DNA of 64,000 bases from an uncultured SAR86 cluster bacterium. GTDB lineage: Bacteria > Pseudomonadota > Gammaproteobacteria > Magnimaribacterales > Magnimaribacteraceae. Numbering within the stretch: position 1 is the first letter of the stretch; each line of letters begins with the position of its first letter. The stretch is taken from assembly GCA_938048695.1 (NCBI GenBank), contig CALIUO010000007.1:173556-237555 (forward strand), written 5' to 3'. The notes beneath the pieces are model-generated. The model saw only the letters and a program-made list of their open reading frames with translations. It made no database searches and was not told the DNA's origin. Both the position numbers and the translations under genes were made by a program. This document shows positions 1-64,000 of this stretch, in pieces.

Positions 1-78
1 TTCTAGTTTAGAGATTATAGATGATGTCTGATCGGACTGATCAGGATGGACTAAAAATACAATTTCGTAGTTTCTCAT
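1..78 (-). CDS. rpsF: 30S ribosomal protein S6, N-terminal part (runs off the window)
   Basis: The first 26 codons of S6 are read on the minus strand from an ATG at 76-78 to the window edge. The start MRNYEIVFLVHPDQSDQ closely matches the conserved S6 N-terminus (MRxYEIVFLVHPDQS). A Shine-Dalgarno sequence AAGAGG lies at 85-90, well placed for this ATG. S6 binds 16S rRNA with S18 in the small-subunit platform. The gene follows ddl by 75 bases, with a hairpin between them. The remaining three quarters of the protein, and any rpsR or rplI, are outside the window. Confidence 0.93.
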   Translation of the reverse strand, partial: MRNYEIVFLVHPDQSDQTSSIISKLE

Positions 79-94
79 TGTTTTCCTCTTGGTT

Positions 95-122
95 AAAAGC
101 TCTCATGAAACCCATGTAGAGC
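95..122 (-). terminator. Hairpin between ddl and rpsF, probable terminator or leader
   Basis: Reading the minus strand, GCTCT-A-CATG pairs with CATG-AGAGC around a GGTTT loop with one bulged A, followed by TTTTAA. This looks like a weak intrinsic terminator closing the dcw cluster. It ends just upstream of the rpsF ribosome-binding site, so it could instead be part of an rpsF leader. The U-tract is short. Confidence 0.45.
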
Positions 123-153
123 AAGGTGGTGCCAATTTTATTGGTATGCAGTC

Positions 154-1107
154 TTATTTGCAAGATAAATACAGAACTTTAATAACCATATCATCAAACG
201 AAAGGCCTGCGTATGATGCTGCTTTAGGAAAAAGACTGGTCTCTGTAAGTCCAGGCACGGTATTGACTTCTATTATCTGAAAATTACCCTCTCTGTCTTC
301 AATGAAATCAACCCTCCCCCAATGGTTACAGCCAAGAGATGAAAATGCATGCCATGCAAAATCTTTGATTTCTTCAAGTTTAGAACCTTCGACATCAGCT
401 TTTATATATTCAGTACCTTGGTCAGCATATTTCGAATCAAAATCATAAAAATCACCTGAAGGTTTGATATGAATCGGGTGAAAAACTTCATCTCCCAAAA
501 TAGAAACTGTTAGTTCCCTCCCTTCAACAAATGCTTCTACTAATATAGATGAATCAAATTTAGATGCTTGCTTCATAGAAGCTTCAAGACTGCCTTTACC
601 AGGTCTCACTATAGATATACCAAAACTTGATCCTTCATTCGCTGGTTTAACAACAAAAGTCTTATCCAATGCAGTAATGTCTTCTTCTCCAGATAAGTGT
701 GGAGTTAATTTCATGTTGGGATTACCTACATTAATTATTTCTACGAAGTCTGGAGTTGGCAGTAATAATTCCCTCCATATCTTTTTAGCCTCAATTTTAT
801 TGAGTGAGGTTTTGCAAGATTGTGAGTTACTACCTGTATATAGAATATTTTTCGATTCAAGAATCTCTTGAATGAAGCCGTCTTCTCCACCCCTTCCATG
901 TAGCGCTATGAATGCGAGGTCAAATTCATCAGATATATTCCTAGCTTCTTTTTCTGAAGTTAGGTCTAAATGAGTATATTCAAGAGATAATCTATCTAAG
1001 GACTCAGAAACTGCAGCTCCCGATCTAATAGATACTTCTCTTTCAGCAGACCATCCTCCGGATAAGAGTAATATCTTCTTACCTTCTAACTCTTTAATGT
1101 GATTCAC
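154..1107 (-). CDS. ddl: D-alanine--D-alanine ligase
   Basis: This cytoplasmic ATP-grasp enzyme joins two D-alanines into the dipeptide used by MurF. The 317-residue protein has the N-terminal lobe with LLSGGWSAEREVSIRSG, the substrate loop region with KPANEGSSFGIS, and the C-terminal ATP/Mg motif EVNTVPGLTETSLFP. Length is normal for DdlB. The start is GTG at 1105-1107, 14 bases inside the end of murC, which suggests translational coupling. It is the last gene of the dcw cluster here. In most Gammaproteobacteria ddl is followed by ftsQ-ftsA-ftsZ, but here rpsF follows. Confidence 0.95.
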   Translation of the reverse strand: MNHIKELEGKKILLLSGGWSAEREVSIRSGAAVSESLDRLSLEYTHLDLTSEKEARNISDEFDLAFIALHGRGGEDGFIQEILESKNILYTGSNSQSCKTSLNKIEAKKIWRELLLPTPDFVEIINVGNPNMKLTPHLSGEEDITALDKTFVVKPANEGSSFGISIVRPGKGSLEASMKQASKFDSSILVEAFVEGRELTVSILGDEVFHPIHIKPSGDFYDFDSKYADQGTEYIKADVEGSKLEEIKDFAWHAFSSLGCNHWGRVDFIEDREGNFQIIEVNTVPGLTETSLFPKAASYAGLSFDDMVIKVLYLSCK

Positions 1108-2497
1108 TATAAAATTCCTTAGCTACCGCTTTGCTAATAGTAGAAATATCACCAGCCCCCTGAAATACAAAAACAGTATTAGAGTCTATTGTTTTATCTA
1201 AATCTTTTAAAATATTATTTTTATCAGAGAATAAAGTAACTTTTTGAAAACCTTCTTTCAGAAGTGAATTCTTAATATTTTCACTATCGATACCTTCAAT
1301 TTTATTTTCTCCCGCAGAATAGATATCTAAAAGCAATAACTGATCAACCCCCTGCAATACTTCTACAAATTCATCGTATAAATCACTAGTCCTTGTGAAC
1401 CTATGAGGCTGAAAAATCATAATTAATTTATGAGAAGCGTAGGAATCTCTTATGGCTTCAATGGTCTTTTTAATTTCTGTAGGATGATGTCCATAATCAT
1501 CGATATAAATACAATTACTATTTCTAATTTTCTTGGAACCTAAAACTTGCATGCGTCTATCTATTCCCATGAAGTTGCTCAAAGATTCTTTTATGACATT
1601 TATTGAAATGCCTTCTTGTATGCATAGGATAGCAGCTGCTGCAGCATTCAGAACGTTATGTTTACCCAGCATATTTAGAGTTAAATCTAAAGATTCGTTG
1701 GTAGAGGTAAGTTTAAAATATGATTTCATACCTTCGGACTTATAATTAGATATTACATAATCATTGAAAGGTTCAAAACCATAACTGATGTGATTTCTTT
1801 GAAAATGCTTTTTTAAATCTTGAATCACTTCATCGTCTCCACAAACAATAGAAATACCGTTGAAAGGGAGATTTTTAATAAATTTTAAAAATGCATTTTT
1901 TAAGTTTTCAAAACTATTTTCGTAATTAATTAAATGATCAGGCTCAATATTGGTAATTACTGAAACTGAAGGTTGAAGCAACAAGAAGGATTGATCACTT
2001 TCATCAGCTTCAGCAATTAAATATTCTCCCTCACCTAATTGTGCGTTGGAATTAAAGCTATTGATAATTCCACCATTAATAAAAGTCGGATCAAGATCAG
2101 CATTAGTCATAATTGACGCAACCAGACTAGTGGTGGTTGTTTTGCCGTGTGTTCCTGCAATTGCTATGCCCCTCTTATTATTCATAAGACTAGAAAGCAT
2201 TTCAGCTCTTGCCAGGACAGGGATAAATCTATTCTTTGCCTCTTCAATTTCTGGATTATCATCAGATATAGCAGTGGACTTCACCACCATCTCAACTTCT
2301 TCTAGATTAGATAACTTATGTTCGTAAAAAATATTGATACCTAACTTCTCAAGTCTTTGTGTGTTGGAAGAAGAAACATTATCCGAACCGGAAACCTTAT
2401 AACCAAGGTTATTCAAAACCTCAGCGATACCGCTCATACCACTACCTCCAATGCCTACAAAATGGATGTTATTTAGTTTGTATTTTGAGTGATTCAT
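1094..2497 (-). CDS. murC: UDP-N-acetylmuramate--L-alanine ligase
   Basis: MurC adds L-alanine to UDP-MurNAc, the first amino-acid step of the peptidoglycan stem peptide. The protein has the N-terminal nucleotide-sugar motif HFVGIGGSGMSGIAE, the ATP-binding loop AGTHGKTTTTS, and the Mur ligase central and C-terminal domains (DDYGHHPTEI, QPHRFTRT). I chose the ATG at 2495-2497, giving 467 residues. The open frame extends 33 codons further upstream into murG, but that extension is not like the family. The chosen start overlaps murG by 29 bases. murB, often found next to murC, is not present here. Confidence 0.95.
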   Translation of the reverse strand: MNHSKYKLNNIHFVGIGGSGMSGIAEVLNNLGYKVSGSDNVSSSNTQRLEKLGINIFYEHKLSNLEEVEMVVKSTAISDDNPEIEEAKNRFIPVLARAEMLSSLMNNKRGIAIAGTHGKTTTTSLVASIMTNADLDPTFINGGIINSFNSNAQLGEGEYLIAEADESDQSFLLLQPSVSVITNIEPDHLINYENSFENLKNAFLKFIKNLPFNGISIVCGDDEVIQDLKKHFQRNHISYGFEPFNDYVISNYKSEGMKSYFKLTSTNESLDLTLNMLGKHNVLNAAAAAILCIQEGISINVIKESLSNFMGIDRRMQVLGSKKIRNSNCIYIDDYGHHPTEIKKTIEAIRDSYASHKLIMIFQPHRFTRTSDLYDEFVEVLQGVDQLLLLDIYSAGENKIEGIDSENIKNSLLKEGFQKVTLFSDKNNILKDLDKTIDSNTVFVFQGAGDISTISKAVAKEFYSESH

Positions 2498-3542
2498 TAA
2501 TTGTCTTACAAATACTCTCAGAGGTATTAGGAGGAAAAACCAAGGAGGCCTTTTGTCCCATTGATTCTCGCCTATTATGGTCGTTTTCAAGATCAATTAA
2601 TAGCTTGAAAAGAGCTTCTGAATTAGAAAGATCTGAACCTACTATCTCTGCCGCTCCTTTATCTTCGAGATATTTAGCATTCATATATTGATGATTATCT
2701 GAGGCCCATGGCAATGGAAGAAGGACTGATGGCTTTCCTACAGCACATATTTCACTTACCGTCATAGCTCCTGATCTAGAGATTATCAAATCAGAAAACT
2801 TATAAACTTCAGGCATATTTTCAATAAATTCTTTAATTTCAAAATGCACACCAGAATCTTCATAAGCCGCTTTGAGAAGTTTACTATCCAATTTTCCAGC
2901 TTGATGCAGAAAATTCCAATTAGAAGGAACAGAACAGTTCAATAAAATATTCATAAGAATATCATTTATCTGCATAGATCCTTGGCTACCTCCCAATACA
3001 AGTATGTTGAAGTTAGAATCCTCTTCTTTATCCTGTTTCGAGAAATTAAAGATTTCCTTTCTTACAGGATTTCCCACAAATAGGGTTTTTCTGTTAGGCC
3101 GATCAAAAGTATCTGGAAAAGCCTCAAAACTGATTTTTGAAAATCTGTGTAATATTTTATTAGTAAGTCCAGCGATACTGTTCTGTTCATGAATAAATAA
3201 TGGATAGAATAAAGAACCTATTAAGCTTGGAGCAAGAGAAATATAGCCTCCTGTTGAAATTATGAAATCTGGTCTAATCTTGATCAGTAAAATAGAACTC
3301 TTGACTAAAGAAAGCACAAAAAAGTAAAGCGAGACTATCTTGCCAAGTAGACCTTTTCCAAGAAAGCCTCTTCCCTGGATAGAATAAAATTCGTAGCCCT
3401 CTTCTGCACAAAGCTTCTCTTCAAGACTATTTTCTTTTCCGATCCAAGAAATATGGTTTTCTTTTCCTTTGAATTCTCTTGAAATACTTAAAGCAGGATA
3501 TACGTGCCCTCCTGTTCCACCTGCAATAAAAAGAATTTTCAT
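2469..3542 (-). CDS. murG: UDP-GlcNAc:lipid I GlcNAc transferase
   Basis: MurG is a GT-B (GT28) transferase at the inner face of the cytoplasmic membrane. It adds GlcNAc to lipid I to give lipid II. The 357-residue protein begins with the glycine-rich motif IAGGTGGHVYPALS and carries HEQNSIAGLTNK, VGNPVRKE, LGGSQGS and the UDP-GlcNAc-binding stretch ISRSGAMTVSEI near residues 255-266. The start ATG overlaps the ftsW stop by one base (TAATG). Length and gene position between ftsW and murC are standard. Confidence 0.96.
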   Translation of the reverse strand: MKILFIAGGTGGHVYPALSISREFKGKENHISWIGKENSLEEKLCAEEGYEFYSIQGRGFLGKGLLGKIVSLYFFVLSLVKSSILLIKIRPDFIISTGGYISLAPSLIGSLFYPLFIHEQNSIAGLTNKILHRFSKISFEAFPDTFDRPNRKTLFVGNPVRKEIFNFSKQDKEEDSNFNILVLGGSQGSMQINDILMNILLNCSVPSNWNFLHQAGKLDSKLLKAAYEDSGVHFEIKEFIENMPEVYKFSDLIISRSGAMTVSEICAVGKPSVLLPLPWASDNHQYMNAKYLEDKGAAEIVGSDLSNSEALFKLLIDLENDHNRRESMGQKASLVFPPNTSESICKTINESLKIQTK

Positions 3543-4711
3543 TAAAATTTTGCTCTTCGTTTAATTATTGGTACGGGCATAGAATTTTTATTCTCGTAAT
3601 CTATTCTTAAAATTAATCCTATCATTAGACATACTATTATGAGATTGGTGCCCCCTGCACTTATTAAAGGTAAAGTTAAGCCTTTTGTGGGTAGAAGGCC
3701 ACATGCTACTCCCACATTTATAAAAGTATGTAATCCTAATAGAAGAGCAACGCCATAGGAAAAATAAAAACCAAAGAAATTTTTTCTAAGTAAGGATTCT
3801 CTACCGATAAAGAATATTCTAAAAGAGAGTCCAAACAGAAGGGAAACAATAGTAAAGCCTCCTAAAATCCCCGTTTCTTCAACTATTACCGAAAATATAA
3901 AATCGGTATGAGCGTCAGGAAGATACCCCATTTTCATAAGACCTTGACCAAGCCCCACTCCAAACCAATCGCCTCTTCCTATAGACATCAAAGAAAGAGT
4001 AAGTTGATATCCGCTTCCCCAGGGATCACTCCACGGATCTATGAAAGAAATTATCCTCTCCCATCTCCAGGGAACGAATACAATCATCAAGGTAGCTGCT
4101 ACAAAACCTAAAAAGGCTACTATAAAAAATTGCTTTATCTTAACTCCAGCTACAAATAAAACTCCCAGTACCGAAGCAAATATTACTGCTGAAGAGCCTA
4201 GATCAGGTTGTATGAGTATTATGGATATAATACTAACAATTATTATTGCTGGCCTGAAAAACCCTATCCAATGTGACTGAATTTCTTTTATTCTTCTTAC
4301 TGAATAGCAAGACACATAAAGAATACTTAAAAACTTCATTATTTCAGAAGGCTGAAGACCAAATCCAGCAACTCTGATCCATCTGTTTGCTCCATTTACT
4401 TCAAACCCAATACCGGGCACAAAAACTAATAGAAGCAATATAAAGCCTAAAGTTATCAATAAGCGATCATAAGCAATCCAAAAATTAAGAGGCAATATAA
4501 AAAATATAAGCAATCCAAATAAACCAAGAAAAAAGTAAAAAAGCTGACGATTAAATATTGCTGAAGGATTGCCATAAATTGAGTCTGAGAAATGAACTGA
4601 AGCTGAAGCCAGAATGAGAAGACCTGAGAAGCTCAGAACAGAGAATAAACTTAATAAGATAAAATCGATTTTTGAGTAATCAAATTGATTAAAAAAATTA
4701 ATTCTATTCAT
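3542..4711 (-). CDS. ftsW: Septal peptidoglycan glycosyltransferase FtsW (SEDS family)
   Basis: FtsW polymerises lipid II into septal glycan strands together with its partner FtsI. The 389-residue protein is strongly hydrophobic with about ten predicted membrane segments. It carries family signatures NGANRWIRVAGFGLQPSE near residue 105-122, QPDLGSS near 170, and the C-terminal LPLISAGGTN. It overlaps the end of murD by eight bases and touches murG. The catalytic partner ftsI lies several genes upstream in this same cluster. Confidence 0.95.
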   Translation of the reverse strand: MNRINFFNQFDYSKIDFILLSLFSVLSFSGLLILASASVHFSDSIYGNPSAIFNRQLFYFFLGLFGLLIFFILPLNFWIAYDRLLITLGFILLLLVFVPGIGFEVNGANRWIRVAGFGLQPSEIMKFLSILYVSCYSVRRIKEIQSHWIGFFRPAIIIVSIISIILIQPDLGSSAVIFASVLGVLFVAGVKIKQFFIVAFLGFVAATLMIVFVPWRWERIISFIDPWSDPWGSGYQLTLSLMSIGRGDWFGVGLGQGLMKMGYLPDAHTDFIFSVIVEETGILGGFTIVSLLFGLSFRIFFIGRESLLRKNFFGFYFSYGVALLLGLHTFINVGVACGLLPTKGLTLPLISAGGTNLIIVCLMIGLILRIDYENKNSMPVPIIKRRAKF

Positions 4712-6008
4712 CTGCTAAATCGCTAACGATTTTTTTAAACTCGTTACCTCGCTCCTTGTAATCTTTATACATGTCTAAACTTGAACATGCTGGAGAAAGC
4801 ATAATGTAATCACCTGCACTGGATATTTTTAAAGCATGGGCGACGGCCTCTTTCAGGTCGCCTACAAGGTTGCATTTTGTGAACTCATTGATATATTTAT
4901 AGATTATCTCTTTATCCTTTCCAAATATTATTGCATTTTTGATTTTTTGAACTTCAGTAAGGTTTACCGATGCAATATTTTGATTTTTAAGATCACCTCC
5001 ACAAATTAGATAAATATCTTTTGTTTGTTTAATCTCATTGGCTGCCTTTATGGCCTTTAGCATGGCATCTATATTTGTTGCTTTAGAATCGTTTATGAAA
5101 TTCACTCCTTTTATATTTCCTATGAATTCAAATCTATGCGATGGTTTTATAAAATTTGCAAAAGCGGCCTCTAATTTATTAGTCGAATTAAAGTCTCTAA
5201 ATGATAAATTTGTAAAGTTTTCAAAATAACAATCTAAAACGGCCAAAGAAGCTTTTAGGTTGTCCTTGTCATGGCTTGGCCATCTTTTAAATGTATCCGA
5301 GTCAATTAAATCTATTGGAAGATTCATATCCTTGAAGTTTCTGAAATCTTTCTTAAAGTGATTCTTGGAATCAAAAGAAATATTAAAAGTTGAATTTTCG
5401 AGTACTGAATATTTAATTTTTTTGTAATTTTCAAAATTTAAATGTCTATCTATATGATCTTCTTCAATATTTAGTAATAGACCTAAATCAAATTCTATCT
5501 CTTTAAGAAGTTCTAGCTGAAAGCTGGAAACTTCAATTATAGATACGTCTATATCTTTATTAATGCTATCAAGCACAGGTTCTCCAATATTTCCTAACAC
5601 CAAGGTTTTGAGATCTGGTAGGAAAGTATCAAAGAATCTCTTTATCATAAGACATGTTGATGTTTTGCCATTCGTGCCAGTTACAAGAATTTTTTTACTC
5701 TTATTTAACTGAATAAATTCTTGGATATCTGATGAAATATGAATATTAAACCTAGAAGCATAAGAAAAAATCTCGTGGTCATTTGGGATTCCAGGACTTG
5801 TATAGATAGTTGATACCTTGGCTAATAAATCCTCATTTATAGTAGGGTTAATATCAAGCTTTAAATTTGGGTGCTTTATATCATTAAGCACTGAATTATC
5901 TACTGAATCTTCAATAATGATAATTTCTTCATGCAGGCTAGAGAGATAGTTTACTAATGATCTACCTGTTATTCCTAAACCGATAACTAAAGGTATTTTT
6001 TTCTGCAC
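4704..6008 (-). CDS. murD: UDP-N-acetylmuramoyl-L-alanine--D-glutamate ligase
   Basis: MurD adds D-glutamate to the growing muropeptide precursor in the cytoplasm. The 434-residue protein shows the N-terminal GLGITGRS motif, the ATP loop [11 protein letters not shown] near residues 109-119, EVSSFQLE near 160, and the Mur ligase signatures SHRFEFIG and FINDSKATN. Length is normal for MurD. It lies between mraY (five-base gap) and ftsW (eight-base overlap), the standard order. Confidence 0.95.
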   Translation of the reverse strand: MQKKIPLVIGLGITGRSLVNYLSSLHEEIIIIEDSVDNSVLNDIKHPNLKLDINPTINEDLLAKVSTIYTSPGIPNDHEIFSYASRFNIHISSDIQEFIQLNKSKKILVTGTNGKTSTCLMIKRFFDTFLPDLKTLVLGNIGEPVLDSINKDIDVSIIEVSSFQLELLKEIEFDLGLLLNIEEDHIDRHLNFENYKKIKYSVLENSTFNISFDSKNHFKKDFRNFKDMNLPIDLIDSDTFKRWPSHDKDNLKASLAVLDCYFENFTNLSFRDFNSTNKLEAAFANFIKPSHRFEFIGNIKGVNFINDSKATNIDAMLKAIKAANEIKQTKDIYLICGGDLKNQNIASVNLTEVQKIKNAIIFGKDKEIIYKYINEFTKCNLVGDLKEAVAHALKISSAGDYIMLSPACSSLDMYKDYKERGNEFKKIVSDLADE

Positions 6009-6013
6009 GAGAT

Positions 6014-7096
6014 TTATCTAAGTCTTAATAGAGCCAAGCCCAGCAATACAAGCATAAAGGTGATGATCCAAAATCTAACTATCACTCTTGGTTCTGGCCA
6101 ACCTTTTAATTCATAATGATGATGCAAAGGAGCCATGTTAAAAACTCTTTTTCCGGTTAATTTAAATGAGGCCACTTGCACTATTACAGATAAAGCTTCT
6201 ATTACAAACAAACCACCCATCACCAATAAAACATACTCATGTCGAATAATGACAGTGACAATTCCTAGAGATGCTCCAAGTGACAATGACCCAACATCAC
6301 CCATAAAAACTTGAGCAGGATAGGTATTGAACCATAAAAAACCTATGCCAGAACCTACTAGAGCTCCACAAAATACAATCATCTCTCCTGTTCCAGGCAA
6401 GTAAGGAATATTTAAAAAATCTGAATAAATAGCGTTACCAGCTAAATAACCTATTATTCCAAGGCCTGCCGCTACCATTACGCAAGGCAATATAGCCAGT
6501 CCATCTAAGCCATCTGTCAAATTTACTGCGTTACTCGTCCCGATCACAACAAGATATGAAAGAAGTATGAAGCCTAGACCAAGAGGGATTGAAACGTCCT
6601 TGAAAAAAGGAACAATCAGGCTTGTTTCTGCAATACTTTCTTGACTAAGATACAAATAAGAACAGGCCAAGATGGCAATGACTGATTGCCATAAAATCTT
6701 GTTTACAGGAGATAAGCCATCGCTGCTTTTGTGCTTAATTTTTAATCGATCGTCAATCCACCCAAGCACTCCAAAGGACATAGCTGTTAGAAAGGCTACC
6801 CATAGATATCTATTTTCTAGATCGCCCCACAAAATCACGCTTAAGAATATTGAACTCAAGATCAAAGTTCCTCCCATCGTAGGAGTGCCCTGCTTAGATA
6901 AATGAGATTGAGGTCCCTCGGAACGTATAACCTGTCCAACTTGGAAGTCGCGCATTTTATTTATAAATTTAGGGCCTAAGATCAGAGAAAACATAAGTGA
7001 AGTCAGAGTGGCCAATATTGCTCGAGTCGATAAAAACTCTACTACCCGGAAGGGTCCAAAAAATTCAGATAAGTATTCAAATAAAGGTAGAAGCAT
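6014..7096 (-). CDS. mraY: Phospho-N-acetylmuramoyl-pentapeptide transferase
   Basis: MraY transfers phospho-MurNAc-pentapeptide to undecaprenyl phosphate, forming lipid I in the inner membrane. The 360-residue polytopic protein has all key motifs: KQGTPTMGG near residue 69, the LGWIDDRLK aspartate pair near 115, [13 protein letters not shown] near 190, [18 protein letters not shown] near 258, and [15 protein letters not shown] near 320. Length equals that of the E. coli enzyme. Its start overlaps the murF stop by one base. Confidence 0.97.
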
Positions 7097-8424
7097 TATT
7101 TTTTTAATTTGTCAGCAATTTTATCCATTCTAGTTGATCTGGAACCTTTAACTAACAAAATAGTTTCCTCTTCTATTATAGAGACTAAATAATCATAAAG
7201 GTCATCATGATTTTTAAAAATTACTAAATCCTCACTTGAGTTACACTCAGACCATTCTTCGCCAATACATAAAATTTCATCTACTCTATCATTGGCATAA
7301 TCATACATTTCTTGATGTAGCTTTTTTGAATTTTTACCTAATTCTTTCATTGCTCCAAGAATACATATTTTTTTTCTTTTCAATCCATTCATCGAATCAA
7401 TAGCATTTCTTAATGAAGCAGGATTGGAATTATAAGAATCATCAATAAGAATAGATTTCTTCAAAGATTTGAAAACATTCAACCTTCTCTCTGGAAGTTC
7501 GGTATAAATCAAATTGTTTGTTATCGAGTCAATGTCAACTCCGCATAGTAGGCCAACTGCAATAGATAGAGCAGCATTCAAGGCATTGTGTTGACCTATT
7601 CCATTTATAGAAAATTCTTCGTCTTTTCCATCAAACCTCAAGCAAAAATGGGTTAAATTATTAAGGATATCAATTTTGATATTAGAAACTTTAAAATCAG
7701 AATCGCCATGAATACCAAAGCTAATTATTTGTTTTGCATTTGTCTCTTTGGACCAATATCCAAAAAAATGAGAATCTCTTGGGAGAATAGCTATCCCGTC
7801 ATCTTTAAAAAAATTCAGAATATTACCTTTTTCTTTAGCTATAGATTCAGTGTCTCTTAATCCATCTAAGTGGCCCATGGAGACGTTTGTTATTGCTGCG
7901 ATATCCGGCTTCACTATAGTATTAAGTTTTTCTATTTCTCCAGGTTCACTAGTCCCCATTTCTATTACAGAAAAATAGTGATCCCTTCGTAAGGTTAATA
8001 AGGAATAAGGAACTCCAATTTGATTATTTTTATTTCCAATTGTCTGATGACAACTTCCCTGGGTATTTAATAGATTAGCAATGATTTGTTTAGTTGTTGT
8101 TTTACCGTTTGTGCCTGTCACTCCAATCATCTTGCCATTGAATAGTTTACGGTTATGAGCAGCAATCTTATTCATAAAACTATACGAATCCTTTACGATA
8201 ATGTTAGGAATTGCGCAATCAACTGATTTATTCAATATAATTGCAGAAGCTCCTTTTTTTAATGCTTCTGGAATGAACACGTGGCCATCAAAGTTTTTGC
8301 CTTCGAGAGCAATATATACCTCTTTGGATTTAAGAGTTCTAGTATCAATGCTAAAACTATCAACATCGATGGATTCTCCGCGCAATTCTCCATCTGAAAT
8401 ATTTGCTAGCTCTAATAAATTCAT
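7096..8424 (-). CDS. murF: UDP-MurNAc-tripeptide--D-alanyl-D-alanine ligase
   Basis: MurF adds the D-Ala-D-Ala dipeptide made by Ddl, completing the UDP-MurNAc-pentapeptide. The 442-residue protein has the N-terminal MurF/MurE substrate domain ([20 protein letters not shown]), the ATP loop [13 protein letters not shown], and the C-terminal region with [15 protein letters not shown] and GAMKELG. It starts three bases after murE and ends on the mraY start. The family-typical TGTNGKTT distinguishes it clearly from the neighbouring MurE copy by its C-terminal motifs. Confidence 0.95.
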
Positions 8425-8427
8425 TTT

Positions 8428-9876
8428 CTATATATCCATGGATGACTGAACTATCTGTTTATCATTGAACTCAAAAAAATGGCCATCAATTTCTTGGTAA
8501 TTTTCATGACCCTTACCAGCAATTAACACAACACCTCCACTTTTATTGTCCTTTAATTCTGCAATAACAGATTGGATAGCTTTTTTTCTATCCGTTTCAA
8601 TCAGAACATTATCGTGGCCATCCATACCTGAGAGAATATCATTTATTATCTGCATTTGATTCTCTGTTCTTGGGTTATCATTAGTTACAACAATGTGATC
8701 TGAATAATCTTGCGCGACAGCCCCCATTAAAGGACGTTTATCTTTATCTCTGTCTCCTCCGCATCCGAAGACACACCAGAGCGGTTCATGATGGTTTCTT
8801 TTAATTTCTTCAAGAGAAGATTGCAGTGCCTCGGGTGTGTGTGCATAGTCAACATAAACTATGAGATCACCTTTACTGATTTTCTCCAACCTGCCTGAAG
8901 GAAGGTTCATATTTTGTGCATATTCTTCTATCAAAGAATGATTAAAGCCTTCTAAGCTCAAAACGGCTATAGAACAAATAATATTGGAAGCCAAATATTT
9001 CGATATTGTTTTTAATTCAAAAGAGAGGTCTTTATCTATAGTCTTTAAATGGACTTTTATCCCAGCGGGAGACTCTGCAAAAGAAGCTTGAAAGTCTGCT
9101 TTATGTTTTATTGAGACACTGTAAGTATGTGGATTTTTTATAGCCAAATCCTCATATAGTTTTTTTCCAAATGAGCTGTCTATACAAACTATATTTCTTT
9201 TAGGATTTAAATCTAAAAAAAGTTTTTCTTTTGCAGATTGATAAGCATTGATATCACCATGGTAATCTAAATGATCATGCGAAAAACTTGTCAATACAGC
9301 GTAATCTATATCCACACCGTTTAATCTCTCTTGTTCCAACCCATGAGATGAAGCTTCCAATGCCAAATATTTTGCATCGTTTTGTTTGGCAGTATATAAA
9401 TTTCTATGAATACTAATTGCATCTGGAGTGGTAAGGCTTGATTTTTCTAAACTCGAACCGTCTTTAGAGAAATTTATAGTACTCATATATGCACACTTAT
9501 CACCTAATAGGTTGCAAAGACTAGAGAAGGTTTCTACTGCTGTGGTTTTGCCATTTGTACCCGTAATGCAAATTGTTTTTAAAGCTAGACTTGGGCTACC
9601 AAAGAAACGTGAAGCAAAAATACCGATATAATGCTTAAGATCTTTAAAGTAAATTACGTTGGAAGCGTGTTTATTTTTTGAATCTGTTACTACTAAAGAA
9701 GCCCCTCTCTCAAATGCTAATGGAATAAAATCATTTCCATCAAGATTATGACCTTTAATAGCAAAAAATATATCTCCTTCGTGAACTTCTCTACTATCTA
9801 CTTTGATATCAGATATTTCAATATCTCTAAAATTTTTTAACTTTATTAATTCGGGTAAGAACTCTGACGATTTCAT
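8428..9876 (-). CDS. murE: UDP-MurNAc-L-Ala-D-Glu--meso-diaminopimelate ligase
   Basis: MurE adds the third amino acid of the peptidoglycan stem. The 482-residue protein has the ATP loop TGTNGKTT at about residues 105-112, the SSHGLEQ and SFSHDHLDYHG motifs, and the C-terminal specificity motif DNPR in VTNDNPRTENQ. DNPR marks meso-diaminopimelate rather than lysine as substrate, as expected for a Gram-negative. Its start abuts the ftsI stop without a gap, so the two are probably co-translated. Confidence 0.96.
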   Translation of the reverse strand: MKSSEFLPELIKLKNFRDIEISDIKVDSREVHEGDIFFAIKGHNLDGNDFIPLAFERGASLVVTDSKNKHASNVIYFKDLKHYIGIFASRFFGSPSLALKTICITGTNGKTTAVETFSSLCNLLGDKCAYMSTINFSKDGSSLEKSSLTTPDAISIHRNLYTAKQNDAKYLALEASSHGLEQERLNGVDIDYAVLTSFSHDHLDYHGDINAYQSAKEKLFLDLNPKRNIVCIDSSFGKKLYEDLAIKNPHTYSVSIKHKADFQASFAESPAGIKVHLKTIDKDLSFELKTISKYLASNIICSIAVLSLEGFNHSLIEEYAQNMNLPSGRLEKISKGDLIVYVDYAHTPEALQSSLEEIKRNHHEPLWCVFGCGGDRDKDKRPLMGAVAQDYSDHIVVTNDNPRTENQMQIINDILSGMDGHDNVLIETDRKKAIQSVIAELKDNKSGGVVLIAGKGHENYQEIDGHFFEFNDKQIVQSSMDI

Positions 9877-11526
9877 CTAAATCTTTAGATCCCTTAGCAA
9901 GTAAACTTGTTCCATGATATTCGAGAATAATGGAGCGGATACCTTTCCGCCAGAGTAATCCTCTCCAGACAATCCATGAAGAACTATAACTGCCAAGTAT
10001 TCTGGATCGTCTGAAGGAACAAAACCGGCAAATGTACTGGTGTAGGTAGTGATTTCTTCAAGCGTTTCTTTGGCAGTACCGGTCTTGCCTGCAACTATTT
10101 TACCGTCTAATCGTGCTTTTGAAGCTGTGCCAGCTTTTGAATTTACAGTCTCGATCAACATCTGTTTAATCTTTGAGTTAGTAGTAGGCTGTATAACTCT
10201 TTCATAATAAGGCTCATCAAAAGTATGATCTTTAAATAGGTTTAACTCAACAAAGTGTCCACCATTTGCGAAAACTGAATACGCTTGTGCAATTTGAAGG
10301 GCTGATAATGTCATACCATATCCGTAACATGAACTAACTTTATCCCTTAAGGTAAATTGCGAAGAGTGGGGTAAAAAACCTTCTCTGGCAGGAAGCATAA
10401 TAGATGTGGGATATCTTCCAATTCCAAATCTCTTAAAATAATTTGTAAGATGCAGTATATCTTGATCTTCGCATAACTTAACCATCCCTACATTGCTAGA
10501 ATAAGAGATTATTTCAGAGAGACTAAGAACTCCGTAATCTCTGAAGTCACTTGTTCTAAATCCTTCAAATTCTATCCACCCTGGTGAAGTGTTTATTTTG
10601 GTACTGTCCTTCACTTTATTGGATTCTATAATGGCCGTCATAGCAATAGGCTTAAGTACAGAACCCGGCTCAAATACATCTAATGTTGCCCTATTCCTTA
10701 ACCTAGACATGTCTTTTAAGTTTTTTCTGTTAGAAGGATCAAATGATGGGTAATTTACCAATCCTAAAATATTTCCAGATTTTGGCTCAATGACAACAAT
10801 AGACCCTGATGTTGCATTATGCTTCTTAACAGACTTATTAAGCTCATGATAAGCGATAGATTGGATATTAATATCGATAGTTAATCTAATATCCTCACCA
10901 GGTATTGCTTCAACTCTGTTTCCTTCCAGTTTGGTATTTCTAGCACCTTTAATGCCTTCAAAACTACCCTTTTCTCCTAACAATTCATTATGAAAAACTA
11001 ATTCAGTGCCTTGGATACCCTGTCTATCAATATCCGTAAGTCCAACAACATGTGAAGTAATATCTTTTTCCGGATAACTTCTTCTGAGATTTTCTCTAAA
11101 ATAAATACCTGGTATTTTCTTAGTTTGTAATCTCTCTTTAGCTTCAAAGTTAATATTCCTGCTAATTTCTTTATATCCAGAAGATTTCCCTGTCAGTGTA
11201 TTTGTTAACTCTACTGGATCTTTTTGTAATTGCTCAGCAAGAAAAAGAATTATGTCTTTTTCATAAACAAACTTACTTAAATCTATACCTACGCTATAAC
11301 CTTTAATATCTAATGCTAATATCTGATCATTTCGATCCAAGATTTTTCCTCTTGGAGCTAAAAGATAATACTGTGAATCAAGTCTAGTAAATACTTGATC
11401 ATCCAAAAAGATATCCTGATAGATTTGAAGATAAACTAATCTAGCTAATAATGCGCAGAAACCAAAAAGCAAGATTAACTGGATAAAAACTATTCTTCCC
11501 AAAGAATAGAGAATCCTAGCAGACAT
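9877..11526 (-). CDS. ftsI: Septal penicillin-binding protein 3 (class B transpeptidase)
   Basis: FtsI cross-links peptidoglycan at the septum. The 549-residue protein has one N-terminal membrane segment (about residues 10-30), a pedestal region starting at LAPRGKILDRN, and the transpeptidase domain with the catalytic SVLK tetrad at 289-292, SSN at 343-345 and KTGT at 481-484. All catalytic motifs are intact. Unlike almost all relatives, the gene follows ftsZ rather than ftsL. It is ten bases downstream of ftsZ and directly joined to murE. Confidence 0.95.
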   Translation of the reverse strand: MSARILYSLGRIVFIQLILLFGFCALLARLVYLQIYQDIFLDDQVFTRLDSQYYLLAPRGKILDRNDQILALDIKGYSVGIDLSKFVYEKDIILFLAEQLQKDPVELTNTLTGKSSGYKEISRNINFEAKERLQTKKIPGIYFRENLRRSYPEKDITSHVVGLTDIDRQGIQGTELVFHNELLGEKGSFEGIKGARNTKLEGNRVEAIPGEDIRLTIDINIQSIAYHELNKSVKKHNATSGSIVVIEPKSGNILGLVNYPSFDPSNRKNLKDMSRLRNRATLDVFEPGSVLKPIAMTAIIESNKVKDSTKINTSPGWIEFEGFRTSDFRDYGVLSLSEIISYSSNVGMVKLCEDQDILHLTNYFKRFGIGRYPTSIMLPAREGFLPHSSQFTLRDKVSSCYGYGMTLSALQIAQAYSVFANGGHFVELNLFKDHTFDEPYYERVIQPTTNSKIKQMLIETVNSKAGTASKARLDGKIVAGKTGTAKETLEEITTYTSTFAGFVPSDDPEYLAVIVLHGLSGEDYSGGKVSAPLFSNIMEQVYLLRDLKI

Positions 11527-11536
11527 AAACTACTAA

Positions 11537-12685
11537 CTAGTCGAGTTGGGTTCTTACAAATGACGGTATATCAAGATATTCATCGTCGCTAGAATCCTTC
11601 TTAACTGCATTCTCAATCGAAGGAGGATTTTCTAATAACTGTTTAGCTGCATCACTGAGTGGAAGTGGTTGCCTCTCAGTAACTACCCTCACATTCTGTG
11701 GTTTAATTGAAGCAGACTGTACAGAAGAGTTTAGGCCTGTAGCAATTACAGTAACCGTAAGATCATTTGAAGACGATTCATCTAAAACTGTACCCGTAAC
11801 AATTATTGCCTCAGATGAAGCGAAATCATTTATACAATCGCCTACAGCTTTTATTTCTCCTAGGGATAACTCAGGACCAGCAGTAATATTTACGAGCACC
11901 CCTTTGGCATCTTTAAGGCTTATATCTTCTAATAGTTTACTTGCTACAGCTTGCTCTGCAGCTATCCTAGCTCTATCTGGGCCACTGGAAGTTCCTGTTC
12001 CCATCATTGCCGTTCCTTTTTCAGACATGACAGTTTTAACGTCCGCAAAGTCAACATTTATTAGACCAGGTCTGATAATAATATCTGAAATCCCTCTTAC
12101 TGCACCTCCTAGGACATCATTAGCTTGCTTGAAAGCTTCAAGCATACTGCAATCTTCTCCAAGAACTTCCAAGAGTTTCTGATTAGGAATAGTTATCAAG
12201 GAATCAACTTCTTCAACTAATTCCTTAATACCTTCTTGTGCTATTTTCATCCTTTTAGTTCCTTCTAATTCAAAGGGTTTTGTTACAACAGCAACAGTTA
12301 ATATGCCAAGCTCTTTCGCTACTTGTGCAACTATAGGTGCTGCTCCAGTACCAGTTCCTCCCCCCATGCCGGCAGTTACAAAAACCATATCAGTACCTTT
12401 AAGCATATCTCTCAGCTTGTCTCTATCTTCAAGAGCGGCCTCTCTGCCAATAGCCGGATTTGCACCTGCGCCCAAACCATCTGTTATTTCCATTCCTAGA
12501 ATTAGTTTGGTACTGGCATCATTTTTATCCAATGCTTGTTTGTCAGTATTCACAGATATGAATTCTGCACCTTCAATACCTGATTCGACCATATGTTGAA
12601 CAGCATTACCTCCACCACCGCCAACACCGATAACTTTAATTGAAGCGTTTTCTTTAACTTCTTCTATTATTTCCCATTCGCTCAT
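11537..12685 (-). CDS. ftsZ: Cell division GTPase FtsZ
   Basis: FtsZ is the tubulin homologue that forms the Z ring. The 382-residue protein has the nucleotide-binding GVGGGGGNAV near residue 20, the tubulin signature GGGTGTG at 108-114, and the catalytic T7-loop NVDFADVK at about 210-217. A variable linker leads to the conserved C-terminal peptide YLDIPSFVRTQLD, which binds FtsA and ZipA. A GAGAGG ribosome-binding site precedes the ATG. Here it lies between ftsA and ftsI; in the usual arrangement it ends the cluster and is followed by lpxC. Confidence 0.97.
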   Translation of the reverse strand: MSEWEIIEEVKENASIKVIGVGGGGGNAVQHMVESGIEGAEFISVNTDKQALDKNDASTKLILGMEITDGLGAGANPAIGREAALEDRDKLRDMLKGTDMVFVTAGMGGGTGTGAAPIVAQVAKELGILTVAVVTKPFELEGTKRMKIAQEGIKELVEEVDSLITIPNQKLLEVLGEDCSMLEAFKQANDVLGGAVRGISDIIIRPGLINVDFADVKTVMSEKGTAMMGTGTSSGPDRARIAAEQAVASKLLEDISLKDAKGVLVNITAGPELSLGEIKAVGDCINDFASSEAIIVTGTVLDESSSNDLTVTVIATGLNSSVQSASIKPQNVRVVTERQPLPLSDAAKQLLENPPSIENAVKKDSSDDEYLDIPSFVRTQLD

Positions 12686-12710
12686 AACTAACCTCTCTAT
12701 TAATTAAGTA

Positions 12711-13937
12711 CTAAAGATTTCCCCCAAACCATCTAGAAATTCTATTCAATATATTTTTATCCCTATGAATATAATTCAAATGATCTTCTTGCATCTGCTT
12801 TTGACCATATAAAAGCAATCCAACTGATGTTGCATATATTGGATTGTTTATAATTTCAGAAAAGCCTTCTACTGAATGAGGAGATCCCATTCTTACTGGT
12901 GAGTGAAAAATTTCTTCAGCTAGCTCTGTTGCACCCTCTATTTTCGAAGCTCCTCCTGTCAAAACTATTCCAGCCGGAATAAGTTCATCAAATCCGCTTA
13001 AACTAAGTTTTTGTTGTGCCATACTAAATATTTCGACATATCTTCTCTCAAGGACATCTGCCAAAGCTTGCCTAGAAAGCTCTCTTTCAGGTCTCCCACC
13101 CATACCAGGAACCATCATTATTTCTTCTGGTCTTGTCATTGAACTAACTGCACAACCATATCTTTGCTTAATTGATTCAGCTTGTGTAGGAGGTGTTCTT
13201 AATGCTTGAGCTATATCATTCGTTACATGATCTCCGGCAATAGGGATAACGTCTGTGAAACAAATTGAACCGTCCACAAAGACTGCTATATCTGTTGTCC
13301 CTCCTCCTATGTCAATTAAACATACTCCTAAGTTTCTTTCGTCTTCTGTTAAAACTGAATAACTTGAAGCCAATTGTTCTAGAACAAAAGCCTCGACATC
13401 TAAACCAGATGCATTTATGCATTTATGTATATTCTGTGATGAATTTTCACTACAGGTAACCAGATGGACTTTTGCCTCTAACCTAGAACCTGCCATCCCC
13501 AGAGGTTCTTTGATGCCATCTTGTTTATCTATTATGTAATCTCTAGGCAGAACGTGTAATAACCTTTGATCGGCAGGAATTGCCATTGCTTGAGCGGTCT
13601 CTATGACTCTATCTACGTCAGTAAATTTTACTTCACCGTCCCTAATGGGAACTACGCCCTCTGAATTTAAACCCCTAATATGACTTCCTGAGATACCAAC
13701 ATAACAAGAGCCTATATGGCACCCAGCCATACTTTCAGCTTCTTCAATTGATTTCTTAATAGCAGAAGTAGTAGATTCGATATCTACAACAACACCATTT
13801 TTAAGGCCTTTTGAAGAATGTGTTCCAAGACCAATTATCTCTAATTGATCTCCTCTAGCCTCAGCAACTATTGCTACTACTTTTGAAGTGCCTATATCAA
13901 CTCCAACAAGCATTTCATTTCTACTTACATTACTCAT
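12711..13937 (-). CDS. ftsA: Cell division protein FtsA
   Basis: FtsA is the actin-like ATPase that tethers FtsZ to the membrane and recruits later division proteins. The 408-residue protein has the phosphate-binding motifs GVDIGTSKVVAIVAE (residues 12-26) and LIDIGGGTTDIAVF, and GIVLTGGASKIEG in the adenosine motif. It ends with ILNRISRWFGGNL, an amphipathic membrane-targeting helix like the E. coli one. The start overlaps the ftsQ-like gene by four bases. Confidence 0.95.
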   Translation of the reverse strand: MSNVSRNEMLVGVDIGTSKVVAIVAEARGDQLEIIGLGTHSSKGLKNGVVVDIESTTSAIKKSIEEAESMAGCHIGSCYVGISGSHIRGLNSEGVVPIRDGEVKFTDVDRVIETAQAMAIPADQRLLHVLPRDYIIDKQDGIKEPLGMAGSRLEAKVHLVTCSENSSQNIHKCINASGLDVEAFVLEQLASSYSVLTEDERNLGVCLIDIGGGTTDIAVFVDGSICFTDVIPIAGDHVTNDIAQALRTPPTQAESIKQRYGCAVSSMTRPEEIMMVPGMGGRPERELSRQALADVLERRYVEIFSMAQQKLSLSGFDELIPAGIVLTGGASKIEGATELAEEIFHSPVRMGSPHSVEGFSEIINNPIYATSVGLLLYGQKQMQEDHLNYIHRDKNILNRISRWFGGNL

Positions 13938-14596
13938 GTTGATTTCTCCATATTGATGCCTTTAACGGCAATAGCATTTTTATACCTCATATCTATATAT
14001 CTGATATCATCAGCATTTCCTGAGTTCAGCTCGAACAATATAAATTCCTCGAGACGCTCGAGCTGAACCCGGAAATCCCCTTTAGTAAAACTGTATCTTG
14101 AGCCTTTATGATCTTCTGCTTCCAGAAAATCTGATCCAATATGCTCAAAGGAGGTTAGTGAATTACCATTAAGATTTAATATCTCCTGAAGTGAAAGGGA
14201 GAAATCCAATAGTAATGGTATGTCTGAATCTTCTCCAACCAACCTCAGTAGATTAAGTTGCTTAACCTTATTGCCAGGATTAATAATCTTTCCTTCCTGA
14301 GTAAAAAATTTTCCTTTGCTAAGTATGGCAATAGGCTGATGTTCTTCTACTTCGATAATTAGTTCTTTATTAAAATTTTGAGTTGTCTTGATCGCAGAAA
14401 TCCAAGATTGTGAGAAAAACTCATCTTGGATGTCGATGTTCGCATTAAACAAAAGATTGGTAGTTTTCTCTTTAATCAAATCAGCGCTTGTGATGGCTTC
14501 TTTTGAAAATTGAAAAGAAATTATACTCGGGTCAATTTTATCTTGCCTAGCACAACCTATAATGGCAATAAGGAAAATCATTAAAAGAATTCTCAC
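13934..14596 (-). CDS. ftsQ: FtsQ-like division protein with a lipoprotein-like N-terminus
   Basis: The gene sits in the ftsQ position immediately before ftsA and overlaps both neighbours by four bases. The 220-residue product shows a POTRA-like region followed by the FtsQ pattern EVEEHQPIAILSKGKFFTQEG (positions about 82-102, split here as EVEEHQPIAI and GKFFTQEG). FtsQ bridges FtsBL and other divisome parts in the periplasm. The GTG start gives an N-terminus of only two residues before a short hydrophobic stretch ending in AIIGC, which resembles a lipobox. Typical FtsQ has a longer cytoplasmic tail and a full transmembrane helix. Assignment as FtsQ is from context and partial motif; lipidation is inferred. 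Confidence 0.75.
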   Translation of the reverse strand: MRILLMIFLIAIIGCARQDKIDPSIISFQFSKEAITSADLIKEKTTNLLFNANIDIQDEFFSQSWISAIKTTQNFNKELIIEVEEHQPIAILSKGKFFTQEGKIINPGNKVKQLNLLRLVGEDSDIPLLLDFSLSLQEILNLNGNSLTSFEHIGSDFLEAEDHKGSRYSFTKGDFRVQLERLEEFILFELNSGNADDIRYIDMRYKNAIAVKGINMEKST

Positions 14597-14883
14597 TTGT
14601 CTAACCTCCTGGAGATGTAAACCCTGTGCTGATTGTCTGGGACAATCATTCCAAGATTTTCAGAAGCAAATTTTCTGAGGGATATTTGATTCTTATAGTA
14701 TTGAACTTCTTCTATGAGGATATTAGATTGAAAAGATAACTCTTCTCTTTTTAACTTAAGGCTTTCTAAATTAGAGAATGTGTTTCTATGATCATATGTC
14801 TGTAAAACTAATTTATAAGAACTAACAAAAGCGAGTGTAGCAATCGTAGTTATTGAGATAATCTTGTATCTCACCTTTAACAT
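14593..14883 (-). CDS. ftsL: Cell division protein FtsL
   Basis: FtsL is a small bitopic protein that forms the FtsQLB complex and activates FtsWI. The 96-residue product has a short cytoplasmic tail, one membrane helix (about residues 8-27) and a periplasmic coiled-coil stretch (SLKLKREELSFQSNILIEE). The C-terminal ENLGMIVPDNQH fits the family. Sequence conservation in FtsL is low, so position after rsmH and topology carry the call. It overlaps rsmH by seven bases and the ftsQ-like gene by four. Confidence 0.85.
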   Translation of the reverse strand: MLKVRYKIISITTIATLAFVSSYKLVLQTYDHRNTFSNLESLKLKREELSFQSNILIEEVQYYKNQISLRKFASENLGMIVPDNQHRVYISRRLDK

Positions 14884-15761
14884 ACCTTTTCTGCAACCCT
14901 TAAGATTGCACTCCTACTTCTAGGGTTAATAGAAATTTCTTTCGCAGTTGGTTTGAAAAACTTATCTTTCATATATTCAAACTTAACTTTTGATTCGATT
15001 CGATCTTTTCCTTGGAAAAATCTTTTTACTATCCTATCTTCCATTGAATGAAAACTGATAACAGCCAATCTTCCTCCGCAGCAAAGCACATAACTAGCAG
15101 CTTCTAAAACCTTTTGTAACTCTTCTATTTCATTATTTATGAACATCCTTATGGCCCTAAAAGAATTAGTAGCTGGATGTTTTTTTGTTTTTTTATAGAC
15201 ACATGAAACAATCAAATCAGCTAGCTCTTTGGTAGATTCAATAGATTTTTTTTCTCGGAATTCACAAATTTTTAAAGCAATTCGTCTTGATGCTCTCTCT
15301 TGACCTAATGACCATAGAACATCCGCAATTTCTTGATTGGAAGCTGAATTTATCCATTCCGCAGCTGTTTTTCCTTTCGTTGTATCAATTCTCATATCTA
15401 AAGGACCATTAGATTGAAAGCTAAATCCCCTTAGAGGATCGTCTAATTGTGTTGAAGAAATACCTAAATCTATCAATATCCCATCTATTTCTTCTACCTC
15501 AAAAAACATTCTCAAGTTAGAAAAAGAGTCATTAATCAATTTAAATCTTGAATCATCCCTGAATTCTATTGGTAGATTTTTAGTTGCTCTTTCATCCTTT
15601 TCGATAGAAGTCAAAAAACCTTTTCTGTCTATTTTCTTGAGTATTTCATGAGAGTGGCCACCTGCTCCAAATGTACAATCGACATATTTTCCATTTTGTT
15701 TAAAGACAAGATTTTCTAGCACTTCATCTACCATAACAGCTTCATGAGTAGCTTTTATCAA
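14877..15761 (-). CDS. rsmH: 16S rRNA (cytosine1402-N4)-methyltransferase
   Basis: RsmH (MraW) methylates the N4 position of C1402 in the ribosomal decoding centre. The 294-residue protein has the SAM-binding motif VDCTFGAGGHS near residues 28-38, GILIDLGISSTQLDDP, the DMRID signature, and AVISFHSMEDRIVKRFF near the C-terminus. Its partner RsmI, which modifies the 2'-O of the same nucleotide, is encoded nearby at 16764-17603. The gene overlaps mraZ by four bases. Confidence 0.96.
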   Translation of the reverse strand: MIKATHEAVMVDEVLENLVFKQNGKYVDCTFGAGGHSHEILKKIDRKGFLTSIEKDERATKNLPIEFRDDSRFKLINDSFSNLRMFFEVEEIDGILIDLGISSTQLDDPLRGFSFQSNGPLDMRIDTTKGKTAAEWINSASNQEIADVLWSLGQERASRRIALKICEFREKKSIESTKELADLIVSCVYKKTKKHPATNSFRAIRMFINNEIEELQKVLEAASYVLCCGGRLAVISFHSMEDRIVKRFFQGKDRIESKVKFEYMKDKFFKPTAKEISINPRSRSAILRVAEKVC

Positions 15762-16237
15762 AATGGAATCTCCTCTAATGACATAGGTAAATCGTCTATC
15801 AAATCCTCACCAGATATTTGAAGGCCTGATTGTTTTTTCTCCCAATTGTCTAAGTTCCAAAGTTCAAATTTTGAACCCATCCCGACAAGAGCAACATGCT
15901 CTTTTAATTTAAGGTTTGCAAAATCTCTTAAAATCTGAGGAATCAGCAAAGTCATTCTTTCACCTACTTCAAATTCATTTACTGATGCGTTCCCTAGAAT
16001 TTTCCATTGAATTGGTCTGACTTTTTGATTTAAACCGCCTAATGCTTCAAACTTTTGAGCTATCTCCTTCCATATCTTTCCAGGATAAATTATCAGGGAG
16101 GGATATTGAGGATCTTTAGTAATTATCATTTCACCTTCACAAGATGTGCGTAAAAGCTCTCTGTACCGTGCAGGTATAACGATTCTTCCCTTAGTATCAA
16201 GGATAAGCGTGCTAGAGCCATATATTCCTAAAGTCAT
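15758..16237 (-). CDS. mraZ: Transcriptional regulator MraZ
   Basis: MraZ is a double SpoVT/AbrB-fold DNA-binding protein that represses its own dcw operon in E. coli and binds 10-bp-spaced repeats at the promoter. The 159-residue protein has two repeats of the fold, with the first signature LDTKGRIVIPARYRELL near residues 13-29 and the second near 90-120. It is the first gene of the cluster. The upstream DNA carries tandem repeats of matching period at 16277-16305, consistent with autoregulation. Confidence 0.94.
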   Translation of the reverse strand: MTLGIYGSSTLILDTKGRIVIPARYRELLRTSCEGEMIITKDPQYPSLIIYPGKIWKEIAQKFEALGGLNQKVRPIQWKILGNASVNEFEVGERMTLLIPQILRDFANLKLKEHVALVGMGSKFELWNLDNWEKKQSGLQISGEDLIDDLPMSLEEIPF

Positions 16238-16276
16238 TTATATTAATACAAGAATATCTAATTGTTACATTATCTT

Positions 16277-16305
16277 GCACTTTTACACACTTTTACACAC
16301 TTTTT
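16277..16305 (-). promoter_or_regulatory. Candidate MraZ operator: 10-bp direct repeats
   Basis: On the minus strand the unit GTGTGTAAAA occurs twice in tandem and is followed by GTGC, giving three GTG starts spaced exactly ten bases apart. The block lies 40-68 bases upstream of the mraZ ATG. Known MraZ boxes are TGGG-type repeats at 10-bp spacing in this position. The exact box differs here (GTGTG rather than GTGGG), so MraZ binding is inferred. A -10-like GATAAT lies just downstream at about 16268-16273. Confidence 0.6.
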
Positions 16306-16319
16306 AATAAAATACCAGT

Positions 16320-16348
16320 AAAAAATAAGGTGTAATCAACACTTATTT
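16320..16348 (-). terminator. Intrinsic terminator downstream of rnpB
   Basis: Reading the minus strand, AAATAAG pairs with CTTATTT, extended by TGT/ACA with one bulged C around a TGATT loop, and runs into a T-rich end. It lies about 55 bases past the 3' end of rnpB and before the mraZ promoter region. The stem is AT-rich, so strength is uncertain. Confidence 0.5.
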
Positions 16349-16401
16349 TCTAAAGAAGGTTTCTTAAAAAGAAAAGGGAACCAAGAAGAAGTTAAAAGGA
16401 T

Positions 16402-16726
16402 GAGTCAGCCTATAAGCCGGGTTCTGTCGTGGATAATCATTCATCTAGATTCTGCGTCACCGCAGAATTCAAGCAACCTACCCTGGCCCAGTCAGGACTG
16501 ACTTTTGGGCCTCTATTTGGTCTTGCTCCAGACGGGGTTTACCGTGCCATATACAGTTGCCTGATATGCGGTGCGCTCTTACCGCACCTTTTCACCCTTA
16601 CCTCAAGGAGGCGGTTTATTTTCTGTTGCACTATCCGTAGATTTACATCTCCCAGGAGTTACCTGGCGTCTTGTCCAATGGAGCCCGGACTTTCCTCTCA
16701 AATATGAGCGATTATCTAGCTGACTC
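16402..16726 (-). ncRNA. rnpB: RNase P RNA (type A)
   Basis: This is the catalytic RNA that trims tRNA 5' ends. The minus strand contains the near-universal segments GAGGAAAGTCCGGGCTCC at the 5' side, the CAGGTAA-type P-loop region, GGTAAGGGTGAAAAGGTGCG, GGTAAACCCCGTCTGGAGCA, and the 3' CGACAGAACCCGGCTTATAG. The outer helix P1 is formed by GAGTCAGC at 16719-16726 and GCTGACTC at 16402-16409, which sets the ends to within a few bases. About 325 nt is a little shorter than the E. coli RNA (377 nt). Position between rsmI and mraZ matches Pseudomonas-like genomes. Open frames across it are spurious. Confidence 0.96.
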
Positions 16727-16732
16727 TTCGTA

Positions 16733-16761
16733 ATTGTATAGAGAAAAGCAATCAAACAAAA
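16733..16761 (-). promoter_or_regulatory. Candidate rnpB promoter
   Basis: On the minus strand a TACAAT -10 hexamer at 16733-16738 lies about seven bases before the predicted 5' end of rnpB. A TTTTGT or TTGTTT -35-like element sits 15-17 bases upstream. The element fills the gap between the rsmI stop and rnpB. The spacing is slightly ambiguous. Confidence 0.5.
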
Positions 16762-16763
16762 GT

Positions 16764-17603
16764 TCAGTCCTTTAGTTTCAATTGATAGAGGTCATTTCGT
16801 TTTTTTTGGAGAATCTCTGATCCAATCTCAAGAGCTAGTTTCTTATCAAGCTTATTCATGAGAATATCTATTATTCTCTTATCTTCATATGGCAGATTAT
16901 CGTTTTGATTAGTAACAGCGGAATCAACTACTATTACAAACTCCCCTTTTAATCCAAATTCTGATGCAAGTATTAAATCCTTTATATTTCTGATATTGCC
17001 TCTGTATAGAGTTTCATGCATTTTAGTCATTTCTCTTGCAATTAAAATATTGCATTCTTTATGAAGTTCTTCGGAAAGTATATCTATGAGTTTCTCCAAA
17101 CGTCTTCCTGATTCAAAAATAACTGAAGGGCCATTAGACGAGGCTATTTCTTTTAAAATTTTTTTTCTTTCTTTCAATTTTCTTGGAAGAAAACCATAGA
17201 AAGTGAAAGTTTCAAGATTAAATCCAGAAACACTCAAAGCTGAAATTACTGAAGTAGGACCAGGTATGGGAATGGTCTTGATTTGATTTTCTATTGCAGC
17301 TTCAACTAAGTATTGACCAGGATCGGATATAAGTGGTGTGCCAGCATCACTTATTAGGGCTATATCTTGTCCAGATTTAAGAAGATTTATAAGATAATTG
17401 ATCTTACTTTTCTCAGAAAATTTATGATAGGAGATCAATTGTGTTGAAATATCATATTTCTTAAATAATATTCGGGAAACTCTAGTATCTTCTGAAGCAC
17501 AAATATCTACTTTATTAAGTATATCGACTGCTCTGTATGTAATATCATCTAGATTACCTATTGGAGTTGAAACAATATAAAGTGAGCCCTGTGCTAAAGT
17601 CAT
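16764..17603 (-). CDS. rsmI: 16S rRNA (cytidine1402-2'-O)-methyltransferase
   Basis: RsmI adds the 2'-O-methyl group to C1402 of 16S rRNA, the same nucleotide modified by RsmH. The 279-residue tetrapyrrole-methylase-fold protein begins LYIVSTPIGNLDDITYRAV and has CASEDTRVSRILF, LISDAGTPLISDPG near residues 82-95, and PGPTSVISALSVSG. These are clear family signatures. It is divergent from the lpoA-like gene with only seven bases between the two start codons, so its promoter must lie largely within the opposing gene or be very compact. Confidence 0.96.
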   Translation of the reverse strand: MTLAQGSLYIVSTPIGNLDDITYRAVDILNKVDICASEDTRVSRILFKKYDISTQLISYHKFSEKSKINYLINLLKSGQDIALISDAGTPLISDPGQYLVEAAIENQIKTIPIPGPTSVISALSVSGFNLETFTFYGFLPRKLKERKKILKEIASSNGPSVIFESGRRLEKLIDILSEELHKECNILIAREMTKMHETLYRGNIRNIKDLILASEFGLKGEFVIVVDSAVTNQNDNLPYEDKRIIDILMNKLDKKLALEIGSEILQKKRNDLYQLKLKD

Positions 17604-17610
17604 AAATTAG

Positions 17611-18741
17611 ATGAAAAATAATATTATAATTTTAATAATTCTAGTTATTAGTGCTTGCTCTTCTATTCCCAAAATTGAGAAAAGTGAGTCACTTGACACT
17701 CTAATTCAAAAACCTCAATTTAACTACAAAATTAGATCCCTACCTAAAACTATAAAAGTATATTTCAATGGCAAGGATAGTGAACTTAATTTACCGTCTG
17801 AAGTACAAGGGTTTATAGCGAATTCCTATTTTTATAACTCAAAAATCTCTTATGAGCCCAAAATGTCCTTTTCCAATTTAGAGGCACTGGACTGCAGTAA
17901 TCAACTTATTCAAGAGGATTTGATAGTAATATTTAACTTACAAGAAAAGTCTCAGAATCTCGAGAAACAAAATTGCTTTAAGATCATGCCTAAATCCAAA
18001 ACCTTTTATGTTTCCAACACGGGAGATAATTTTGGTTTTAGCAATACTTTTCTCATATCAAGAGACGATGAAAAGAGGCAATTAATCAATGAGCTGGATA
18101 AATACTCTGAAAGAATTATTTTGATAGATAGCAATAAAACATTAGATAAGGAAAATATTAAAAACTCTCTACAAGAGCTAAACAAGGAAGTCGTAGAGCT
18201 TGAAACATATGGTAATAACTTGAGTAGTCAAGATATGTTCGCAAAGTTATTAATGGTGGACAGGAGCAAAGAAAGAAAAAGAAAACTTTCAAGAAGGATC
18301 TCAGAATCTATAAGTGGTGATTCAAGAACGCGAGAAGATATTGATACTTTCTTTCTATCTGTAGATTTGAAGGAAGCAAGAAATCTAAAACCAGCTCTCG
18401 ATTATATTTCGGAAAAAGATTTTGATGTTTACATACTCAACAGTTGGAGTACAAACAATACCCACTATAAAGACGACAGGGACTTGTCGGGATCCATCCA
18501 TGCAGACTTTCCTATAATGATGCCAATTGAAATTCCTGAATTTATAAGAGATGAAAACAGAAGTAGAGAGTTTGCTTTGGGTTATGATTTATTTGAAATA
18601 ATTTTAATGAAATACGGTGATGTGAACTACCGTAATTATATTTACAAAGGTTTATCTGGAAAAATTGTCCTTGAAGATAAAAAAGTTAAAAGAATACCCT
18701 ACCTATTCAAAATAACTGATACAGGTTTAGAAATACTGTAA
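17611..18741 (+). CDS. lpoA: Short LpoA-like outer membrane lipoprotein (activator of PBP1A)
   Basis: The 376-residue product starts with a lipoprotein signal ending ILVISACSS (Cys at 16). The C-terminal half carries the LpoA signature MVDRSKERKRKLSRRI near residues 215-230, then a DIDTFFLSVDLKEARNLKPAL stretch matching the LpoA pattern of ...DVDAIFL...QAR.L.P. LpoA reaches from the outer membrane to activate the synthase PBP1A. Position divergent from rsmI is the usual lpoA locus. Typical LpoA is 570-680 residues with an N-terminal TPR domain; here that domain seems largely missing. Function is inferred from the C-terminal domain and context. Confidence 0.75.
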   Translation: MKNNIIILIILVISACSSIPKIEKSESLDTLIQKPQFNYKIRSLPKTIKVYFNGKDSELNLPSEVQGFIANSYFYNSKISYEPKMSFSNLEALDCSNQLIQEDLIVIFNLQEKSQNLEKQNCFKIMPKSKTFYVSNTGDNFGFSNTFLISRDDEKRQLINELDKYSERIILIDSNKTLDKENIKNSLQELNKEVVELETYGNNLSSQDMFAKLLMVDRSKERKRKLSRRISESISGDSRTREDIDTFFLSVDLKEARNLKPALDYISEKDFDVYILNSWSTNNTHYKDDRDLSGSIHADFPIMMPIEIPEFIRDENRSREFALGYDLFEIILMKYGDVNYRNYIYKGLSGKIVLEDKKVKRIPYLFKITDTGLEIL

Positions 18742-18744
18742 TAA

Positions 18745-19383
18745 CTAACTAGACCTTATATCTCTTTCAAGCTCTGAAAGGCTATTTATAAAACATGGCT
18801 TTGTGAATATCCTCTGCATATATTCATAAATTGGCTTAGTTTTTGCATCCTTTTGTAGATCAATATCAACCAAAGGAAGTCTCCAGAGTATCGGCGCAAT
18901 ACAGCAATCTACTAGGCTAAACTCATCTGACATGAAGTAAGGTTTTTCCTTAAGGATTTGAGACATGCCAAGTATTTGCGATTTAAGTTCTGCACAAAGC
19001 TTTTTCGCTTTTGCTTCAGTTGAATTACCGCTGATGAGTTCATCGAATATTCCACACCAATCTTTTTCTATTCTTTTTATAAAAAGTCTGATGTGAGCTC
19101 TAGAAACTGGATAAACGGGTAGAAGTGGAGGATGTGGAAATCTTTCATCTAGATATTCCATTAATATTAAAGAGTCATATAAATAGATATCTCTATCAAC
19201 CAATACTGGGAGTTCAGCATAAGGACTTACTTCTAAGATCTCAGCACTTAAATCATTTGCATCAGAATCAATAATCTCACTTGTGACGCCCTTCTCTTCC
19301 ATAACTATTCTGACTCTATGACTGTAGTGATCCATAGGATCAGAAAAAAGGGCCATTGATGTTCTATTACTTAAGGAAACCAT
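18745..19383 (-). CDS. sspA: Stringent starvation protein A
   Basis: SspA is a glutathione-S-transferase-fold protein that binds RNA polymerase and affects stationary-phase and stress transcription. The 212-residue protein has the thioredoxin-like N-domain (MALFSDPMDHYSHRVRIVMEEKG) and the SspA signature VSPYAELPVLVDRD, YDSLILMEYLDERFPHPPLLP, followed by the helical C-domain. It lies after petC at the end of the rplM-rpsI-petABC operon, the standard place. sspB, which usually follows, is absent here; the stop converges on lpoA three bases away. Confidence 0.94.
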   Translation of the reverse strand: MVSLSNRTSMALFSDPMDHYSHRVRIVMEEKGVTSEIIDSDANDLSAEILEVSPYAELPVLVDRDIYLYDSLILMEYLDERFPHPPLLPVYPVSRAHIRLFIKRIEKDWCGIFDELISGNSTEAKAKKLCAELKSQILGMSQILKEKPYFMSDEFSLVDCCIAPILWRLPLVDIDLQKDAKTKPIYEYMQRIFTKPCFINSLSELERDIRSS

Positions 19384-19403
19384 AAAAACTCCTATTGGGG
19401 AAA

Positions 19404-20243
19404 TTAGTGAAGATCTTTCTTAAATTCTCTGTAGAGAAGATAACTGAGCATTGTAAAAATGAAGAGATATAGTAAGACATAGGTACCGATAGATTCTCTC
19501 TCTACCTTCATGGGATCTGTCATATACGCTAAGAAATTTGTAAGATCTAACATGGCTTGATCAAATTCCTTAGGATTCAATTCACCTGTTCCGCCGTCGA
19601 CTTCGAGGAATCCACATTTTTCTTGCGATAACTGTTCTCCTGTAAGAGGATCTTGCTTGATTCCTCCGTTATCTGCAAGAAGAGGAATCTGTTTACATAC
19701 TGATCTAGGCGTACCTTGCATGTCTATTAACACGTGAGGCATACCAACATTCTCGTAAACTTTATTATTTACACCTAAAGGCCTTGATTCGTCGATATAA
19801 AAACTTTTGAGGTAAGTGTAAATCCAGTCTGGGCCTCTTAAACCTGCTTCTAATGTTAAATCAGGTGGTGTATTACCAAACCACTCTTTCGCCTCTTTGG
19901 GATCCATACCAACTTGTATAAGATCGCCCATTTTTTGATCACCAAAAATTAAATTATCTTGAAACATGTCGAGAGGAATTTCTAAATCTTCAGATACTTT
20001 TTTGTATCTAGCGTATTTCAGAGAGTGACATCCTAGACAATAATTCATATAAATCTGGGCTCCTCTTTGAAGAGAAGCTTTGTCATTGGCGTCAACATAA
20101 GCCTCGTCACACTCTCCTTTAACAAGCCCATCTTCAGATAAATAATTTCCACAAGGTGCTCCGCTTGCAGCATTGATATTCAAAGAAATAGATAAACCGA
20201 AAAGGCAAATGATTAAAGATGGGAAGAGTAGATTTAGTTTCAT
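19404..20243 (-). CDS. petC: Cytochrome c1 of the bc1 complex
   Basis: Cytochrome c1 carries electrons from the Rieske protein to soluble cytochrome c in the periplasm. The 279-residue protein has an N-terminal signal (residues 1-25), one haem-binding site CLGCH at 69-73, the region NTPPDLTLEA near 125, and a C-terminal membrane anchor ESIGTYVLLYLFIFTMLSYL followed by lysines. It starts four bases inside the end of petB. All features of a normal c1 are present. Confidence 0.95.
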   Translation of the reverse strand: MKLNLLFPSLIICLFGLSISLNINAASGAPCGNYLSEDGLVKGECDEAYVDANDKASLQRGAQIYMNYCLGCHSLKYARYKKVSEDLEIPLDMFQDNLIFGDQKMGDLIQVGMDPKEAKEWFGNTPPDLTLEAGLRGPDWIYTYLKSFYIDESRPLGVNNKVYENVGMPHVLIDMQGTPRSVCKQIPLLADNGGIKQDPLTGEQLSQEKCGFLEVDGGTGELNPKEFDQAMLDLTNFLAYMTDPMKVERESIGTYVLLYLFIFTMLSYLLYREFKKDLH

Positions 20244-21478
20244 CCTAATTGCACTCTTTCTGGTACAGGCTTACATTTCTCGTATTTTGAATAAATTGGC
20301 ATCAAGAAGAAATAAGCAAAATATGTTACGGTGAAAATTTGAGCAGCAATTGTCCTACCGGGAGTGGAAGTAACTGTACCTAGATAACCTAAAACAAAAA
20401 AGCTAACAACGAATAAAGCTAAAAAGAATTTACTGTAGACACCCTTGTATTTAATTGACTTTACTGGGCTTCTATCTAACCAAGGAAGAGCAACAAATAT
20501 AGCAATTCCAGCAGCCATAACAACAAAGCCTAGGAATTTAGCTGATAAACCAAATAGCGGAAAAGTAACAGCCCTTAACATCGCATAAAACGGAGTGTAA
20601 TACCATGAAGGTACAATATGTTCAGGAGTTTTGAGGTTGTCTGCTGCTTCATAATTTACGTACTCTATTACGTACCCTCCTCCATCAGGATAGAAGAACA
20701 TGATAGTAACAAAGAAAATTAGGAAAACCCCTATTGCGTAAAGATCATGCATGACGTCATAGGGAAAAAATGGCTTTGTATCGAGAGGCACACCATCTTC
20801 ATCCTTGTATTTTTTTACGTCAACTCCGTCAGGGTTGTTCGAACCGACCTCATGAAGAGCCAGAATATGAACAAAAACAACAGCGATTAAAGCAAGAGGA
20901 AGAAGAACGACATGGAAAGCAAATAGTCTATTTAATGTTATGCCTGAGATAAGATAGTCTCCCCTTATCCAGGTAAGTAAATCTTCTCCTATGTATGGAA
21001 TGGATCCAAAAAGGGACATGATTACTTGAGCAGCCCAAAATGACATCTGACCCCAAGGGAGGACATAACCAGTGAAACCGAGTGCGCATAGTAAAACATA
21101 GGTTATCCATCCAAGCACCCAAAGTAACTCTCTAGGTTTTTGGTAAGAACCATACATCATTCCTCTAAACATATGGAGATAAATCAGAGCAAAAAAAGCA
21201 GAAGCTCCTGTGGTATGCATGTAACGAATTATGTAGCCGTATTCAACATCCCTCATTATGTATTGAATAGAAGCAAATGCTCCTTCAGCAGTGGGTTCAT
21301 AGTTCATCAAAAGCCATATACCTGAAGCAAGTTGAATAACCAAAACAACAACTAAAAGTACCCCGGCGAGGTACCAAATATTCATATTTATAGGTGCAGG
21401 ATATTTTGTTAAATGCCTTTCTATTGTTGCTGTTAGAGGCAATCTATCATCGAACCAATTCATCAATCTTGTGACCAT
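20240..21478 (-). CDS. petB: Cytochrome b of the bc1 complex
   Basis: Cytochrome b holds the two b haems and the quinol sites of complex III. The 412-residue protein has eight predicted membrane segments, the histidine pairs in the four-helix bundle (YMHTTGASAFFALIYLHMFRG and FAFHVVLLPLALIAVVFVHILALHEVGSNNP), the GYVLPWGQMSFW motif, and the PEHIVPSWYYTPFYAMLR Qo-site region that includes the PEWY equivalent, here PSWY. Length is that of the bacterial full-length form. It overlaps the Rieske gene by one base. Confidence 0.96.
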   Translation of the reverse strand: MVTRLMNWFDDRLPLTATIERHLTKYPAPINMNIWYLAGVLLVVVLVIQLASGIWLLMNYEPTAEGAFASIQYIMRDVEYGYIIRYMHTTGASAFFALIYLHMFRGMMYGSYQKPRELLWVLGWITYVLLCALGFTGYVLPWGQMSFWAAQVIMSLFGSIPYIGEDLLTWIRGDYLISGITLNRLFAFHVVLLPLALIAVVFVHILALHEVGSNNPDGVDVKKYKDEDGVPLDTKPFFPYDVMHDLYAIGVFLIFFVTIMFFYPDGGGYVIEYVNYEAADNLKTPEHIVPSWYYTPFYAMLRAVTFPLFGLSAKFLGFVVMAAGIAIFVALPWLDRSPVKSIKYKGVYSKFFLALFVVSFFVLGYLGTVTSTPGRTIAAQIFTVTYFAYFFLMPIYSKYEKCKPVPERVQLG

Positions 21479-22074
21479 TACGCTACATCTCCATCTTCTC
21501 CGATGATTAAAATATCATCTGATTTAAAATAGTGTGGGGGCACAGTTAAATTGTCTGGTGCAGGGACTCCTGCGTAAACTCTTCCAGCTAAATCAAATTT
21601 TGAACCATGACAGGGGCAAAAAAAGCCTCCTTGCCATTCTGTATCAAAGTCTACAACTCCTAATTCTGGATAGTACTTAGGCGCACATCCTAAATGAGTA
21701 CAAACTGCAGATAGTACCGAAATGCCTGGTTTTCTTGATCTATATTTATTCTTAGCATAAACAGGTTGGACATCAGTATCAGAATCTGGATCTGCTAGTC
21801 TTTCTAAGTTCTTATCTATTTCGTTTATTGACTCTTCAGAGTGTTTAACCACATATATAGGTGTCCCTCTCCATTCGACAATTATCATCTCTCCAGGAGA
21901 TAACTTACTAATGTCGGCCACTGCAGGGGCCCCTGCAGCTTCTGCTGCTGCGCTTGGATTAAATGCACTGATAAAGGGCACTGCAGCTCCCGCTATGCCA
22001 ACTGCACCAACAGCTGATGTGGCGCCTATTAGAAATTTTCTTCTTCCTGGATTAGGAGGAGATTTTGGTTGCAT
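21478..22074 (-). CDS. petA: Rieske iron-sulfur protein of the bc1 complex
   Basis: The Rieske subunit passes electrons from ubiquinol to cytochrome c1. The 198-residue protein has a Tat-type N-terminus with GRRKFL at 10-15 and a hydrophobic anchor after it. The [2Fe-2S] ligands are intact: CTHLGC at 125-130 and CPCHGS at 153-158. The gene begins two bases after the stop of rpsI, within the ribosomal-protein/respiratory operon common in this class. Confidence 0.96.
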
Positions 22075-22075
22075 A

Positions 22076-22462
22076 TTACCTTTTCGAGTATTGTGGTCTT
22101 TTCCTTGCTTTTCTTAGACCAACTTTTTTCCTTTCAACTTTTCTAGAGTCTCTTGTTAAAAAACCTTCTTTTTTTAGAACTGGTTTTAGAGTTTCATCAT
22201 ATTCAACTAAAGCTCTAGCAATACCCAGTCTTATAGCTCCTGCTTGACCAAAGCTTCCTCCACCTTTTACTGTGGCTGTAATATCTACTCCATTTGATAA
22301 ATCAGTTGATACTAGAGGTTGTTTTACAACCATCTGTGCAACTTCTCTTCCGAAGTAAGCATCTAGTTTTTTCTTATTGACTGTAATTTCGCCAGTTCCT
22401 TTTTGAAGGAATACTCTAGCTGTTGAGGTTTTTCGTCTACCTACTGTAATAATTTGTTCCAA
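22076..22462 (-). CDS. rpsI: 30S ribosomal protein S9
   Basis: S9 binds the 3' domain of 16S rRNA with its C-terminal tail reaching the P-site tRNA. The 128-residue protein has [13 protein letters not shown] near the start, [19 protein letters not shown] in the middle, and ends [16 protein letters not shown], the canonical basic tail. It follows rplM by eleven bases in the standard pair. Confidence 0.97.
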
Positions 22463-22473
22463 TTTTCTTTTTC

Positions 22474-22902
22474 CTATAGTTCTATTGAGATTGGTTTCTG
22501 AGCTGCGTGAGGATGTTGATCATCATTGTAAACTTTTAGTTTTGTAAGCATTTGCCTTCCTAACTTACTTTTTGGCAGCATACCTTTGACTGCACTTTTT
22601 ATTGCCTCGCTTGCCGTATTCTCCATTACCTCCCTAAGAGGTTTAGACTTGATTCCACCTGGATACCCAGAGTGCCTGTAGTAAAGTTTTTGATCTAATT
22701 TTTTTCCTGTTACGTTTATATCGTTTGCATTAACGACGATTACATAATCGCCCATATCGGCATTTGGAGTGTATTCAGGTTTGTTTTTGCCAGACAAGAT
22801 ATTGGCTATTTGTGTAGCAAATCTGCCCAGAGTTTTACCCTTGGCATCCAATAGAACCCAAGATTCTTCTATATCTGTTCTTTTATAGCTTTCTGTTCTC
22901 AT
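22474..22902 (-). CDS. rplM: 50S ribosomal protein L13
   Basis: L13 is an early-assembly protein of the large subunit. The 142-residue protein has the family signatures [39 protein letters not shown], and [13 protein letters not shown], and ends [14 protein letters not shown]. Length equals E. coli L13. A good sigma70 promoter lies upstream at 22942-22970, making this the first gene of the rplM-rpsI-petABC-sspA operon. Confidence 0.97.
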
Positions 22903-22941
22903 TAAGATAAATTTTTGTTGACTAAATACGCAGGCGGGCGC

Positions 22942-22970
22942 ATTTTAATGCTTACAACCTTCTTATTCAA
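22942..22970 (-). promoter_or_regulatory. Sigma70 promoter of the rplM-rpsI-pet-sspA operon
   Basis: On the minus strand TTGAAT at 22965-22970 and TAAAAT at 22942-22947 are separated by 17 bases, an ideal spacing. Predicted transcription begins near 22935, leaving a leader of about 33 bases that opens with a GC-rich GCGCCCGCCTGCG stretch unlike the surrounding AT-rich DNA. Such a GC-rich leader precedes rplM in many relatives and may be involved in L13 autoregulation. Confidence 0.75.
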
Positions 22971-23047
22971 CTAGAACTTTATAAATTTATGCTGTCTAAG
23001 AAGAGTTATTTTGTTCGTTAGGTAATAATAGACAGATATAAAAGAAA

Positions 23048-24109
23048 ATGAATAAGCTCAATCCAATCATAAAGTTCCTGATTTATATATCTTTTGGGGG
23101 CCTTATCGGATTCTTAATCTCTTTGTTTTTCTTCAAAGAACTTGACCTTACAGACGAAGAAAATATTAATCCCATACAATCTTCTTATAATTACGCAGTC
23201 AAAAAGGCTTCTCCTGCAGTAGTAAACATCTATAGCGATCAGATCGTAAAAAATAACTCCAAACAAAGTAGACAAAAACCGAAGTCTTTATTCAATAGGT
23301 CTGGAAAAATAAAAACTAGCTTAGGTTCAGGAGTAATTTTAAGTTCAGATGGGTACATTCTAACCAATCAACATGTAGTGGGAGACAATACCTTACGTGT
23401 TACCACCGAACTTAATGATGGAAGAAAGTTCAATGCTCAACTAGTGGGAATCGATAAAGGTACTGACCTAGCAGTACTGAAAATACAGGATAAAGTAAAT
23501 TCTTTCCCCTCGATAGAAATTGAAGATTCTGACAAAGTAATGATAGGAGATATTGTTTTAGCAATTGGAAACCCTTATGGGCTGGGACAATCGGTGAGTA
23601 TGGGTATCGTGAGTGCAACAGGAAGAGAATTTGATAATCCCTATTCAAACTATATACAAACGGATGCATCAATTAACAGAGGTAATTCTGGAGGGGCTTT
23701 GATTGACTCTGAAGGAAGATTAATTGGAATAAATACTTTAATAAGATCTTCTAGTGGGGGCTCTGAAGGAATAGGATTGGCAATTCCTTCAACAATTGCG
23801 TTAGAGATAATAAGCGATCTGATTCAGTATGGAGAAGTTCGCCGCGGTTGGTTAGGATTCAGTATTGATAGGCAATCTTTAATAAGAAATGGCAGACTGG
23901 TAATAACAGAGGTAGTAAAGGATGGTCCTGCGTATCTAGGAGGTCTTCAGAAAGATGATTCTTTGAGAATAATAAATTCTGAAATAGCAACTTATGAAAA
24001 TTTATATAAAACTTTTGCTAGATCGAAACCTGGAGAGAAAGTCTTTCTAACTGTAGAAAGAAATTCCAAGCTAGAAGATATTACCTTAACAGCTGGAAAG
24101 GCTGACTAA
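23048..24109 (+). CDS. degS: DegS-type periplasmic serine protease
   Basis: The 353-residue product has one N-terminal membrane anchor (about residues 8-29), a trypsin-like domain with the triad His109 (LTNQHVV), Asp140 (GTDLAVLK) and Ser214 (RGNSGGAL), and a single PDZ domain (about 255-350). One PDZ and a membrane anchor rather than a cleaved signal fit DegS, which senses misfolded outer membrane proteins and cleaves RseA to free sigma-E. A DegQ-like role is the alternative. Its stop overlaps that of hisD by four bases, tail to tail. Confidence 0.88.
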   Translation: MNKLNPIIKFLIYISFGGLIGFLISLFFFKELDLTDEENINPIQSSYNYAVKKASPAVVNIYSDQIVKNNSKQSRQKPKSLFNRSGKIKTSLGSGVILSSDGYILTNQHVVGDNTLRVTTELNDGRKFNAQLVGIDKGTDLAVLKIQDKVNSFPSIEIEDSDKVMIGDIVLAIGNPYGLGQSVSMGIVSATGREFDNPYSNYIQTDASINRGNSGGALIDSEGRLIGINTLIRSSSGGSEGIGLAIPSTIALEIISDLIQYGEVRRGWLGFSIDRQSLIRNGRLVITEVVKDGPAYLGGLQKDDSLRIINSEIATYENLYKTFARSKPGEKVFLTVERNSKLEDITLTAGKAD

Positions 24110-25397
24110 CTTTCTAATCTTTTTTTGGCAGCAATTGCATGGGCTGTAAGCCCCTCCGCATTTGCTATTTTTACAGTGTGTTCAATATATTCTTTAAAGT
24201 TCTTGTTGTTTTTTCTGTCTAAAGCAACGTAACTATAACTTACTAAAAAGTCTTCCACGGACAAAGGGGAACTAAACCTAGATGACGAATTAGTAGGCAG
24301 AATATGGCTAGGGCCAAGGACATAGTCAGAGAAAGAATTTGCTGAATCTCTTCCCTTAAGAACTAATCCAGCAATTAATTCTTCTTCATCCAGATAATCA
24401 TGGTGATCAAAGGCGATATGTAAATGCTCAGGAGCTAATTTATTAATGATCTCCTTGGCCTCAGAAAGATCGTTAATTTTGATGAATAAACCATTAGAAT
24501 TTATAGATTCTTCGATTATAGAGCACCTTGCCAAAGATGTAACTTCTGATGAAATAATGCCTTTCACTTTCTCTATCATTTTTTCTGAAGTGGAGATAAG
24601 GACAGATGAGGCGTCAGCATCATGCTCAGATTGAGCCATTAGATCCCAAGCGATTGTTTCTGGATCGGAAGTCGAATCTGCAAGAACAACTATTTCGGAC
24701 GGTCCTGCTATCGAATCTATTCCAACCTCTCCATAAAGTTGTTTTTTTGCCTCGGCTACAAATACATTGCCCGGCCCAATTATCTTTTCTACTTTTGAAA
24801 TTTGTGCTGTCCCAAAGGCGAAAGCAGCAATGGCTTGTGCTCCTCCAATCTTATATATTTTATCAATGCCAACAACCTGCGCTGCGGCTATGACCATTGG
24901 ATTCAAAATTCCCTTCTGTGACGGTGAGGCTATAGAAATTTTCTTGATACCACAGGCAAGCGCCGGAGCAGCACCCATAAAAACAGTTGAAGGGTAAGAG
25001 GCTTTACCGCCTGGGATGTACATTCCTACTGAATTTATCGTTCTGAATTTTCTAGTAATTTCTTGATCGTTTCCGTCAAGAGTCAGTGATTCAAAGCATG
25101 AAGATTGATAGCTAATTATTTTATCGAATGCAAACTCAAAAGATTTCATAAGACTTGAATCAAAATCTTTCAATATTTGGTTAATTTCTTTTTGAGATAC
25201 CAGAAATTCTTCTCCTTCAAAGTTATCAAATTCTCTAGTAAAAGATTTAAGGGCCTCATCTCCATGAGTTCTTATTTGAAAAATTATATCTTTTACCTTG
25301 CTACTTACCTCTTCACTTACAGAATTTCTTTTTGATAAGAAAGAATCAAAAATTTGGTTAAATTCAATATTCTCAGAATTGAGTTCCCTAAAATTAA

Positions 25398-25401
<4 letters not shown>
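24106..25401 (-). CDS. hisD: Histidinol dehydrogenase
   Basis: HisD oxidises histidinol to histidine in two NAD-dependent steps. The 431-residue protein shows the glycine-rich GGKASYPSTVFMGAAPA, the zinc and catalytic region GPSEIVVLADSTSDP and AQSEHDADASSVLIS, and NKLAPEHLHI near residue 325. Length is normal. It overlaps hisG by four bases (ATGA), showing a murA-hisG-hisD operon as in Pseudomonas. hisC, often next, is not present here. Confidence 0.96.
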
Positions 25402-27292
<1,891 letters not shown>

Positions 27293-27901
27293 CTAGACTG
27301 AAGCTACCCATTTTTCTATGACTATATCTATATCTTCCTTGTTTTTTTCCATCAGAGAATAAAATTGATTCCTAAAAATTAAGCCTAGATTCATGCCATT
27401 AATCTCAATATTTATTATCTTCCACTTTCCATCTTTATCAAGATACATGCTATATCTACCAGGATAAACACTTGAAGAAGTTACTATCTCTATATTCACT
27501 CTGGCCTTGGTCTTTGACTTCGAAGGACCCTCCGGAGGTAGTACATTAATTTTTTCATCCTTGAACTCAACAAGAGTACTTGCATATGTATCTAATAAAC
27601 TACTCTCAAACGCTTCTGAAAATGCATACATTTGCTCCTCAGATGCTCTTTTTCCATATTTTCCCATTACATTTTTGGCTATTCTTTTAAAATCAACTAT
27701 TGGGCTAAAAGCGTCGCTTATTTCCTTGGTAAAAAGTTCGGGATTATCTAGGAATAATTGATTCTTAGTTTGGATTATCTCAATAATATTATTGTGAGTT
27801 TTTTCGGCATATTCATGAGCAGATAACTGTTCTGCAGACGCCAAACCGCAATGAATTATTAATTTTACAATTACTAAGGTCTTTAGATAAGCAAATTTCA
27901 T
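27293..27901 (-). CDS. mlaC: MlaC-like periplasmic phospholipid carrier
   Basis: MlaC shuttles phospholipids between the outer membrane MlaA complex and the inner membrane MlaFEDB transporter. The product has a signal peptide ending GLASA, then the family pattern of DAFSPIVDFKRIAKNVMGKYGK and a beta-rich region (RVNIEIVTSS, WKIINIEINGMNLGLIFRNQF). I chose ATG at 27899-27901 (202 residues) over a GTG at 27932-27934, because an extended -10 element at 27936-27944 would start transcription downstream of the GTG. No clear Shine-Dalgarno is seen. mlaF, mlaE, mlaD and mlaB are absent from this locus. Confidence 0.85.
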   Translation of the reverse strand: MKFAYLKTLVIVKLIIHCGLASAEQLSAHEYAEKTHNNIIEIIQTKNQLFLDNPELFTKEISDAFSPIVDFKRIAKNVMGKYGKRASEEQMYAFSEAFESSLLDTYASTLVEFKDEKINVLPPEGPSKSKTKARVNIEIVTSSSVYPGRYSMYLDKDGKWKIINIEINGMNLGLIFRNQFYSLMEKNKEDIDIVIEKWVASV

Positions 27902-27935
27902 AAGAGATAAATATGATTTGATTAGTTTTGGCACT

Positions 27936-27944
27936 ATTATACCA
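27936..27944 (-). promoter_or_regulatory. Extended -10 promoter of mlaC-murA-hisG-hisD
   Basis: The minus strand reads TGGTATAAT, a perfect TATAAT hexamer with the TGN extension. No good -35 is visible at 16-18 bases, as is common with extended -10 promoters. Transcription would begin near 27929, giving a leader of roughly 28 bases to the mlaC ATG. It lies in the 48-81 base gap shared with the divergent exchanger gene. Confidence 0.6.
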
Positions 27945-27982
27945 TCTGCTAACAGTCAAACTTAAGACTAGAAATAAATATT

Positions 27983-28933
27983 ATGATCATTGCAACATTT
28001 GCAATTGTACTTGGCATAGGACTGATATGGGTTAGTGCTGAAAAATTGGAGAAATATTCTGTCCTGACGGCAAAGCAATTTGGCTTTTCTCCGTTTTTTA
28101 TAGGGTCAACGGTAATTGCGTTTGGTACCTCTGCTCCTGAGATGCTCACTACCTTCTTCGTGTCTCTAGAAAATAAAGGCTCAATGGTCATCGGAAATGT
28201 AATTGGTTCGAATGTTGCGAACTTATCACTTGTTTTTGGATCTATGCTTCTAATAATTTCTTTGAAAAAACTTAAAATTAGCCAAGAGAAAAGTATAAAA
28301 AAGAATTTATTGATACTAATTATTTCCAGCTTACTGGTCTGGGTAGTTATAGCCACAGAACCATTCAATATTATCTCCTCGCTCATACTTCTAGGCACCC
28401 TCTTCCTAGTAATATTATTTTGGTACAAAAATGGTGTTGCTGAGGAAGAAGAGCTGGTACACGATACCGAGCATAAAGGTGTAGCTTTCAAGCTCTTTAT
28501 ATCTCTTGTGTTTCTTGTCTTTGCAGCTTACTTAATCACATTTGGTGCAAATCAAATTTTGGATAAATTTAATCTGGGACAACTTTTTATTGGCTATACA
28601 GTTCTTGCAATTGGAACAAGCTTGCCGGAAATTGCTGCTTCTGTATCTTTGGCATTGAAAGGAAGATACGAGACAGTCTCTGGTACTCTCATTGGTTCAA
28701 ATATTTTCAATGGGTTGTGCGTTCTAGCTATACCGGGTTTATTTATGAGGCCGGAAATGTCTGTGGGTTGGTCTTATTTGGAATGGTCTCCGCTTCTATT
28801 TATACTATTTGTAATCACTTTTATCTTTGCTTCTTATATTTTCCTGATAACAAAAAAAGATAGGATTGCTAGCGTACTATTGAGTTTATTATTCTTAAGC
28901 TCATACTTTATTTCCCTTTACTTTGCTTATTAG
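27983..28933 (+). CDS. Cation/calcium exchanger family antiporter (YrbG type)
   Basis: The 316-residue membrane protein contains the two internal CaCA repeats of the family. The first alpha repeat is STVIAFGTSAPEMLTTFFVSL (split by family motif GTSAPE near residue 50) with IGNVIGSNVANLSL; the second is YTVLAIGTSLPEIAASV with LIGSNIFNG. About ten membrane segments are predicted. It likely exchanges Ca2+ or K+ for Na+ or H+ at the inner membrane. E. coli yrbG occupies the same position before kdsD; its physiological role is not settled. No Shine-Dalgarno is obvious. Confidence 0.9.
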   Translation: MIIATFAIVLGIGLIWVSAEKLEKYSVLTAKQFGFSPFFIGSTVIAFGTSAPEMLTTFFVSLENKGSMVIGNVIGSNVANLSLVFGSMLLIISLKKLKISQEKSIKKNLLILIISSLLVWVVIATEPFNIISSLILLGTLFLVILFWYKNGVAEEEELVHDTEHKGVAFKLFISLVFLVFAAYLITFGANQILDKFNLGQLFIGYTVLAIGTSLPEIAASVSLALKGRYETVSGTLIGSNIFNGLCVLAIPGLFMRPEMSVGWSYLEWSPLLFILFVITFIFASYIFLITKKDRIASVLLSLLFLSSYFISLYFAY

Positions 28934-28946
28934 ATAAATTTACTTC

Positions 28947-29915
28947 ATGAAAAAACATAATTACCTTAAATCGGGAAGACGAACTATAAGAATTGAATCT
29001 AAAGGATTAGAAAAACTTGCAAAGAAACTATCACCAGATTTCAATTTAGTTTGCGATGCACTCTTTAAAACGCGAGGAAAAATAATTACGCTCGGCATAG
29101 GTAAATCAGGACACATAGCCAAAAAAGTATCTGCTACTCTTTCAAGTACTGGTTCTCCATCGAGTTTTATAAATGCTGGTGAGGCACTGCATGGAGATAT
29201 TGGAGGAATAAATAAAAATGACTCAGTCATAATTTTTTCTCATTCAGGCGAAAGTGAAGAAATTATGAGTCTCATTCCTTTTTTAAAAAAAGTAGGATGT
29301 GATGTTTTTTCAATAACTGGGTCAAAAGATTCTTTCATAGCAAGAAATTCTCAGGTCAGCTTGGATACAGGGATTTCTGAAGAAGCATGCCCATTGGATC
29401 TTGCTCCAACTACTAGCACCACTGTATCACTAGCTTTAGGGGACGCTATTGCCGTTGCTTTGCTGGAAGCAAAGAACTTCAAAAGTGATGATTTTGCAAA
29501 ATCTCATCCGGGAGGAAAACTAGGAAAAAGGCTCATCACAACCGTAGAAGACTTGATGTCAAAAGGAAAAGACTTGCCTATTGTCTCTAGAGAAATGACC
29601 TTGTCAGAGACATTAATTGAAATAAGCTCAAAAGGTCTAGGAGTGGCCTTAGTAATTGATAAGAAAAAATTAGCAGGCATCTTTACTGATGGTGATCTCC
29701 GTAGAACCTTGAATAAGGTAAAAGACCCATTGAGTAAAAGCATAGATACATATATGACCAAAAAAACAAAAACGATTTTGGTAGATAAACTAGCCATAGA
29801 AGCATTAGAAATTATGCAAAAAAATAAGATATATTCTCTTGCAGTAGTAGATAAAAAAAATATACCTGTTGGAATAATAAGAATGCATGATTTGATAGAA
29901 TTTGGATTGGTTTAA
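28947..29915 (+). CDS. kdsD: Arabinose-5-phosphate isomerase
   Basis: KdsD converts ribulose 5-phosphate to arabinose 5-phosphate, the precursor of KDO for lipopolysaccharide. The 322-residue protein has a SIS domain (about residues 30-180; GIGKSGHIAKKVSATLSSTGSPS, HSGESEE, APTTSTT, KSHPGGKLGKRL) followed by two CBS domains (about 200-320; VIDKKKLAGIFTDGDLRR and IPVGIIRMHDL). Length is typical. kdsC, the KDO-8-phosphate phosphatase gene that usually follows, is missing; the next gene starts eight bases on. Confidence 0.94.
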   Translation: MKKHNYLKSGRRTIRIESKGLEKLAKKLSPDFNLVCDALFKTRGKIITLGIGKSGHIAKKVSATLSSTGSPSSFINAGEALHGDIGGINKNDSVIIFSHSGESEEIMSLIPFLKKVGCDVFSITGSKDSFIARNSQVSLDTGISEEACPLDLAPTTSTTVSLALGDAIAVALLEAKNFKSDDFAKSHPGGKLGKRLITTVEDLMSKGKDLPIVSREMTLSETLIEISSKGLGVALVIDKKKLAGIFTDGDLRRTLNKVKDPLSKSIDTYMTKKTKTILVDKLAIEALEIMQKNKIYSLAVVDKKNIPVGIIRMHDLIEFGLV

Positions 29916-29923
29916 AACGGTAT

Positions 29924-30613
29924 ATGCTCAAGATAGGTTTTCTGTTTTTAATCTCAATTTTCATTAATTGTCTTCACGCAATTGAACTCAATAATAATCC
30001 TAAGCTGAATTCTTTTATTTCAGAGCCTTCATTTCTTTTTTTAAATTCACAGCAAAAGATTACTTTAGTAGGTGCAAACGCTACTTCGATAAATAGTTTT
30101 GAATATTTGCTGGAAAAACCTGAATTAAAATTAAAAACAGATAAATTTTCAACAAATATCAAGGCACTCAAGGCAGAGTTCAATAGAAACTCCAAATTTA
30201 TTAATTTTAGAAATTCTGTAACTTTTAAAACCTTTTTTGAAAAAGAAATCTTGATTCAATCAGAGGAACTAACGCTTGATTTCAATAAACAAAAGTTAGC
30301 TAGTAATCTGCCTGTGTTTGCTTCAATAAATGGTGTTAGCGTAAACTCTCTTGGGATAGAGATTCTGCAACTCGAGGATGGCTTAAAAGCAGAATTCTAT
30401 AAAGGAGAGATAAAAATAAAAACTAAAGAGAATTACCATACAGGTAGTGCAAATAAGATTTCGATCTTTCCAACTCTCAATGAGCTAGTTATGAATGGTA
30501 ATGCTTACTTCGATCAAGATGGATTGATTATTAAATCTGACATAATCCATTACAATCTCGAAGAAAATAGGATAATAAAATCTTTAAACTCGAAGATAGA
30601 AAATTCTTTATGA
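29924..30613 (+). CDS. LptC/LptA-like LPS transport protein, apparent hybrid
   Basis: A single 229-residue gene fills the place of lptC and lptA between kdsD and lptB. The N-terminus (MLKIGFLFLISIFINCLHA) looks like a cleavable signal rather than the usual LptC anchor. The middle (LDFNKQKLASNLPVFASI, then SVNSLGIEILQLEDG) follows the LptC C-terminal pattern. The last 60 residues (HTGSANKISIF, ELVMNGNAYFDQDGLIIKSD, IIHYNLEENRI) follow the LptA/OstA repeat pattern of L-x-GNA-x4-D then I-x-Y. Both families share the beta-jellyroll that makes the LPS bridge. The hybrid reading is inferred from patterns, not from alignment. The stop overlaps lptB by four bases. Confidence 0.7.
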   Translation: MLKIGFLFLISIFINCLHAIELNNNPKLNSFISEPSFLFLNSQQKITLVGANATSINSFEYLLEKPELKLKTDKFSTNIKALKAEFNRNSKFINFRNSVTFKTFFEKEILIQSEELTLDFNKQKLASNLPVFASINGVSVNSLGIEILQLEDGLKAEFYKGEIKIKTKENYHTGSANKISIFPTLNELVMNGNAYFDQDGLIIKSDIIHYNLEENRIIKSLNSKIENSL

Positions 30614-31335
30614 ATCTGACTGTAAAAAATATAGTAAAGTCTTACGACGAAAAGATAGCAGTTGATGATATTTCTTTTGAAGTAACTAGTGGCGAAACTG
30701 TTGGAATTTTAGGTCCAAATGGTGCTGGCAAAACAACACTCTTCTACATTATTGCGGGTCTAATTCGTAGCGATTCAGGTACACTTTCTTTGTCAGAAGC
30801 CGAACTGAATGACAAATCAATATCTGAGAGAACTATAATGGGATTGTCATACTTACCTCAAGAATCCTCAATCTTTAGAGGTCTAAGTGTTCAACAAAAT
30901 ATATATGCTGCGTTAGAGCAAAGGAAGGATTTAGATAAAAAAGGGAAACAATCAAAACTTGCTGAATTACTTGAAGAGTTCAACCTTAATCAGTTTTCTG
31001 AGACCCTTGGAATAAAGCTATCTGGAGGAGAGAGAAGAAGGACTGAAATAGCTAGATCTCTGGCTTCTAACCCTAAATTCATTCTTCTTGATGAGCCTTT
31101 TGCTGGAATTGATCCTCTTGCCGTATCAGATCTTAAAGATACTATTCGAAGCTTAAATGCCCAAAACATAGGTGTTTTAATAAGTGATCACAACGTAAGG
31201 GATACTATGCATATTTGTTCAAAAGTTCTAGTAGTAAATCAAGGCAAGATCATAGCCAACGGACAACCTTCAGAAATTTCTCAAAATGATCTTGTTAAAG
31301 AGGTCTATCTTGGACAAAACTTTCTAGCTGACTAG
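30610..31335 (+). CDS. lptB: LPS export ABC transporter ATPase LptB
   Basis: LptB powers extraction of lipopolysaccharide from the inner membrane with LptFG. The 241-residue ATPase has Walker A GPNGAGKTTLFY near residues 35-46, the Q-loop YLPQESSIFRGLSV, the signature LSGGERRRTEIARSLA near 138-153, Walker B FILLDEPFAGIDP, and the switch histidine in ISDHNVRDT. These match LptB closely. It is coupled to the upstream LptC/A-like gene and to rpoN. Confidence 0.97.
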   Translation: MNLTVKNIVKSYDEKIAVDDISFEVTSGETVGILGPNGAGKTTLFYIIAGLIRSDSGTLSLSEAELNDKSISERTIMGLSYLPQESSIFRGLSVQQNIYAALEQRKDLDKKGKQSKLAELLEEFNLNQFSETLGIKLSGGERRRTEIARSLASNPKFILLDEPFAGIDPLAVSDLKDTIRSLNAQNIGVLISDHNVRDTMHICSKVLVVNQGKIIANGQPSEISQNDLVKEVYLGQNFLAD

Positions 31336-32615
31336 TGAAACAAGGCTTAAAACAGAAGCAGAGACTTGCCCTTAATGTTACCGCCTCTCTAGGCAATCAA
31401 ATAAAATTACTTTCTCTAACTGGATTTGAAATAAGTACGAAGCTTAATGAGCTAATAAACGATTATTTTGAAGAAGAAGATAAAAAAGTCGCCCATTTTA
31501 GAGACGAGTATCTGATTGATAAATATAAAAATATTCTAAACCAAGGTGATTACTTAAATACCTTCACTGAAGAAAATGAGTCTGATCTTCAAAAGCAACT
31601 CCTCGATCAGCTTGAGATAGCTCCCTTAAATGAAATTCAATCTTTGGTTGGCCAATTCCTTATAGATTCAGTGGAAGCAAATGGTAGATTAGATCCGCAG
31701 CTTGACTTTGAAGATATAAAGGAAATTGTACTCGTTGATTTTGGTAAATCTGTATCTGATAAATATATTGAAGATGTGCTTAGGCTCATTCAAAATTTTG
31801 AACCGGTGGGTTGTGCTTACAGAAATATTAATGAATCTTTGACTGTACAAATAGAAAATTTAGAAATGAATGCCAGCGAAAAATTGGATCTACATGAAAA
31901 TCTGCAGAGTCTAGTTCAAGAAAAAATTGAACTAGATAAAATTTCAGAAAAAACAAAAAATAATCTTAGAAAGCTTTCTTTGAATCCAGCAGGATATTTC
32001 GGTGAGACATCTAAGAATTATGTCAGACCTGATGTTCTTGCTATAGAAGATCAAAATACATGGTACGTATCTCTAAATGATCATTTCATGTCTAAGGAGT
32101 TATTGCAGGCAATCAATGACAAGATTGATTCATCTAATTCTGCAAATAGGTACGATTCAAAATCTTTTCTGAAAGGGCTCGAGAGGAGACAACAGACTCT
32201 CTTAGTTGTAACGGAATATCTTGTTGAAGCTCAAAGTAATTTTCTAAATGGCTCATCAGGAAAAAGAGCAATTTCGAATAAAGAGATTTCTGAAAATCTG
32301 AATATTAGTCAATCGACTGTTTCAAGGATTGTCCGTAATAAATACCTTCAATTGCCTGACAGATTAATTCTACTCAAAGATTTACTAGAGAAAAGGGTCA
32401 ATAAACACAAAGTAGGTGCAGATGTTACAAGTGATGACTTAAAGTTTCTTCTGAAAACGATAATCGAAAATGAAGACAAATCTTCTCCTCAAAGTGATGA
32501 GTTTATAAGGCTCGAATTGGAAAAGAAATTCAAAGTAACATTAGCAAGAAGAACGGTAGCAAAGCATCGATTTGACCTTAAGATTCCTTCATCTAAGAAA
32601 AGAATTACAAAATAA
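31335..32615 (+). CDS. rpoN: RNA polymerase sigma-54 factor
   Basis: Sigma-54 directs RNA polymerase to -24/-12 promoters with help of AAA+ activators. The 426-residue protein starts at a GTG that overlaps the lptB stop by one base. Region I is recognisable (QRLALNVTASLGNQIKLLSL). The core-binding part follows, then the helix-turn-helix (ISENLNISQSTVSRIVRNKYLQ) and the RpoN box ARRTVAKHR near the C-terminus, canonical form ARRTVAKYR. Length is somewhat below the 477 of E. coli. The usual followers hpf, ptsN and rapZ are absent; yhdP converges two bases away. Confidence 0.95.
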   Translation: MKQGLKQKQRLALNVTASLGNQIKLLSLTGFEISTKLNELINDYFEEEDKKVAHFRDEYLIDKYKNILNQGDYLNTFTEENESDLQKQLLDQLEIAPLNEIQSLVGQFLIDSVEANGRLDPQLDFEDIKEIVLVDFGKSVSDKYIEDVLRLIQNFEPVGCAYRNINESLTVQIENLEMNASEKLDLHENLQSLVQEKIELDKISEKTKNNLRKLSLNPAGYFGETSKNYVRPDVLAIEDQNTWYVSLNDHFMSKELLQAINDKIDSSNSANRYDSKSFLKGLERRQQTLLVVTEYLVEAQSNFLNGSSGKRAISNKEISENLNISQSTVSRIVRNKYLQLPDRLILLKDLLEKRVNKHKVGADVTSDDLKFLLKTIIENEDKSSPQSDEFIRLELEKKFKVTLARRTVAKHRFDLKIPSSKKRITK

Positions 32616-32616
32616 A

Positions 32617-35600
32617 TTAATTGGTTGATTCTTCAAACCAACCGTTAAATACTGTTTTTGGTTCGTTCAAAGTGCCTTGAACTGACCAAGAACCAGAGCT
32701 TAATTGGTCTAGGTTTCTTTCAAAGGCCTTACCTGCAATGTACACAACTCCTGCTGTCAAAGGGCCACCCAGCAAAAGGGCATAGGCAGGAAGATATTCA
32801 CGTAGCGGTAAAGTCATGACTACTCCTAAATCAAGAGTGTACAAGTCTCCGTTTTTATCTCTTTGAACATTTCCTTGCCATTTAAATTCACTAGACCCAC
32901 TTCTAAATATCATTGGAGAATTTATAGTTATTAGATCAGGAGTTATATGCAACTTTCCTTTAACAGAATCAGCGCTAAATCCCGATTTATAAAGCTTTCT
33001 AAAATCAAGGTTAGTCACTTTCTCGAAAGAGTCTGTTACGTTAAAAATGTTGACCAATCTTAGTAAATTATTGGGAGTTTGTAAGTCTCCTTTATTTTCT
33101 ATCAACAATCCTTCTATTTCTAAATTCAAGTCACCTCTAAAGTTTTTGTAATTCAATTTCCACGGCAAAGACGACCAGACTAAATTGGTTTCAGCATAAA
33201 TAGTATCCATCTCAAAATTGGGCTCAATACCGAACTGCAAAAAGCCTTTTTCGGGTGAGCCTGAATAAATTTTTGATTCCAAATTAGATTTCCAGCCGGT
33301 ACCCTCTTTAGAAATAGATAATCTGGAGATGCCATTACTATTTTCTGTTAAACCCCACTTCCCATAAGCGCCATTAATATTTTCAAAAATTAATGATGAT
33401 TCTGAAGGTTCCAATTTAAAAGCCCAGTTACCGTAATCATGTGAATTAAGGATCAAAGAATTTATATTGAATTCTATCTTTTGATTGAGATTATTATAAA
33501 TATCTAAAAAGAATGAACTATCGTTAGTTTCAGTAAAGTTGAAATTAACTTTCTCGAGATCTATCAAAGGGGTTAGAGCAGTTAATCTGGGTAAGTAAAC
33601 TTTTCCTTCAATGTTTTTATTATCTATTTCTAGTGCTAAGTACTTATCTGAAATCTTAGAATTTACAATCGTCTCAGAAAATAAAAAATCTGAGACCAGC
33701 ATTTCTTTGATTTTTAAATTTTTAATTTCTATAGATGATGCTCGGCCTTCTCCTGACAGATCTATTAAAGATAATAAAGATAAATCGAGTCTGGGAATAC
33801 TACCCATCAAAAATAATTTATCACTTTCTATACTTATGGTTTGTTTCTTTTTTCCTGCAATAACGAATCCCTCAACACCCCTATCCAAGAAATGTAACTT
33901 TCCTCTAAATGTATCTCCATATCGAAATTGTAATTTTGAGAATTGATTATTGAAGAAAGGATAATAATCAAGATTAAAAAGCATTTGCTCGCTGGTCTCT
34001 TTATAGAGTGGGGAAGGCAAATTGATCTCTGTGCCAGATAAGTCAGAAGAGATCTGAATGTATGTTTCCTGAATATCTCGACCCTTAATTAAGGAAGGAA
34101 TTGCTAATTTAAAGGAGCTAATTGAAGATCCGGAAATCTTATTTCTTATTTTTTTTGGAAATAAATTTCTAAATCTTAGGGAGGTATTAGAGCTAAAGAA
34201 CGTGTAATCATTTCCAGAAAGTTCAGAATCTAAATCGAACACTAATGGAATAGAATTAAGCTTTAATGAAATAAATCCAGCATCAAAGCCTTTGCTACTA
34301 TTGTAGTTAAAAGAGGAAAAAATATTATTTATATTCAGGCCTAGACCTTCTGCTTTTAAATTACCATCTTCTATCTCGCTTATAACCTCCAATGATGCTT
34401 TGGAATCCAAAAGATAAATATTTTTCTTCAAAGGAGTTTTAAATATAAAATTTGTCTTGTGCACTCCGTTAACTTCATCTGCACTGAAATTATTCTCGCC
34501 AAATAACCTTATCAAAGTATTAAATGGACCCTCAGATTCTCCGGTTATATCTAAGATTAAACCTGAGGAGCCTCTATAAGTCTCGTATTTGGCAGATACC
34601 TCAGAATCTAAAAATTCACCTTTATTTAATTTTCCCTTAACAGCAAAATTATTTATATTTAATTGGGTTTTAACATCCGTTATTGAATAACCGTTGATAT
34701 GGAGACATATATCCTCGCCAAAGGCCTGTAGACCGAAAGATCCAGAATTATCAATATAAATACCATCTCCAGGTAACCTTAAGATTATGCTTGTGTCTTT
34801 GAAAGAGCCACACTTGATTAAGTCCTTTATTGCAGATTTTGTAGTTGATAGATAGCTGGTATTTGGAAACAATGCCAAAGCGGATTTATCACTTATTAGA
34901 TTAGTTTTAACTCTTAAATCGATATTACCAATGCCACTTGTTGGAATAGAAGAAAATGCAACACGCCCTTGTAATTTCTGATTTTCAAGAACACCAACAA
35001 ATTGAGAAGGAAAGATTTCAAAATTTTCTTTAGATATACTCAATTCGATTAAAGATTTAAGATTGTTTAAATTCAGGTCCTTGTCTAAGTATTTTTTTGA
35101 GGATATACCTAATGATGGGCTATCTAATATCAATCTACCCTTCTCTTTACCCAAGGAGAACTGTCCTGATAAGCCCTCTAGGTCAAAAGATTCATTTTTG
35201 ATTCCTAAATTTAGTAGAGTTGAACGAAGTATTTCCTCTTTGTTTTCTAAATTGATGACTGAATTTTTCAAAATACCACTCATAGTGAATGGAAGAGAAT
35301 TATTGATATTTTTAATTATAAATTTTGGAAATTCATCTTTAGATAAATTTATATCTGGAATTGTTATTTTCTTTTCATTGTTGGATAAATGAAGAAAGAA
35401 ATCAGGAATTTTTAAGCGAGTATCATTGTTAATGAATGAGCTAACCTGAACAGATATTTGATTTGAGTCCTTCAGCTTAAAACTAGAATTAAAAGATTTA
35501 ATGCCGAAAATATCTTCATCAAGATTAAAGTCCAAATTTCCCTTGAGATTTAAGGCTTTATCGTTAAAAAAATTGAAACTTATGTATGTTTGAATCTCAA

Positions 35601-36237
35601 TGCTAGACTCACATTTATCACAAAAATTTTTTAACAGGTTTCTGTCTAAAGTAAATTTATTAGCTTTCACAAAGCCTTTGTAAAATGGACTGCCAGAATC
35701 AGAACTAGGAAGTAATCCAATCTCTAATTCATCGCCCTCATCATCCCGCATAGTTAACAGAAGACTTAGTCCATCATTTATTGCAGAGGAATTTAAATCA
35801 ACTCTTATGTAATTTGCAGTTTCAGAAAACCTCATATTTAGTTCTTTTATATTGAGCTCTTCAATATTTTTAAGAAAATCAATCAAACCAAGAATATTAC
35901 TTTCCTGATCTGAGGTTTGGTTATCAATAGTTAAATTTGAAATATTTAATCTAGATATAAAATTCCTATTGAGTAAGTTGGCTAAAGAAAATTCTATTGT
36001 TACTTCTTTTAACGCTACATTTTGTGCGTTAGTTTCTATCATTAAATCCTCAATAATTACCGAGGGATATATCGGATGCCAATTCACTTCTGCGAGAGCA
36101 AAGGAGGAATCAGTTCCAAAAGAGGTTTTCATCAAAAAGGAATAAAAACCCTTTTGGGTTGTCGCTAAAGACAAAGAAAATATAACAAAGATATAGATTG
36201 ATATTATCCATAGTAATGAGGAGAGTAATTTCTTCAC
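32617..36237 (-). CDS. yhdP: YhdP family AsmA-like envelope protein
   Basis: YhdP is a very long inner-membrane-anchored protein forming a lipid-conducting bridge across the periplasm; in E. coli it helps move phospholipids to the outer membrane. The 1206-residue product has one N-terminal membrane segment (about residues 5-25), a long beta-strand-rich body, and the conserved C-terminal region (GKLHITPDLITINSPMIF, LPLREYLPAYALLLGGPL, GSWSVQGTLNEPK). The start codon is GTG. It follows mreD directly as in many relatives, though maf and rng, often between them, are missing. Confidence 0.88.
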   Translation of the reverse strand: MKKLLSSLLWIISIYIFVIFSLSLATTQKGFYSFLMKTSFGTDSSFALAEVNWHPIYPSVIIEDLMIETNAQNVALKEVTIEFSLANLLNRNFISRLNISNLTIDNQTSDQESNILGLIDFLKNIEELNIKELNMRFSETANYIRVDLNSSAINDGLSLLLTMRDDEGDELEIGLLPSSDSGSPFYKGFVKANKFTLDRNLLKNFCDKCESSIEIQTYISFNFFNDKALNLKGNLDFNLDEDIFGIKSFNSSFKLKDSNQISVQVSSFINNDTRLKIPDFFLHLSNNEKKITIPDINLSKDEFPKFIIKNINNSLPFTMSGILKNSVINLENKEEILRSTLLNLGIKNESFDLEGLSGQFSLGKEKGRLILDSPSLGISSKKYLDKDLNLNNLKSLIELSISKENFEIFPSQFVGVLENQKLQGRVAFSSIPTSGIGNIDLRVKTNLISDKSALALFPNTSYLSTTKSAIKDLIKCGSFKDTSIILRLPGDGIYIDNSGSFGLQAFGEDICLHINGYSITDVKTQLNINNFAVKGKLNKGEFLDSEVSAKYETYRGSSGLILDITGESEGPFNTLIRLFGENNFSADEVNGVHKTNFIFKTPLKKNIYLLDSKASLEVISEIEDGNLKAEGLGLNINNIFSSFNYNSSKGFDAGFISLKLNSIPLVFDLDSELSGNDYTFFSSNTSLRFRNLFPKKIRNKISGSSISSFKLAIPSLIKGRDIQETYIQISSDLSGTEINLPSPLYKETSEQMLFNLDYYPFFNNQFSKLQFRYGDTFRGKLHFLDRGVEGFVIAGKKKQTISIESDKLFLMGSIPRLDLSLLSLIDLSGEGRASSIEIKNLKIKEMLVSDFLFSETIVNSKISDKYLALEIDNKNIEGKVYLPRLTALTPLIDLEKVNFNFTETNDSSFFLDIYNNLNQKIEFNINSLILNSHDYGNWAFKLEPSESSLIFENINGAYGKWGLTENSNGISRLSISKEGTGWKSNLESKIYSGSPEKGFLQFGIEPNFEMDTIYAETNLVWSSLPWKLNYKNFRGDLNLEIEGLLIENKGDLQTPNNLLRLVNIFNVTDSFEKVTNLDFRKLYKSGFSADSVKGKLHITPDLITINSPMIFRSGSSEFKWQGNVQRDKNGDLYTLDLGVVMTLPLREYLPAYALLLGGPLTAGVVYIAGKAFERNLDQLSSGSWSVQGTLNEPKTVFNGWFEESTN

Positions 36238-36244
36238 AAGATAC

Positions 36245-36751
36245 CTATAGCTTTATTTTTCTTCTTCTAAGTTCTCTCAATAAATAGAACGAAGGAGTCC
36301 AAAAAATAGATGATACCAAAGCAAAAAGAAAGGTATTGGATAGATAAAAGCTATCTGAAATATTTAATCCAATAGTTACGTCATAAAAATCAAAAGCAAA
36401 TGCTATTTTAAATATGAAGAATAGAAAAAATAAGACTACAGATTGTTGCCAAAGTGGGGAAACTCTAAATTGATAGAAAAAACGTTGACAGATATACGTA
36501 ATCAAGACAAACAATAATCCATGTAGTCCGAAAACAGAACCATTCAATAAATCTACTATCAATCCAAAAAGTAGGGCTTCAAAAATACCTACTTTGTCCG
36601 GTAAAGCCATATTCCAATAGATTAAAGCCAACAAAACAAGCAGTGGCTTCCATTGCATTACTGTTTCAGGAAAAAGGTAAACATCCAGAATAAGTGCAAA
36701 TACTATGGATAAGTAAATCCATGCTCTGTTTTTATTTATTTTATTTCGCAT
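36245..36751 (-). CDS. mreD: Rod shape-determining protein MreD
   Basis: MreD is a small inner-membrane part of the elongasome. The 168-residue product has five to six hydrophobic segments and the family motif GLIVDLLNGSVFGLHGLLF near residues 63-80. It overlaps mreC by eleven bases in the order mreB-mreC-mreD. MreD is poorly conserved, so context supports the call. Confidence 0.88.
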   Translation of the reverse strand: MRNKINKNRAWIYLSIVFALILDVYLFPETVMQWKPLLVLLALIYWNMALPDKVGIFEALLFGLIVDLLNGSVFGLHGLLFVLITYICQRFFYQFRVSPLWQQSVVLFFLFFIFKIAFAFDFYDVTIGLNISDSFYLSNTFLFALVSSIFWTPSFYLLRELRRRKIKL

Positions 36752-37592
36752 GGATCAAAAAATAGTCTCTATTGATAGGAGTAGAAGAAAATGAAACCTC
36801 TATTTTTAAAAACTCACTATCTACGGGATCACTTATAGAGACTACCTCACCTACTAATAGCCCTTCAGGAAAGACTTCACCTAGACCTGAAGTATATATT
36901 TTTTCTCCTTCCAAAAACCTAGCCGTCTTTTTAATAAACTTTAATTCACCCTTCCGTCCTAACCCCATGCCACTCAGAGAGGCGTGCAAAGATGATTCTC
37001 CGGATACTATAGGTATGGAAGACCTAACATCTTGAACTAGCATTACTTCAGCAGATAAAAATCCTAGATTATTTATTCTGCCTACGAGTCCCTGTTCTGA
37101 TAAGACAGCATCATTTATTGTAATATTTTGTCCTTGATTGATATCAAGGACAAGTAACGGTTGATATTCATTGGATGAAAGGAAGTTTTTTTTGGAAATC
37201 AGAAATCTATCCTTATCTATACTCGCAGAAGACCACAAAGAATTAATTTTATTGAAATCAATAGATAATTTTTCTAAAGATTTGTTAATTGCCTCTAGTC
37301 TAAGATTCTCTTGCTCTAGAATTTTAACTTTTTCGTTTAATGTTTGCCTTGATGAAAAAAAAGTCGTTGAGTTCTCTATTAGATTACCAGGAATTCTTGT
37401 GAGCAAGGTCACAGGCTTTATTAAGTCATAGCTTAGTGACCTTAGATAGGCTCCCGAACCATATTTAATGTCCGTAAGCATGAGAAAAAGACAGAAAATT
37501 ACAGCAACAATAACCCTTGAAGGTTTCATGGCTGGAATGGCGAAAATAGCTTCGCTACTTATGTTGGATACTTTATGTTCCCTTTTGAGCAT
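36741..37592 (-). CDS. mreC: Rod shape-determining protein MreC
   Basis: MreC is the periplasmic scaffold that activates the RodA-PBP2 pair. The 283-residue product has one N-terminal membrane helix (about residues 25-43), a coiled-coil stretch rich in E and L (LNEKVKILEQENLRLEAINK), and the beta-barrel domain with NDAVLSEQGLVGRINNLG, VMLVQDVRSSIPI and LPEGLLVG-like FPEGLLVGEVVSI. It follows mreB by 45 bases. Confidence 0.92.
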   Translation of the reverse strand: MLKREHKVSNISSEAIFAIPAMKPSRVIVAVIFCLFLMLTDIKYGSGAYLRSLSYDLIKPVTLLTRIPGNLIENSTTFFSSRQTLNEKVKILEQENLRLEAINKSLEKLSIDFNKINSLWSSASIDKDRFLISKKNFLSSNEYQPLLVLDINQGQNITINDAVLSEQGLVGRINNLGFLSAEVMLVQDVRSSIPIVSGESSLHASLSGMGLGRKGELKFIKKTARFLEGEKIYTSGLGEVFPEGLLVGEVVSISDPVDSEFLKIEVSFSSTPINRDYFLIHAK

Positions 37593-37637
37593 ATATAAAT
37601 GATACTCAGAGAGTGTTAAGAAAGATATCTTAAAGTT

Positions 37638-38675
37638 CTATTCTGTAGAAAGAAGGTCAATATCGTATTTGTCCATAATCTCCAGCGCACTACCTCCACC
37701 TTTCGCAACACAAGTCAAAGGATCCTCTGCAACTATCACGGGTAAGCCGGTCTGGCTTGATATTAATACATCCAGATCTCTAAGCATGGCACCTCCTCCA
37801 GTAAGCACAATACCTCTTTCACTAATATCTGCGCTAAGCTCTGGAGGTGAGGTCTCTAAAGCTGTCCTGATTGCCTGAATAATTGCAGATAAAGGCTCAA
37901 GCATAGCGTCATAGGCTTGTTTACTGTTCATAGTAAAGGTAATTGGAATACCTTCAGCTAAATTTCTCCCTCTTACCTCCATCTCAATTACTTCTGAATC
38001 AGGAGAAGCGGTGCCAATAACATGTTTTACTTTCTCTGCAGTGGCGTCTCCTAGTAAGACTCCTTGGTTTCTTCTTACATAAGAGATTATGGATTCATCA
38101 AGTTTATCTCCTCCAACTTTAAGTGAATGAGCGTAAACGACTCCATTTAAGGCAAGAATAGCAACCTCTGTTGTTCCTCCGCCGATATCAACAACCATTG
38201 ATCCACTTGCTTCCTCTACTGGTAATCCAGCCCCGATAGCAGCTGCCATTGGCTCCTCTATTAGACGGACTTCTCTAGCACCTGCTTTGAGAACTGATTC
38301 CCGTATTGCTCTTCTTTCAACTTGAGTAGATTCACAAGGCACACATACCAAGATTCTAGGACTAGGTCTTACAAAACTATCTTCATGGACTCTTTGTACA
38401 AAATGTTTAAGCATTTCCTCTGTTACTTGAAAGTCAGCAATCACACCATCTTTCAATGGTCTTATGGCAGTAATATTGCCAGGCGTCCTTCCAAGCATCT
38501 TCTTAGCCTCAGCTCCAACCGCAACAACTGTTCTTTGGCCCTGATTGTTTCTAATTGCCACCACCGAAGGCTCATCAAGGATAATTCCTCTTTCTTTCAC
38601 ATATACAAGAGTATTGGCTGTACCCAAGTCGATGGACAGGTCATTTGAGAACAAACCTCTTAATCTTTTTAACAT
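37638..38675 (-). CDS. mreB: Rod shape-determining actin homologue MreB
   Basis: MreB forms membrane-bound filaments that orient lateral wall synthesis. The 345-residue protein has the actin-type ATP motifs [11 protein letters not shown] near residues 16-26, [14 protein letters not shown] near 159-172 and [15 protein letters not shown] near 288-302. Sequence identity to enterobacterial MreB is visibly high (for example [16 protein letters not shown]). It is first in mreBCD-yhdP and divergent from gatC with 118 bases between. Confidence 0.97.
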
Positions 38676-38793
38676 TTATGTACCTACGAGAATTGCTTTG
38701 ATATCGTTTAATGTTAACTCTAACAACAGCATTGTTTTTGAGCAAGCTACAATGTGCTACATTACGCATCTTTTTTATAGGAATATCCAACAT

Positions 38794-39090
38794 ATGGCTC
38801 TTAGTGATCAAGAATTAAAGGAAATAGCATATCTGGCTCGTATAAATGTTAATGAAGAATCTCTGACATCGTTAAAGAAAGAATTAGAAGACATTTTAGG
38901 GCTATTTGAAGAACTTAATGAAGCTGACACTTCTCAAGTTAGTGCTATGTCTCATCCTTTAGATTTGTCTCAGCCCACACGTAAAGACGAAGTAACTGAA
39001 GAAAATCTTCGGGAAGAACTACTAAAAAATGCACCTTCAGTGAAATCTGGTCTGTTTTTGGTACCTAAAGTTATCGACGGAGATAATTAA
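38794..39090 (+). CDS. gatC: Aspartyl/glutamyl-tRNA amidotransferase subunit C
   Basis: GatC stabilises the GatAB amidotransferase that turns Glu-tRNA(Gln) or Asp-tRNA(Asn) into the amide form. I chose the ATG at 38794 (98 residues): [17 protein letters not shown] is the family start, and AGGAA lies upstream. The open frame extends 83 codons further into mreB on the opposite strand and is not real. GatC signatures are [16 protein letters not shown] and [16 protein letters not shown]. It begins a gatC-gatA-gatB operon with one-base gaps. Confidence 0.94.
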
Positions 39091-39091
39091 A

Positions 39092-40546
39092 ATGGATTTA
39101 CATAAACTATCTCTAAATCAGCAACTTAATGGACTAAAAGAAGGAGATTTCACTTCAACAGAGCTTACATCTCATTATTTAGACAGGATCTCTAAGCTAG
39201 ATAAGGAACTAAATTCATTTATCACAGTTACAGAAGATCAAGCACTCCTGCAGGCTGGAGCTGCGGATAAGCGATACAAGGAAAAAAGTAATTTAGCTCT
39301 CGATGGGCTACCAATTGCACATAAAGATATTTTTTGCACAAAAGGTGTGCTTACAACTTGCGGCTCGAAAATGTTATCTAACTTCGAAGCTCCCTACTCT
39401 TCGACTGTTTACGAAAAATTAGACAATGAAGGTATGGTTATGTTGGGCAAAACTAATATGGATGAATTTGCTATGGGTTCGTCCAATGAAACAAGTTATT
39501 TTGGTCCGGTTAAAAATCCATGGGACACTGAATATGTTCCTGGAGGATCATCTGGCGGCTCAGCTTCTTGTGTTTCTGCTGAACTAGCACCTGTAGCCAC
39601 TGCAACAGATACAGGAGGGTCAATCAGGCAGCCTGCTTCTCTATGTGGATTGACTGGAATTAAACCAACATATGGAAGAGTTTCGCGATATGGAATGATT
39701 GCTTTTGCCTCAAGCTTAGATCAAGGTGGAGTTGTTGCAAGGTCAGCAGAGGATGCGGCATTGATACTTGAAGCCATGTCAGGTCATGACTCAAAAGATT
39801 CCACAAGTCTTAAGTTAGACAAACCGGACCTAACAAAAGGACTCGATGACTCGATCAAAGGAATGAAAATAGGTCTTCCGAAAGAGTTTTTTGCGCAGGA
39901 CATGCCTGCATATATTGAGAAGTCTATAGAAGAGGCTATAGAGGTCTATAAAAGCCTAGGAGCTGAAGTTGTTGAAGTCTCTCTTAGTAATATTAATCTT
40001 TCTCTTCCAATTTACTACATTATTGCTCCTGCCGAATGCTCTGCTAACCTTTCTAGGTATGATGGAGTCAGATATGGGTATAGATGCGAAAATCCTAAAG
40101 ATATAGAAGACCTTTACATGAGAACTAGAGAGGAAGGATTTGGAAAAGAGGTAAAGAGAAGAATACTGATCGGAACTTATGCTCTATCTGCTGGATACTA
40201 TGATGCTTACTACTTAAAGGCGCAAAAATGTAGACAGTTAGTAGCTAACGATTTTTCGGAGGCTTTTAAAAGTGTTGATGTTATTTTATCTCCAACTACT
40301 CCTGGTACATCCTTCAAATCTGGTGAAAAAGCTGATGACCCCATAGAAATGTATTTACAAGATATCTTTACGATTCCTGCTAATCTGGCAGGCTTGCCTG
40401 GGTTGTCGGTTCCCTGCGGAGAATATGAAGGGCTACCATTAGGAATGCAATTAGTTGGTAACTCACTTGAAGAAGCCAAGCTATTACAGTTTGCTCACTC
40501 TTATCAATCAAATACTGACTGGCATAAAAAAATGCCAAATATTTAA
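39092..40546 (+). CDS. gatA: Aspartyl/glutamyl-tRNA amidotransferase subunit A
   Basis: GatA is the glutaminase that supplies ammonia to GatB. The 484-residue amidase-signature protein has the catalytic Ser-cisSer-Lys triad regions: Lys in [12 protein letters not shown] near residue 75, and the serines in [18 protein letters not shown] and [14 protein letters not shown] near 150-180. Length is normal. It starts one base after gatC and ends one base before gatB. Confidence 0.96.
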
Positions 40547-40547
40547 G

Positions 40548-41993
40548 ATGAAAAATTATTCAGAAGATTGGGAAGCGGTAATCGGATTAGAAATCCACGT
40601 ACAATTATCTACAAAATCTAAGCTTTTTTCTGGAGCGAGTACAGACTTTGGTGCTTTACCTAACACTCAGGCCTGTAATATAGACTTAGCTATGCCTGGA
40701 GTGCTGCCTGTTCTCAATGAAGAAGTGCTTAGAATGGCCATTAAGCTTGGAAAGGCACTTAATGCGCAAATCAATAGCCCTACAAGTTTTGCTAGAAAGA
40801 ACTATTTCTATCCTGACTCACCCAAAGGTTATCAGATCAGTCAAATGGATAAACCAATTGTAGAAAATGGTTACCTAGATATAGAAACTAAAGAAGGAAA
40901 CAAAAGAATTGGAGTTACAAGAGCACATCTAGAAGAAGATGCAGGCAAGTCTCTGCATGATGATTTCGAGGGGCAATCCGGAATTGATTTAAATCGTGCT
41001 GGAACTCCCCTATTGGAGATAGTGTCTGAACCAGAAATAAATACTCCCGAAGAGGCAGTAGCTTATCTTAAGTCGATACATTCAATTATTAGATATTTAG
41101 GAATATCGGATGGGAATATGGCTGAAGGATCTATGAGATGTGATGCCAATGTTTCAGTAAGGAAGATAGGAGATGAAAACCTCGGTACCAGAACAGAAAC
41201 TAAGAATGTAAATTCTTTTCGTTTTGTGGAAAAAGCTATTCAATACGAAATAGAGAGACAAATCCACGAACTTGAATCTGGAAATAAAATTACCCAAGAA
41301 ACAAGGCTCTATGACTCTCAGGCCAACTCAACTCGACCCATGAGATCTAAGGAATTTGCAAACGATTACAGATATTTCCCAGAACCTGATTTACTTCCAA
41401 TAAACTTAGAAAATGAGTTTATCGAAGAAGTAATGGCTTCTATGCCAGAAATGCCAAATCAAAAGAAAGAAAGGTTTGTCTCCGAATTCAATCTAAGTGA
41501 ATATGATGCAAGTCTTTTAGCTGCCGATAAAGATTTAGCTGATTTCTTTGAGGAAGTGGCAAAAGTTTCTAATTCTCCTAAGTTAAGTGCGAACTGGATA
41601 ATGGGAGAGTTATCAGCTGAATTAAATAAAGAAAATTTAAGTATTAATGAGTCTAAAATCTCTTCTAATAAACTAGGGCAATTGATATTGAGAATAGAAG
41701 ACGGAACTATCTCAGGAAAAATAGCAAAAGAAATATTTGAGAAATTATGGTCTTCTGACAATGAAGTGGACGAAATAATACAAAGCGAAGGGCTAGAACA
41801 GGTTACAGATGATAAAGAAATAGAAAGTATAATTGATGGGGTTATAAAAAATAACCCAGAACAGCTTGAACAATACAGATCGGGTAAAGATAGGCTCTTT
41901 GGTTTTTTTGTTGGTCAAGTAATGAAGGCTTCGCAAGGCAAGGCAAACCCTAAGCAAGTCAACGATATTCTAAGAAAGAAATTAGAAAAATAG
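40548..41993 (+). CDS. gatB: Aspartyl/glutamyl-tRNA amidotransferase subunit B
   Basis: GatB activates the mis-acylated tRNA and transfers the amide nitrogen. I chose the ATG at 40548 (481 residues; [20 protein letters not shown]), one base after the gatA stop; an upstream in-frame start lies inside gatA. Signatures include [30 protein letters not shown] and [13 protein letters not shown], then the helical and YqeY-like tail. The stop overlaps the convergent tetR-like gene by twelve bases. Confidence 0.96.
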
Positions 41994-42566
41994 TCTGTCC
42001 TGTAGGTGAAGGTTTATCATATTGTTAAAGTCTTTGAGGATAACTTTTCTTTCTCTCTTGCCCACTGTCGCACAATATTCATAGAAACCATATGCAGAAA
42101 GGAGAACTAGATCTGTTTGCCTTTCTAAAACTTTTTCATCTTTTCCGGGCCACCCTCTTTTAATGAGGTTCTTAAACTTTTGTTTTACTTTTTGTCTATT
42201 CTTCTCTCTGTATTTGATGCATTTAGGCAGATAACAACACAATTCGAGATGTAAATCGGCATCTTTACTTAAAGTATCTACAAATCTTTCAAAAAATAGT
42301 TCAAAAGCATTTTTAAAGTTTCCTGGCGTATTAGCTTTTTTGATGTATCTATCCCAATATCTGTGCAACGACTCCCAGCTTTTCTTTTGTACTTCTAAGA
42401 TTATGTCTTCAGTTGATGTATAAAACGAACTTATTTCTTCAATACCAACGCCCAATTCTCTAGCAATGGCTGCAAAGCTTATCTGTTCAATTCTTTTATC
42501 CTTTCTGAGAGAATTTATAGCTCTGTTTACTACCTTTTCCTTAAGATTACTGGTAGATCTATCCAT
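41982..42566 (-). CDS. TetR-family transcriptional regulator
   Basis: The 194-residue product has a TetR-like N-terminal helix-turn-helix (about residues 27-50; [21 protein letters not shown]) and an all-helical ligand-binding part. It is the last gene of the same-strand run GH84 enzyme, acyl-CoA ligase, MaoC-like protein, eight bases after the latter. TetR proteins of this kind often sense acyl-CoA or fatty acids, and control of the adjacent lipid genes is a reasonable inference. The real ligand and target are unknown. Confidence 0.75.
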
Positions 42567-42574
42567 AGTAAATT

Positions 42575-43030
42575 TTAGGTGATGAACATAGATAGAGTTT
42601 CTGCTATGTATGCAGGTTTGTCTACTCCCTTTATCTCCATTGTCACCTCTGTCTTCATTAAAAATCGACCATCTCCTTTATCCTCAACAGATACACATTT
42701 GCTATGAGTTCTTACTTTTGCACCCACATTAACAGGGTTAATAAATCTGACTTTATCCAGCCCATAATTGAAAACCATTTTTAAGTTTTCAGGAGCTAAA
42801 ACGGCTTGAGATGTTAAATGTGGGAGTAATGATAAAGACAAAAATCCATGGGCTATGGTTGACCCAAATAGAGGTGTTGCTTTTTCCGTATCTACATGGA
42901 TGAACTGGTGATCCAATGTTGAATCTGCAAACATATTTATTCTGTCTTGATCTACTTCAAACCAATCTGATGATCCTATCTCTTGACCGACATAGTCAAC
43001 TAATTTTTCTGCTGGCACTAATCCAATCAT
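42575..43030 (-). CDS. MaoC-like hot-dog dehydratase
   Basis: The 151-residue protein fits the single hot-dog MaoC family of (R)-specific enoyl-CoA hydratases. The conserved active-site block is seen as DQDRINMFADSTLDHQFIHVD near residues 28-48, with FGSTIAHGFLSLSLLP near 62-77. It probably hydrates an acyl-CoA intermediate made from the product of the adjacent acyl-CoA ligase. The substrate is not known. It lies eight bases after the ligase gene. Confidence 0.85.
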   Translation of the reverse strand: MIGLVPAEKLVDYVGQEIGSSDWFEVDQDRINMFADSTLDHQFIHVDTEKATPLFGSTIAHGFLSLSLLPHLTSQAVLAPENLKMVFNYGLDKVRFINPVNVGAKVRTHSKCVSVEDKGDGRFLMKTEVTMEIKGVDKPAYIAETLSMFIT

Positions 43031-43038
43031 AATTTCTC

Positions 43039-44661
43039 CTATTTATTTATTAAATGGTTTTTAAAATCTTTTCTCAAACCAGTTTTTAAAAGTTTTCCAG
43101 TAGCTGTATGAGGTAACTCTTCAACAAAAACAATATCATCAGGTAGCCACCATTTGGCCACTTTATCCTCTAAAAAAGTATTAATATCTTCTTTGCTCGG
43201 TTCTTGTCCCGCAGCTTTAACTATCAAGAGCAATGGTCTCTCATCCCATTTGGCATGCAATACACCAATCACACAAGCTTCGGCTACTCCTGGATGACCA
43301 ACAGCTGCATTTTCTAGATCTATAGAACTTATCCATTCTCCTCCAGATTTAATAACATCTTTACTTCTATCGACTATTTCCATGTAACCCTCAGGATGAA
43401 TCTTGGCAACATCACCAGTATCGAACCATCCATTTTCATCCATGGCACTCTCTTCGGCTTTATAGTATCTCTCTACAATTGTGGGTCCTTTGACTAATAA
43501 TCGACCGAAAGCGACGCCGTCATGTGGAAGCTCATTTCCATAATCGTCTGCAATTGTCATATTTACACCAAAAAAAGCTTTACCTTGTTTTTGCTGAAGG
43601 TCATACCTTCTTTCGATGTCCAGGTCTTCCATTTCTTTAGTCCTGCTAGTTGCTGTTCCTAGCGGACTCATTTCAGTCATCCCCCATCCGTGCATCAAAA
43701 AGACATCATGTTTCTCTTCAAACTCTTGAATCATAGCTCTCGGAGCAGCCGAACCACCCACTAGAGCAGTTTCAACACAATCTAAGGTTTGATTTGTTTC
43801 ATTAAGGTGCTGCAGTAGGCCAAGCCAAACAGTTGGGACGCCCATGAGAAGATCAGGCTTTTCATTATCAATTAGCTCATAAACTGAAGCTCCATCTAAG
43901 GCAGGCCCTGGAAAAACCAATTTGGCGCCAAACATAGCTCCAGCATAGGGAATGCCCCAAGCGTTAACATGGAACATAGGCACCACAGGTAAGATACAGG
44001 TTGAACTAGAAACTTTAGCTACATTACCGGAACTTACTATCCAGGCATGAAGAATGGTAGACCTATGAGAATATAAAACACCCTTAGGATTTCCAGTCGT
44101 CCCAGAAGTGTAGCAAAGACTTGAAGCTGTGTTTTCATCAAATTCAGGCCAAGTAAATTCATCTGATTCACAGGAAATTAGGTCCTCATAACACATTGCA
44201 TTGTTCAATTTAGTATCTGGCATATGTTCTTTATCTGTGAGAATCACATAGCCTTTTACTCCTTCTAATTCAGACTCTAACGACTCAACGAGTTCTATAA
44301 AAGATAAATCAATAAAAAGGTATTGATTTTCTGCATGGTTAATTATGTAGGTAAGCTGTTCAGGAAAAAGTCTTGGGTTAACTGTATTAACAACGCAACC
44401 TATTCCAGACACACCAAAATATAATTCAAAATGCCTATAGGTGTTCCAGGCAAGGGTGCCGACTGTATCTCCCTCTTGTAATCCCAGTTTTTCTAAAGCA
44501 TTAGCTAATTGTCTAGATCTTTTTGCAGCTTCAGAATAGGTATATCTGTGTATAGGACCTTCTACAGTTCTTGAAACTATTTCTGCATCACTATGATACT
44601 TTTCGGCATGCTCAATAAGGCCAGATATCAAAAGCTGCCCACTCATCATATTTCCTAACAT
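43039..44661 (-). CDS. Acyl-CoA synthetase (AMP-forming, FadD-like)
   Basis: The 540-residue adenylate-forming ligase activates a carboxylic acid, probably a medium or long fatty acid, to its CoA ester. Motifs are YTSGTTGNPKG at 184-194, HGWGMTEMSPLG near 325, the YDTGD-type GWFDTGDVAKIHPEG, DRSKDVIKSGGEWIS, and the catalytic lysine in TATGKLLKTGLRK near the C-terminus. A strong AGGAG Shine-Dalgarno precedes the ATG by seven bases. It lies eight bases after the GH84 gene and just before the MaoC-like gene. Chain-length specificity cannot be read from sequence. Confidence 0.9.
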   Translation of the reverse strand: MLGNMMSGQLLISGLIEHAEKYHSDAEIVSRTVEGPIHRYTYSEAAKRSRQLANALEKLGLQEGDTVGTLAWNTYRHFELYFGVSGIGCVVNTVNPRLFPEQLTYIINHAENQYLFIDLSFIELVESLESELEGVKGYVILTDKEHMPDTKLNNAMCYEDLISCESDEFTWPEFDENTASSLCYTSGTTGNPKGVLYSHRSTILHAWIVSSGNVAKVSSSTCILPVVPMFHVNAWGIPYAGAMFGAKLVFPGPALDGASVYELIDNEKPDLLMGVPTVWLGLLQHLNETNQTLDCVETALVGGSAAPRAMIQEFEEKHDVFLMHGWGMTEMSPLGTATSRTKEMEDLDIERRYDLQQKQGKAFFGVNMTIADDYGNELPHDGVAFGRLLVKGPTIVERYYKAEESAMDENGWFDTGDVAKIHPEGYMEIVDRSKDVIKSGGEWISSIDLENAAVGHPGVAEACVIGVLHAKWDERPLLLIVKAAGQEPSKEDINTFLEDKVAKWWLPDDIVFVEELPHTATGKLLKTGLRKDFKNHLINK

Positions 44662-44669
44662 TTTCTCTC

Positions 44670-45782
44670 CTAATTTCTAAGTATTATCTTTTTGAGTGGA
44701 TCAGAATATCTTCGCTTCAGCCACTCTTCAAGATTAAATTGATTATCTTCATTTTTTATTTTTTTAAGTAAAATCAAATCTAAATAAAATTTCCACAAAA
44801 ATGGTGCCCATTCAAGCTGCAATTCACTCTTCCATTCTATGCATAGAGTTTCTTTAGTATTTAATATCGCATCAATATTCTTATCATTTAGAGAAGGAAG
44901 ATTCTTAAATGGGTTTGTAAAATAAGGTAAAATCTTAATAAATTCTCTCGGTATCTTAAATTCTTTCAGGATTTCTTTGGTAGATTTGTCTGCTACAAAT
45001 CTTGAGAGGCAAATCATGTCTGTGACAGGTAATCCAGTAGGATTTATACCAATACCTTGAACTACACTATCTATATTTTTTCTACTTGAATGAGGTCCTA
45101 TATAAAACCTAGACGGACAATAGTCATTAGCATAATAGTTATCCCAAATAATGATTGGGTTAGAGAATAGATCTTTTAATTCCTTTAAGTCTTTCTTAGA
45201 AATAGACTGGCTAACAACTTCTTTGCCTGTCCACATTATAGAAATTGAAGGGTCAATACCCTCTGATAAAGATTTCAGATATTCATTATTCTTAATATCC
45301 CCTTTAGCAAAGCTTGTGCAATAAACTGTAGGACAAATTGTTATTTTGCTGTCTTTTGAAACATCAAAGGATTGAACTAATTCGATTATTCTAAGATGGG
45401 ATTTAGCTAAGTTTTTGTCTCTTTTATGCTCTATATCATCGAAAAAAATTGCAAAGTCCTCAAATCCCATTTGTCGAGCTTGCCTAAATTTAGCAAGAAG
45501 ATAATTTTTGATTACTTTTGTGGATTTAGAAATTTTTAGTCCTGGAGATAAAGAAAATACCGGCGAAATTTTATTTTTTTTACATTGGTCAACCAAACTT
45601 TTTAATATTTTTTCTTTTTCAGGAGGGTAATTTTCTTCCCACCTAACCCTGTGGTAGGGATCCTCCTTAGGACCATAGATATAGAAGTCCATGTTTAGTT
45701 TGGCCATATGATTTATAACTTTTGCTCTTTCCTCTTGAGAAAATAAGCGACCGTAATAGCCTTCTATATATCCTTTTAACAT
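44670..45782 (-). CDS. GH84-type beta-N-acetylglucosaminidase (O-GlcNAcase-like)
   Basis: The 370-residue product has the catalytic-domain hallmarks of glycoside hydrolase family 84: GYIEGYYGRLFS at residues 4-15, YIYGPKEDPYHRVRWEENYP near 34-53, LSPGL near 78-82, the catalytic aspartate pair in IFFDDIEH (Asp115-Asp116), IMWTGKEV, and WDNYYANDY. Family members remove GlcNAc from proteins or glycans by substrate-assisted catalysis. No signal peptide is seen, so it should act in the cytoplasm. ATG at 45780-45782 overlaps the prmC stop (TGATG), so it is co-translated with prmC. No carbohydrate-binding domains are attached. The natural substrate is unknown. Confidence 0.85.
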   Translation of the reverse strand: MLKGYIEGYYGRLFSQEERAKVINHMAKLNMDFYIYGPKEDPYHRVRWEENYPPEKEKILKSLVDQCKKNKISPVFSLSPGLKISKSTKVIKNYLLAKFRQARQMGFEDFAIFFDDIEHKRDKNLAKSHLRIIELVQSFDVSKDSKITICPTVYCTSFAKGDIKNNEYLKSLSEGIDPSISIMWTGKEVVSQSISKKDLKELKDLFSNPIIIWDNYYANDYCPSRFYIGPHSSRKNIDSVVQGIGINPTGLPVTDMICLSRFVADKSTKEILKEFKIPREFIKILPYFTNPFKNLPSLNDKNIDAILNTKETLCIEWKSELQLEWAPFLWKFYLDLILLKKIKNEDNQFNLEEWLKRRYSDPLKKIILRN

Positions 45783-46609
45783 CAATTTAATTGGCCCATG
45801 CAGATCCTGTCGTCACCATTCAAGTCTTTATGTGTTTTTATTTGAGAAAACCCATTTTTGTTTAAAATATCGACAACCTTATCAGATTGATCATATCCAT
45901 GTTCCAAAAATAAGTATCCTTTGTCTACAAGAATTTTGGAGCCTTCTTTTGCGATTTTCTTTATATCACCCAATCCATTCGATTCAGAAACTAAAGCTTT
46001 TCTCGGTTCATGCAGTAATCCATCAGAAAGAATTCTAGGGTCTAAAGAATCAATGTAGGGAGGATTTGAGATAATGATATCGAAATAATTGGTTTTAAAA
46101 GAATTTAACCAATCTGCATTCACTAAATTTACATCTAGCGAGTTTTTAGTCATATTGATTGAAGCTACTTTCAAAGAATCAAAACTTACATCTGTACATG
46201 TAATTAACCAATCTGGTCTCTCTTTAGCCAGAGCAAGTCCGATAGCTCCTGAACCTGTACCTAAATCCAAAACTTGTCTTCTTTCACAATCAAAACTGTC
46301 AAGAACCTTTTCTACTAAAACTTCAGTTTCTGGTCTAGGAACTAACACTTGTTGATTTATAAAAAGATCAAGATTCCAAAATCCTATATTATTTGTGAGA
46401 TAAGCCAGCGGCTCCCCATTTTCTCTTCTTTCTATGAGTTTTTTTATTCTATTTAAATCAGTTTTTGTGAAAGAAGGATCATCCCTGTAAAGAATATTTT
46501 TATCTATCTCCAAAACGTACATAATTACAAGCTCAATATCTAATCTGGAGCTTATATTGCAAGTTTCTATGAGAGAATTTATTAGTTGTGATGCAGGAGT
46601 ATCATTCAT
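45782..46609 (-). CDS. prmC: Release factor glutamine methyltransferase
   Basis: PrmC (HemK) methylates the glutamine of the GGQ motif in release factors, including RF1 encoded next door. The 275-residue protein has an N-terminal helical domain, the SAM motif VLDLGTGSGAIGLALA near residues 114-129, and the catalytic NPPY motif in IIISNPPYID near 182. It overlaps prfA by one base, the standard prfA-prmC pair. The downstream neighbour, a GH84 enzyme, is unusual. Confidence 0.95.
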   Translation of the reverse strand: MNDTPASQLINSLIETCNISSRLDIELVIMYVLEIDKNILYRDDPSFTKTDLNRIKKLIERRENGEPLAYLTNNIGFWNLDLFINQQVLVPRPETEVLVEKVLDSFDCERRQVLDLGTGSGAIGLALAKERPDWLITCTDVSFDSLKVASINMTKNSLDVNLVNADWLNSFKTNYFDIIISNPPYIDSLDPRILSDGLLHEPRKALVSESNGLGDIKKIAKEGSKILVDKGYLFLEHGYDQSDKVVDILNKNGFSQIKTHKDLNGDDRICMGQLN

Positions 46610-47697
46610 TAGCTTGAAGATTCCAGATTAGCGAGTGCTCTAGCCTGGTTCTCTTCTAATAATGCGGAAATCATAACTTCCATATCTCCATCTAAAAAAG
46701 CAGGGAGATTGTGAACAGAGAACTCAATTCGATGGTCGGTTATCCTATTCTGAGGAAAGTTATATGTTCTAATTTTTTCTGACCTATCTCCTGATCCGAC
46801 CATTACTCGACGATTTTCAGCCTGCTCGGATTCTGCTTTTTCTTTTTCTGCATTTTGAAGTTTAGACTGAAGTAATGATAGAGCTTTTTCTTTATTCTTG
46901 TGTTGTGAGCGTCCATCCTGACATTCAACGACAATTCCAGTAGGTATGTGGGTTAGTCTAACAGCTGAGTCTGTCTTATTTACATGCTGACCACCTGCTC
47001 CAGAAGCTCTAAATGTATCCACCCGCAAATCATTTTTATCTATGCTTACTTCTGCCAAGTCATCTTGTTGAGCTAAAACTGCAACAGAACAAGCCGAAGT
47101 GTGCACTCTACCTTGAGATTCCGTGGTAGGAACTCTTTGAACCCTGTGCACTCCTGCTTCAAACTTAAGTTGTTTGTAAACATCAGATCCTTCAATTCGA
47201 GTTACTAATTCTTTAAATCCTCCGTGATCACCCTCCCTAACGCTAACAACCTCCATTTTCCAGTTATTTCGCTCTGATAACCTTGAATACATTCTATAGA
47301 GATCACCTGAAAATAGAGCAGCTTCATCGCCACCTGTACCTGCCCTTATCTCTAAGAAAACATCCTTTGAGTCATCAGGGTCTTTGGGGAGTAGTAATCT
47401 TTTCAACTCTATCTCAAGATCGTCTATGCTATCTTTTAAAGTTTCAAATTCCAGCTCTGCCATTTCTTTAATTTCAGGATCGGAATCTTTCATTAAGATT
47501 TTTGCTTCTTCGAGGTCTTCTTCTGCTTTTTTAAAGGCGATAAAAGCATTTACTACTGGAGATAAATCAGCGTATTCTTTAGAAAGCTTTATATACTCTT
47601 CTTGATTAGAAGTAACATCAGGCTGACTGAGTAGAGACTCTATCTCTGCATATCGTGAAGAAACATCACCTAATTTAGTTAAAATACTCTCTATCAT
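46609..47697 (-). CDS. prfA: Peptide chain release factor 1
   Basis: RF1 ends translation at UAA and UAG. The 362-residue protein has the peptidyl-release motif GGQ at 235-237 (GAGGQHVNKTDSAVRL) and the RF1 recognition region VHRVQRVPTTESQGRVHTSA. The codon-reading tripeptide is PTT at 190-192 here, against PAT or PVT in most RF1. Domain 1 is helical (residues 1-100). The gene is divergent from lolB with 30 bases between start codons. hemA, which usually precedes prfA, is not present. Confidence 0.96.
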   Translation of the reverse strand: MIESILTKLGDVSSRYAEIESLLSQPDVTSNQEEYIKLSKEYADLSPVVNAFIAFKKAEEDLEEAKILMKDSDPEIKEMAELEFETLKDSIDDLEIELKRLLLPKDPDDSKDVFLEIRAGTGGDEAALFSGDLYRMYSRLSERNNWKMEVVSVREGDHGGFKELVTRIEGSDVYKQLKFEAGVHRVQRVPTTESQGRVHTSACSVAVLAQQDDLAEVSIDKNDLRVDTFRASGAGGQHVNKTDSAVRLTHIPTGIVVECQDGRSQHKNKEKALSLLQSKLQNAEKEKAESEQAENRRVMVGSGDRSEKIRTYNFPQNRITDHRIEFSVHNLPAFLDGDMEVMISALLEENQARALANLESSS

Positions 47698-47727
47698 TTT
47701 TTTAAACCAATGCTAATAATGTAAAAC

Positions 47728-48243
47728 ATGATTTACCTTAAAAGATTTCTTTTAAAAGATTTTGTTCTTTTTTATTTATTAGTTCTATTATTTGGTTGTT
47801 CTTCTCTATCTCAAGATTCAAAGAAAACTTTAGGCGAACCTATCTCCATCCAAGAAAACTTTAGTATAGAAGGTAAGTTTAAGCTTTCAAATTTGGATAG
47901 CAAGGAAACAGGTTATTTTGTTATAAATAAAAAGTTAAATACTATTTCTTTAACCTTAGGAAAAAATTATCTTCTGCCTGAAAGAAATTACATATTTGAT
48001 ATAAGAGAGAAAATAACTATTAAAAGTTTTATTGAGGAAGGTGTAACTGTACCAAGTCTACCAGATATAAAAGTATTGGATTTACTGGAATTGTTTTTAG
48101 GTTTTAAATCAAAACAGTTGAGTAAAGAAAATATTACAACCATCATGAAATATGAAGATACTTCGGTATTTCCTTCTAAGGTTTTGATGTCTAATGAGGA
48201 TTTTGAACTTACTTTGCTGATAAAAACATTATGGAAGAACTAA
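47728..48243 (+). CDS. lolB: LolB-like outer membrane lipoprotein receptor
   Basis: LolB accepts lipoproteins from LolA and inserts them into the outer membrane. The 171-residue product has a lipoprotein signal ending LLFGCSS (Cys near residue 24), followed by a beta-rich domain (FSIEGKFKLSNLDSKETGYFVI). Sequence similarity is weak and it is shorter than the 207 of E. coli LolB. The call rests mainly on position: divergent from prfA and overlapping ispE by 13 bases, as in most relatives. Confidence 0.75.
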   Translation: MIYLKRFLLKDFVLFYLLVLLFGCSSLSQDSKKTLGEPISIQENFSIEGKFKLSNLDSKETGYFVINKKLNTISLTLGKNYLLPERNYIFDIREKITIKSFIEEGVTVPSLPDIKVLDLLELFLGFKSKQLSKENITTIMKYEDTSVFPSKVLMSNEDFELTLLIKTLWKN

Positions 48244-49043
48244 AAATTAAAGCTCCTGCGAAGATAAACTTGCATCTTGAAGTGCTTAAAAAGAGGGACG
48301 ATGGCTTCCATGATATTTCTTCATTATTTACCCTGATTGATCTCTATGACAATATAGTTTTTAAAAGAAATAAGGATAAAATTTCTTTGAAAGAAACAAA
48401 TCCCATCGAAAATAATATAGTTCTAAAAGCTGCCACTTTGATTAAAGATTTATATTCTATAAAGGATGGGGTGAATATCGAGTTAACTAAATCTATTCCT
48501 GACCAGAAAGGCTTAGGTGGAGGTAGCTCTGATGCAGCTGCAACACTAGTTGGATTAAATAAATTTTGGGACCTAAAGATATCTCCAAAAGAATTAATAG
48601 ATATTGCTCTTCAGCTTGGTTCTGATGTTCCTTTCTTTATCTTTGGTAAGACAGCCTGGGCTCATGGAAGAGGGGAAATTTTAGAAGAACACCCTTATAA
48701 AGAAAGTTTTTTTTTATTAAAGTTTCCTAAGTTAAAAATGAGTACGAAACTCGCCTTTGAGAAAAGTAACTTAGAATTTAATGACTCACCAAATAAAAAG
48801 ATCTTAGATGCAAAAGACTATTTCAATAGTTTTGAGTATTGGATAAGAAATAATTACTCTGAAATAGATGATATTTTTAAGAAGCTTAAAGCAGTTGGTG
48901 AACCTAGGTTGTCAGGAACGGGTTCAACAGTTTTTATGGAATATCAAAACTTAGAGGCCGCACAGCTTGCTAAAGAACAATTTCCTGAATTAGTTTTAAC
49001 AAAAAGTTTAGAACGTTCCCCTTTAATGCAAATAATAGAATAA
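48231..49043 (+). CDS. ispE: 4-diphosphocytidyl-2-C-methylerythritol kinase
   Basis: IspE phosphorylates CDP-ME in the MEP pathway to isoprenoids, which also supplies undecaprenyl phosphate for wall synthesis. The 270-residue GHMP kinase has KAPAKINLHLEVLKKRDDGFHD at the start (motif APAKINL), the ATP loop KGLGGGSSDAAATL near residues 91-104, and the C-terminal GEPRLSGTGSTVFME. It overlaps lolB by 13 bases and precedes tRNA-Gln and prs. Confidence 0.95.
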   Translation: MEELKIKAPAKINLHLEVLKKRDDGFHDISSLFTLIDLYDNIVFKRNKDKISLKETNPIENNIVLKAATLIKDLYSIKDGVNIELTKSIPDQKGLGGGSSDAAATLVGLNKFWDLKISPKELIDIALQLGSDVPFFIFGKTAWAHGRGEILEEHPYKESFFLLKFPKLKMSTKLAFEKSNLEFNDSPNKKILDAKDYFNSFEYWIRNNYSEIDDIFKKLKAVGEPRLSGTGSTVFMEYQNLEAAQLAKEQFPELVLTKSLERSPLMQIIE

Positions 49044-49062
49044 AATACGCAAAATGTATGAT

Positions 49063-49137
49063 TGGGGTGTGGCCAAGCGGTAAGGCAGCGGCTTTTGATG
49101 CCGCCATGCGCTGGTTCGAATCCAGCCACCCCAGCCA
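49063..49137 (+). tRNA. tRNA-Gln (UUG)
   Basis: A complete 75-nt cloverleaf with encoded CCA. The acceptor TGGGGTG pairs with CACCCCA (U1-A72 as in E. coli tRNA-Gln), the D arm is GGCCAAGCGGTAAGGC, the anticodon loop is CTTTTGA with anticodon TTG at 49095-49097, and the T arm has GGTTCGAATCC. It lies between ispE and prs. A gatCAB operon is also present, but this tRNA could be charged by GlnRS or by the amidation route. Confidence 0.96.
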
Positions 49138-49152
49138 AATTAGGTGCTTAAA

Positions 49153-50112
49153 ATGATAAATTCTTCTCGATCTGGTTTAGTTCTTTTCTCAGGCAATGGT
49201 AATCCTGCTCTCTCTGATGAAATTGCTAAACAGCTAGGTGTTAAGCTAGGCCAAGCGAATGTTACAACCTTTAGTGATGGCGAAATAAGTATCAGCATCG
49301 AAGAAAATGTAAGAGGCAAAGATGTTTTCCTTATACAGCCAACTTGTGCCCCTGCAGGAGATAACCTGCTTGAACTCATTATTATGGTTGATGCTTTGAG
49401 GAGATCTTCTGCTGGCAGAATTACAGCTGTCATTCCTTACTATGGTTATGCTCGACAAGATAGACGTGTTAGGTCGGAAAGAGTTCCAATCAGTGCAAAA
49501 GTTATGGCCGATATACTAGAAAGATCAGGCATAGATAGAGTCTTAACTGTTGAATTACATTCTGAACAAATACAAGGGTTTTTTGATATCCCCGTAGATA
49601 ATGTCTATGGAACAAAAGTTATGAGAGATGATATCTTAAAAAATAATTCAAAAAATAACCTTGTGGTTTCTCCTGATGTTGGAGGAGTGGTCAGATCAAG
49701 AGCATTAGCTAAGGTACTGGGCCTCTCCGATCTTGCAATAATTGATAAGCGAAGAGATGAAGCTAACAAATCTGAGATTATGAATGTAATAGGTGATGTC
49801 GCAGAAAAAAATTGTATTATCGTTGATGATATTGCGGATACGGCTGGAACTTTATGCAATGCTGCAGATGCTTTAAAGGAACAAGGAGCTTCGAAAGTAT
49901 TTGCTTATATTGTTCATCCAGTCCTATCTGGACAAGCAATTGAAAAAATTTCTCAATCAAAGCTTGATCAATTGGTTGTAACAGATACTATACCGCTCTC
50001 TGAAGAGGCGCAAAGTTGTAAAAAAATAAGAATAGTAACTATGGCCCCTACTTTAGCTGAAGCTATAAGACGAGTGAATAATGAAGAATCTATAAGTGCA
50101 ATGTTCTTGTAG
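49153..50112 (+). CDS. prs: Ribose-phosphate pyrophosphokinase
   Basis: Prs makes PRPP, used for nucleotides, histidine (via the hisG product in this window) and NAD. The ATG at 49153 gives 319 residues and has AGG eight bases upstream; a GTG at 49144 would add three residues. Motifs are [20 protein letters not shown]-type [28 protein letters not shown] near residue 97, and the PRPP-binding loop [17 protein letters not shown] near 220. It is 15 bases past the tRNA-Gln gene. Confidence 0.96.
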
Positions 50113-50124
50113 AGAGGAAAAGAT

Positions 50125-50817
50125 ATGTCAGAACAAGTAAATTTAAACGCAACAAATAGAGAAGTAGAAGGTAAATCTTCTAGTAGACAATTAAGACGAT
50201 CAGGTTCTGTACCTGCTGTTATCTATGGTGGAGAAAAGGATCCAATCAGGATTTCTATTTTAGAAAAAGATATTGCAAAAGCTGCAGAGATACCTGGTTT
50301 TGCTACTCAAATATTAAATATTAATATTAGTGGCGAAGAGCAAAATGTTATCGTTAAAGAAATTCAAAGACATCCAGCTACCCAAAGGGTCTTGCATGCA
50401 GATCTTCAAAGAGTAAATCCAGATACTAAGATCAGTATATCCGTACCAGTAAGATTCTTGAATGAAGACAGCTGTATGGGGGTTAAAATGCATGGTGGTG
50501 CGATATCTCGTTTAATAAACAATATAGACATTACTTGTCTCGCATCTAATCTACCTGAGTACCTTGAAGTTGATGTTGCCGAATTAGATGTCGGAGACTC
50601 TATATTTCTTTCTGCTTTAAACCTTCCTGAAGGCGTAGAAATTCCTTCTCTTGCTTTAGGCGAAGATAGAGACCAAGCCGTTGTCTCCATAACAGAAGCT
50701 AAGGTACTTGACGTAGAGCCAGAAGTGGTTGAATTGGATGGTGAAGAAGGCGAAGCTCAAGAAACTGATGGAGACTCTGGAGAATCTGCAGAAAGCGAAG
50801 AAGAAAGCAGCGAATAA
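50125..50817 (+). CDS. rplY: 50S ribosomal protein L25, Ctc form
   Basis: L25 binds 5S rRNA. This 230-residue product is the long form with an N-terminal L25 domain (REVEGKSSSRQLRRSGSVPAVIYGGEKDPI) and the TL5/Ctc C-terminal domain, ending in a very acidic tail (about residues 200-230, rich in E, D, S). An AGAGAGG Shine-Dalgarno precedes the ATG. The order prs-rplY-pth-ychF is standard. Confidence 0.95.
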   Translation: MSEQVNLNATNREVEGKSSSRQLRRSGSVPAVIYGGEKDPIRISILEKDIAKAAEIPGFATQILNINISGEEQNVIVKEIQRHPATQRVLHADLQRVNPDTKISISVPVRFLNEDSCMGVKMHGGAISRLINNIDITCLASNLPEYLEVDVAELDVGDSIFLSALNLPEGVEIPSLALGEDRDQAVVSITEAKVLDVEPEVVELDGEEGEAQETDGDSGESAESEEESSE

Positions 50818-50826
50818 AATCTTCTC

Positions 50827-51426
50827 ATGAAAGTACTGATGATCGCCGGGTTAGGCAACCCTGGCGAGGAATACTACCTTACCAGGCATAATGCAGGTGC
50901 TGATTATGTATCACAGCTTTGTCATAAAAATGCATTGTCCCTCAAGAAAGACAAGCAAATTAATGGTTCATATGCTGAAATATCTACCGAACAGTACAGA
51001 CTGATATTTATCATTCCATCAACTTATATGAATGAAAGCGGTCTATGTATTTCAAAATCAAAAAAGTTTTTTAATCTAGAAACTGATCAAATACTTATAG
51101 CCCATGATGAGCTAGACCTTCCTCCATCTGAAATTCGACTGAAAGAATCTGGAGGTCATGGAGGCCATAATGGCTTAAGAAATATAATTGATCATCTTCA
51201 AGGAGATAATTCCTTTAAAAGATTAAGAATCGGAATTGGTAAACCCAAAAAAGGTAAAGATGTAATTTCATATGTTCTAAAGAAAGCCTCTAATAGAGAA
51301 AGAGAAGAATTAAATTTAAAACTATTTGATTATCATGATCTAGGTGAGCAAATTATTTTAAATGGATGGCAGAAAACTGTAATGAAATACCATACTTCAG
51401 AAGAGGAGGAAAAGGATGAGCCTTAA
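50827..51426 (+). CDS. pth: Peptidyl-tRNA hydrolase
   Basis: Pth frees tRNA from peptides that drop off the ribosome. The 199-residue protein has IAGLGNPGEEYYLTRHNAGADYV with the catalytic histidine in TRHNAG near residue 21-26, PSTYMNESG near 62, AHDELDLPP near 94 and KESGGHGGHNGLRNI near 106. A second ATG at codon 5 is possible. The end overlaps ychF by eleven bases. Confidence 0.95.
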   Translation: MKVLMIAGLGNPGEEYYLTRHNAGADYVSQLCHKNALSLKKDKQINGSYAEISTEQYRLIFIIPSTYMNESGLCISKSKKFFNLETDQILIAHDELDLPPSEIRLKESGGHGGHNGLRNIIDHLQGDNSFKRLRIGIGKPKKGKDVISYVLKKASNREREELNLKLFDYHDLGEQIILNGWQKTVMKYHTSEEEEKDEP

Positions 51427-52504
51427 ATGTGGAATCGTAGGCCTACCTAATGTAGGAAAATCAACACTATTCAACGCTCTAACTGCTGCAGGGATTGAAG
51501 CTCAAAACTTCCCTTTTTGCACAATAGAACCTAACAAAGGTGTTGTTGCGGTGCCGGATCTAAGACTAAATGAGATCGCTAATATTGTTAAACCCGAAAA
51601 AGTTATACCTACAACTACAGAATTTGTAGACATTGCAGGTTTGGTTAAAGGTGCGTCTGAAGGTGAAGGTCTAGGGAATAAGTTTTTGTCTCATATCAGA
51701 GAAACTCAAGCAATCATTCATGTAATAAGATGCTTTGAAAATCCTGACATCACTCATGTGCATGACTCTGTTGACCCAGTTGTCGACCTGGAAACAGTTG
51801 AAACAGAATTATTATTGGCTGATCTTGAAACCCTTTCTAATGCAATCTTAAGGTTAGAGAAGGCATCTAGATCAGGTAATAAAGAAGTTATTTCTCAAAA
51901 GTCGAAGTTCGAAGAATTATCTTCTGAGTTAAATGCTGGAATACTAGGAAGAAATGCAGATTCATACCTAAAAGATAAAGAAACTTTTAAAGAATTGGGT
52001 CTAATAACTGTCAAACCTTGTATTTATGTTGGCAATATAGAAGATCTTGATTCGGATAATGACCTTCTCAATAAGCTTTTTGATTACGCCAAAGAAAGAG
52101 ATTCAATTGTGCTCCCAATGTGTAATCAACTTGAAGCAGAAATTGCTGAACTAGATTATGAGGAAGGTTTAGAGTTTCTAAAAGATATGGGATTAGAAGA
52201 ACCCGGACTAAATAAACTTATAAGAGCAAGCTACAAAATGCTTTCATTAATTACGTATTTTACAGCTGGAGAAAAGGAAGTAAGAGCATGGACAACTAAA
52301 GATGGCTCCACCGCTCCTGAAGCAGCAGGAGTTATTCATACAGATTTCCAAAAAGGGTTCATCAGAGCTGAAACTACCTCTTATCTTGATTACATAGAAC
52401 ATTTAGGAGAATCAGGAGCAAAGGAGGCAGGAAAACTTCGCTCAGAGGGAAGCGATTACATTGTAAAAGATGGAGATATTATGCATTTTAGGTTTAATGT
52501 GTAA
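51416..52504 (+). CDS. ychF: Ribosome-binding ATPase YchF
   Basis: YchF is an Obg-family nucleotide hydrolase that prefers ATP and acts on ribosomes and in stress response. The 362-residue protein has the P-loop GLPNVGKSTLFNALT near residues 8-22, the G3 region FVDIAGLVKGASEGEGLGN near 66-84, a coiled-coil insertion and the C-terminal TGS domain (LITYFTAGEKEVRAWT, GVIHTDFQKGFIRAE). Length and motifs match the family exactly. It closes the lolB-ychF plus-strand run. Confidence 0.97.
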   Translation: MSLKCGIVGLPNVGKSTLFNALTAAGIEAQNFPFCTIEPNKGVVAVPDLRLNEIANIVKPEKVIPTTTEFVDIAGLVKGASEGEGLGNKFLSHIRETQAIIHVIRCFENPDITHVHDSVDPVVDLETVETELLLADLETLSNAILRLEKASRSGNKEVISQKSKFEELSSELNAGILGRNADSYLKDKETFKELGLITVKPCIYVGNIEDLDSDNDLLNKLFDYAKERDSIVLPMCNQLEAEIAELDYEEGLEFLKDMGLEEPGLNKLIRASYKMLSLITYFTAGEKEVRAWTTKDGSTAPEAAGVIHTDFQKGFIRAETTSYLDYIEHLGESGAKEAGKLRSEGSDYIVKDGDIMHFRFNV

Positions 52505-52549
52505 TAGGTGCTCGACTTTATCCTAACTGATCACTAAAATTCGCATCAC

Positions 52550-52626
52550 GGTTGTGTAGCTCAGCTGGTTAGAGCGCGGCATTCATAATGCCGAGGTCGG
52601 TGGTTCAAGCCCACCCACAACCACCA
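52550..52626 (+). tRNA. tRNA-Met (CAU), elongator type (or tRNA-Ile2)
   Basis: A complete 77-nt cloverleaf with encoded CCA. Acceptor GGTTGTG pairs with CACAACC, D arm GCTCAGCTGGTTAGAGC, anticodon stem CGGCA/TGCCG with loop TTCATAA (anticodon CAT at 52584-52586), and T arm GGTGGTTCAAGCCCACC. A normal paired acceptor end rules out the initiator. A CAU anticodon could also belong to tRNA-Ile2, whose C34 is changed to lysidine; sequence alone does not settle this. Confidence 0.93.
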
Positions 52627-52633
52627 ATCTAAT

Positions 52634-53428
52634 TTATAAATGCTTTTTAAAAAATAAATTTTGCAGTTCTGCTACAGTCCGTCCGTATCCACTTTGTGAA
52701 TCAAATGCATGCTCTTCTTCAGAGTAAATATGAAGTTCTGAAGGAACTCCCTTCTCAGTTAATTTCTTATATAAATCAGTTGAGTCGGCTAAGTTCACTA
52801 CTGAATCAGCTGATCCATGAATTAGCATTGTAGGAGGAAAGTCTGCTTGAATTTGTAATAGTGGACTTGCCTTATCATAATCTTCTTGTCGAGCCTCCTT
52901 TCCCATCAAAGCCTTATAAGCATCTATTATAGGGTCAGTATCATCAAACTTTCTTATTTGGGCAGGAGGATAAATTGCGCAAATTGCTTTAACTTTTGAA
53001 TTTACTTCATTATTCCCTGTCTTGCCTTCAAAGTCTGATTCGTAATCACTTAGACCAGCCATTAAGGATAAATGACCTCCTGCCGAGTTACCTGAAACTC
53101 CTATTCTATTTGGATCAATTTTGAGGTCATCTGCATTAGTTCTCATATATCTAATAGCACATTTAACGTCCTGGATTTGAGCTGGCCATAAAGCTTCATG
53201 AGATAGTCTATAGGCAGTGCAAAGACAGACAAACCCATGTCTAGCTAGAAGTATTCCATAACCCCTCAATTGAGATTTATCTCCTTCTCTCCAGCCTCCC
53301 CCATGAACAAAGACTATAGCGGCACCATTTTGAGTTCCTTCTGGAGGTAAAAAAAGATCTCCCGCTAGATCTTGATCTCCATTCTTTCCAATAACTAAGT
53401 TATCTTTTATTTGTACAGTTTTTTCCAT
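52634..53428 (-). CDS. Alpha/beta hydrolase, esterase/lipase-like
   Basis: The 264-residue protein has the HSL/BD-FAE type features: the oxyanion motif HGGGW near residue 41, the nucleophile elbow GVSGNSAGGH near 119-128, the acid in IHGSADSVVN near 206, and the histidine in SEEEHAFDSQ near 242. It has no signal peptide, so it is probably cytoplasmic; the substrate, some ester, is unknown. Its ATG lies only four bases after a terminator T-tract and no Shine-Dalgarno is visible, so it may be expressed by read-through or from a short leader. Confidence 0.85.
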   Translation of the reverse strand: MEKTVQIKDNLVIGKNGDQDLAGDLFLPPEGTQNGAAIVFVHGGGWREGDKSQLRGYGILLARHGFVCLCTAYRLSHEALWPAQIQDVKCAIRYMRTNADDLKIDPNRIGVSGNSAGGHLSLMAGLSDYESDFEGKTGNNEVNSKVKAICAIYPPAQIRKFDDTDPIIDAYKALMGKEARQEDYDKASPLLQIQADFPPTMLIHGSADSVVNLADSTDLYKKLTEKGVPSELHIYSEEEHAFDSQSGYGRTVAELQNLFFKKHL

Positions 53429-53431
53429 TTC

Positions 53432-53460
53432 AAAAAAAAGGCACCCTTTTAGAGTGCCTT
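53432..53460 (-). terminator. Strong intrinsic terminator after small membrane protein gene B
   Basis: Reading the minus strand, AAGGCAC pairs perfectly with GTGCCTT, followed by eight Ts (53432-53439). It lies 15 bases after the stop of the 77-residue gene and directly before the hydrolase start. Confidence 0.9.
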
Positions 53461-53474
53461 CTTAAAAGTCCGTT

Positions 53475-53708
53475 TTAACTTGATCTAGAGTTCCAAACAC
53501 TCAATATAATTATAATTGCGATGATTAGTCCTAGACCTTCTGATCCGAGAGTTTCCATTACTATTCTGGTATTTTCAAGTATTCCTCCAAAGAAAGGTAC
53601 GTTGTTACCAAACAACAATGAAATCAATATGGCTACAGCCACAACTAGAGCCAAAAATTTTGTTAATTCCCACAAAATTCTTGATAGCCTATTTATTGTG
53701 TCCAACAT
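53475..53708 (-). CDS. Small two-helix membrane protein, unknown family (paralogue B)
   Basis: I do not recognise this 77-residue protein. It has a short basic/polar start, a hydrophobic segment (about residues 17-33), a glycine-proline loop with FGNNVPFFGGILEN at 33-46, TLGSEGL at 53-59, and a second hydrophobic segment (59-71). It is clearly a paralogue of the next gene at 53788-54006: both share FG-x2-VPF-x-GG-[IV]-L-[DE]-N and TLG-x-EGL. A GGGGG Shine-Dalgarno lies five bases before the ATG. The gene sits between two strong terminators, with only 23 bases between the upstream T-tract and its ATG. It has no signal of lipidation or enzyme motif. Function unknown. Confidence 0.85.
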   Translation of the reverse strand: MLDTINRLSRILWELTKFLALVVAVAILISLLFGNNVPFFGGILENTRIVMETLGSEGLGLIIAIIIILSVWNSRSS

Positions 53709-53731
53709 ATTTCCCCCTGTTACTGACCCTT

Positions 53732-53766
53732 AAAAAAAGAAAGGGGTACCTTGAAGGCCCCCTTTC
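53732..53766 (-). terminator. Strong intrinsic terminator after small membrane protein gene A
   Basis: Reading the minus strand, GAAAGGGG pairs with CCCCTTTC, extended inward by GCCTT/AAGGT-like pairing, and is followed by seven Ts (53732-53738). It separates the two paralogous genes. Confidence 0.9.
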
Positions 53767-53787
53767 CAATGATAGCTAAGAAGAGAC

Positions 53788-54006
53788 TTATCTATACATG
53801 TCAAGCAGAACCGCTAGAACAATAAGACCTACTAAACCTTCTCCACCTAAAGTGTTTACTAATCCTAGTAGATTGTCTAGAACTCCGCCAACAAAAGGAA
53901 CTCCTGAACCGAAAACAACTCCAGCTGCAACTCCCAATGCAACTAAAGAAACTATGATTCCAGTTAAAGATCCAATAACGTCTCTCAACATATTTAAAGC
54001 ATTCAT
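53788..54006 (-). CDS. Small two-helix membrane protein, unknown family (paralogue A)
   Basis: This 72-residue protein is the paralogue of the one at 53475-53708. It has a hydrophobic segment (about residues 14-33), the loop FGSGVPFVGGVLDN at 32-45, TLGGEGL at 52-58, and a second hydrophobic segment (58-70). Glycine content is high. GGGTG lies just upstream of the ATG, and a promoter with 17-base spacing is seen at 54059-54087. A strong terminator follows, so it is probably a monocistronic and well-expressed gene. I do not recognise the family. Length and topology are reminiscent of holins or small stress proteins, but no evidence supports either. Confidence 0.85.
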   Translation of the reverse strand: MNALNMLRDVIGSLTGIIVSLVALGVAAGVVFGSGVPFVGGVLDNLLGLVNTLGGEGLVGLIVLAVLLDMYR

Positions 54007-54036
54007 ATTTCACCCATTTATTTGCTAAACAAAAGC

Positions 54037-54050
54037 CCAGATAAATCTGG
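54037..54050. promoter_or_regulatory. Perfect 14-bp palindrome near the predicted start of transcription
   Basis: CCAGATAAATCTGG reads the same on both strands. It lies at about +2 to +15 of the predicted transcript of the 72-residue membrane protein gene. It could be a repressor operator or a 5' stem-loop. On the minus strand it is followed by GCTTTTGTTT, so it might also act as a weak terminator for the pnp transcript. Confidence 0.5.
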
Positions 54051-54058
54051 ACCATCAA

Positions 54059-54087
54059 ATTTAACAGGATGAAATCTATTAAAACAA
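54059..54087 (-). promoter_or_regulatory. Candidate sigma70 promoter of small membrane protein gene A
   Basis: On the minus strand TTGTTT at 54082-54087 and TTAAAT at 54059-54064 are separated by 17 bases. Transcription would start near 54052, some 45 bases before the ATG at 54006. It lies in the 116-base gap after pnp. Confidence 0.5.
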
Positions 54088-54122
54088 ATGCTCCCCTACC
54101 ATAAAAGTTAATTAATTACAAA

Positions 54123-56207
54123 TTAATCTTCTAAACCCTTCATGGTAAGTCTAATTTTGCCCTGTCTATCAACCTCTAGAACCTTGACCTTAACTTCTTC
54201 GCCTTCAACAAAGTAATCGGAGACGTTCTCAACCCTCTCCTCTGAGATTTCTGAGACATGAACTAAGCCATCTCTACCCGGCATGATGGTTACAAAGGCA
54301 CCAAAGTCTTTTATATTTGCAACTGTTCCGGTATAAATTTTATTAACCTCTGGTTCAGCAGTAATTTCTTCAATTCTTTTTTGCGCGGCTTCTCTAGATT
54401 CAGGACTGTCGCCATAGATGGTTACTTTTCCGCTATCTTCCACTTCAATTATTGCACCTGTTTCTTCAGTAAGGCCTCTAATCGTTTCTCCACCTTTACC
54501 AATTACATCTCTTATCTTTTTTGTATTAATCTGTATTACTACAGCTTGAGGTGCCTTTTCGGATAGTTGTTCTCTTGATGACGAGATTACCTCGTTCATG
54601 CTTGCTAAGATATGATTTCTAGCCGTATGAGCTTTTTCTAATGCTACTTCAAATATTTCTTCAGTAATACCATCTATTTTTATGTCCATTTGCAAGGCAG
54701 TAATACCTTCTGCAGTCCCAGCAACTTTAAAGTCCATATCTCCAAGATGATCCTCATCGCCTAAGATATCTGTTATCACAGCAAATCCTTCTTCTTCTTT
54801 AACAAGACCCATGGCTATTCCAGCTACTGCAGCTTTAAGGGGTATACCAGCATCCATTAAAGCCAGACTAGAACCACAAACACTAGCCATAGAACTAGAA
54901 CCATTTGATTCAGTTATCTCAGAAACAACTCTTATGGTATATGGGAAGTCATCTGGAGATGGTAATACCGCTTCTAATGCTCGCCTAGCTAGCTTTCCAT
55001 GTCCAATCTCTCTTCTTTTTGGTCCTGACATAAAACCAGCTTCACCTACAGAGTAAGGAGGGAAATTATAGTGAAGCATAAATTGATCTTTAAACTCACC
55101 TTCAAGAGCGTCTATAAGCTGCGCTTGTCTTGGAGAACCTAGTGTAGAAGTTACAATTGCTTGAGTTTCACCTCTGGTAAATAAAGCAGAGCCATGTGTA
55201 TTTTTCAATATGCCTGTTTCTATAAATAAGGGCCTTACAGTATCAAGATCCCTGCCATCAATTCTGGGTTCGCCTTTGATTAACTTACTCCTGACAATCT
55301 TTTTCTCAACTTTTTTGACAGCGTCAAGTAGATCAGCGCTAGTTGGAGCACCGTCTTCATCTGTAGCATGCTCTTCTAATAAAGCTTCTTTAATGGATGA
55401 TAGACTTTGCACCCTTTCTTGTTTCACTTGAATCTCGTAAGCTTCTTCGATTGATGAAGCACAATTTTTCTCTACCAAGTCTATAACTTCTGAACTTAGT
55501 ACTTTAGGTTGATACTCAAAGTCTGGTTTTCCTATATCAGAAGCCATTTCTTTGATCGCTTCAATTGCAACTTGCATTTCCTGATGAGCAAATAAGATTC
55601 CTCCCAACATTTGATCTTCGGATAATTCTTTAGCTTCAGATTCAACCATAATCACAGCAGCATCACTGCCAGCAATAACCATATCTAGATGAGAATTTTC
55701 AAGTTCACTTCTTGTAGGGTTTATGCAGTAATTTCCATCTATGAACCCAACCCTAATAGCCCCTAAAGGCCCGTTGAAAGGTAAACCTGATATAGCTACA
55801 GCTGCAGAAGCAGCTAGAAAAGAAAGAATATCAGGATCAACATTCTTGTCTGATGATATGACAGTACATATAACTTGAACTTCATACAAGAAGTCGTCAT
55901 TAAAAAGAGGTCTTAGAGGCCTATCAATTAGTCTTGATGTAAGAGTCTCCTTCTCAGTAGGCCTACCTTCTCTCTTGAAGAAGCCACCCGGTATCTTTCC
56001 GGTGGCGTATGTCTTCTCTTGATAATTAACAGTAAGTGGGAAGAAATCTTGATGCTCGCCAGGAGCCTTGCCAACCACAACAGTGGCAAGAACTTGAGTA
56101 TCTTCACAGGTAGCGATTACTGCTCCAGTTGCTTGTCTAGCAACCTTTCCTGACTCTAAAGTGATTTCTTTTTCACCCAATTTGAATGATTTTTTATAAC
56201 TTTCCAT
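54123..56207 (-). CDS. pnp: Polyribonucleotide nucleotidyltransferase
   Basis: PNPase degrades RNA 3' to 5' using phosphate. The 694-residue protein has two RNase PH domains (about residues 1-210 and 310-540; [21 protein letters not shown] and [23 protein letters not shown]), then a KH domain ([16 protein letters not shown] near 560) and an S1 domain (620-690; [15 protein letters not shown]). Length is normal. It follows rpsO by 67 bases, the conserved rpsO-pnp pair. Confidence 0.97.
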
Positions 56208-56274
56208 TTTTATTTCCTATTTTACCAAGCCCTATTGCTTAGCAATTAAACGATTAGATGATATGTGACTTAGT

Positions 56275-56544
56275 TTATCTTCTTAAACCAAGATCAGAGA
56301 TTAACTTTGTATAAGTCTCTGGTTTTGATGATTTGATGTAATCAAGCAGCTTTCTACGTTGATTAACCATGCGAATTAAGCCTGTTCTGGAGTGATGATC
56401 CTTAGCGTTAGCTTTGAAGTGAGATTGAAGCGCATCTATGTTTGCAGACAATAACGCCACCTGAACTTCAGGAGATCCAGTGTCTTTATCCGTTCTTGCG
56501 AACTTTGTTACTATTTCTTTCTTTTCCGTATTACTTAGTGCCAA
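56275..56544 (-). CDS. rpsO: 30S ribosomal protein S15
   Basis: S15 binds the central domain of 16S rRNA. The 89-residue protein has [16 protein letters not shown] and [21 protein letters not shown], and ends ISDLGLRR; length equals that of E. coli. The start codon is TTG (56542-56544) with a good GAGG Shine-Dalgarno about eight bases upstream. No ATG is available near the family start, so TTG initiation appears real. S15 binding to its mRNA controls translation in E. coli; whether that applies here cannot be read directly. Confidence 0.96.
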
Positions 56545-56563
56545 TTTCTTTTCCTCTTTTCTA

Positions 56564-57433
56564 TTAATTTGTAGCTAAAAGTCTTTTTGGTTTGATTTTG
56601 TTATTTTTGTAAACCTGACCTAAACCTATAAATAATTTTCTTTTCGAATATATTCTTACTAATCCTTTATTTTCAAGTGGCGCATTATAGTCTATTGATA
56701 AGCCATTTCTAACTTTTTTTACATCTTCTGAATTTAATGCAATTTTTTCAAATCCCTTTAACATTGCATCACAAGGCAAAATCTTGTTTATTAAGGATTC
56801 TTTGGGTTCTTCTAATTTACAAAAATTATCGTTAATTCTTATGTGACCTACTTCCAATCTTCTTAATGAAGCGACAGTTGCGACAGACCCCAAGCCTCTT
56901 CCAAGTTGCTCTATTAAGGTTCTGATGTAAGTTCCTTTAGAGCAAGAGACTTTAATCGTTGCTTGATTTTTTAAACTATCTATCAACCCGATATTCATTA
57001 TTTCAATTCTTCTTGGTTCCCTATACAGATAAACACCCTTTCTAGCCCAGTAATAGAGAGGATTTCCATCTTGTTTTATTGCGGAGAACATAGGAGGTGT
57101 CTGGTAATGCACACCTTCAAAGTTGGTCAAGTACTCCTCTAAATCATGATCTTCAACTAAGTACTTCTTTTCTGAGATCGTTTGTCCTGTGATATCACCT
57201 GTATTAGTTTCTATCCCAAATTTGATGCCAACTTCATAAACTTTATTGTGGTTTGTGGCGTAGTTACTAAACTTAGTTGCCTCTCCAACACAGACAGGTA
57301 ATAGTCCGGTTGCAAGAGGATCTAGGGTACCGCAATGACCTATTCTCTTGATACCTAAGATTGACCTCAATTTGTAGACGCATTGAGCAGAAGTCATGCC
57401 TTCTGGTTTATCTAGAATTATGAAACCATTCAT
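56564..57433 (-). CDS. truB: tRNA pseudouridine(55) synthase
   Basis: TruB makes the universal pseudouridine 55 in the T loop of tRNA. I chose the ATG at 57431-57433 (289 residues); a TTG four codons earlier also opens the frame. Motifs are [17 protein letters not shown], the catalytic aspartate in [19 protein letters not shown] near residues 36-54, and [14 protein letters not shown]. The C-terminal PUA-like region is present. It follows rbfA by four bases. Confidence 0.95.
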
Positions 57434-57437
57434 CAAA

Positions 57438-57749
57438 CTAAACAAAATCTTCTATCTTAAAAAAAATTTCTGGTGTTCTTCTTAAATTAAGATTGTGGCT
57501 AAGTTTTTTTCTAATGAAGCCTTTGGCCTTTTCTAGTCCTATTTTTATATCTGAAGGATCAATTTGACTAAAGCTGTTACTCTGAGATATCAATATGTCT
57601 GCTTTTTTCATATCAGGTGTTAATTGAACACCAAGTACAGTTATGCCTTGAACGCGAGGATCCTTAACCTCTGAGGATAAAACTTTAGAAATTTCAACTT
57701 TTATTAAGTCAGCTATCCTGTCAGATCGCTTAAAATCCTGTGAGGGCAT
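57438..57749 (-). CDS. rbfA: Ribosome-binding factor A
   Basis: RbfA helps mature the 30S subunit and is important in the cold. The 103-residue KH-like protein begins RSDRIADLIKVEISKVLSSEVKDPR-like (family signature DPRV..ITVLGVQLTPDMKKADI) and ends LRRTPEIFFKIEDFV. It is shorter than the 133 of E. coli, lacking only the C-terminal tail. The gene abuts infB with no gap. Confidence 0.93.
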   Translation of the reverse strand: MPSQDFKRSDRIADLIKVEISKVLSSEVKDPRVQGITVLGVQLTPDMKKADILISQSNSFSQIDPSDIKIGLEKAKGFIRKKLSHNLNLRRTPEIFFKIEDFV

Positions 57750-60104
57750 CTAATCTAGAGTTCTTTTGACTTCAATTCTATCGTAGACTTCTATCTTATC
57801 TCCAACCTTCACATCGCGATAATTTGCTACACCTATACCGCATTCGGTTCCCATTGGCACTTCATTAGCGTCATCTTTAAATCTCTTAAGGGAATCAAGC
57901 TCACCTTCGAATATGACAATGTTGTCTCTTAAAACTCTGATAGGTTTGTTTCTTTTGATGGTTCCTTCTATAACTATAGAGCCCGCTATTAAGCCAAATT
58001 TAGGGGATTTGAATAGATCTTTAACTTCTGCTGTACCTAATATTTCTTCTTTTACCTCAGGAGCTAAATGACCTTCAACAGATGTTTTGATTCCGTCTAT
58101 GAGATCATAGATGATACTGTAATAGAGTATTTCTATTGACTCTTTCTCAGACAGAGACTTGGCAGCGTTATCAGCCCTAACATTGAAACCCATTACGAAA
58201 GCATTTGTTGTCATTGCCAAATTTATATCATTTGCATTAATGGAGCCAACGGATTCGTGAACAATGTTAATCTTTACCTCTTCATTTTCTATATTCTTTA
58301 TTGACCCAATGATTGCTTCCAAAGAGCCATGAGTGTCTGCTTTCAAGACGATATTTAGGATAGTATGGTTGCCTAACTCAGATTCAAATAACATTTCTAA
58401 ATTAGAAATTTGGTTCCTGGCTAATCGTTCTTCTCTTGCCTTCTCTGCCCTTTCGTTAGAAATCTCTTTAGCCATTTTTTCACTTGTTACAACCACAAAC
58501 TCTTCTCCAGCTTTGGGAGGGACATCAAGTCCAGTGATTGATGCAGGTACAGAGGGACCTGCCTCAGACAAAGTTTTTCCATTTTCATCCACTAGGCTTC
58601 TGACTCTTTTTGTCTGTTCACCTACCAGGATCATATCTCCTTTTTTAAGGGTTCCTTTTTGTACGAGGATTGTAGCAACAGCGCCTTTTCCTACTTCAGT
58701 GGTTGAATCTAATACGACACCGAAAGCAGGACCTTTATGATGTGCTTTAAGTTCGAGAACTTCTGCTTCCAGGGATACAGCTTCAAGGAGTTCTTTGATC
58801 CCGTCTCCTTTTAGTGCAGAAATAGGCAAAAATTGTGTTTGTCCACCCCAATCTTCAGGAATAAGATCTTTGTTTGAAAGCTCAGTTTTCACTTTTTCTA
58901 TATCTGCTTCTTCCCTATCCATTTTATTAACGGCCACAACTATTGGAACACCCGCCGCTTTAGCATGACTTATGGCTTCTTCTGTCTGGGGTTGTAAACC
59001 GTCATCTGCAGCTACGACCAAGATGACAATATCTGTTGAATTGGCTCCTCTTGCTCTTACTTCAGAAAAAGCGGCATGACCAGGAGTATCTATAAATGCG
59101 ATTGTTCCCTGATCTGTATTGGCTTGATAAGCACCAATTTTTTGCGTGATACCGCCGTCTTCACCAGCAGCAACATTAGCTTGTCTTATAAAGTCTAACA
59201 AAGTGGTTTTTCCATGATCCACATGACCTAGAACAGAAACAACTGGATTTCTTGGCTCTTCCTCTCCTTCATATGTGACTAACTCCATCAGTTGATCTTC
59301 AACTTCAACTTTTACAGCGGGTTCTCCTTTATGTCCGAGTTCCTCAGTTACCAGGATTGCGGTATCTTGATCTAATGGTTGATTTAAGGTTGCCATAACA
59401 CCCATTGACATCAACTGCTTAACAACCACTGCGCCTTTAACTGAAAGACTTAATGCCAGCTCACTTACCGTAATTGATTCAGGTATTTGTATACTTTTAG
59501 ATATTTGCTCAATGGGTTTTTCAAATTCTTGTTTTTCTACATTGGATAGAAAGCTCTCTCCTTCCAGTTCTCTTTGTTCTTTCTTTGAAAGCTCTGCTCT
59601 TGAAGGTTTTGCATTTCTTTTTGCAACCTGAACTACTTTTTTTGCAGCTGGTTGAGTTGCAGGAGCATCATTTGTCTTGGCTTTTCTTCTTGTAACAAGT
59701 GTTTTTTGTTCAAGTTCTTTCTTCCTCTGCTCTTCTTCCGCCTTTTTATTGGCCTCACCTGCTTGCCTTTTCTTTTCTATCTCATCAAAATTTATTGTTG
59801 AAGAAGTTCTTTTGGTATCAACAGTTTTACTTTCAGTGCTTTCTCTAGAAATAGTTTTTCTAGTAATTGATACAGTTCCAGTGTTTTCTGGTTGAGATTT
59901 TGCAGAAGTTTTATTCAGAGATATTGTCTTAGAAGTCTTGGTTTGCTGTTCTTTTAAGAACTCTAATAAAGTTTTTTTATCTTGATCTGTAACTTCATCT
60001 TTAACATCTTTATGTGAAAGACCGGCTTCCTTCATTTGAGAAAGGAGAGCTTCTCCTTCAGAGCCGATAATCTTCGCTAAGCTTTCAACAGTTACTGATG
60101 GCAT
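57750..60104 (-). CDS. infB: Translation initiation factor IF-2
   Basis: IF-2 is the GTPase that brings initiator tRNA to the ribosome. The 784-residue protein has a short N-terminal IF2_N domain (residues 1-52), a low-complexity charged linker (about 55-195), a second IF2_N segment, then the G domain with GHVDHGKTTLLDFIR near 290-304, DTPGHAAF and NKMD, followed by domains II-IV. It is shorter than the 890 of E. coli because of a reduced linker. Operon position after nusA (five-base gap) is standard. Confidence 0.96.
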   Translation of the reverse strand: MPSVTVESLAKIIGSEGEALLSQMKEAGLSHKDVKDEVTDQDKKTLLEFLKEQQTKTSKTISLNKTSAKSQPENTGTVSITRKTISRESTESKTVDTKRTSSTINFDEIEKKRQAGEANKKAEEEQRKKELEQKTLVTRRKAKTNDAPATQPAAKKVVQVAKRNAKPSRAELSKKEQRELEGESFLSNVEKQEFEKPIEQISKSIQIPESITVSELALSLSVKGAVVVKQLMSMGVMATLNQPLDQDTAILVTEELGHKGEPAVKVEVEDQLMELVTYEGEEEPRNPVVSVLGHVDHGKTTLLDFIRQANVAAGEDGGITQKIGAYQANTDQGTIAFIDTPGHAAFSEVRARGANSTDIVILVVAADDGLQPQTEEAISHAKAAGVPIVVAVNKMDREEADIEKVKTELSNKDLIPEDWGGQTQFLPISALKGDGIKELLEAVSLEAEVLELKAHHKGPAFGVVLDSTTEVGKGAVATILVQKGTLKKGDMILVGEQTKRVRSLVDENGKTLSEAGPSVPASITGLDVPPKAGEEFVVVTSEKMAKEISNERAEKAREERLARNQISNLEMLFESELGNHTILNIVLKADTHGSLEAIIGSIKNIENEEVKINIVHESVGSINANDINLAMTTNAFVMGFNVRADNAAKSLSEKESIEILYYSIIYDLIDGIKTSVEGHLAPEVKEEILGTAEVKDLFKSPKFGLIAGSIVIEGTIKRNKPIRVLRDNIVIFEGELDSLKRFKDDANEVPMGTECGIGVANYRDVKVGDKIEVYDRIEVKRTLD

Positions 60105-60109
60105 ATATT

Positions 60110-61570
60110 TTAATCCTCAAACCAATGTGCTCTGGCTCTCATTATTAAGTCACCCGCATCTTCTTCAGACATATCAATTAGACTTATTAACTCCTCTATG
60201 GATTGCTCGGCTAAATCTTCTCTATCGTTGATCCCTTTTTGGGTTAATTCTAAAGCGAGAGTCATTTCCATACCTTCTACGGACATTAAATCTCCTGATT
60301 CTCCATCATCAGTTGATACCTCCATAGCCATCGTCAAAAGCACCTCTTTAGCTCTATTTATCAAAAGGTTACTAATATCATCATCAAAGCCATCGATCAC
60401 AGAAAGTTCTTCAGTTGATGAAGAAGAAATGGATTCTAAGCTATCGAAGTCATTGGAGATAAGCGTATTTGCCAAGTCTTCATCTACATCTAGTTTTTCG
60501 ACTAAAATACTCGAAATGCTGACAGATTTTTCTTGGCTTTGTTCGTCTGCAGTTTCTTGATCTAATACATTCAACTTCCATCCTGTGATCTGACTGCTAA
60601 GACGAACATTTTGTCCGCTTTTTCCGATAGCTTGAGCAAGTGTATCTTGCGTTACTGCTACATCCATAGATCCTTTTGCCTCATCAAGAACTATAGAAGT
60701 AATTTCAACTGGTCCCATTGAATTAATGAGCAATTGTGCTGGATCATCATCCCAAATTACTATATCCAGTCGCTCATTACCCAACTCATTTGATACAGCC
60801 TGAACTCTCGATCCTCTCATTCCAACACAGGCTCCAACCGGATCGATTCTATTATCATTAGTCTTAACTGCAATTTTAGTTCTGGAGCCAGGATCACGCG
60901 CAATAGCTTTAATTTCAATAACTTGTTCAGATATTTCTGGAACTTCGAGTTTAAATAATTCGCCTACCATCTCTGGACATCTCCTACTCAATGCCAGTTG
61001 AGGGCCTCTGTTCTCTCTTTCTTCTTCTTGAAGAACAGCCCTTAGCCTATCACCAATTCTGAATACCTCACCAGGTATCAACTCGTTTCTGGACAGTATA
61101 GCTTCTGCTCCCTCGCCCAAATCAATAATTAGAAATTCTCTAGTTACCTTTTTAACAGTTCCGTTTACAAGCTCGCCTAGAACAGATCTATATTTTTCAA
61201 CTACTTGTGCTCTTTCAGCTTCTCTAACTTTTTGAACGATAACTTGCTTAGCCGCCTGTGCTGCTATCCTCCCGAATTCAACATTCTCAACCTTTTCTTT
61301 GACAAAAGAACCTATTTCATCAGTTTCAGTATTTTGAAGCACTTGGATGCCTTCGTCTTCAAGCTCTTCTGATGAAACAACTTCCCAAAGACGAAAAGTT
61401 TCATAGTCGCCAGTTTTGGGGTCAATAACGACTTCTATATTTGAATTTTCAGAATATCTTTTTTTTGTAGCTGTTGCCAATGCCTGTTCAATAGCTTGGA
61501 ATATTGCCTCTTGTGGCAAGCCTTTTTCGCCGGAAACGGCTTCTGCTACTAATAAAATCTCTTTTTGCAT
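60110..61570 (-). CDS. nusA: Transcription termination/antitermination protein NusA
   Basis: NusA binds RNA polymerase and modulates pausing, termination and antitermination. The 486-residue protein has the N-terminal polymerase-binding domain (1-130), an S1 domain (LGELVNGTVKKVTREFLIIDLG near 130-152), two KH domains (DPVGACVGMRGSRVQAVSNELGNE near 247, and AIGKSGQNVRLSSQITGW near 320), and two acidic helix-hairpin-helix repeats at the C-terminus (about 350-486), the gammaproteobacterial arrangement. It follows rimP by eleven bases. Confidence 0.96.
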   Translation of the reverse strand: MQKEILLVAEAVSGEKGLPQEAIFQAIEQALATATKKRYSENSNIEVVIDPKTGDYETFRLWEVVSSEELEDEGIQVLQNTETDEIGSFVKEKVENVEFGRIAAQAAKQVIVQKVREAERAQVVEKYRSVLGELVNGTVKKVTREFLIIDLGEGAEAILSRNELIPGEVFRIGDRLRAVLQEEERENRGPQLALSRRCPEMVGELFKLEVPEISEQVIEIKAIARDPGSRTKIAVKTNDNRIDPVGACVGMRGSRVQAVSNELGNERLDIVIWDDDPAQLLINSMGPVEITSIVLDEAKGSMDVAVTQDTLAQAIGKSGQNVRLSSQITGWKLNVLDQETADEQSQEKSVSISSILVEKLDVDEDLANTLISNDFDSLESISSSSTEELSVIDGFDDDISNLLINRAKEVLLTMAMEVSTDDGESGDLMSVEGMEMTLALELTQKGINDREDLAEQSIEELISLIDMSEEDAGDLIMRARAHWFED

Positions 61571-61581
61571 AATATCGCCTC

Positions 61582-62022
61582 TTAGATTATAAGATTTGCT
61601 TGAATAATAGAAGAAAAAGCAATTTCCTTTATTTCATCCTTCAGTTCTAATGTTATGGAATCTTCATCAGCTTCTTGTAGATGACCTTTAATAGTTTTCT
61701 TGTTCTGAGTATCGAAGAAAGTAACTTTTAAGGGCTCATTTAGATAGTCTTTATACTGTTCTTTGTAGAAAAACTTTCTATCTAAGCCTGGAGAAGAGAC
61801 TTCTAATAAATAGTTTTCGGAAAAATCATTTTCTGCATCCAACACCTTACTTACGTGCTTACTCACCTTTTCGCAGTCCTCAACAGATATACCTTCATTT
61901 TTATCTATATAAATCCGTAGAGTTTGGTTGGACCTTCTGCCAAATAGCTCAAGCCCCCAGACTTTACATCCTAGGCTTTCTATATCTTCTTCCAAAACTT
62001 CTTTTATATATTCAGTATCCAT
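61582..62022 (-). CDS. rimP: Ribosome maturation factor RimP
   Basis: RimP assists 30S subunit assembly. The 146-residue product has the N-domain motif LGCKVWGLELFGRRSNQTLRIYIDKNEGISVEDCEKVS (key residues at 17-50) and LLEVSSPGLDRKFF near 81-95, both characteristic. It follows tRNA-fMet with a terminator-like hairpin in between and leads the rimP-nusA-infB-rbfA-truB-rpsO-pnp series. Confidence 0.95.
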   Translation of the reverse strand: MDTEYIKEVLEEDIESLGCKVWGLELFGRRSNQTLRIYIDKNEGISVEDCEKVSKHVSKVLDAENDFSENYLLEVSSPGLDRKFFYKEQYKDYLNEPLKVTFFDTQNKKTIKGHLQEADEDSITLELKDEIKEIAFSSIIQANLII

Positions 62023-62033
62023 TTTTTACCTAC

Positions 62034-62055
62034 AAAAAAAGCCCATTAAGGGCTT
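62034..62055 (-). terminator. Intrinsic terminator between tRNA-fMet and rimP
   Basis: Reading the minus strand, AAGCCC pairs with GGGCTT around a TTAAT loop, followed by seven Ts. It starts five bases after the encoded CCA of tRNA-fMet and ends 12 bases before the rimP ATG. It would end the glmM-tpiA-secG-tRNA transcript or limit flow into the rimP operon. Confidence 0.8.
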
Positions 62056-62059
62056 ACTT

Positions 62060-62136
<77 letters not shown>

Positions 62137-62187
62137 TCAAAGGGTTCGCAGTATAGTTAGATGCAACAAAAGAATCAAGAAAGATAT

Positions 62188-62273
62188 TGGTGCCGAAGAG
62201 AGGATTCGAACCTCCACGAGCAATGCTCACTACCCCCTCAAGGTAGCGTGTCTACCAGTTCCACCACTTCGGC
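62188..62273 (-). tRNA. tRNA-Leu (GAG)
   Basis: A complete 86-nt class II tRNA with encoded CCA. Acceptor GCCGAAG pairs with CTTCGGC, the D arm reads GGTGGAACTGGTAGACAC, the anticodon stem CTACC/GGTAG holds loop TTGAGGG (anticodon GAG), a long variable arm (TGAGCATTGCTCG) follows, and the T arm is GGAGGTTCGAATCCTC. It starts eight bases after the secG stop, the usual secG-leuU position. Confidence 0.97.
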
Positions 62274-62281
62274 AAGATGTT

Positions 62282-62581
62282 CTAGCTATCTTCTGGAAGA
62301 ATCCCGGATTCTTCAATTTCAATTTGGTCAGCGGCTGTATCTTGATTTAAGCTACTACGTGATATGTAAGTTATCGACAAACTTAGTATTAAAAAAACTG
62401 CAGCTAAGATAGCGGTTACCTTTGTTAAAGGATTCGAATTGCTGCTAGTTCCAAACATAGTATTGCTTGAACCAGCTCCAAATGCACTACCAATATCAGA
62501 ACCTTTTCCTTGTTGCAGGAGTATTATTAGAACCAGCGAAACAGAAATGAGAATGTAAAAGAATATTATTAAATTTTCCAT
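62282..62581 (-). CDS. secG: Protein translocase subunit SecG
   Basis: SecG is the small accessory subunit of the SecYEG channel. The 99-residue product has two membrane helices (about residues 3-22 and 50-70) and the signature LLQQGKGSDIGSAFGAGSSNTMFG in the cytosolic loop between them (residues 22-45). An acidic tail follows. It overlaps the tpiA stop by one base. Confidence 0.95.
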   Translation of the reverse strand: MENLIIFFYILISVSLVLIILLQQGKGSDIGSAFGAGSSNTMFGTSSNSNPLTKVTAILAAVFLILSLSITYISRSSLNQDTAADQIEIEESGILPEDS

Positions 62582-63309
62582 TAGCTTAAATTATATATTT
62601 TTGAAAAGGTATCTGGATCTAAGGAAGCACCTCCAATCAGCAGACCATCAACTTCACTTGAAGAGAGTATTTCTTCACAGTTTTCCAATTTTACACTACC
62701 TCCATACACAACTGAAACCTTCTCTTTAAAATTAAGCTCGCGGCAACAAAATTCTTTTATATGGCTATGCACTTCTTCTATATAACTGTTGTCTGCATTT
62801 TCTCCAGAACCAATGGCCCAAATAGGCTCATAAGCAATTGTAATTAGATTTGAGTCAAAAGATTCTAGAATTTCTAACTGTCGACAGAGGTAATCTTTCG
62901 TTCTATTATCAGTCTTTATTTCTTGAGGTTCTCCGATGCAAAAAATAGGTGAAATGTCTTTTGTTAATGCGTCTGTAATCTTAGATTTCAGAGAATCATT
63001 GTCTTCATTAAAGTATTGCCTTTGCTCAGAATGACCAATTAATACATGCTCAGCAGACAAGTCTTTAAGCATTTGCGAACTAATTCCTCCCGTCAAAGCA
63101 GAATTTCCTGAAAAATTTATATTTTGAGAGCCAAGTTGAACTGGGCTTGAAATCTCCTTTATCAAAGAGCTTGAGTAATCAAGATAGCATGAGGGAGGAC
63201 AAAAAATACAGAGATTGTCTATATTGGGAGAAAGATTTGAAGATACAAATCTCAACCAAGAGTCTACTTCTTCTTTGGACCCATTCATTTTCCAATTAGC
63301 AACAATCAT
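62581..63309 (-). CDS. tpiA: Triose-phosphate isomerase
   Basis: TpiA interconverts dihydroxyacetone phosphate and glyceraldehyde 3-phosphate. The 242-residue TIM barrel has the catalytic lysine in VANWKMNG (residue 7), the histidine in VLIGHSEQRQYF near 92, the glutamate in IAYEPIWAIGSG near 160, and the phosphate loop YGGSVKLEN near 200. All catalytic residues are present. It overlaps glmM by four bases. Confidence 0.96.
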   Translation of the reverse strand: MIVANWKMNGSKEEVDSWLRFVSSNLSPNIDNLCIFCPPSCYLDYSSSLIKEISSPVQLGSQNINFSGNSALTGGISSQMLKDLSAEHVLIGHSEQRQYFNEDNDSLKSKITDALTKDISPIFCIGEPQEIKTDNRTKDYLCRQLEILESFDSNLITIAYEPIWAIGSGENADNSYIEEVHSHIKEFCCRELNFKEKVSVVYGGSVKLENCEEILSSSEVDGLLIGGASLDPDTFSKIYNLS

Positions 63310-64000
63310 ATAGTTTGAGCTAAATCTGCCAAGGAATTACAAAGATTTTCTGAAGTACTGGAGTCTACTGACTCAACCATTATTCTAATTAACGGTTCTG
63401 TTCCAGATGGCCTAATAAGTACTCTTCCATCCTCTCCAAGCTGAAATTCAATTTCAGTTACTCTTTCCCAAAATTTATCACTTACTATAATTTTATTTGG
63501 ATTATCTACTTTTAAATTAATTAAGGTTTGGGGAAATTTTATAAAACCTTCCAGAGATTTTTTAACTGAAAATTCATTAGCTTTAATTGCATTCAATAGT
63601 TTTAGGGCTGCAATTATTGCATCTCCAGTTGGTGCAGAATCCAGACATATTATATGACCGGAAGGTTCTCCCCCTAAAAACCATGACTTTTGAACTAAGC
63701 TTTGTAAAACATATTTATCTCCTACATCAGCTCTAGAAAATTGTATCCCCTCATTTTGAAAATATACCTCTAAAGCTTTATTTGTCATCAAAGTTCCAAC
63801 CACTCCTGAATCATCTGGAATTGTTTTAGAAAGGATATAGAGAATGTCGTCTCCATCTAGATCTTCCCCATCAGAATTTACGATTAAAATCCTGTCTCCA
63901 TCTCCATCAAAAGCTATACCCAGGTCATACGAACCTCTAACCATTTCTTCCTTTAAAGTATTGGGACTAGTTGATCCACAATTTTGATTGATATTGATTC
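63306..64000 (-). CDS. glmM: Phosphoglucosamine mutase, C-terminal part (runs off the window)
   Basis: GlmM converts glucosamine 6-phosphate to glucosamine 1-phosphate for UDP-GlcNAc, the substrate of MurA and MurG in this window. About 231 codons of the 3' part are present. The frame enters from the window edge with NCGSTSPNTLKEEM and continues into the metal-binding loop LGIAFDGDGDRI, GGEPSGHI for sugar binding, and RPSGTEPLIRIMVES for phosphate binding. An internal ATG at 63944 is not the start. The phosphoserine loop lies outside the window. Confidence 0.96.
   Translation of the reverse strand, partial: ININQNCGSTSPNTLKEEMVRGSYDLGIAFDGDGDRILIVNSDGEDLDGDDILYILSKTIPDDSGVVGTLMTNKALEVYFQNEGIQFSRADVGDKYVLQSLVQKSWFLGGEPSGHIICLDSAPTGDAIIAALKLLNAIKANEFSVKKSLEGFIKFPQTLINLKVDNPNKIIVSDKFWERVTEIEFQLGEDGRVLIRPSGTEPLIRIMVESVDSSTSENLCNSLADLAQTI

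Follow-up and report, generated by a model that had tools for sequence, protein, structure and literature searches.

We analysed a 64,000-nucleotide stretch of DNA from an uncultured SAR86 bacterium (the window, in whose positions features are given). The genes and features around the lipopolysaccharide (LPS) export ATPase gene are as follows.

27983-28933, plus strand: yrbG-type calcium/sodium antiporter (PF01699, 153.3 bits; synteny as in E. coli)
28947-29915, plus strand: kdsD, arabinose-5-phosphate isomerase (TIGR00393, KpsF/GutQ, 312.7 bits, above 203.7)
29924-30613, plus strand: X, a putative LptC/LptA-type hybrid jellyroll protein of 229 aa (open reading frame, Pfam, family profile, AlphaFold2, VIA-align)
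29924-29989, plus strand: N-terminal hydrophobic helix of X, residues 2-22 (AlphaFold2, with lower confidence there)
30002-30400, plus strand: LptC-like part of X, residues 27-159 (VIA-align, family profile)
30236-30610, plus strand: LptA-like part of X, residues 105-229 (VIA-align, hhalign)
30610-31335, plus strand: lptB, LPS export ATPase (TIGR04406, 326.4 bits, cut-off 240)
31335-32615, plus strand: rpoN, sigma-54 (Pfam Sigma54_DBD and Sigma54_CBD; synteny as in E. coli)

The kdsD product also matches PRK10892 (330.8 bits, under the NCBIfam cut-off of 505). RpoN (31335-32615) is divergent, scoring 223.4 bits with TIGR02395 against a cut-off of 277.35, and its activator-interacting domain is weak (14.9 bits). 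Upstream, mlaC (27293-27934) adjoins murA without mlaF, mlaE or mlaD alongside, unlike in E. coli.

X is the sole gene between kdsD and lptB, starting 8 bp after the end of kdsD and overlapping lptB by 4 bp. Since the same stretch of E. coli reads yrbG-kdsD-kdsC-lptC-lptA-lptB-rpoN, three genes (kdsC, lptC and lptA) are replaced here by one. An earlier note on this DNA, made from the sequence, had claimed that only one 229-residue protein lies between kdsD and lptB; the open reading frames and neighbour matches confirm this, and the layout is kept in relatives. It recurs in 14 of 18 same-genus relatives, which are those where the protein was matched. Likewise, the nearest 23 loci (L085-L107) of the 59 from a scan by RpoN alignment all read kdsD-X-lptB, with X split in L086. 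This conservation across relatives means that the observation is not due to chance, and the conserved locus also rules out chance similarity of X. The split copy comes from a single-cell genome, G015 (L022:1477-2179, on the same contig as L086), where the link gene forms frames of 111 and 121 aa; the split may reflect decay or a sequencing error.

We compared X with the two families that the earlier note had proposed for an HMM comparison, and it passes both Pfam models: PF03968 (LptA type) with 27.2 bits over residues 79-215 (cut-off 20.4), and PF06835 (LptC) with 22.6 bits over residues 60-146 only (cut-off 21). It falls under the NCBIfam cut-offs of both the LptC model TIGR04409 (24.8 versus 38 bits) and the LptA equivalog TIGR03002 (23.9 versus 71.7 bits). 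Moreover, LptA controls cross-match PF06835 with 16.8, 17.4 and 25.7 bits (n=3; the 25.7-bit protein is syntenic), so the double Pfam match of X is weak taken alone. Relatives of X give clearer results. L105 (genus g2) matches PF06835 with 45.4 bits over residues 11-164 and PF03968 with 49.4 bits over residues 128-230, and L107 (genus g5) matches them with 41.1 bits over residues 3-150 and 33.5 bits over residues 85-222. Both PF06835 matches include the N-terminal helix and exceed the cross-matches of the LptA controls, which argues against X being an LptA with an N-terminal extension of added jellyroll strands, LptC having simply been lost and the LptC likeness being that of a common fold. 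We consider this alternative unlikely.

One point in favor of an extended LptA is that X matches better over its C-terminal half. We built a family profile, A2, from 23 proteins of the window's family (X and 22 relatives that are 18-57% identical to it). Against PDB sequences, profile positions 3-163 of A2 matched LptC chains, with E 7.1e-5 at best, and positions 108-221 matched LptA chains, with a best E of 8.2e-11. In pairwise hhalign comparisons, the match to E. coli LptA was strong (E 7.4e-8, residues 33-150), while that to E. coli LptC was weak (E 0.046, probability 1.1).

AlphaFold2 run on A2 predicted a helix (residues 2-22) and one continuous 20-strand jellyroll (pLDDT 89.6, pTM 0.78), for which the top Foldseek matches were LptA, LptC and LptD. 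With VIA-align, residues 27-159 superposed on residues 38-175 of Vibrio cholerae LptC (6mjp_C; Z 13.8, rmsd 2.4, 130 aligned), and residues 105-229 on residues 32-166 of LptA (2r19_B; Z 15.2, rmsd 1.9, 123 aligned). The best whole-length fold match was residues 35-219 on the N-terminal domain of LptD (9a39; Z 17.9, rmsd 3.6, 170 aligned), a point in favor of an extended LptA; LptD itself is encoded separately, on contig C13. Eukaryotic MORN-repeat and junctophilin chains were also in the VIA-align list (Z 8-10.5), which we ascribe to a beta arrangement that is common. In X, residues 105-159, a stretch of approximately 55, belong to both the LptC-like and the LptA-like part. Because the two parts have strands in common, X is a merged jellyroll and not a tandem fusion. 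E. coli LptA has 16 strands and LptC 15, according to PMC4986956; thus X is longer than either and far shorter than both joined.

These results support the earlier proposal that the middle of X is LptC-like and its end LptA-like, which is further borne out by the family profiles and by relatives such as L105. Of the single jellyroll hybrid that had been pictured, the one jellyroll stands, but according to AlphaFold2 and VIA-align its LptC-like and LptA-like parts overlap and are not two domains. The structure prediction that had been suggested as a check could have returned one domain matching LptC alone, an outcome that did not occur.

Set beside E. coli LptC (PF06835, TIGR04409), X has a superposable jellyroll, the same position at the locus and, in some relatives, an anchor-like N terminus. 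It differs in its weak sequence match, in the LptA-like end that it carries beyond LptC, and in an N terminus that may be a cleaved signal. With E. coli LptA (PF03968, TIGR03002) and Pseudomonas aeruginosa LptH it shares the superposed LptA region and the place directly before lptB; unlike them, it has approximately 80 extra LptC-like residues in front and nothing matching LptA past about residue 166.

By a simple composition-based rule, cleavage of X is possible after LHA19. The same rule gives mostly shorter N-terminal helices with possible cleavage sites in the window's genus, and long LptC-like helices, mostly lacking a good cleavage site, in genus g2 and in a second SAR86 family, f3. Judged from sequence, the N-terminal helix of X may be either a signal peptide or an LptC-type anchor, and some relatives look membrane-anchored. 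The earlier statement that X has a signal peptide rather than the LptC anchor is therefore not upheld as worded, since g2 and f3 relatives have LptC-like anchors. That these relatives keep a long LptC-like N-terminal helix also speaks against an extended LptA.

Full-length LptC-LptA tandem fusions do exist. Directly upstream of lptB at 10 of the 59 loci from the RpoN scan, mostly in Bdellovibrio-like bacteria, are fusions of 325-342 aa (L113:3157-4170, L127:3232-4233, L130:2779-3807, L131:2923-3900, L132, L133, L134, L135, L136 and L137:3242-4249), four of which were checked against Pfam. For a tandem fusion, AlphaFold2 predicted an N-terminal helix and a single long jellyroll (pLDDT 80.9). 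Thus, fusing of lptC and lptA has happened elsewhere. Like X, these proteins combine both partners in one chain before lptB and are predicted to form one long jellyroll. However, their two profile matches mostly overlap little, whereas the parts of X have strands in common; the length of X and these overlapping parts rule out a tandem fusion at our locus.

To look for a second bridge protein, we searched the window's own genome, an assembly of 59 contigs that is 84.8% complete. PF06835 and PF03968 matched only X and the N terminus of LptD, so the genome search that the earlier note had called for found no separate lptA or lptC in this assembly. Our A2 profile, and a profile (A4) made from families f2 and f4, likewise matched only X and LptD at meaningful scores, and the f3 profile matched nothing. 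In G005, a genome of the same genus that is a single contig and 95% complete, PF06835 and A4 again matched only X and LptD, and PF03968 gave no match at the threshold used. The other components are in place: LptD is a 760-aa frame on contig C13, and LptF and LptG are on C7, so that LptB, LptF, LptG and LptD are present with one link gene.

We also weighed whether X is a divergent LptC (or LptA) whose unrecognised partner is encoded elsewhere, so that the bridge still consists of two proteins. The assembly may lack approximately 15% of the genome, which would leave room for such a partner, and PF06835 misses one clear syntenic LptC in another genome (G105). As this model both misses an LptC and cross-matches an LptA, neither an absence nor a double match is decisive alone. 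Against a hidden partner are the profile searches, the identical outcome in G005, and the recurrence of the one-gene pattern in 52 of 61 SAR86 genomes. Loss of the partner at a contig break in this locus was rejected, as X lies in the interior of a 343-kb contig and G005, itself one contig, agrees. Overall, we regard a hidden partner as improbable.

For comparison, we evenly drew 73 non-SAR86 Gammaproteobacteria, 69 of which had a PF06835 match. We read 30 of their loci; in the 25 with both neighbours visible, the gap between kdsD and lptB was 1055-1960 bp. Of seven further weak or odd loci, the five with both neighbours visible had gaps of 917-1659 bp and separate lptC-like and lptA-like genes. 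Most Gammaproteobacteria use two proteins for the inner Lpt link, but the SAR86 order appears to manage with one gene. Two controls are unusual. G122 (L345:3414-5225) reads kdsC-lptC-lptB with no lptA at the locus, which counts in favor of a partner encoded elsewhere, and its LptF keeps Arg212. In G105, the nearest outgroup to SAR86 in our KdsD and LptB tree, the LptC that PF06835 misses is an anchored, syntenic LptC-like protein of 191 aa (L272:1429-2001), and kdsC is absent at the locus.

The SAR86 order has been named Magnimaribacterales and comprises four families, with a single isolate in culture (PMC11582366). Our labels f1 to f4 are working family labels, with the window's family as f1, and may not map onto the published names in that order. 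In the 52 SAR86 genomes with one gene upstream of lptB, kdsD is not adjacent to the link gene in one (G037); the locus was not seen in the other nine (G004, G011, G014, G016, G021, G023, G043, G045 and G060). Scanning named genomes directly with the X sequence confirmed no relative. Where both neighbours were visible, the gap between kdsD and lptB was 341-748 bp in SAR86. Leaving out the split copy, link proteins are 171-246 aa in f1, 183-239 aa in f3 and 125-143 aa in f2 and f4.

The proteins are LptC/LptA hybrids in f1 and f3 and minimal LptA-like proteins in f2 and f4. The f3 and f1 profiles aligned over 191 columns, nearly their whole length (E 2.1e-15), and the one f3 protein tested in Pfam matched only LptC, a result that speaks against an extended LptA. 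The f2 and f4 proteins match LptA only (A4 against PDB LptA chains, best E 2.3e-12), and these plain LptA-like relatives do fit that alternative. PF06835 and the f3 profile found no LptC in f2 and f4 genomes, with the proviso that the f3 profile had no match among PDB sequences and so also misses canonical LptC there. In a FastTree phylogeny of KdsD and LptB from 43 SAR86 genomes, the SAR86 clade had support of 0.997, f1 beside f2, f3 and f4 had 0.993, and f3 with f4 had 0.68. Because hybrids occur in both f1 and f3, the simplest, though not firm, reading is a hybrid ancestor whose descendants f2 and f4 were trimmed to the LptA part. Neighbouring lptC and lptA would have merged in the SAR86 ancestor, and two families would later have kept the LptA part only.

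E. coli survives the absence of LptC once Arg212 of LptF is replaced by Gly, Ser or Cys. One of these three LptF substitutions was present in 11 of 11 independent strains lacking LptC (PMC4986956), and with LptF R212G, LptA contacts LptF in a six-protein bridge (PMC9972910). We aligned 70 LptF sequences from 69 control genomes with 51 from SAR86, fixing the register by the glycine two residues before position 212, which is present in 68 of 70 controls and all 51 SAR86 proteins. Among the controls, 54 of 70 have Arg at position 212; none of the 51 SAR86 proteins does, and they have instead Ser (18), Leu (15), Ile (7), Phe (6), Val (3), Ala (1) or Met (1). Only f1 has Ser (18 of 27), and other SAR86 families have hydrophobic residues; in the window's own genome the equivalent is Ser208 of a 335-aa LptF. 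Absence of Arg is not exclusive to SAR86, as it is also absent in 16 of 70 controls. With LptC matches split at 80 bits, a value chosen after seeing the data, Arg is missing in 7 of the 56 controls whose LptC reaches 80 bits and in 8 of the 13 whose LptC is weaker or absent (Fisher p 0.0006). The seven that lack Arg despite a strong LptC weaken the loss of R212 as a diagnostic of missing LptC. Further, because SAR86 is one clade, its Arg loss may be one event. This loss is consistent with a non-canonical partner docking directly on LptF.

Like the E. coli lptC deletion with LptF R212G/S/C (PMC9972910 and PMC4986956), SAR86 has one periplasmic link and lacks the LptF Arg, with Ser in its place here. 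The suppressor is, however, a laboratory strain with an unchanged, overexpressed LptA, while SAR86 has an evolved hybrid across a whole order. In E. coli, the bypass dispenses with LptC but retains LptA (PMC9972910), which is also what an extended LptA would imply.

A model that accommodates these data is that X is the sole dedicated periplasmic LPS link, an LptC/LptA hybrid formed by a merger of neighbouring genes, in a natural six-component Lpt machine; we think this is probably correct. Most likely, a single periplasmic protein naturally bridges LptF and LptD for LPS in SAR86. In this scheme, LPS would be pushed by LptB2FG through LptF, X and LptD/E; by analogy with E. coli, it would leave via the LptF jellyroll, pass along X and enter the LptD jellyroll. 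The N-terminal edge of X, in LptC's part, would take LPS from the LptF jellyroll, and the C-terminal edge, in LptA's part, would pass it to the N-terminal jellyroll of LptD. We take the C-terminal strands of X to be the LptA end facing LptD and the N-terminal strands to be the LptC end facing LptF, an assumption that draws in part on PMC9972910. X could act as a monomer or a chain, soluble or anchored. As to history, we give about equal weight to acceptance and rejection of a fuller account, in which the order ancestrally swapped LptC and LptA for one merged jellyroll and rewired LptF, and two families trimmed the bridge to an LptA of approximately 110 residues.

Could X no longer carry LPS, being instead a remnant or a carrier of another lipid between the membranes? 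Its fast divergence (the 18-57% identity of its 22 relatives) and the broken copy in G015 would fit such a fate. The 4-bp overlap with lptB, the LptA-typical strands kept in X and the presence of lptF, lptG and lptD make it scarcely credible.

What is new is the combination of a merger that yields a single, shorter jellyroll with a change in LptF and a reduction to a minimal LptA; we found no report of a fused or missing LptC/LptA, or of SAR86 Lpt, in the open-access full-text literature. Why two proteins, LptC and LptA, are needed in the Lpt bridge has yet to be explained. An abundant surface-ocean lineage appears to do naturally without a separate LptC, with the same LptF position changed. 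If so, evolution can dispense with LptC as a subunit of its own, along a path resembling that of the E. coli suppressors. Natural one-protein bridges, ranging from approximately 110 to 220 mature residues, would form a test set for bridge length, anchor and contacts. Since thanatin-like peptides target LptA, LptC and their contacts, natural variants of these interfaces would also be useful.

The shortest proteins are in f4 (L055, L059, L067-L070, L074 and L079), where the link protein is only 125-134 aa with a signal-like N terminus and is perhaps the smallest LPS bridge. LptF and LptG of this family are also very divergent, scoring at best 51-62 bits with PF03739.

Follow-up and report, generated by a model that had tools for sequence, protein, structure and literature searches.

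Two short adjacent genes of a SAR86 bacterium, termed A and B, encode paralogous small membrane proteins of a family that is real and, as far as the searched libraries show, undescribed. Silent sites in A were found, in four lineages, to change more slowly than those of adjacent ribosomal protein and translation-factor genes, which points to a product made in very large amounts, and this presumably abundant product has neither a name nor a family model. The explanation that we favor, tentatively and without holding it to be probable, is that A and B are related subunits of a single inner-membrane assembly in which A is in large excess over B. Homology, gene order, distribution, compensated hairpins, the low silent-site divergence of A, and the distribution of charge were computed, and from these we infer high expression, an excess of A, read-through, topology, A-B association, and a structural role. 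SAR86 ranks with the most numerous bacteria of the surface ocean and, to our knowledge, is known almost only from sequence.

The window, that is, the whole stretch of 64,000 nucleotides that was analyzed, derives from a genome of 1.33 Mb that is 85% complete and has its nearest relatives in SAR86. Gene A occupies positions 53788..54006 of the minus strand and encodes 72 amino acids comprising an amphipathic N-terminal start, membrane helix 1, a middle amphipathic helix, and a short membrane helix 2. Gene B (53475..53708, minus strand), its paralogue, encodes 77 amino acids, the end of which, LGSEGLGLIIAIIIILSVWNSRS, is strongly conserved. The pair is flanked on one side by a gene that we take to be pnp and on the other by what is presumably an alpha/beta-hydrolase-like gene. 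Both small tandem ORFs were present where a preceding sequence-only reading of this DNA had placed them, and the tandem paralogy that it proposed was borne out. Pairwise protein comparison of A with B gave 34% identity across 56 residues (E 6e-12), and comparison of the A family profile with the B family profile gave a probability of 98.6% (E 4.8e-16); on these comparisons, A and B are true paralogues. The motifs FG-x2-VPF-x-GG-[VI]-L-[DE]-N and TLG-x-EGL, which had been described in the same reading, were likewise found in the A/B proteins.

Neither A nor B gave a significant match to Pfam, NCBIfam, or PHROGs, and when 40 A/B members were compared with Pfam and NCBIfam the best E value was 0.01, with none significant. 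No match was obtained to PDB sequences or, for the predicted folds, to PDB folds, an Rfam search at the A/B unit returned sub-threshold chance matches only, and the library of papers that was searched contained none of relevance to small membrane proteins of SAR86 or SAR92. The earlier description of small membrane proteins from an unrecognized family, encoded by duplicated and insulated genes, stands, the pair matching no characterized family. The traits by which the family is defined here, and which were found in it, are FG-x(1-2)-[VA]-x-F-x-G, N-x8-G-x2-G in the helix 2 region, two membrane helices, and a terminator following A. Weak matches of a few members to the conjugative type IV secretion pilins PF18895 and NF045849 were observed at E values of 0.12 and 0.013. 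These pilins are, like A and B, short two-helix proteins, but the predicted orientation of A/B is opposite to theirs and no cleaved signal peptide is apparent in A/B; membership was rejected, the score being 12.9 bits against a curated cut-off of 26.6. No secretion genes were seen in A/B neighborhoods. A phage origin or a holin or lysis role was also rejected, since no A/B relatives were found among 50,697 phage records or in viral contigs. C20, a 105-residue conserved membrane protein of no clear family that contains GGLPVIGG, lies downstream of the pair in one Porticoccaceae group (L044, L056, L063, L065, L066, and L067, at about 5630-6150) and has relatively low synonymous divergence; its candidacy as a third A/B relative was tested and found to be unsupported.

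Within the SAR86 genus, A or B was detected in 14 of 19 genomes; the five genomes with neither are 63-82% complete, and this incompleteness may account for much of the absence. Matches were present in 26 of 35 genomes of the SAR86 family, including all four that are at least 90% complete, and the pair was found in two of the three other families of the order (G065 and G317). G210, which belongs to the same order and is 97% complete on one contig, does not have the pair. Close A relatives with B adjoining occur in SAR92/Porticoccaceae, a sample of the class gave matches in 7 of 369 genomes, and a search at phylum level yielded no credible new lineage; a match in G577 at that level was rejected as a chance one inside a VapBC-like region. 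More distant A-like genes are present in G136, G253, G261, and G359. In G136 and G253, the A-like gene is followed downstream by a B-like gene with a longer loop, whereas A occurs with no detectable B in G359 and in G261, the single A-like gene of the latter having a Lys/Thr repeat tail. An A/B-like protein with a long, nearly pure KT-repeat tail is also encoded at L073:1150-1701 (minus strand) in a genome of 2.7 Mb. A tree of 40 members allowed the A proteins and the B proteins to form one group each, with weak support (46/40) attributable to the shortness of the proteins. Homologues are thus present in relatives, and the sequence-only proposal that gene duplication in a streamlined genome implies a SAR86-specific role proved too narrow, given the pair in SAR92/Porticoccaceae and the A-like genes in a few further families of gammaproteobacteria.

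Where both genes exist, A and B are adjacent and in unchanged order in every lineage (SAR86, its order-level relatives, and SAR92/Porticoccaceae), although they occupy unrelated genomic positions. In SAR86, the neighbors of the pair are presumably pnp and the hydrolase gene. In the SAR92-type loci L040, L042, L045, and L054, the upstream genes were read as crtI-crtB-crtY-blh-idi, a presumed retinal synthesis cluster; this crtI-crtB-crtY-blh-idi-like cluster (about 1-4800, upstream of A) was observed only in SAR92-type genomes, with the pair directly after it. Another Porticoccaceae group has what we take to be an ABC-F-like ATPase gene beside the pair, and in a Woeseia-like group the genes upstream of A are a presumed mutY-like gene and a yggX-like gene, the latter confirmed as Iron_traffic. 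Because the neighbors vary by lineage, we regard the pair as a self-contained unit. As a separate observation, the upstream gene at L066:608 is near-identical between L066 and L065 (silent-site difference 0.01) against 0.3-0.6 for all neighbors, which suggests recent transfer or recombination of that gene.

In nine Woeseia-like loci, A is followed by a different gene, C2, which encodes about 209-226 amino acids in full copies, with a membrane helix at either end; the two helices are separated by 116-146 residues that resemble a coiled coil. The ends of C2 are conserved and the insert is hypervariable. C2 follows A at L050, L053, L058, L060, and relatives; in L058 an (EA)n/(KQ)n repeat tract divides it between two overlapping frames, whereas L057 has a single frame at that place. 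A match of G065 to the C2 profile was discarded, being interrupted by stops. The C-terminal 39 columns of C2 align ungapped to B and share N-x8-G-x2-G with it, with a weak score (probability 7%, P 0.005), and the gene slot and residue pattern suggest that C2 is a long B. The short B of SAR86 and the long coiled-coil C2 in the same slot elsewhere offer a clean comparison.

A promoter for A was read from the sequence as a predicted -35 box, TTGTTT (54082..54087, minus strand), placed 17 nt from a predicted -10 box, TTAAAT (54059..54064, minus strand), the latter conserved in SAR86; this promoter scored below the limits of a simple promoter scan. The A transcript is predicted to begin with a hairpin, GTCCAGA-tttA-TCTGGGC (54035..54052, minus strand), with a folding energy of -9.6 kcal/mol. 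Both boxes and the hairpin are kept in 19 SAR86 sequences, across which the TTG of the -35 box and the surrounding columns are invariant or nearly so. Across 18 distinct SAR86 sequences, the hairpin showed 100% standard pairs, with compensatory changes on both sides at 4 of 7 pairs, and its covariation score was reached by 0 of 500 shuffles. A perfect palindrome had been proposed at the transcript start. A conserved, compensated hairpin directly after the promoter boxes makes such an element at the predicted start of A well supported, but it is not strictly perfect, CCAGAT-TT-ATCTGG being an inverted repeat, inside the hairpin, whose arms are 6 bp long. Read-through from pnp might also be terminated by this hairpin. 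Hairpins of different sequence occupy the same place in SAR92-like and Woeseia-like leaders, and the leaders of the SAR92-like L040 and the Woeseia-like L050, L053, and L060 folded better than shuffled sequences (z about -2.4 to -2.8). The Porticoccaceae leaders L044, L065, and L066 folded no better than shuffles (z near 0), and the start hairpin of A is clear in some lineages only.

The terminator that had been placed behind each gene was recovered in both cases. The A-B hairpin (53739..53766, minus strand; -18.0 kcal/mol) is followed by a T run at 53738-53732, and the terminator of B (53432..53461, minus strand; -15.3 kcal/mol) also has a T run after the hairpin; both were missed by a simple scan and found by folding. 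The A-B hairpin is kept in 27 A-B spacers, with 95% of cells paired and 3 of 8 pairs compensated, and an equivalent hairpin is present in A-C2 spacers. A terminator hairpin downstream of A was found at SAR86, SAR92/Porticoccaceae, Woeseia-like, and distant loci, and a hairpin with a T run lies behind B in most relatives. In the window, about 23 nt separate the A-B T run from the start of B. This is too little for a full promoter, and B would therefore be reached by read-through or by a start at the end of A; under either arrangement, it is plausible that the output of B would be below that of A.

Silent-site difference (pS) in A was compared with that in neighboring genes, pair by pair. A had the lowest pS of its neighborhood in 24 of 28 genome pairs from four lineages, whereas B or C2 was lowest in none of the 28, although B is equally short; the 28 pairs are not mutually independent, but the four lineages and sites are. 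In SAR86, comparisons with 14 relatives covered up to 12 genes each; A had the lowest pS in 12 of these comparisons, and rpsO was lower in the other 2. For the six nearest (L029-L033 and L041), pS was 0.14-0.40 for A, 0.24-0.69 for B, 0.66-0.77 for pnp, and 0.40-0.81 for rpsO. A was again lowest in 12 of 14 SAR92-like, Porticoccaceae, and Woeseia-like pairs. In L060/L061, the pS of A was 0.02 against 0.33-0.67 for neighbors, in L050/L053 it was 0.23 against 0.65-0.77, and between the window and L031 it was 0.14 against 0.40-0.78, except for B at 0.24. At gene starts, low synonymous rates can be mutational and so misleading (PMC12725619); the low pS of A changed little when the first 15 codons were left out. 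Both A and B are under strong purifying selection (dN/dS about 0.06-0.24).

Highly expressed genes show lower synonymous rates in bacteria (PMC10849182), and 5' stem-loops stabilize mRNAs (PMC7509114). The conserved predicted start hairpin, taken with very low synonymous divergence in four lineages, argues for high expression of A. The strong expression proposed by the sequence-only reading is on these grounds upheld for A. The equivalence of the two genes that had been supposed is not supported: B shows no comparable synonymous constraint, and the B slot of Woeseia-like genomes is filled by a much larger, fast-evolving protein. Codon bias gave no sign of high expression (z +1.0 for A and -0.8 for B), which counts against the explanation that we favor. 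Ribosomal genes of the source genome show almost no codon preference over its other genes, and codon bias is for this reason uninformative as a proxy for expression here.

Single-chain AlphaFold2 models placed helices at residues 3-32, 37-55, and 58-71 of A (mean pLDDT 79, pTM 0.35) and at 2-33, 40-54, and 56-76 of B (mean pLDDT 82, pTM 0.48); given the low pTM values, secondary structure alone was used. The shared motif had been described as lying between two hydrophobic helices. Two membrane helices are indeed predicted, but the models place a third, middle helix between them instead of a plain loop. The N-terminal stretch is amphipathic in both proteins, more so in B. The loops of 32 A proteins contain no Lys or Arg and an average of 2.6 Asp/Glu, with Lys/Arg at both ends of the protein; positive charges lie at the protein ends generally, strongly so in C2. 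By the positive-inside rule, both ends would be cytoplasmic and the loop, or the coiled coil of C2, periplasmic. The hydrophobic helices suggest an inner-membrane location.

Under the favored explanation, each protein would begin with an amphipathic N terminus on the cytoplasmic side, followed by a membrane helix, a periplasmic turn whose middle helix would lie on the membrane surface, and a sharp G-x-x-G turn into a second, short membrane helix whose end would be cytoplasmic. One message would begin at the conserved hairpin that precedes A and would be protected by it at the 5' end; most transcripts would terminate at the hairpin behind A, and some would continue into B. A would on this view serve as a major building block, with a minor partner in B or, in Woeseia-like genomes, in the coiled-coil-bearing C2. 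As a first guess, the role would be that of a structural scaffold or membrane-shaping array, on account of the proposed abundance, the wedge-like arrangement of helices, and a coiled-coil partner that is optional. Our second guess is a pore. A bolder form of this proposal, which we consider possible but doubtful, is that A ranks with the most abundant proteins in the inner membrane of SAR86 and of related marine bacteria and forms with B or C2 a hitherto unrecognized hetero-oligomeric membrane scaffold in which RNA hairpins tune A above its partner.

The chief alternative, in our estimate rather unlikely, is that the two paralogues have separate functions, in which case the terminator would simply insulate A, and B would be expressed from a weak promoter of its own located at the end of A. 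The presence of two terminators would fit this arrangement, as would TATCAT just upstream of the A-B hairpin, where cTTAGCTAT is conserved in SAR86, and the occurrence of A without detectable B in G359 and G261. The window nevertheless has no good -35 element at the right distance from TATCAT, and the constancy of A/B adjacency and order at differing genomic sites speaks against it. The low pS of A might instead have a cause other than expression, such as recombination or infrequent mutation at the locus, a function of the coding sequence as RNA, or a gene that overlaps it in antisense; we judge this improbable. Reduced synonymous rates can be mutational (PMC12725619), and an antisense frame at 53798-54028 (plus strand) spans all of A without interruption in the window and in about half of the relatives. 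Against this, the low pS of A recurs in each of four lineages, at differing genomic sites and next to a B or C2 that evolves normally, and the effect persists past codon 15. No covarying RNA fold was detected within the A coding sequence (covariation term 0.02), and the antisense frame was rejected as a gene, being broken in 11 of 23 sequences, including pairs under strong constraint.

Quite improbable, in turn, is a homo-oligomeric pore or channel made of A that would work in the manner of MscL or of a proteolipid ring, B being a variant form or a regulatory subunit. Like A, MscL has an amphipathic N terminus, a Gly-rich helix 1 with GVxxGxxFG, a periplasmic segment, and helix 2, and MscL was absent from every one of the 15 genomes with A that were tested, compared with 9 of 29 others. 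However, A is half the length of MscL and has no C-terminal bundle, and hhalign profile comparison with seven MscL proteins gave probabilities of 0.7-2.7% over 12-14 columns. The 15 genomes come mostly from one family, and MscL is also absent from other small marine genomes without A, so that genome size explains its absence; MscS, moreover, is present in 13 of the 15, and there is no PDB fold match. Membership of the MscL family (PF01741) was rejected on the profile comparison and on these MscL-free genomes without A. A search of 12 SAR86-order genomes, of which 9 belong to the SAR86 family, found no MscL. A two-peptide bacteriocin, holin, or toxin pair, very improbable in our view, would account for small, hydrophobic, tandem proteins with helix-packing glycines, but hardly for near-universal occurrence in the SAR86 family, the dN/dS values given above, the lack of adjoining immunity or transport genes, or the absence from phage records and viral contigs. 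Service to proteorhodopsin or other retinal-based phototrophy is brought to mind by the position of the pair directly downstream of the presumed retinal genes in the four SAR92-type loci and by the presence of rhodopsin in most SAR86 genomes, yet it scarcely merits credence. The pair is present without rhodopsin in G022 (93% complete) and in several further genomes of SAR86, G210 has rhodopsin without the pair, G136, G253, G261, and G359 have A without rhodopsin, and 14 rhodopsin genomes outside SAR86 in the class sample have no A; genomes with one and not the other largely refute the accessory role.

For the favored assembly of A and B, likenesses may be drawn with several known systems, and small paired membrane proteins with hairpin-tuned messages are themselves already known, although no member of the A/B family is. 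Mic10 of mitochondrial cristae is a small, abundant two-helix hairpin protein with glycine motifs that is found beside a coiled-coil partner; it is eukaryotic, and its likeness to A/B is no more than an analogy that brings membrane shaping to mind. Stabilized messages of the ompA type resemble that of A in having a hairpin at or near the 5' end, the A message being presumed abundant as well; OmpA is an outer-membrane barrel, unlike A, and the message design alone is compared. The pufBA genes for the light-harvesting pair of purple bacteria lie side by side and encode membrane proteins that are likewise tiny and related; hairpins stabilize one part of the message and thereby make the amounts unequal. 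The puf antenna proteins differ from A/B in having one membrane helix each and in binding pigment; A/B for their part show no sequence match to them, have a hairpin between the two small genes, and have no photosynthesis genes nearby. What pufBA and A/B have in common are RNA hairpins associated with the message, which in the case of puf mRNA are protective (PMC7509114).
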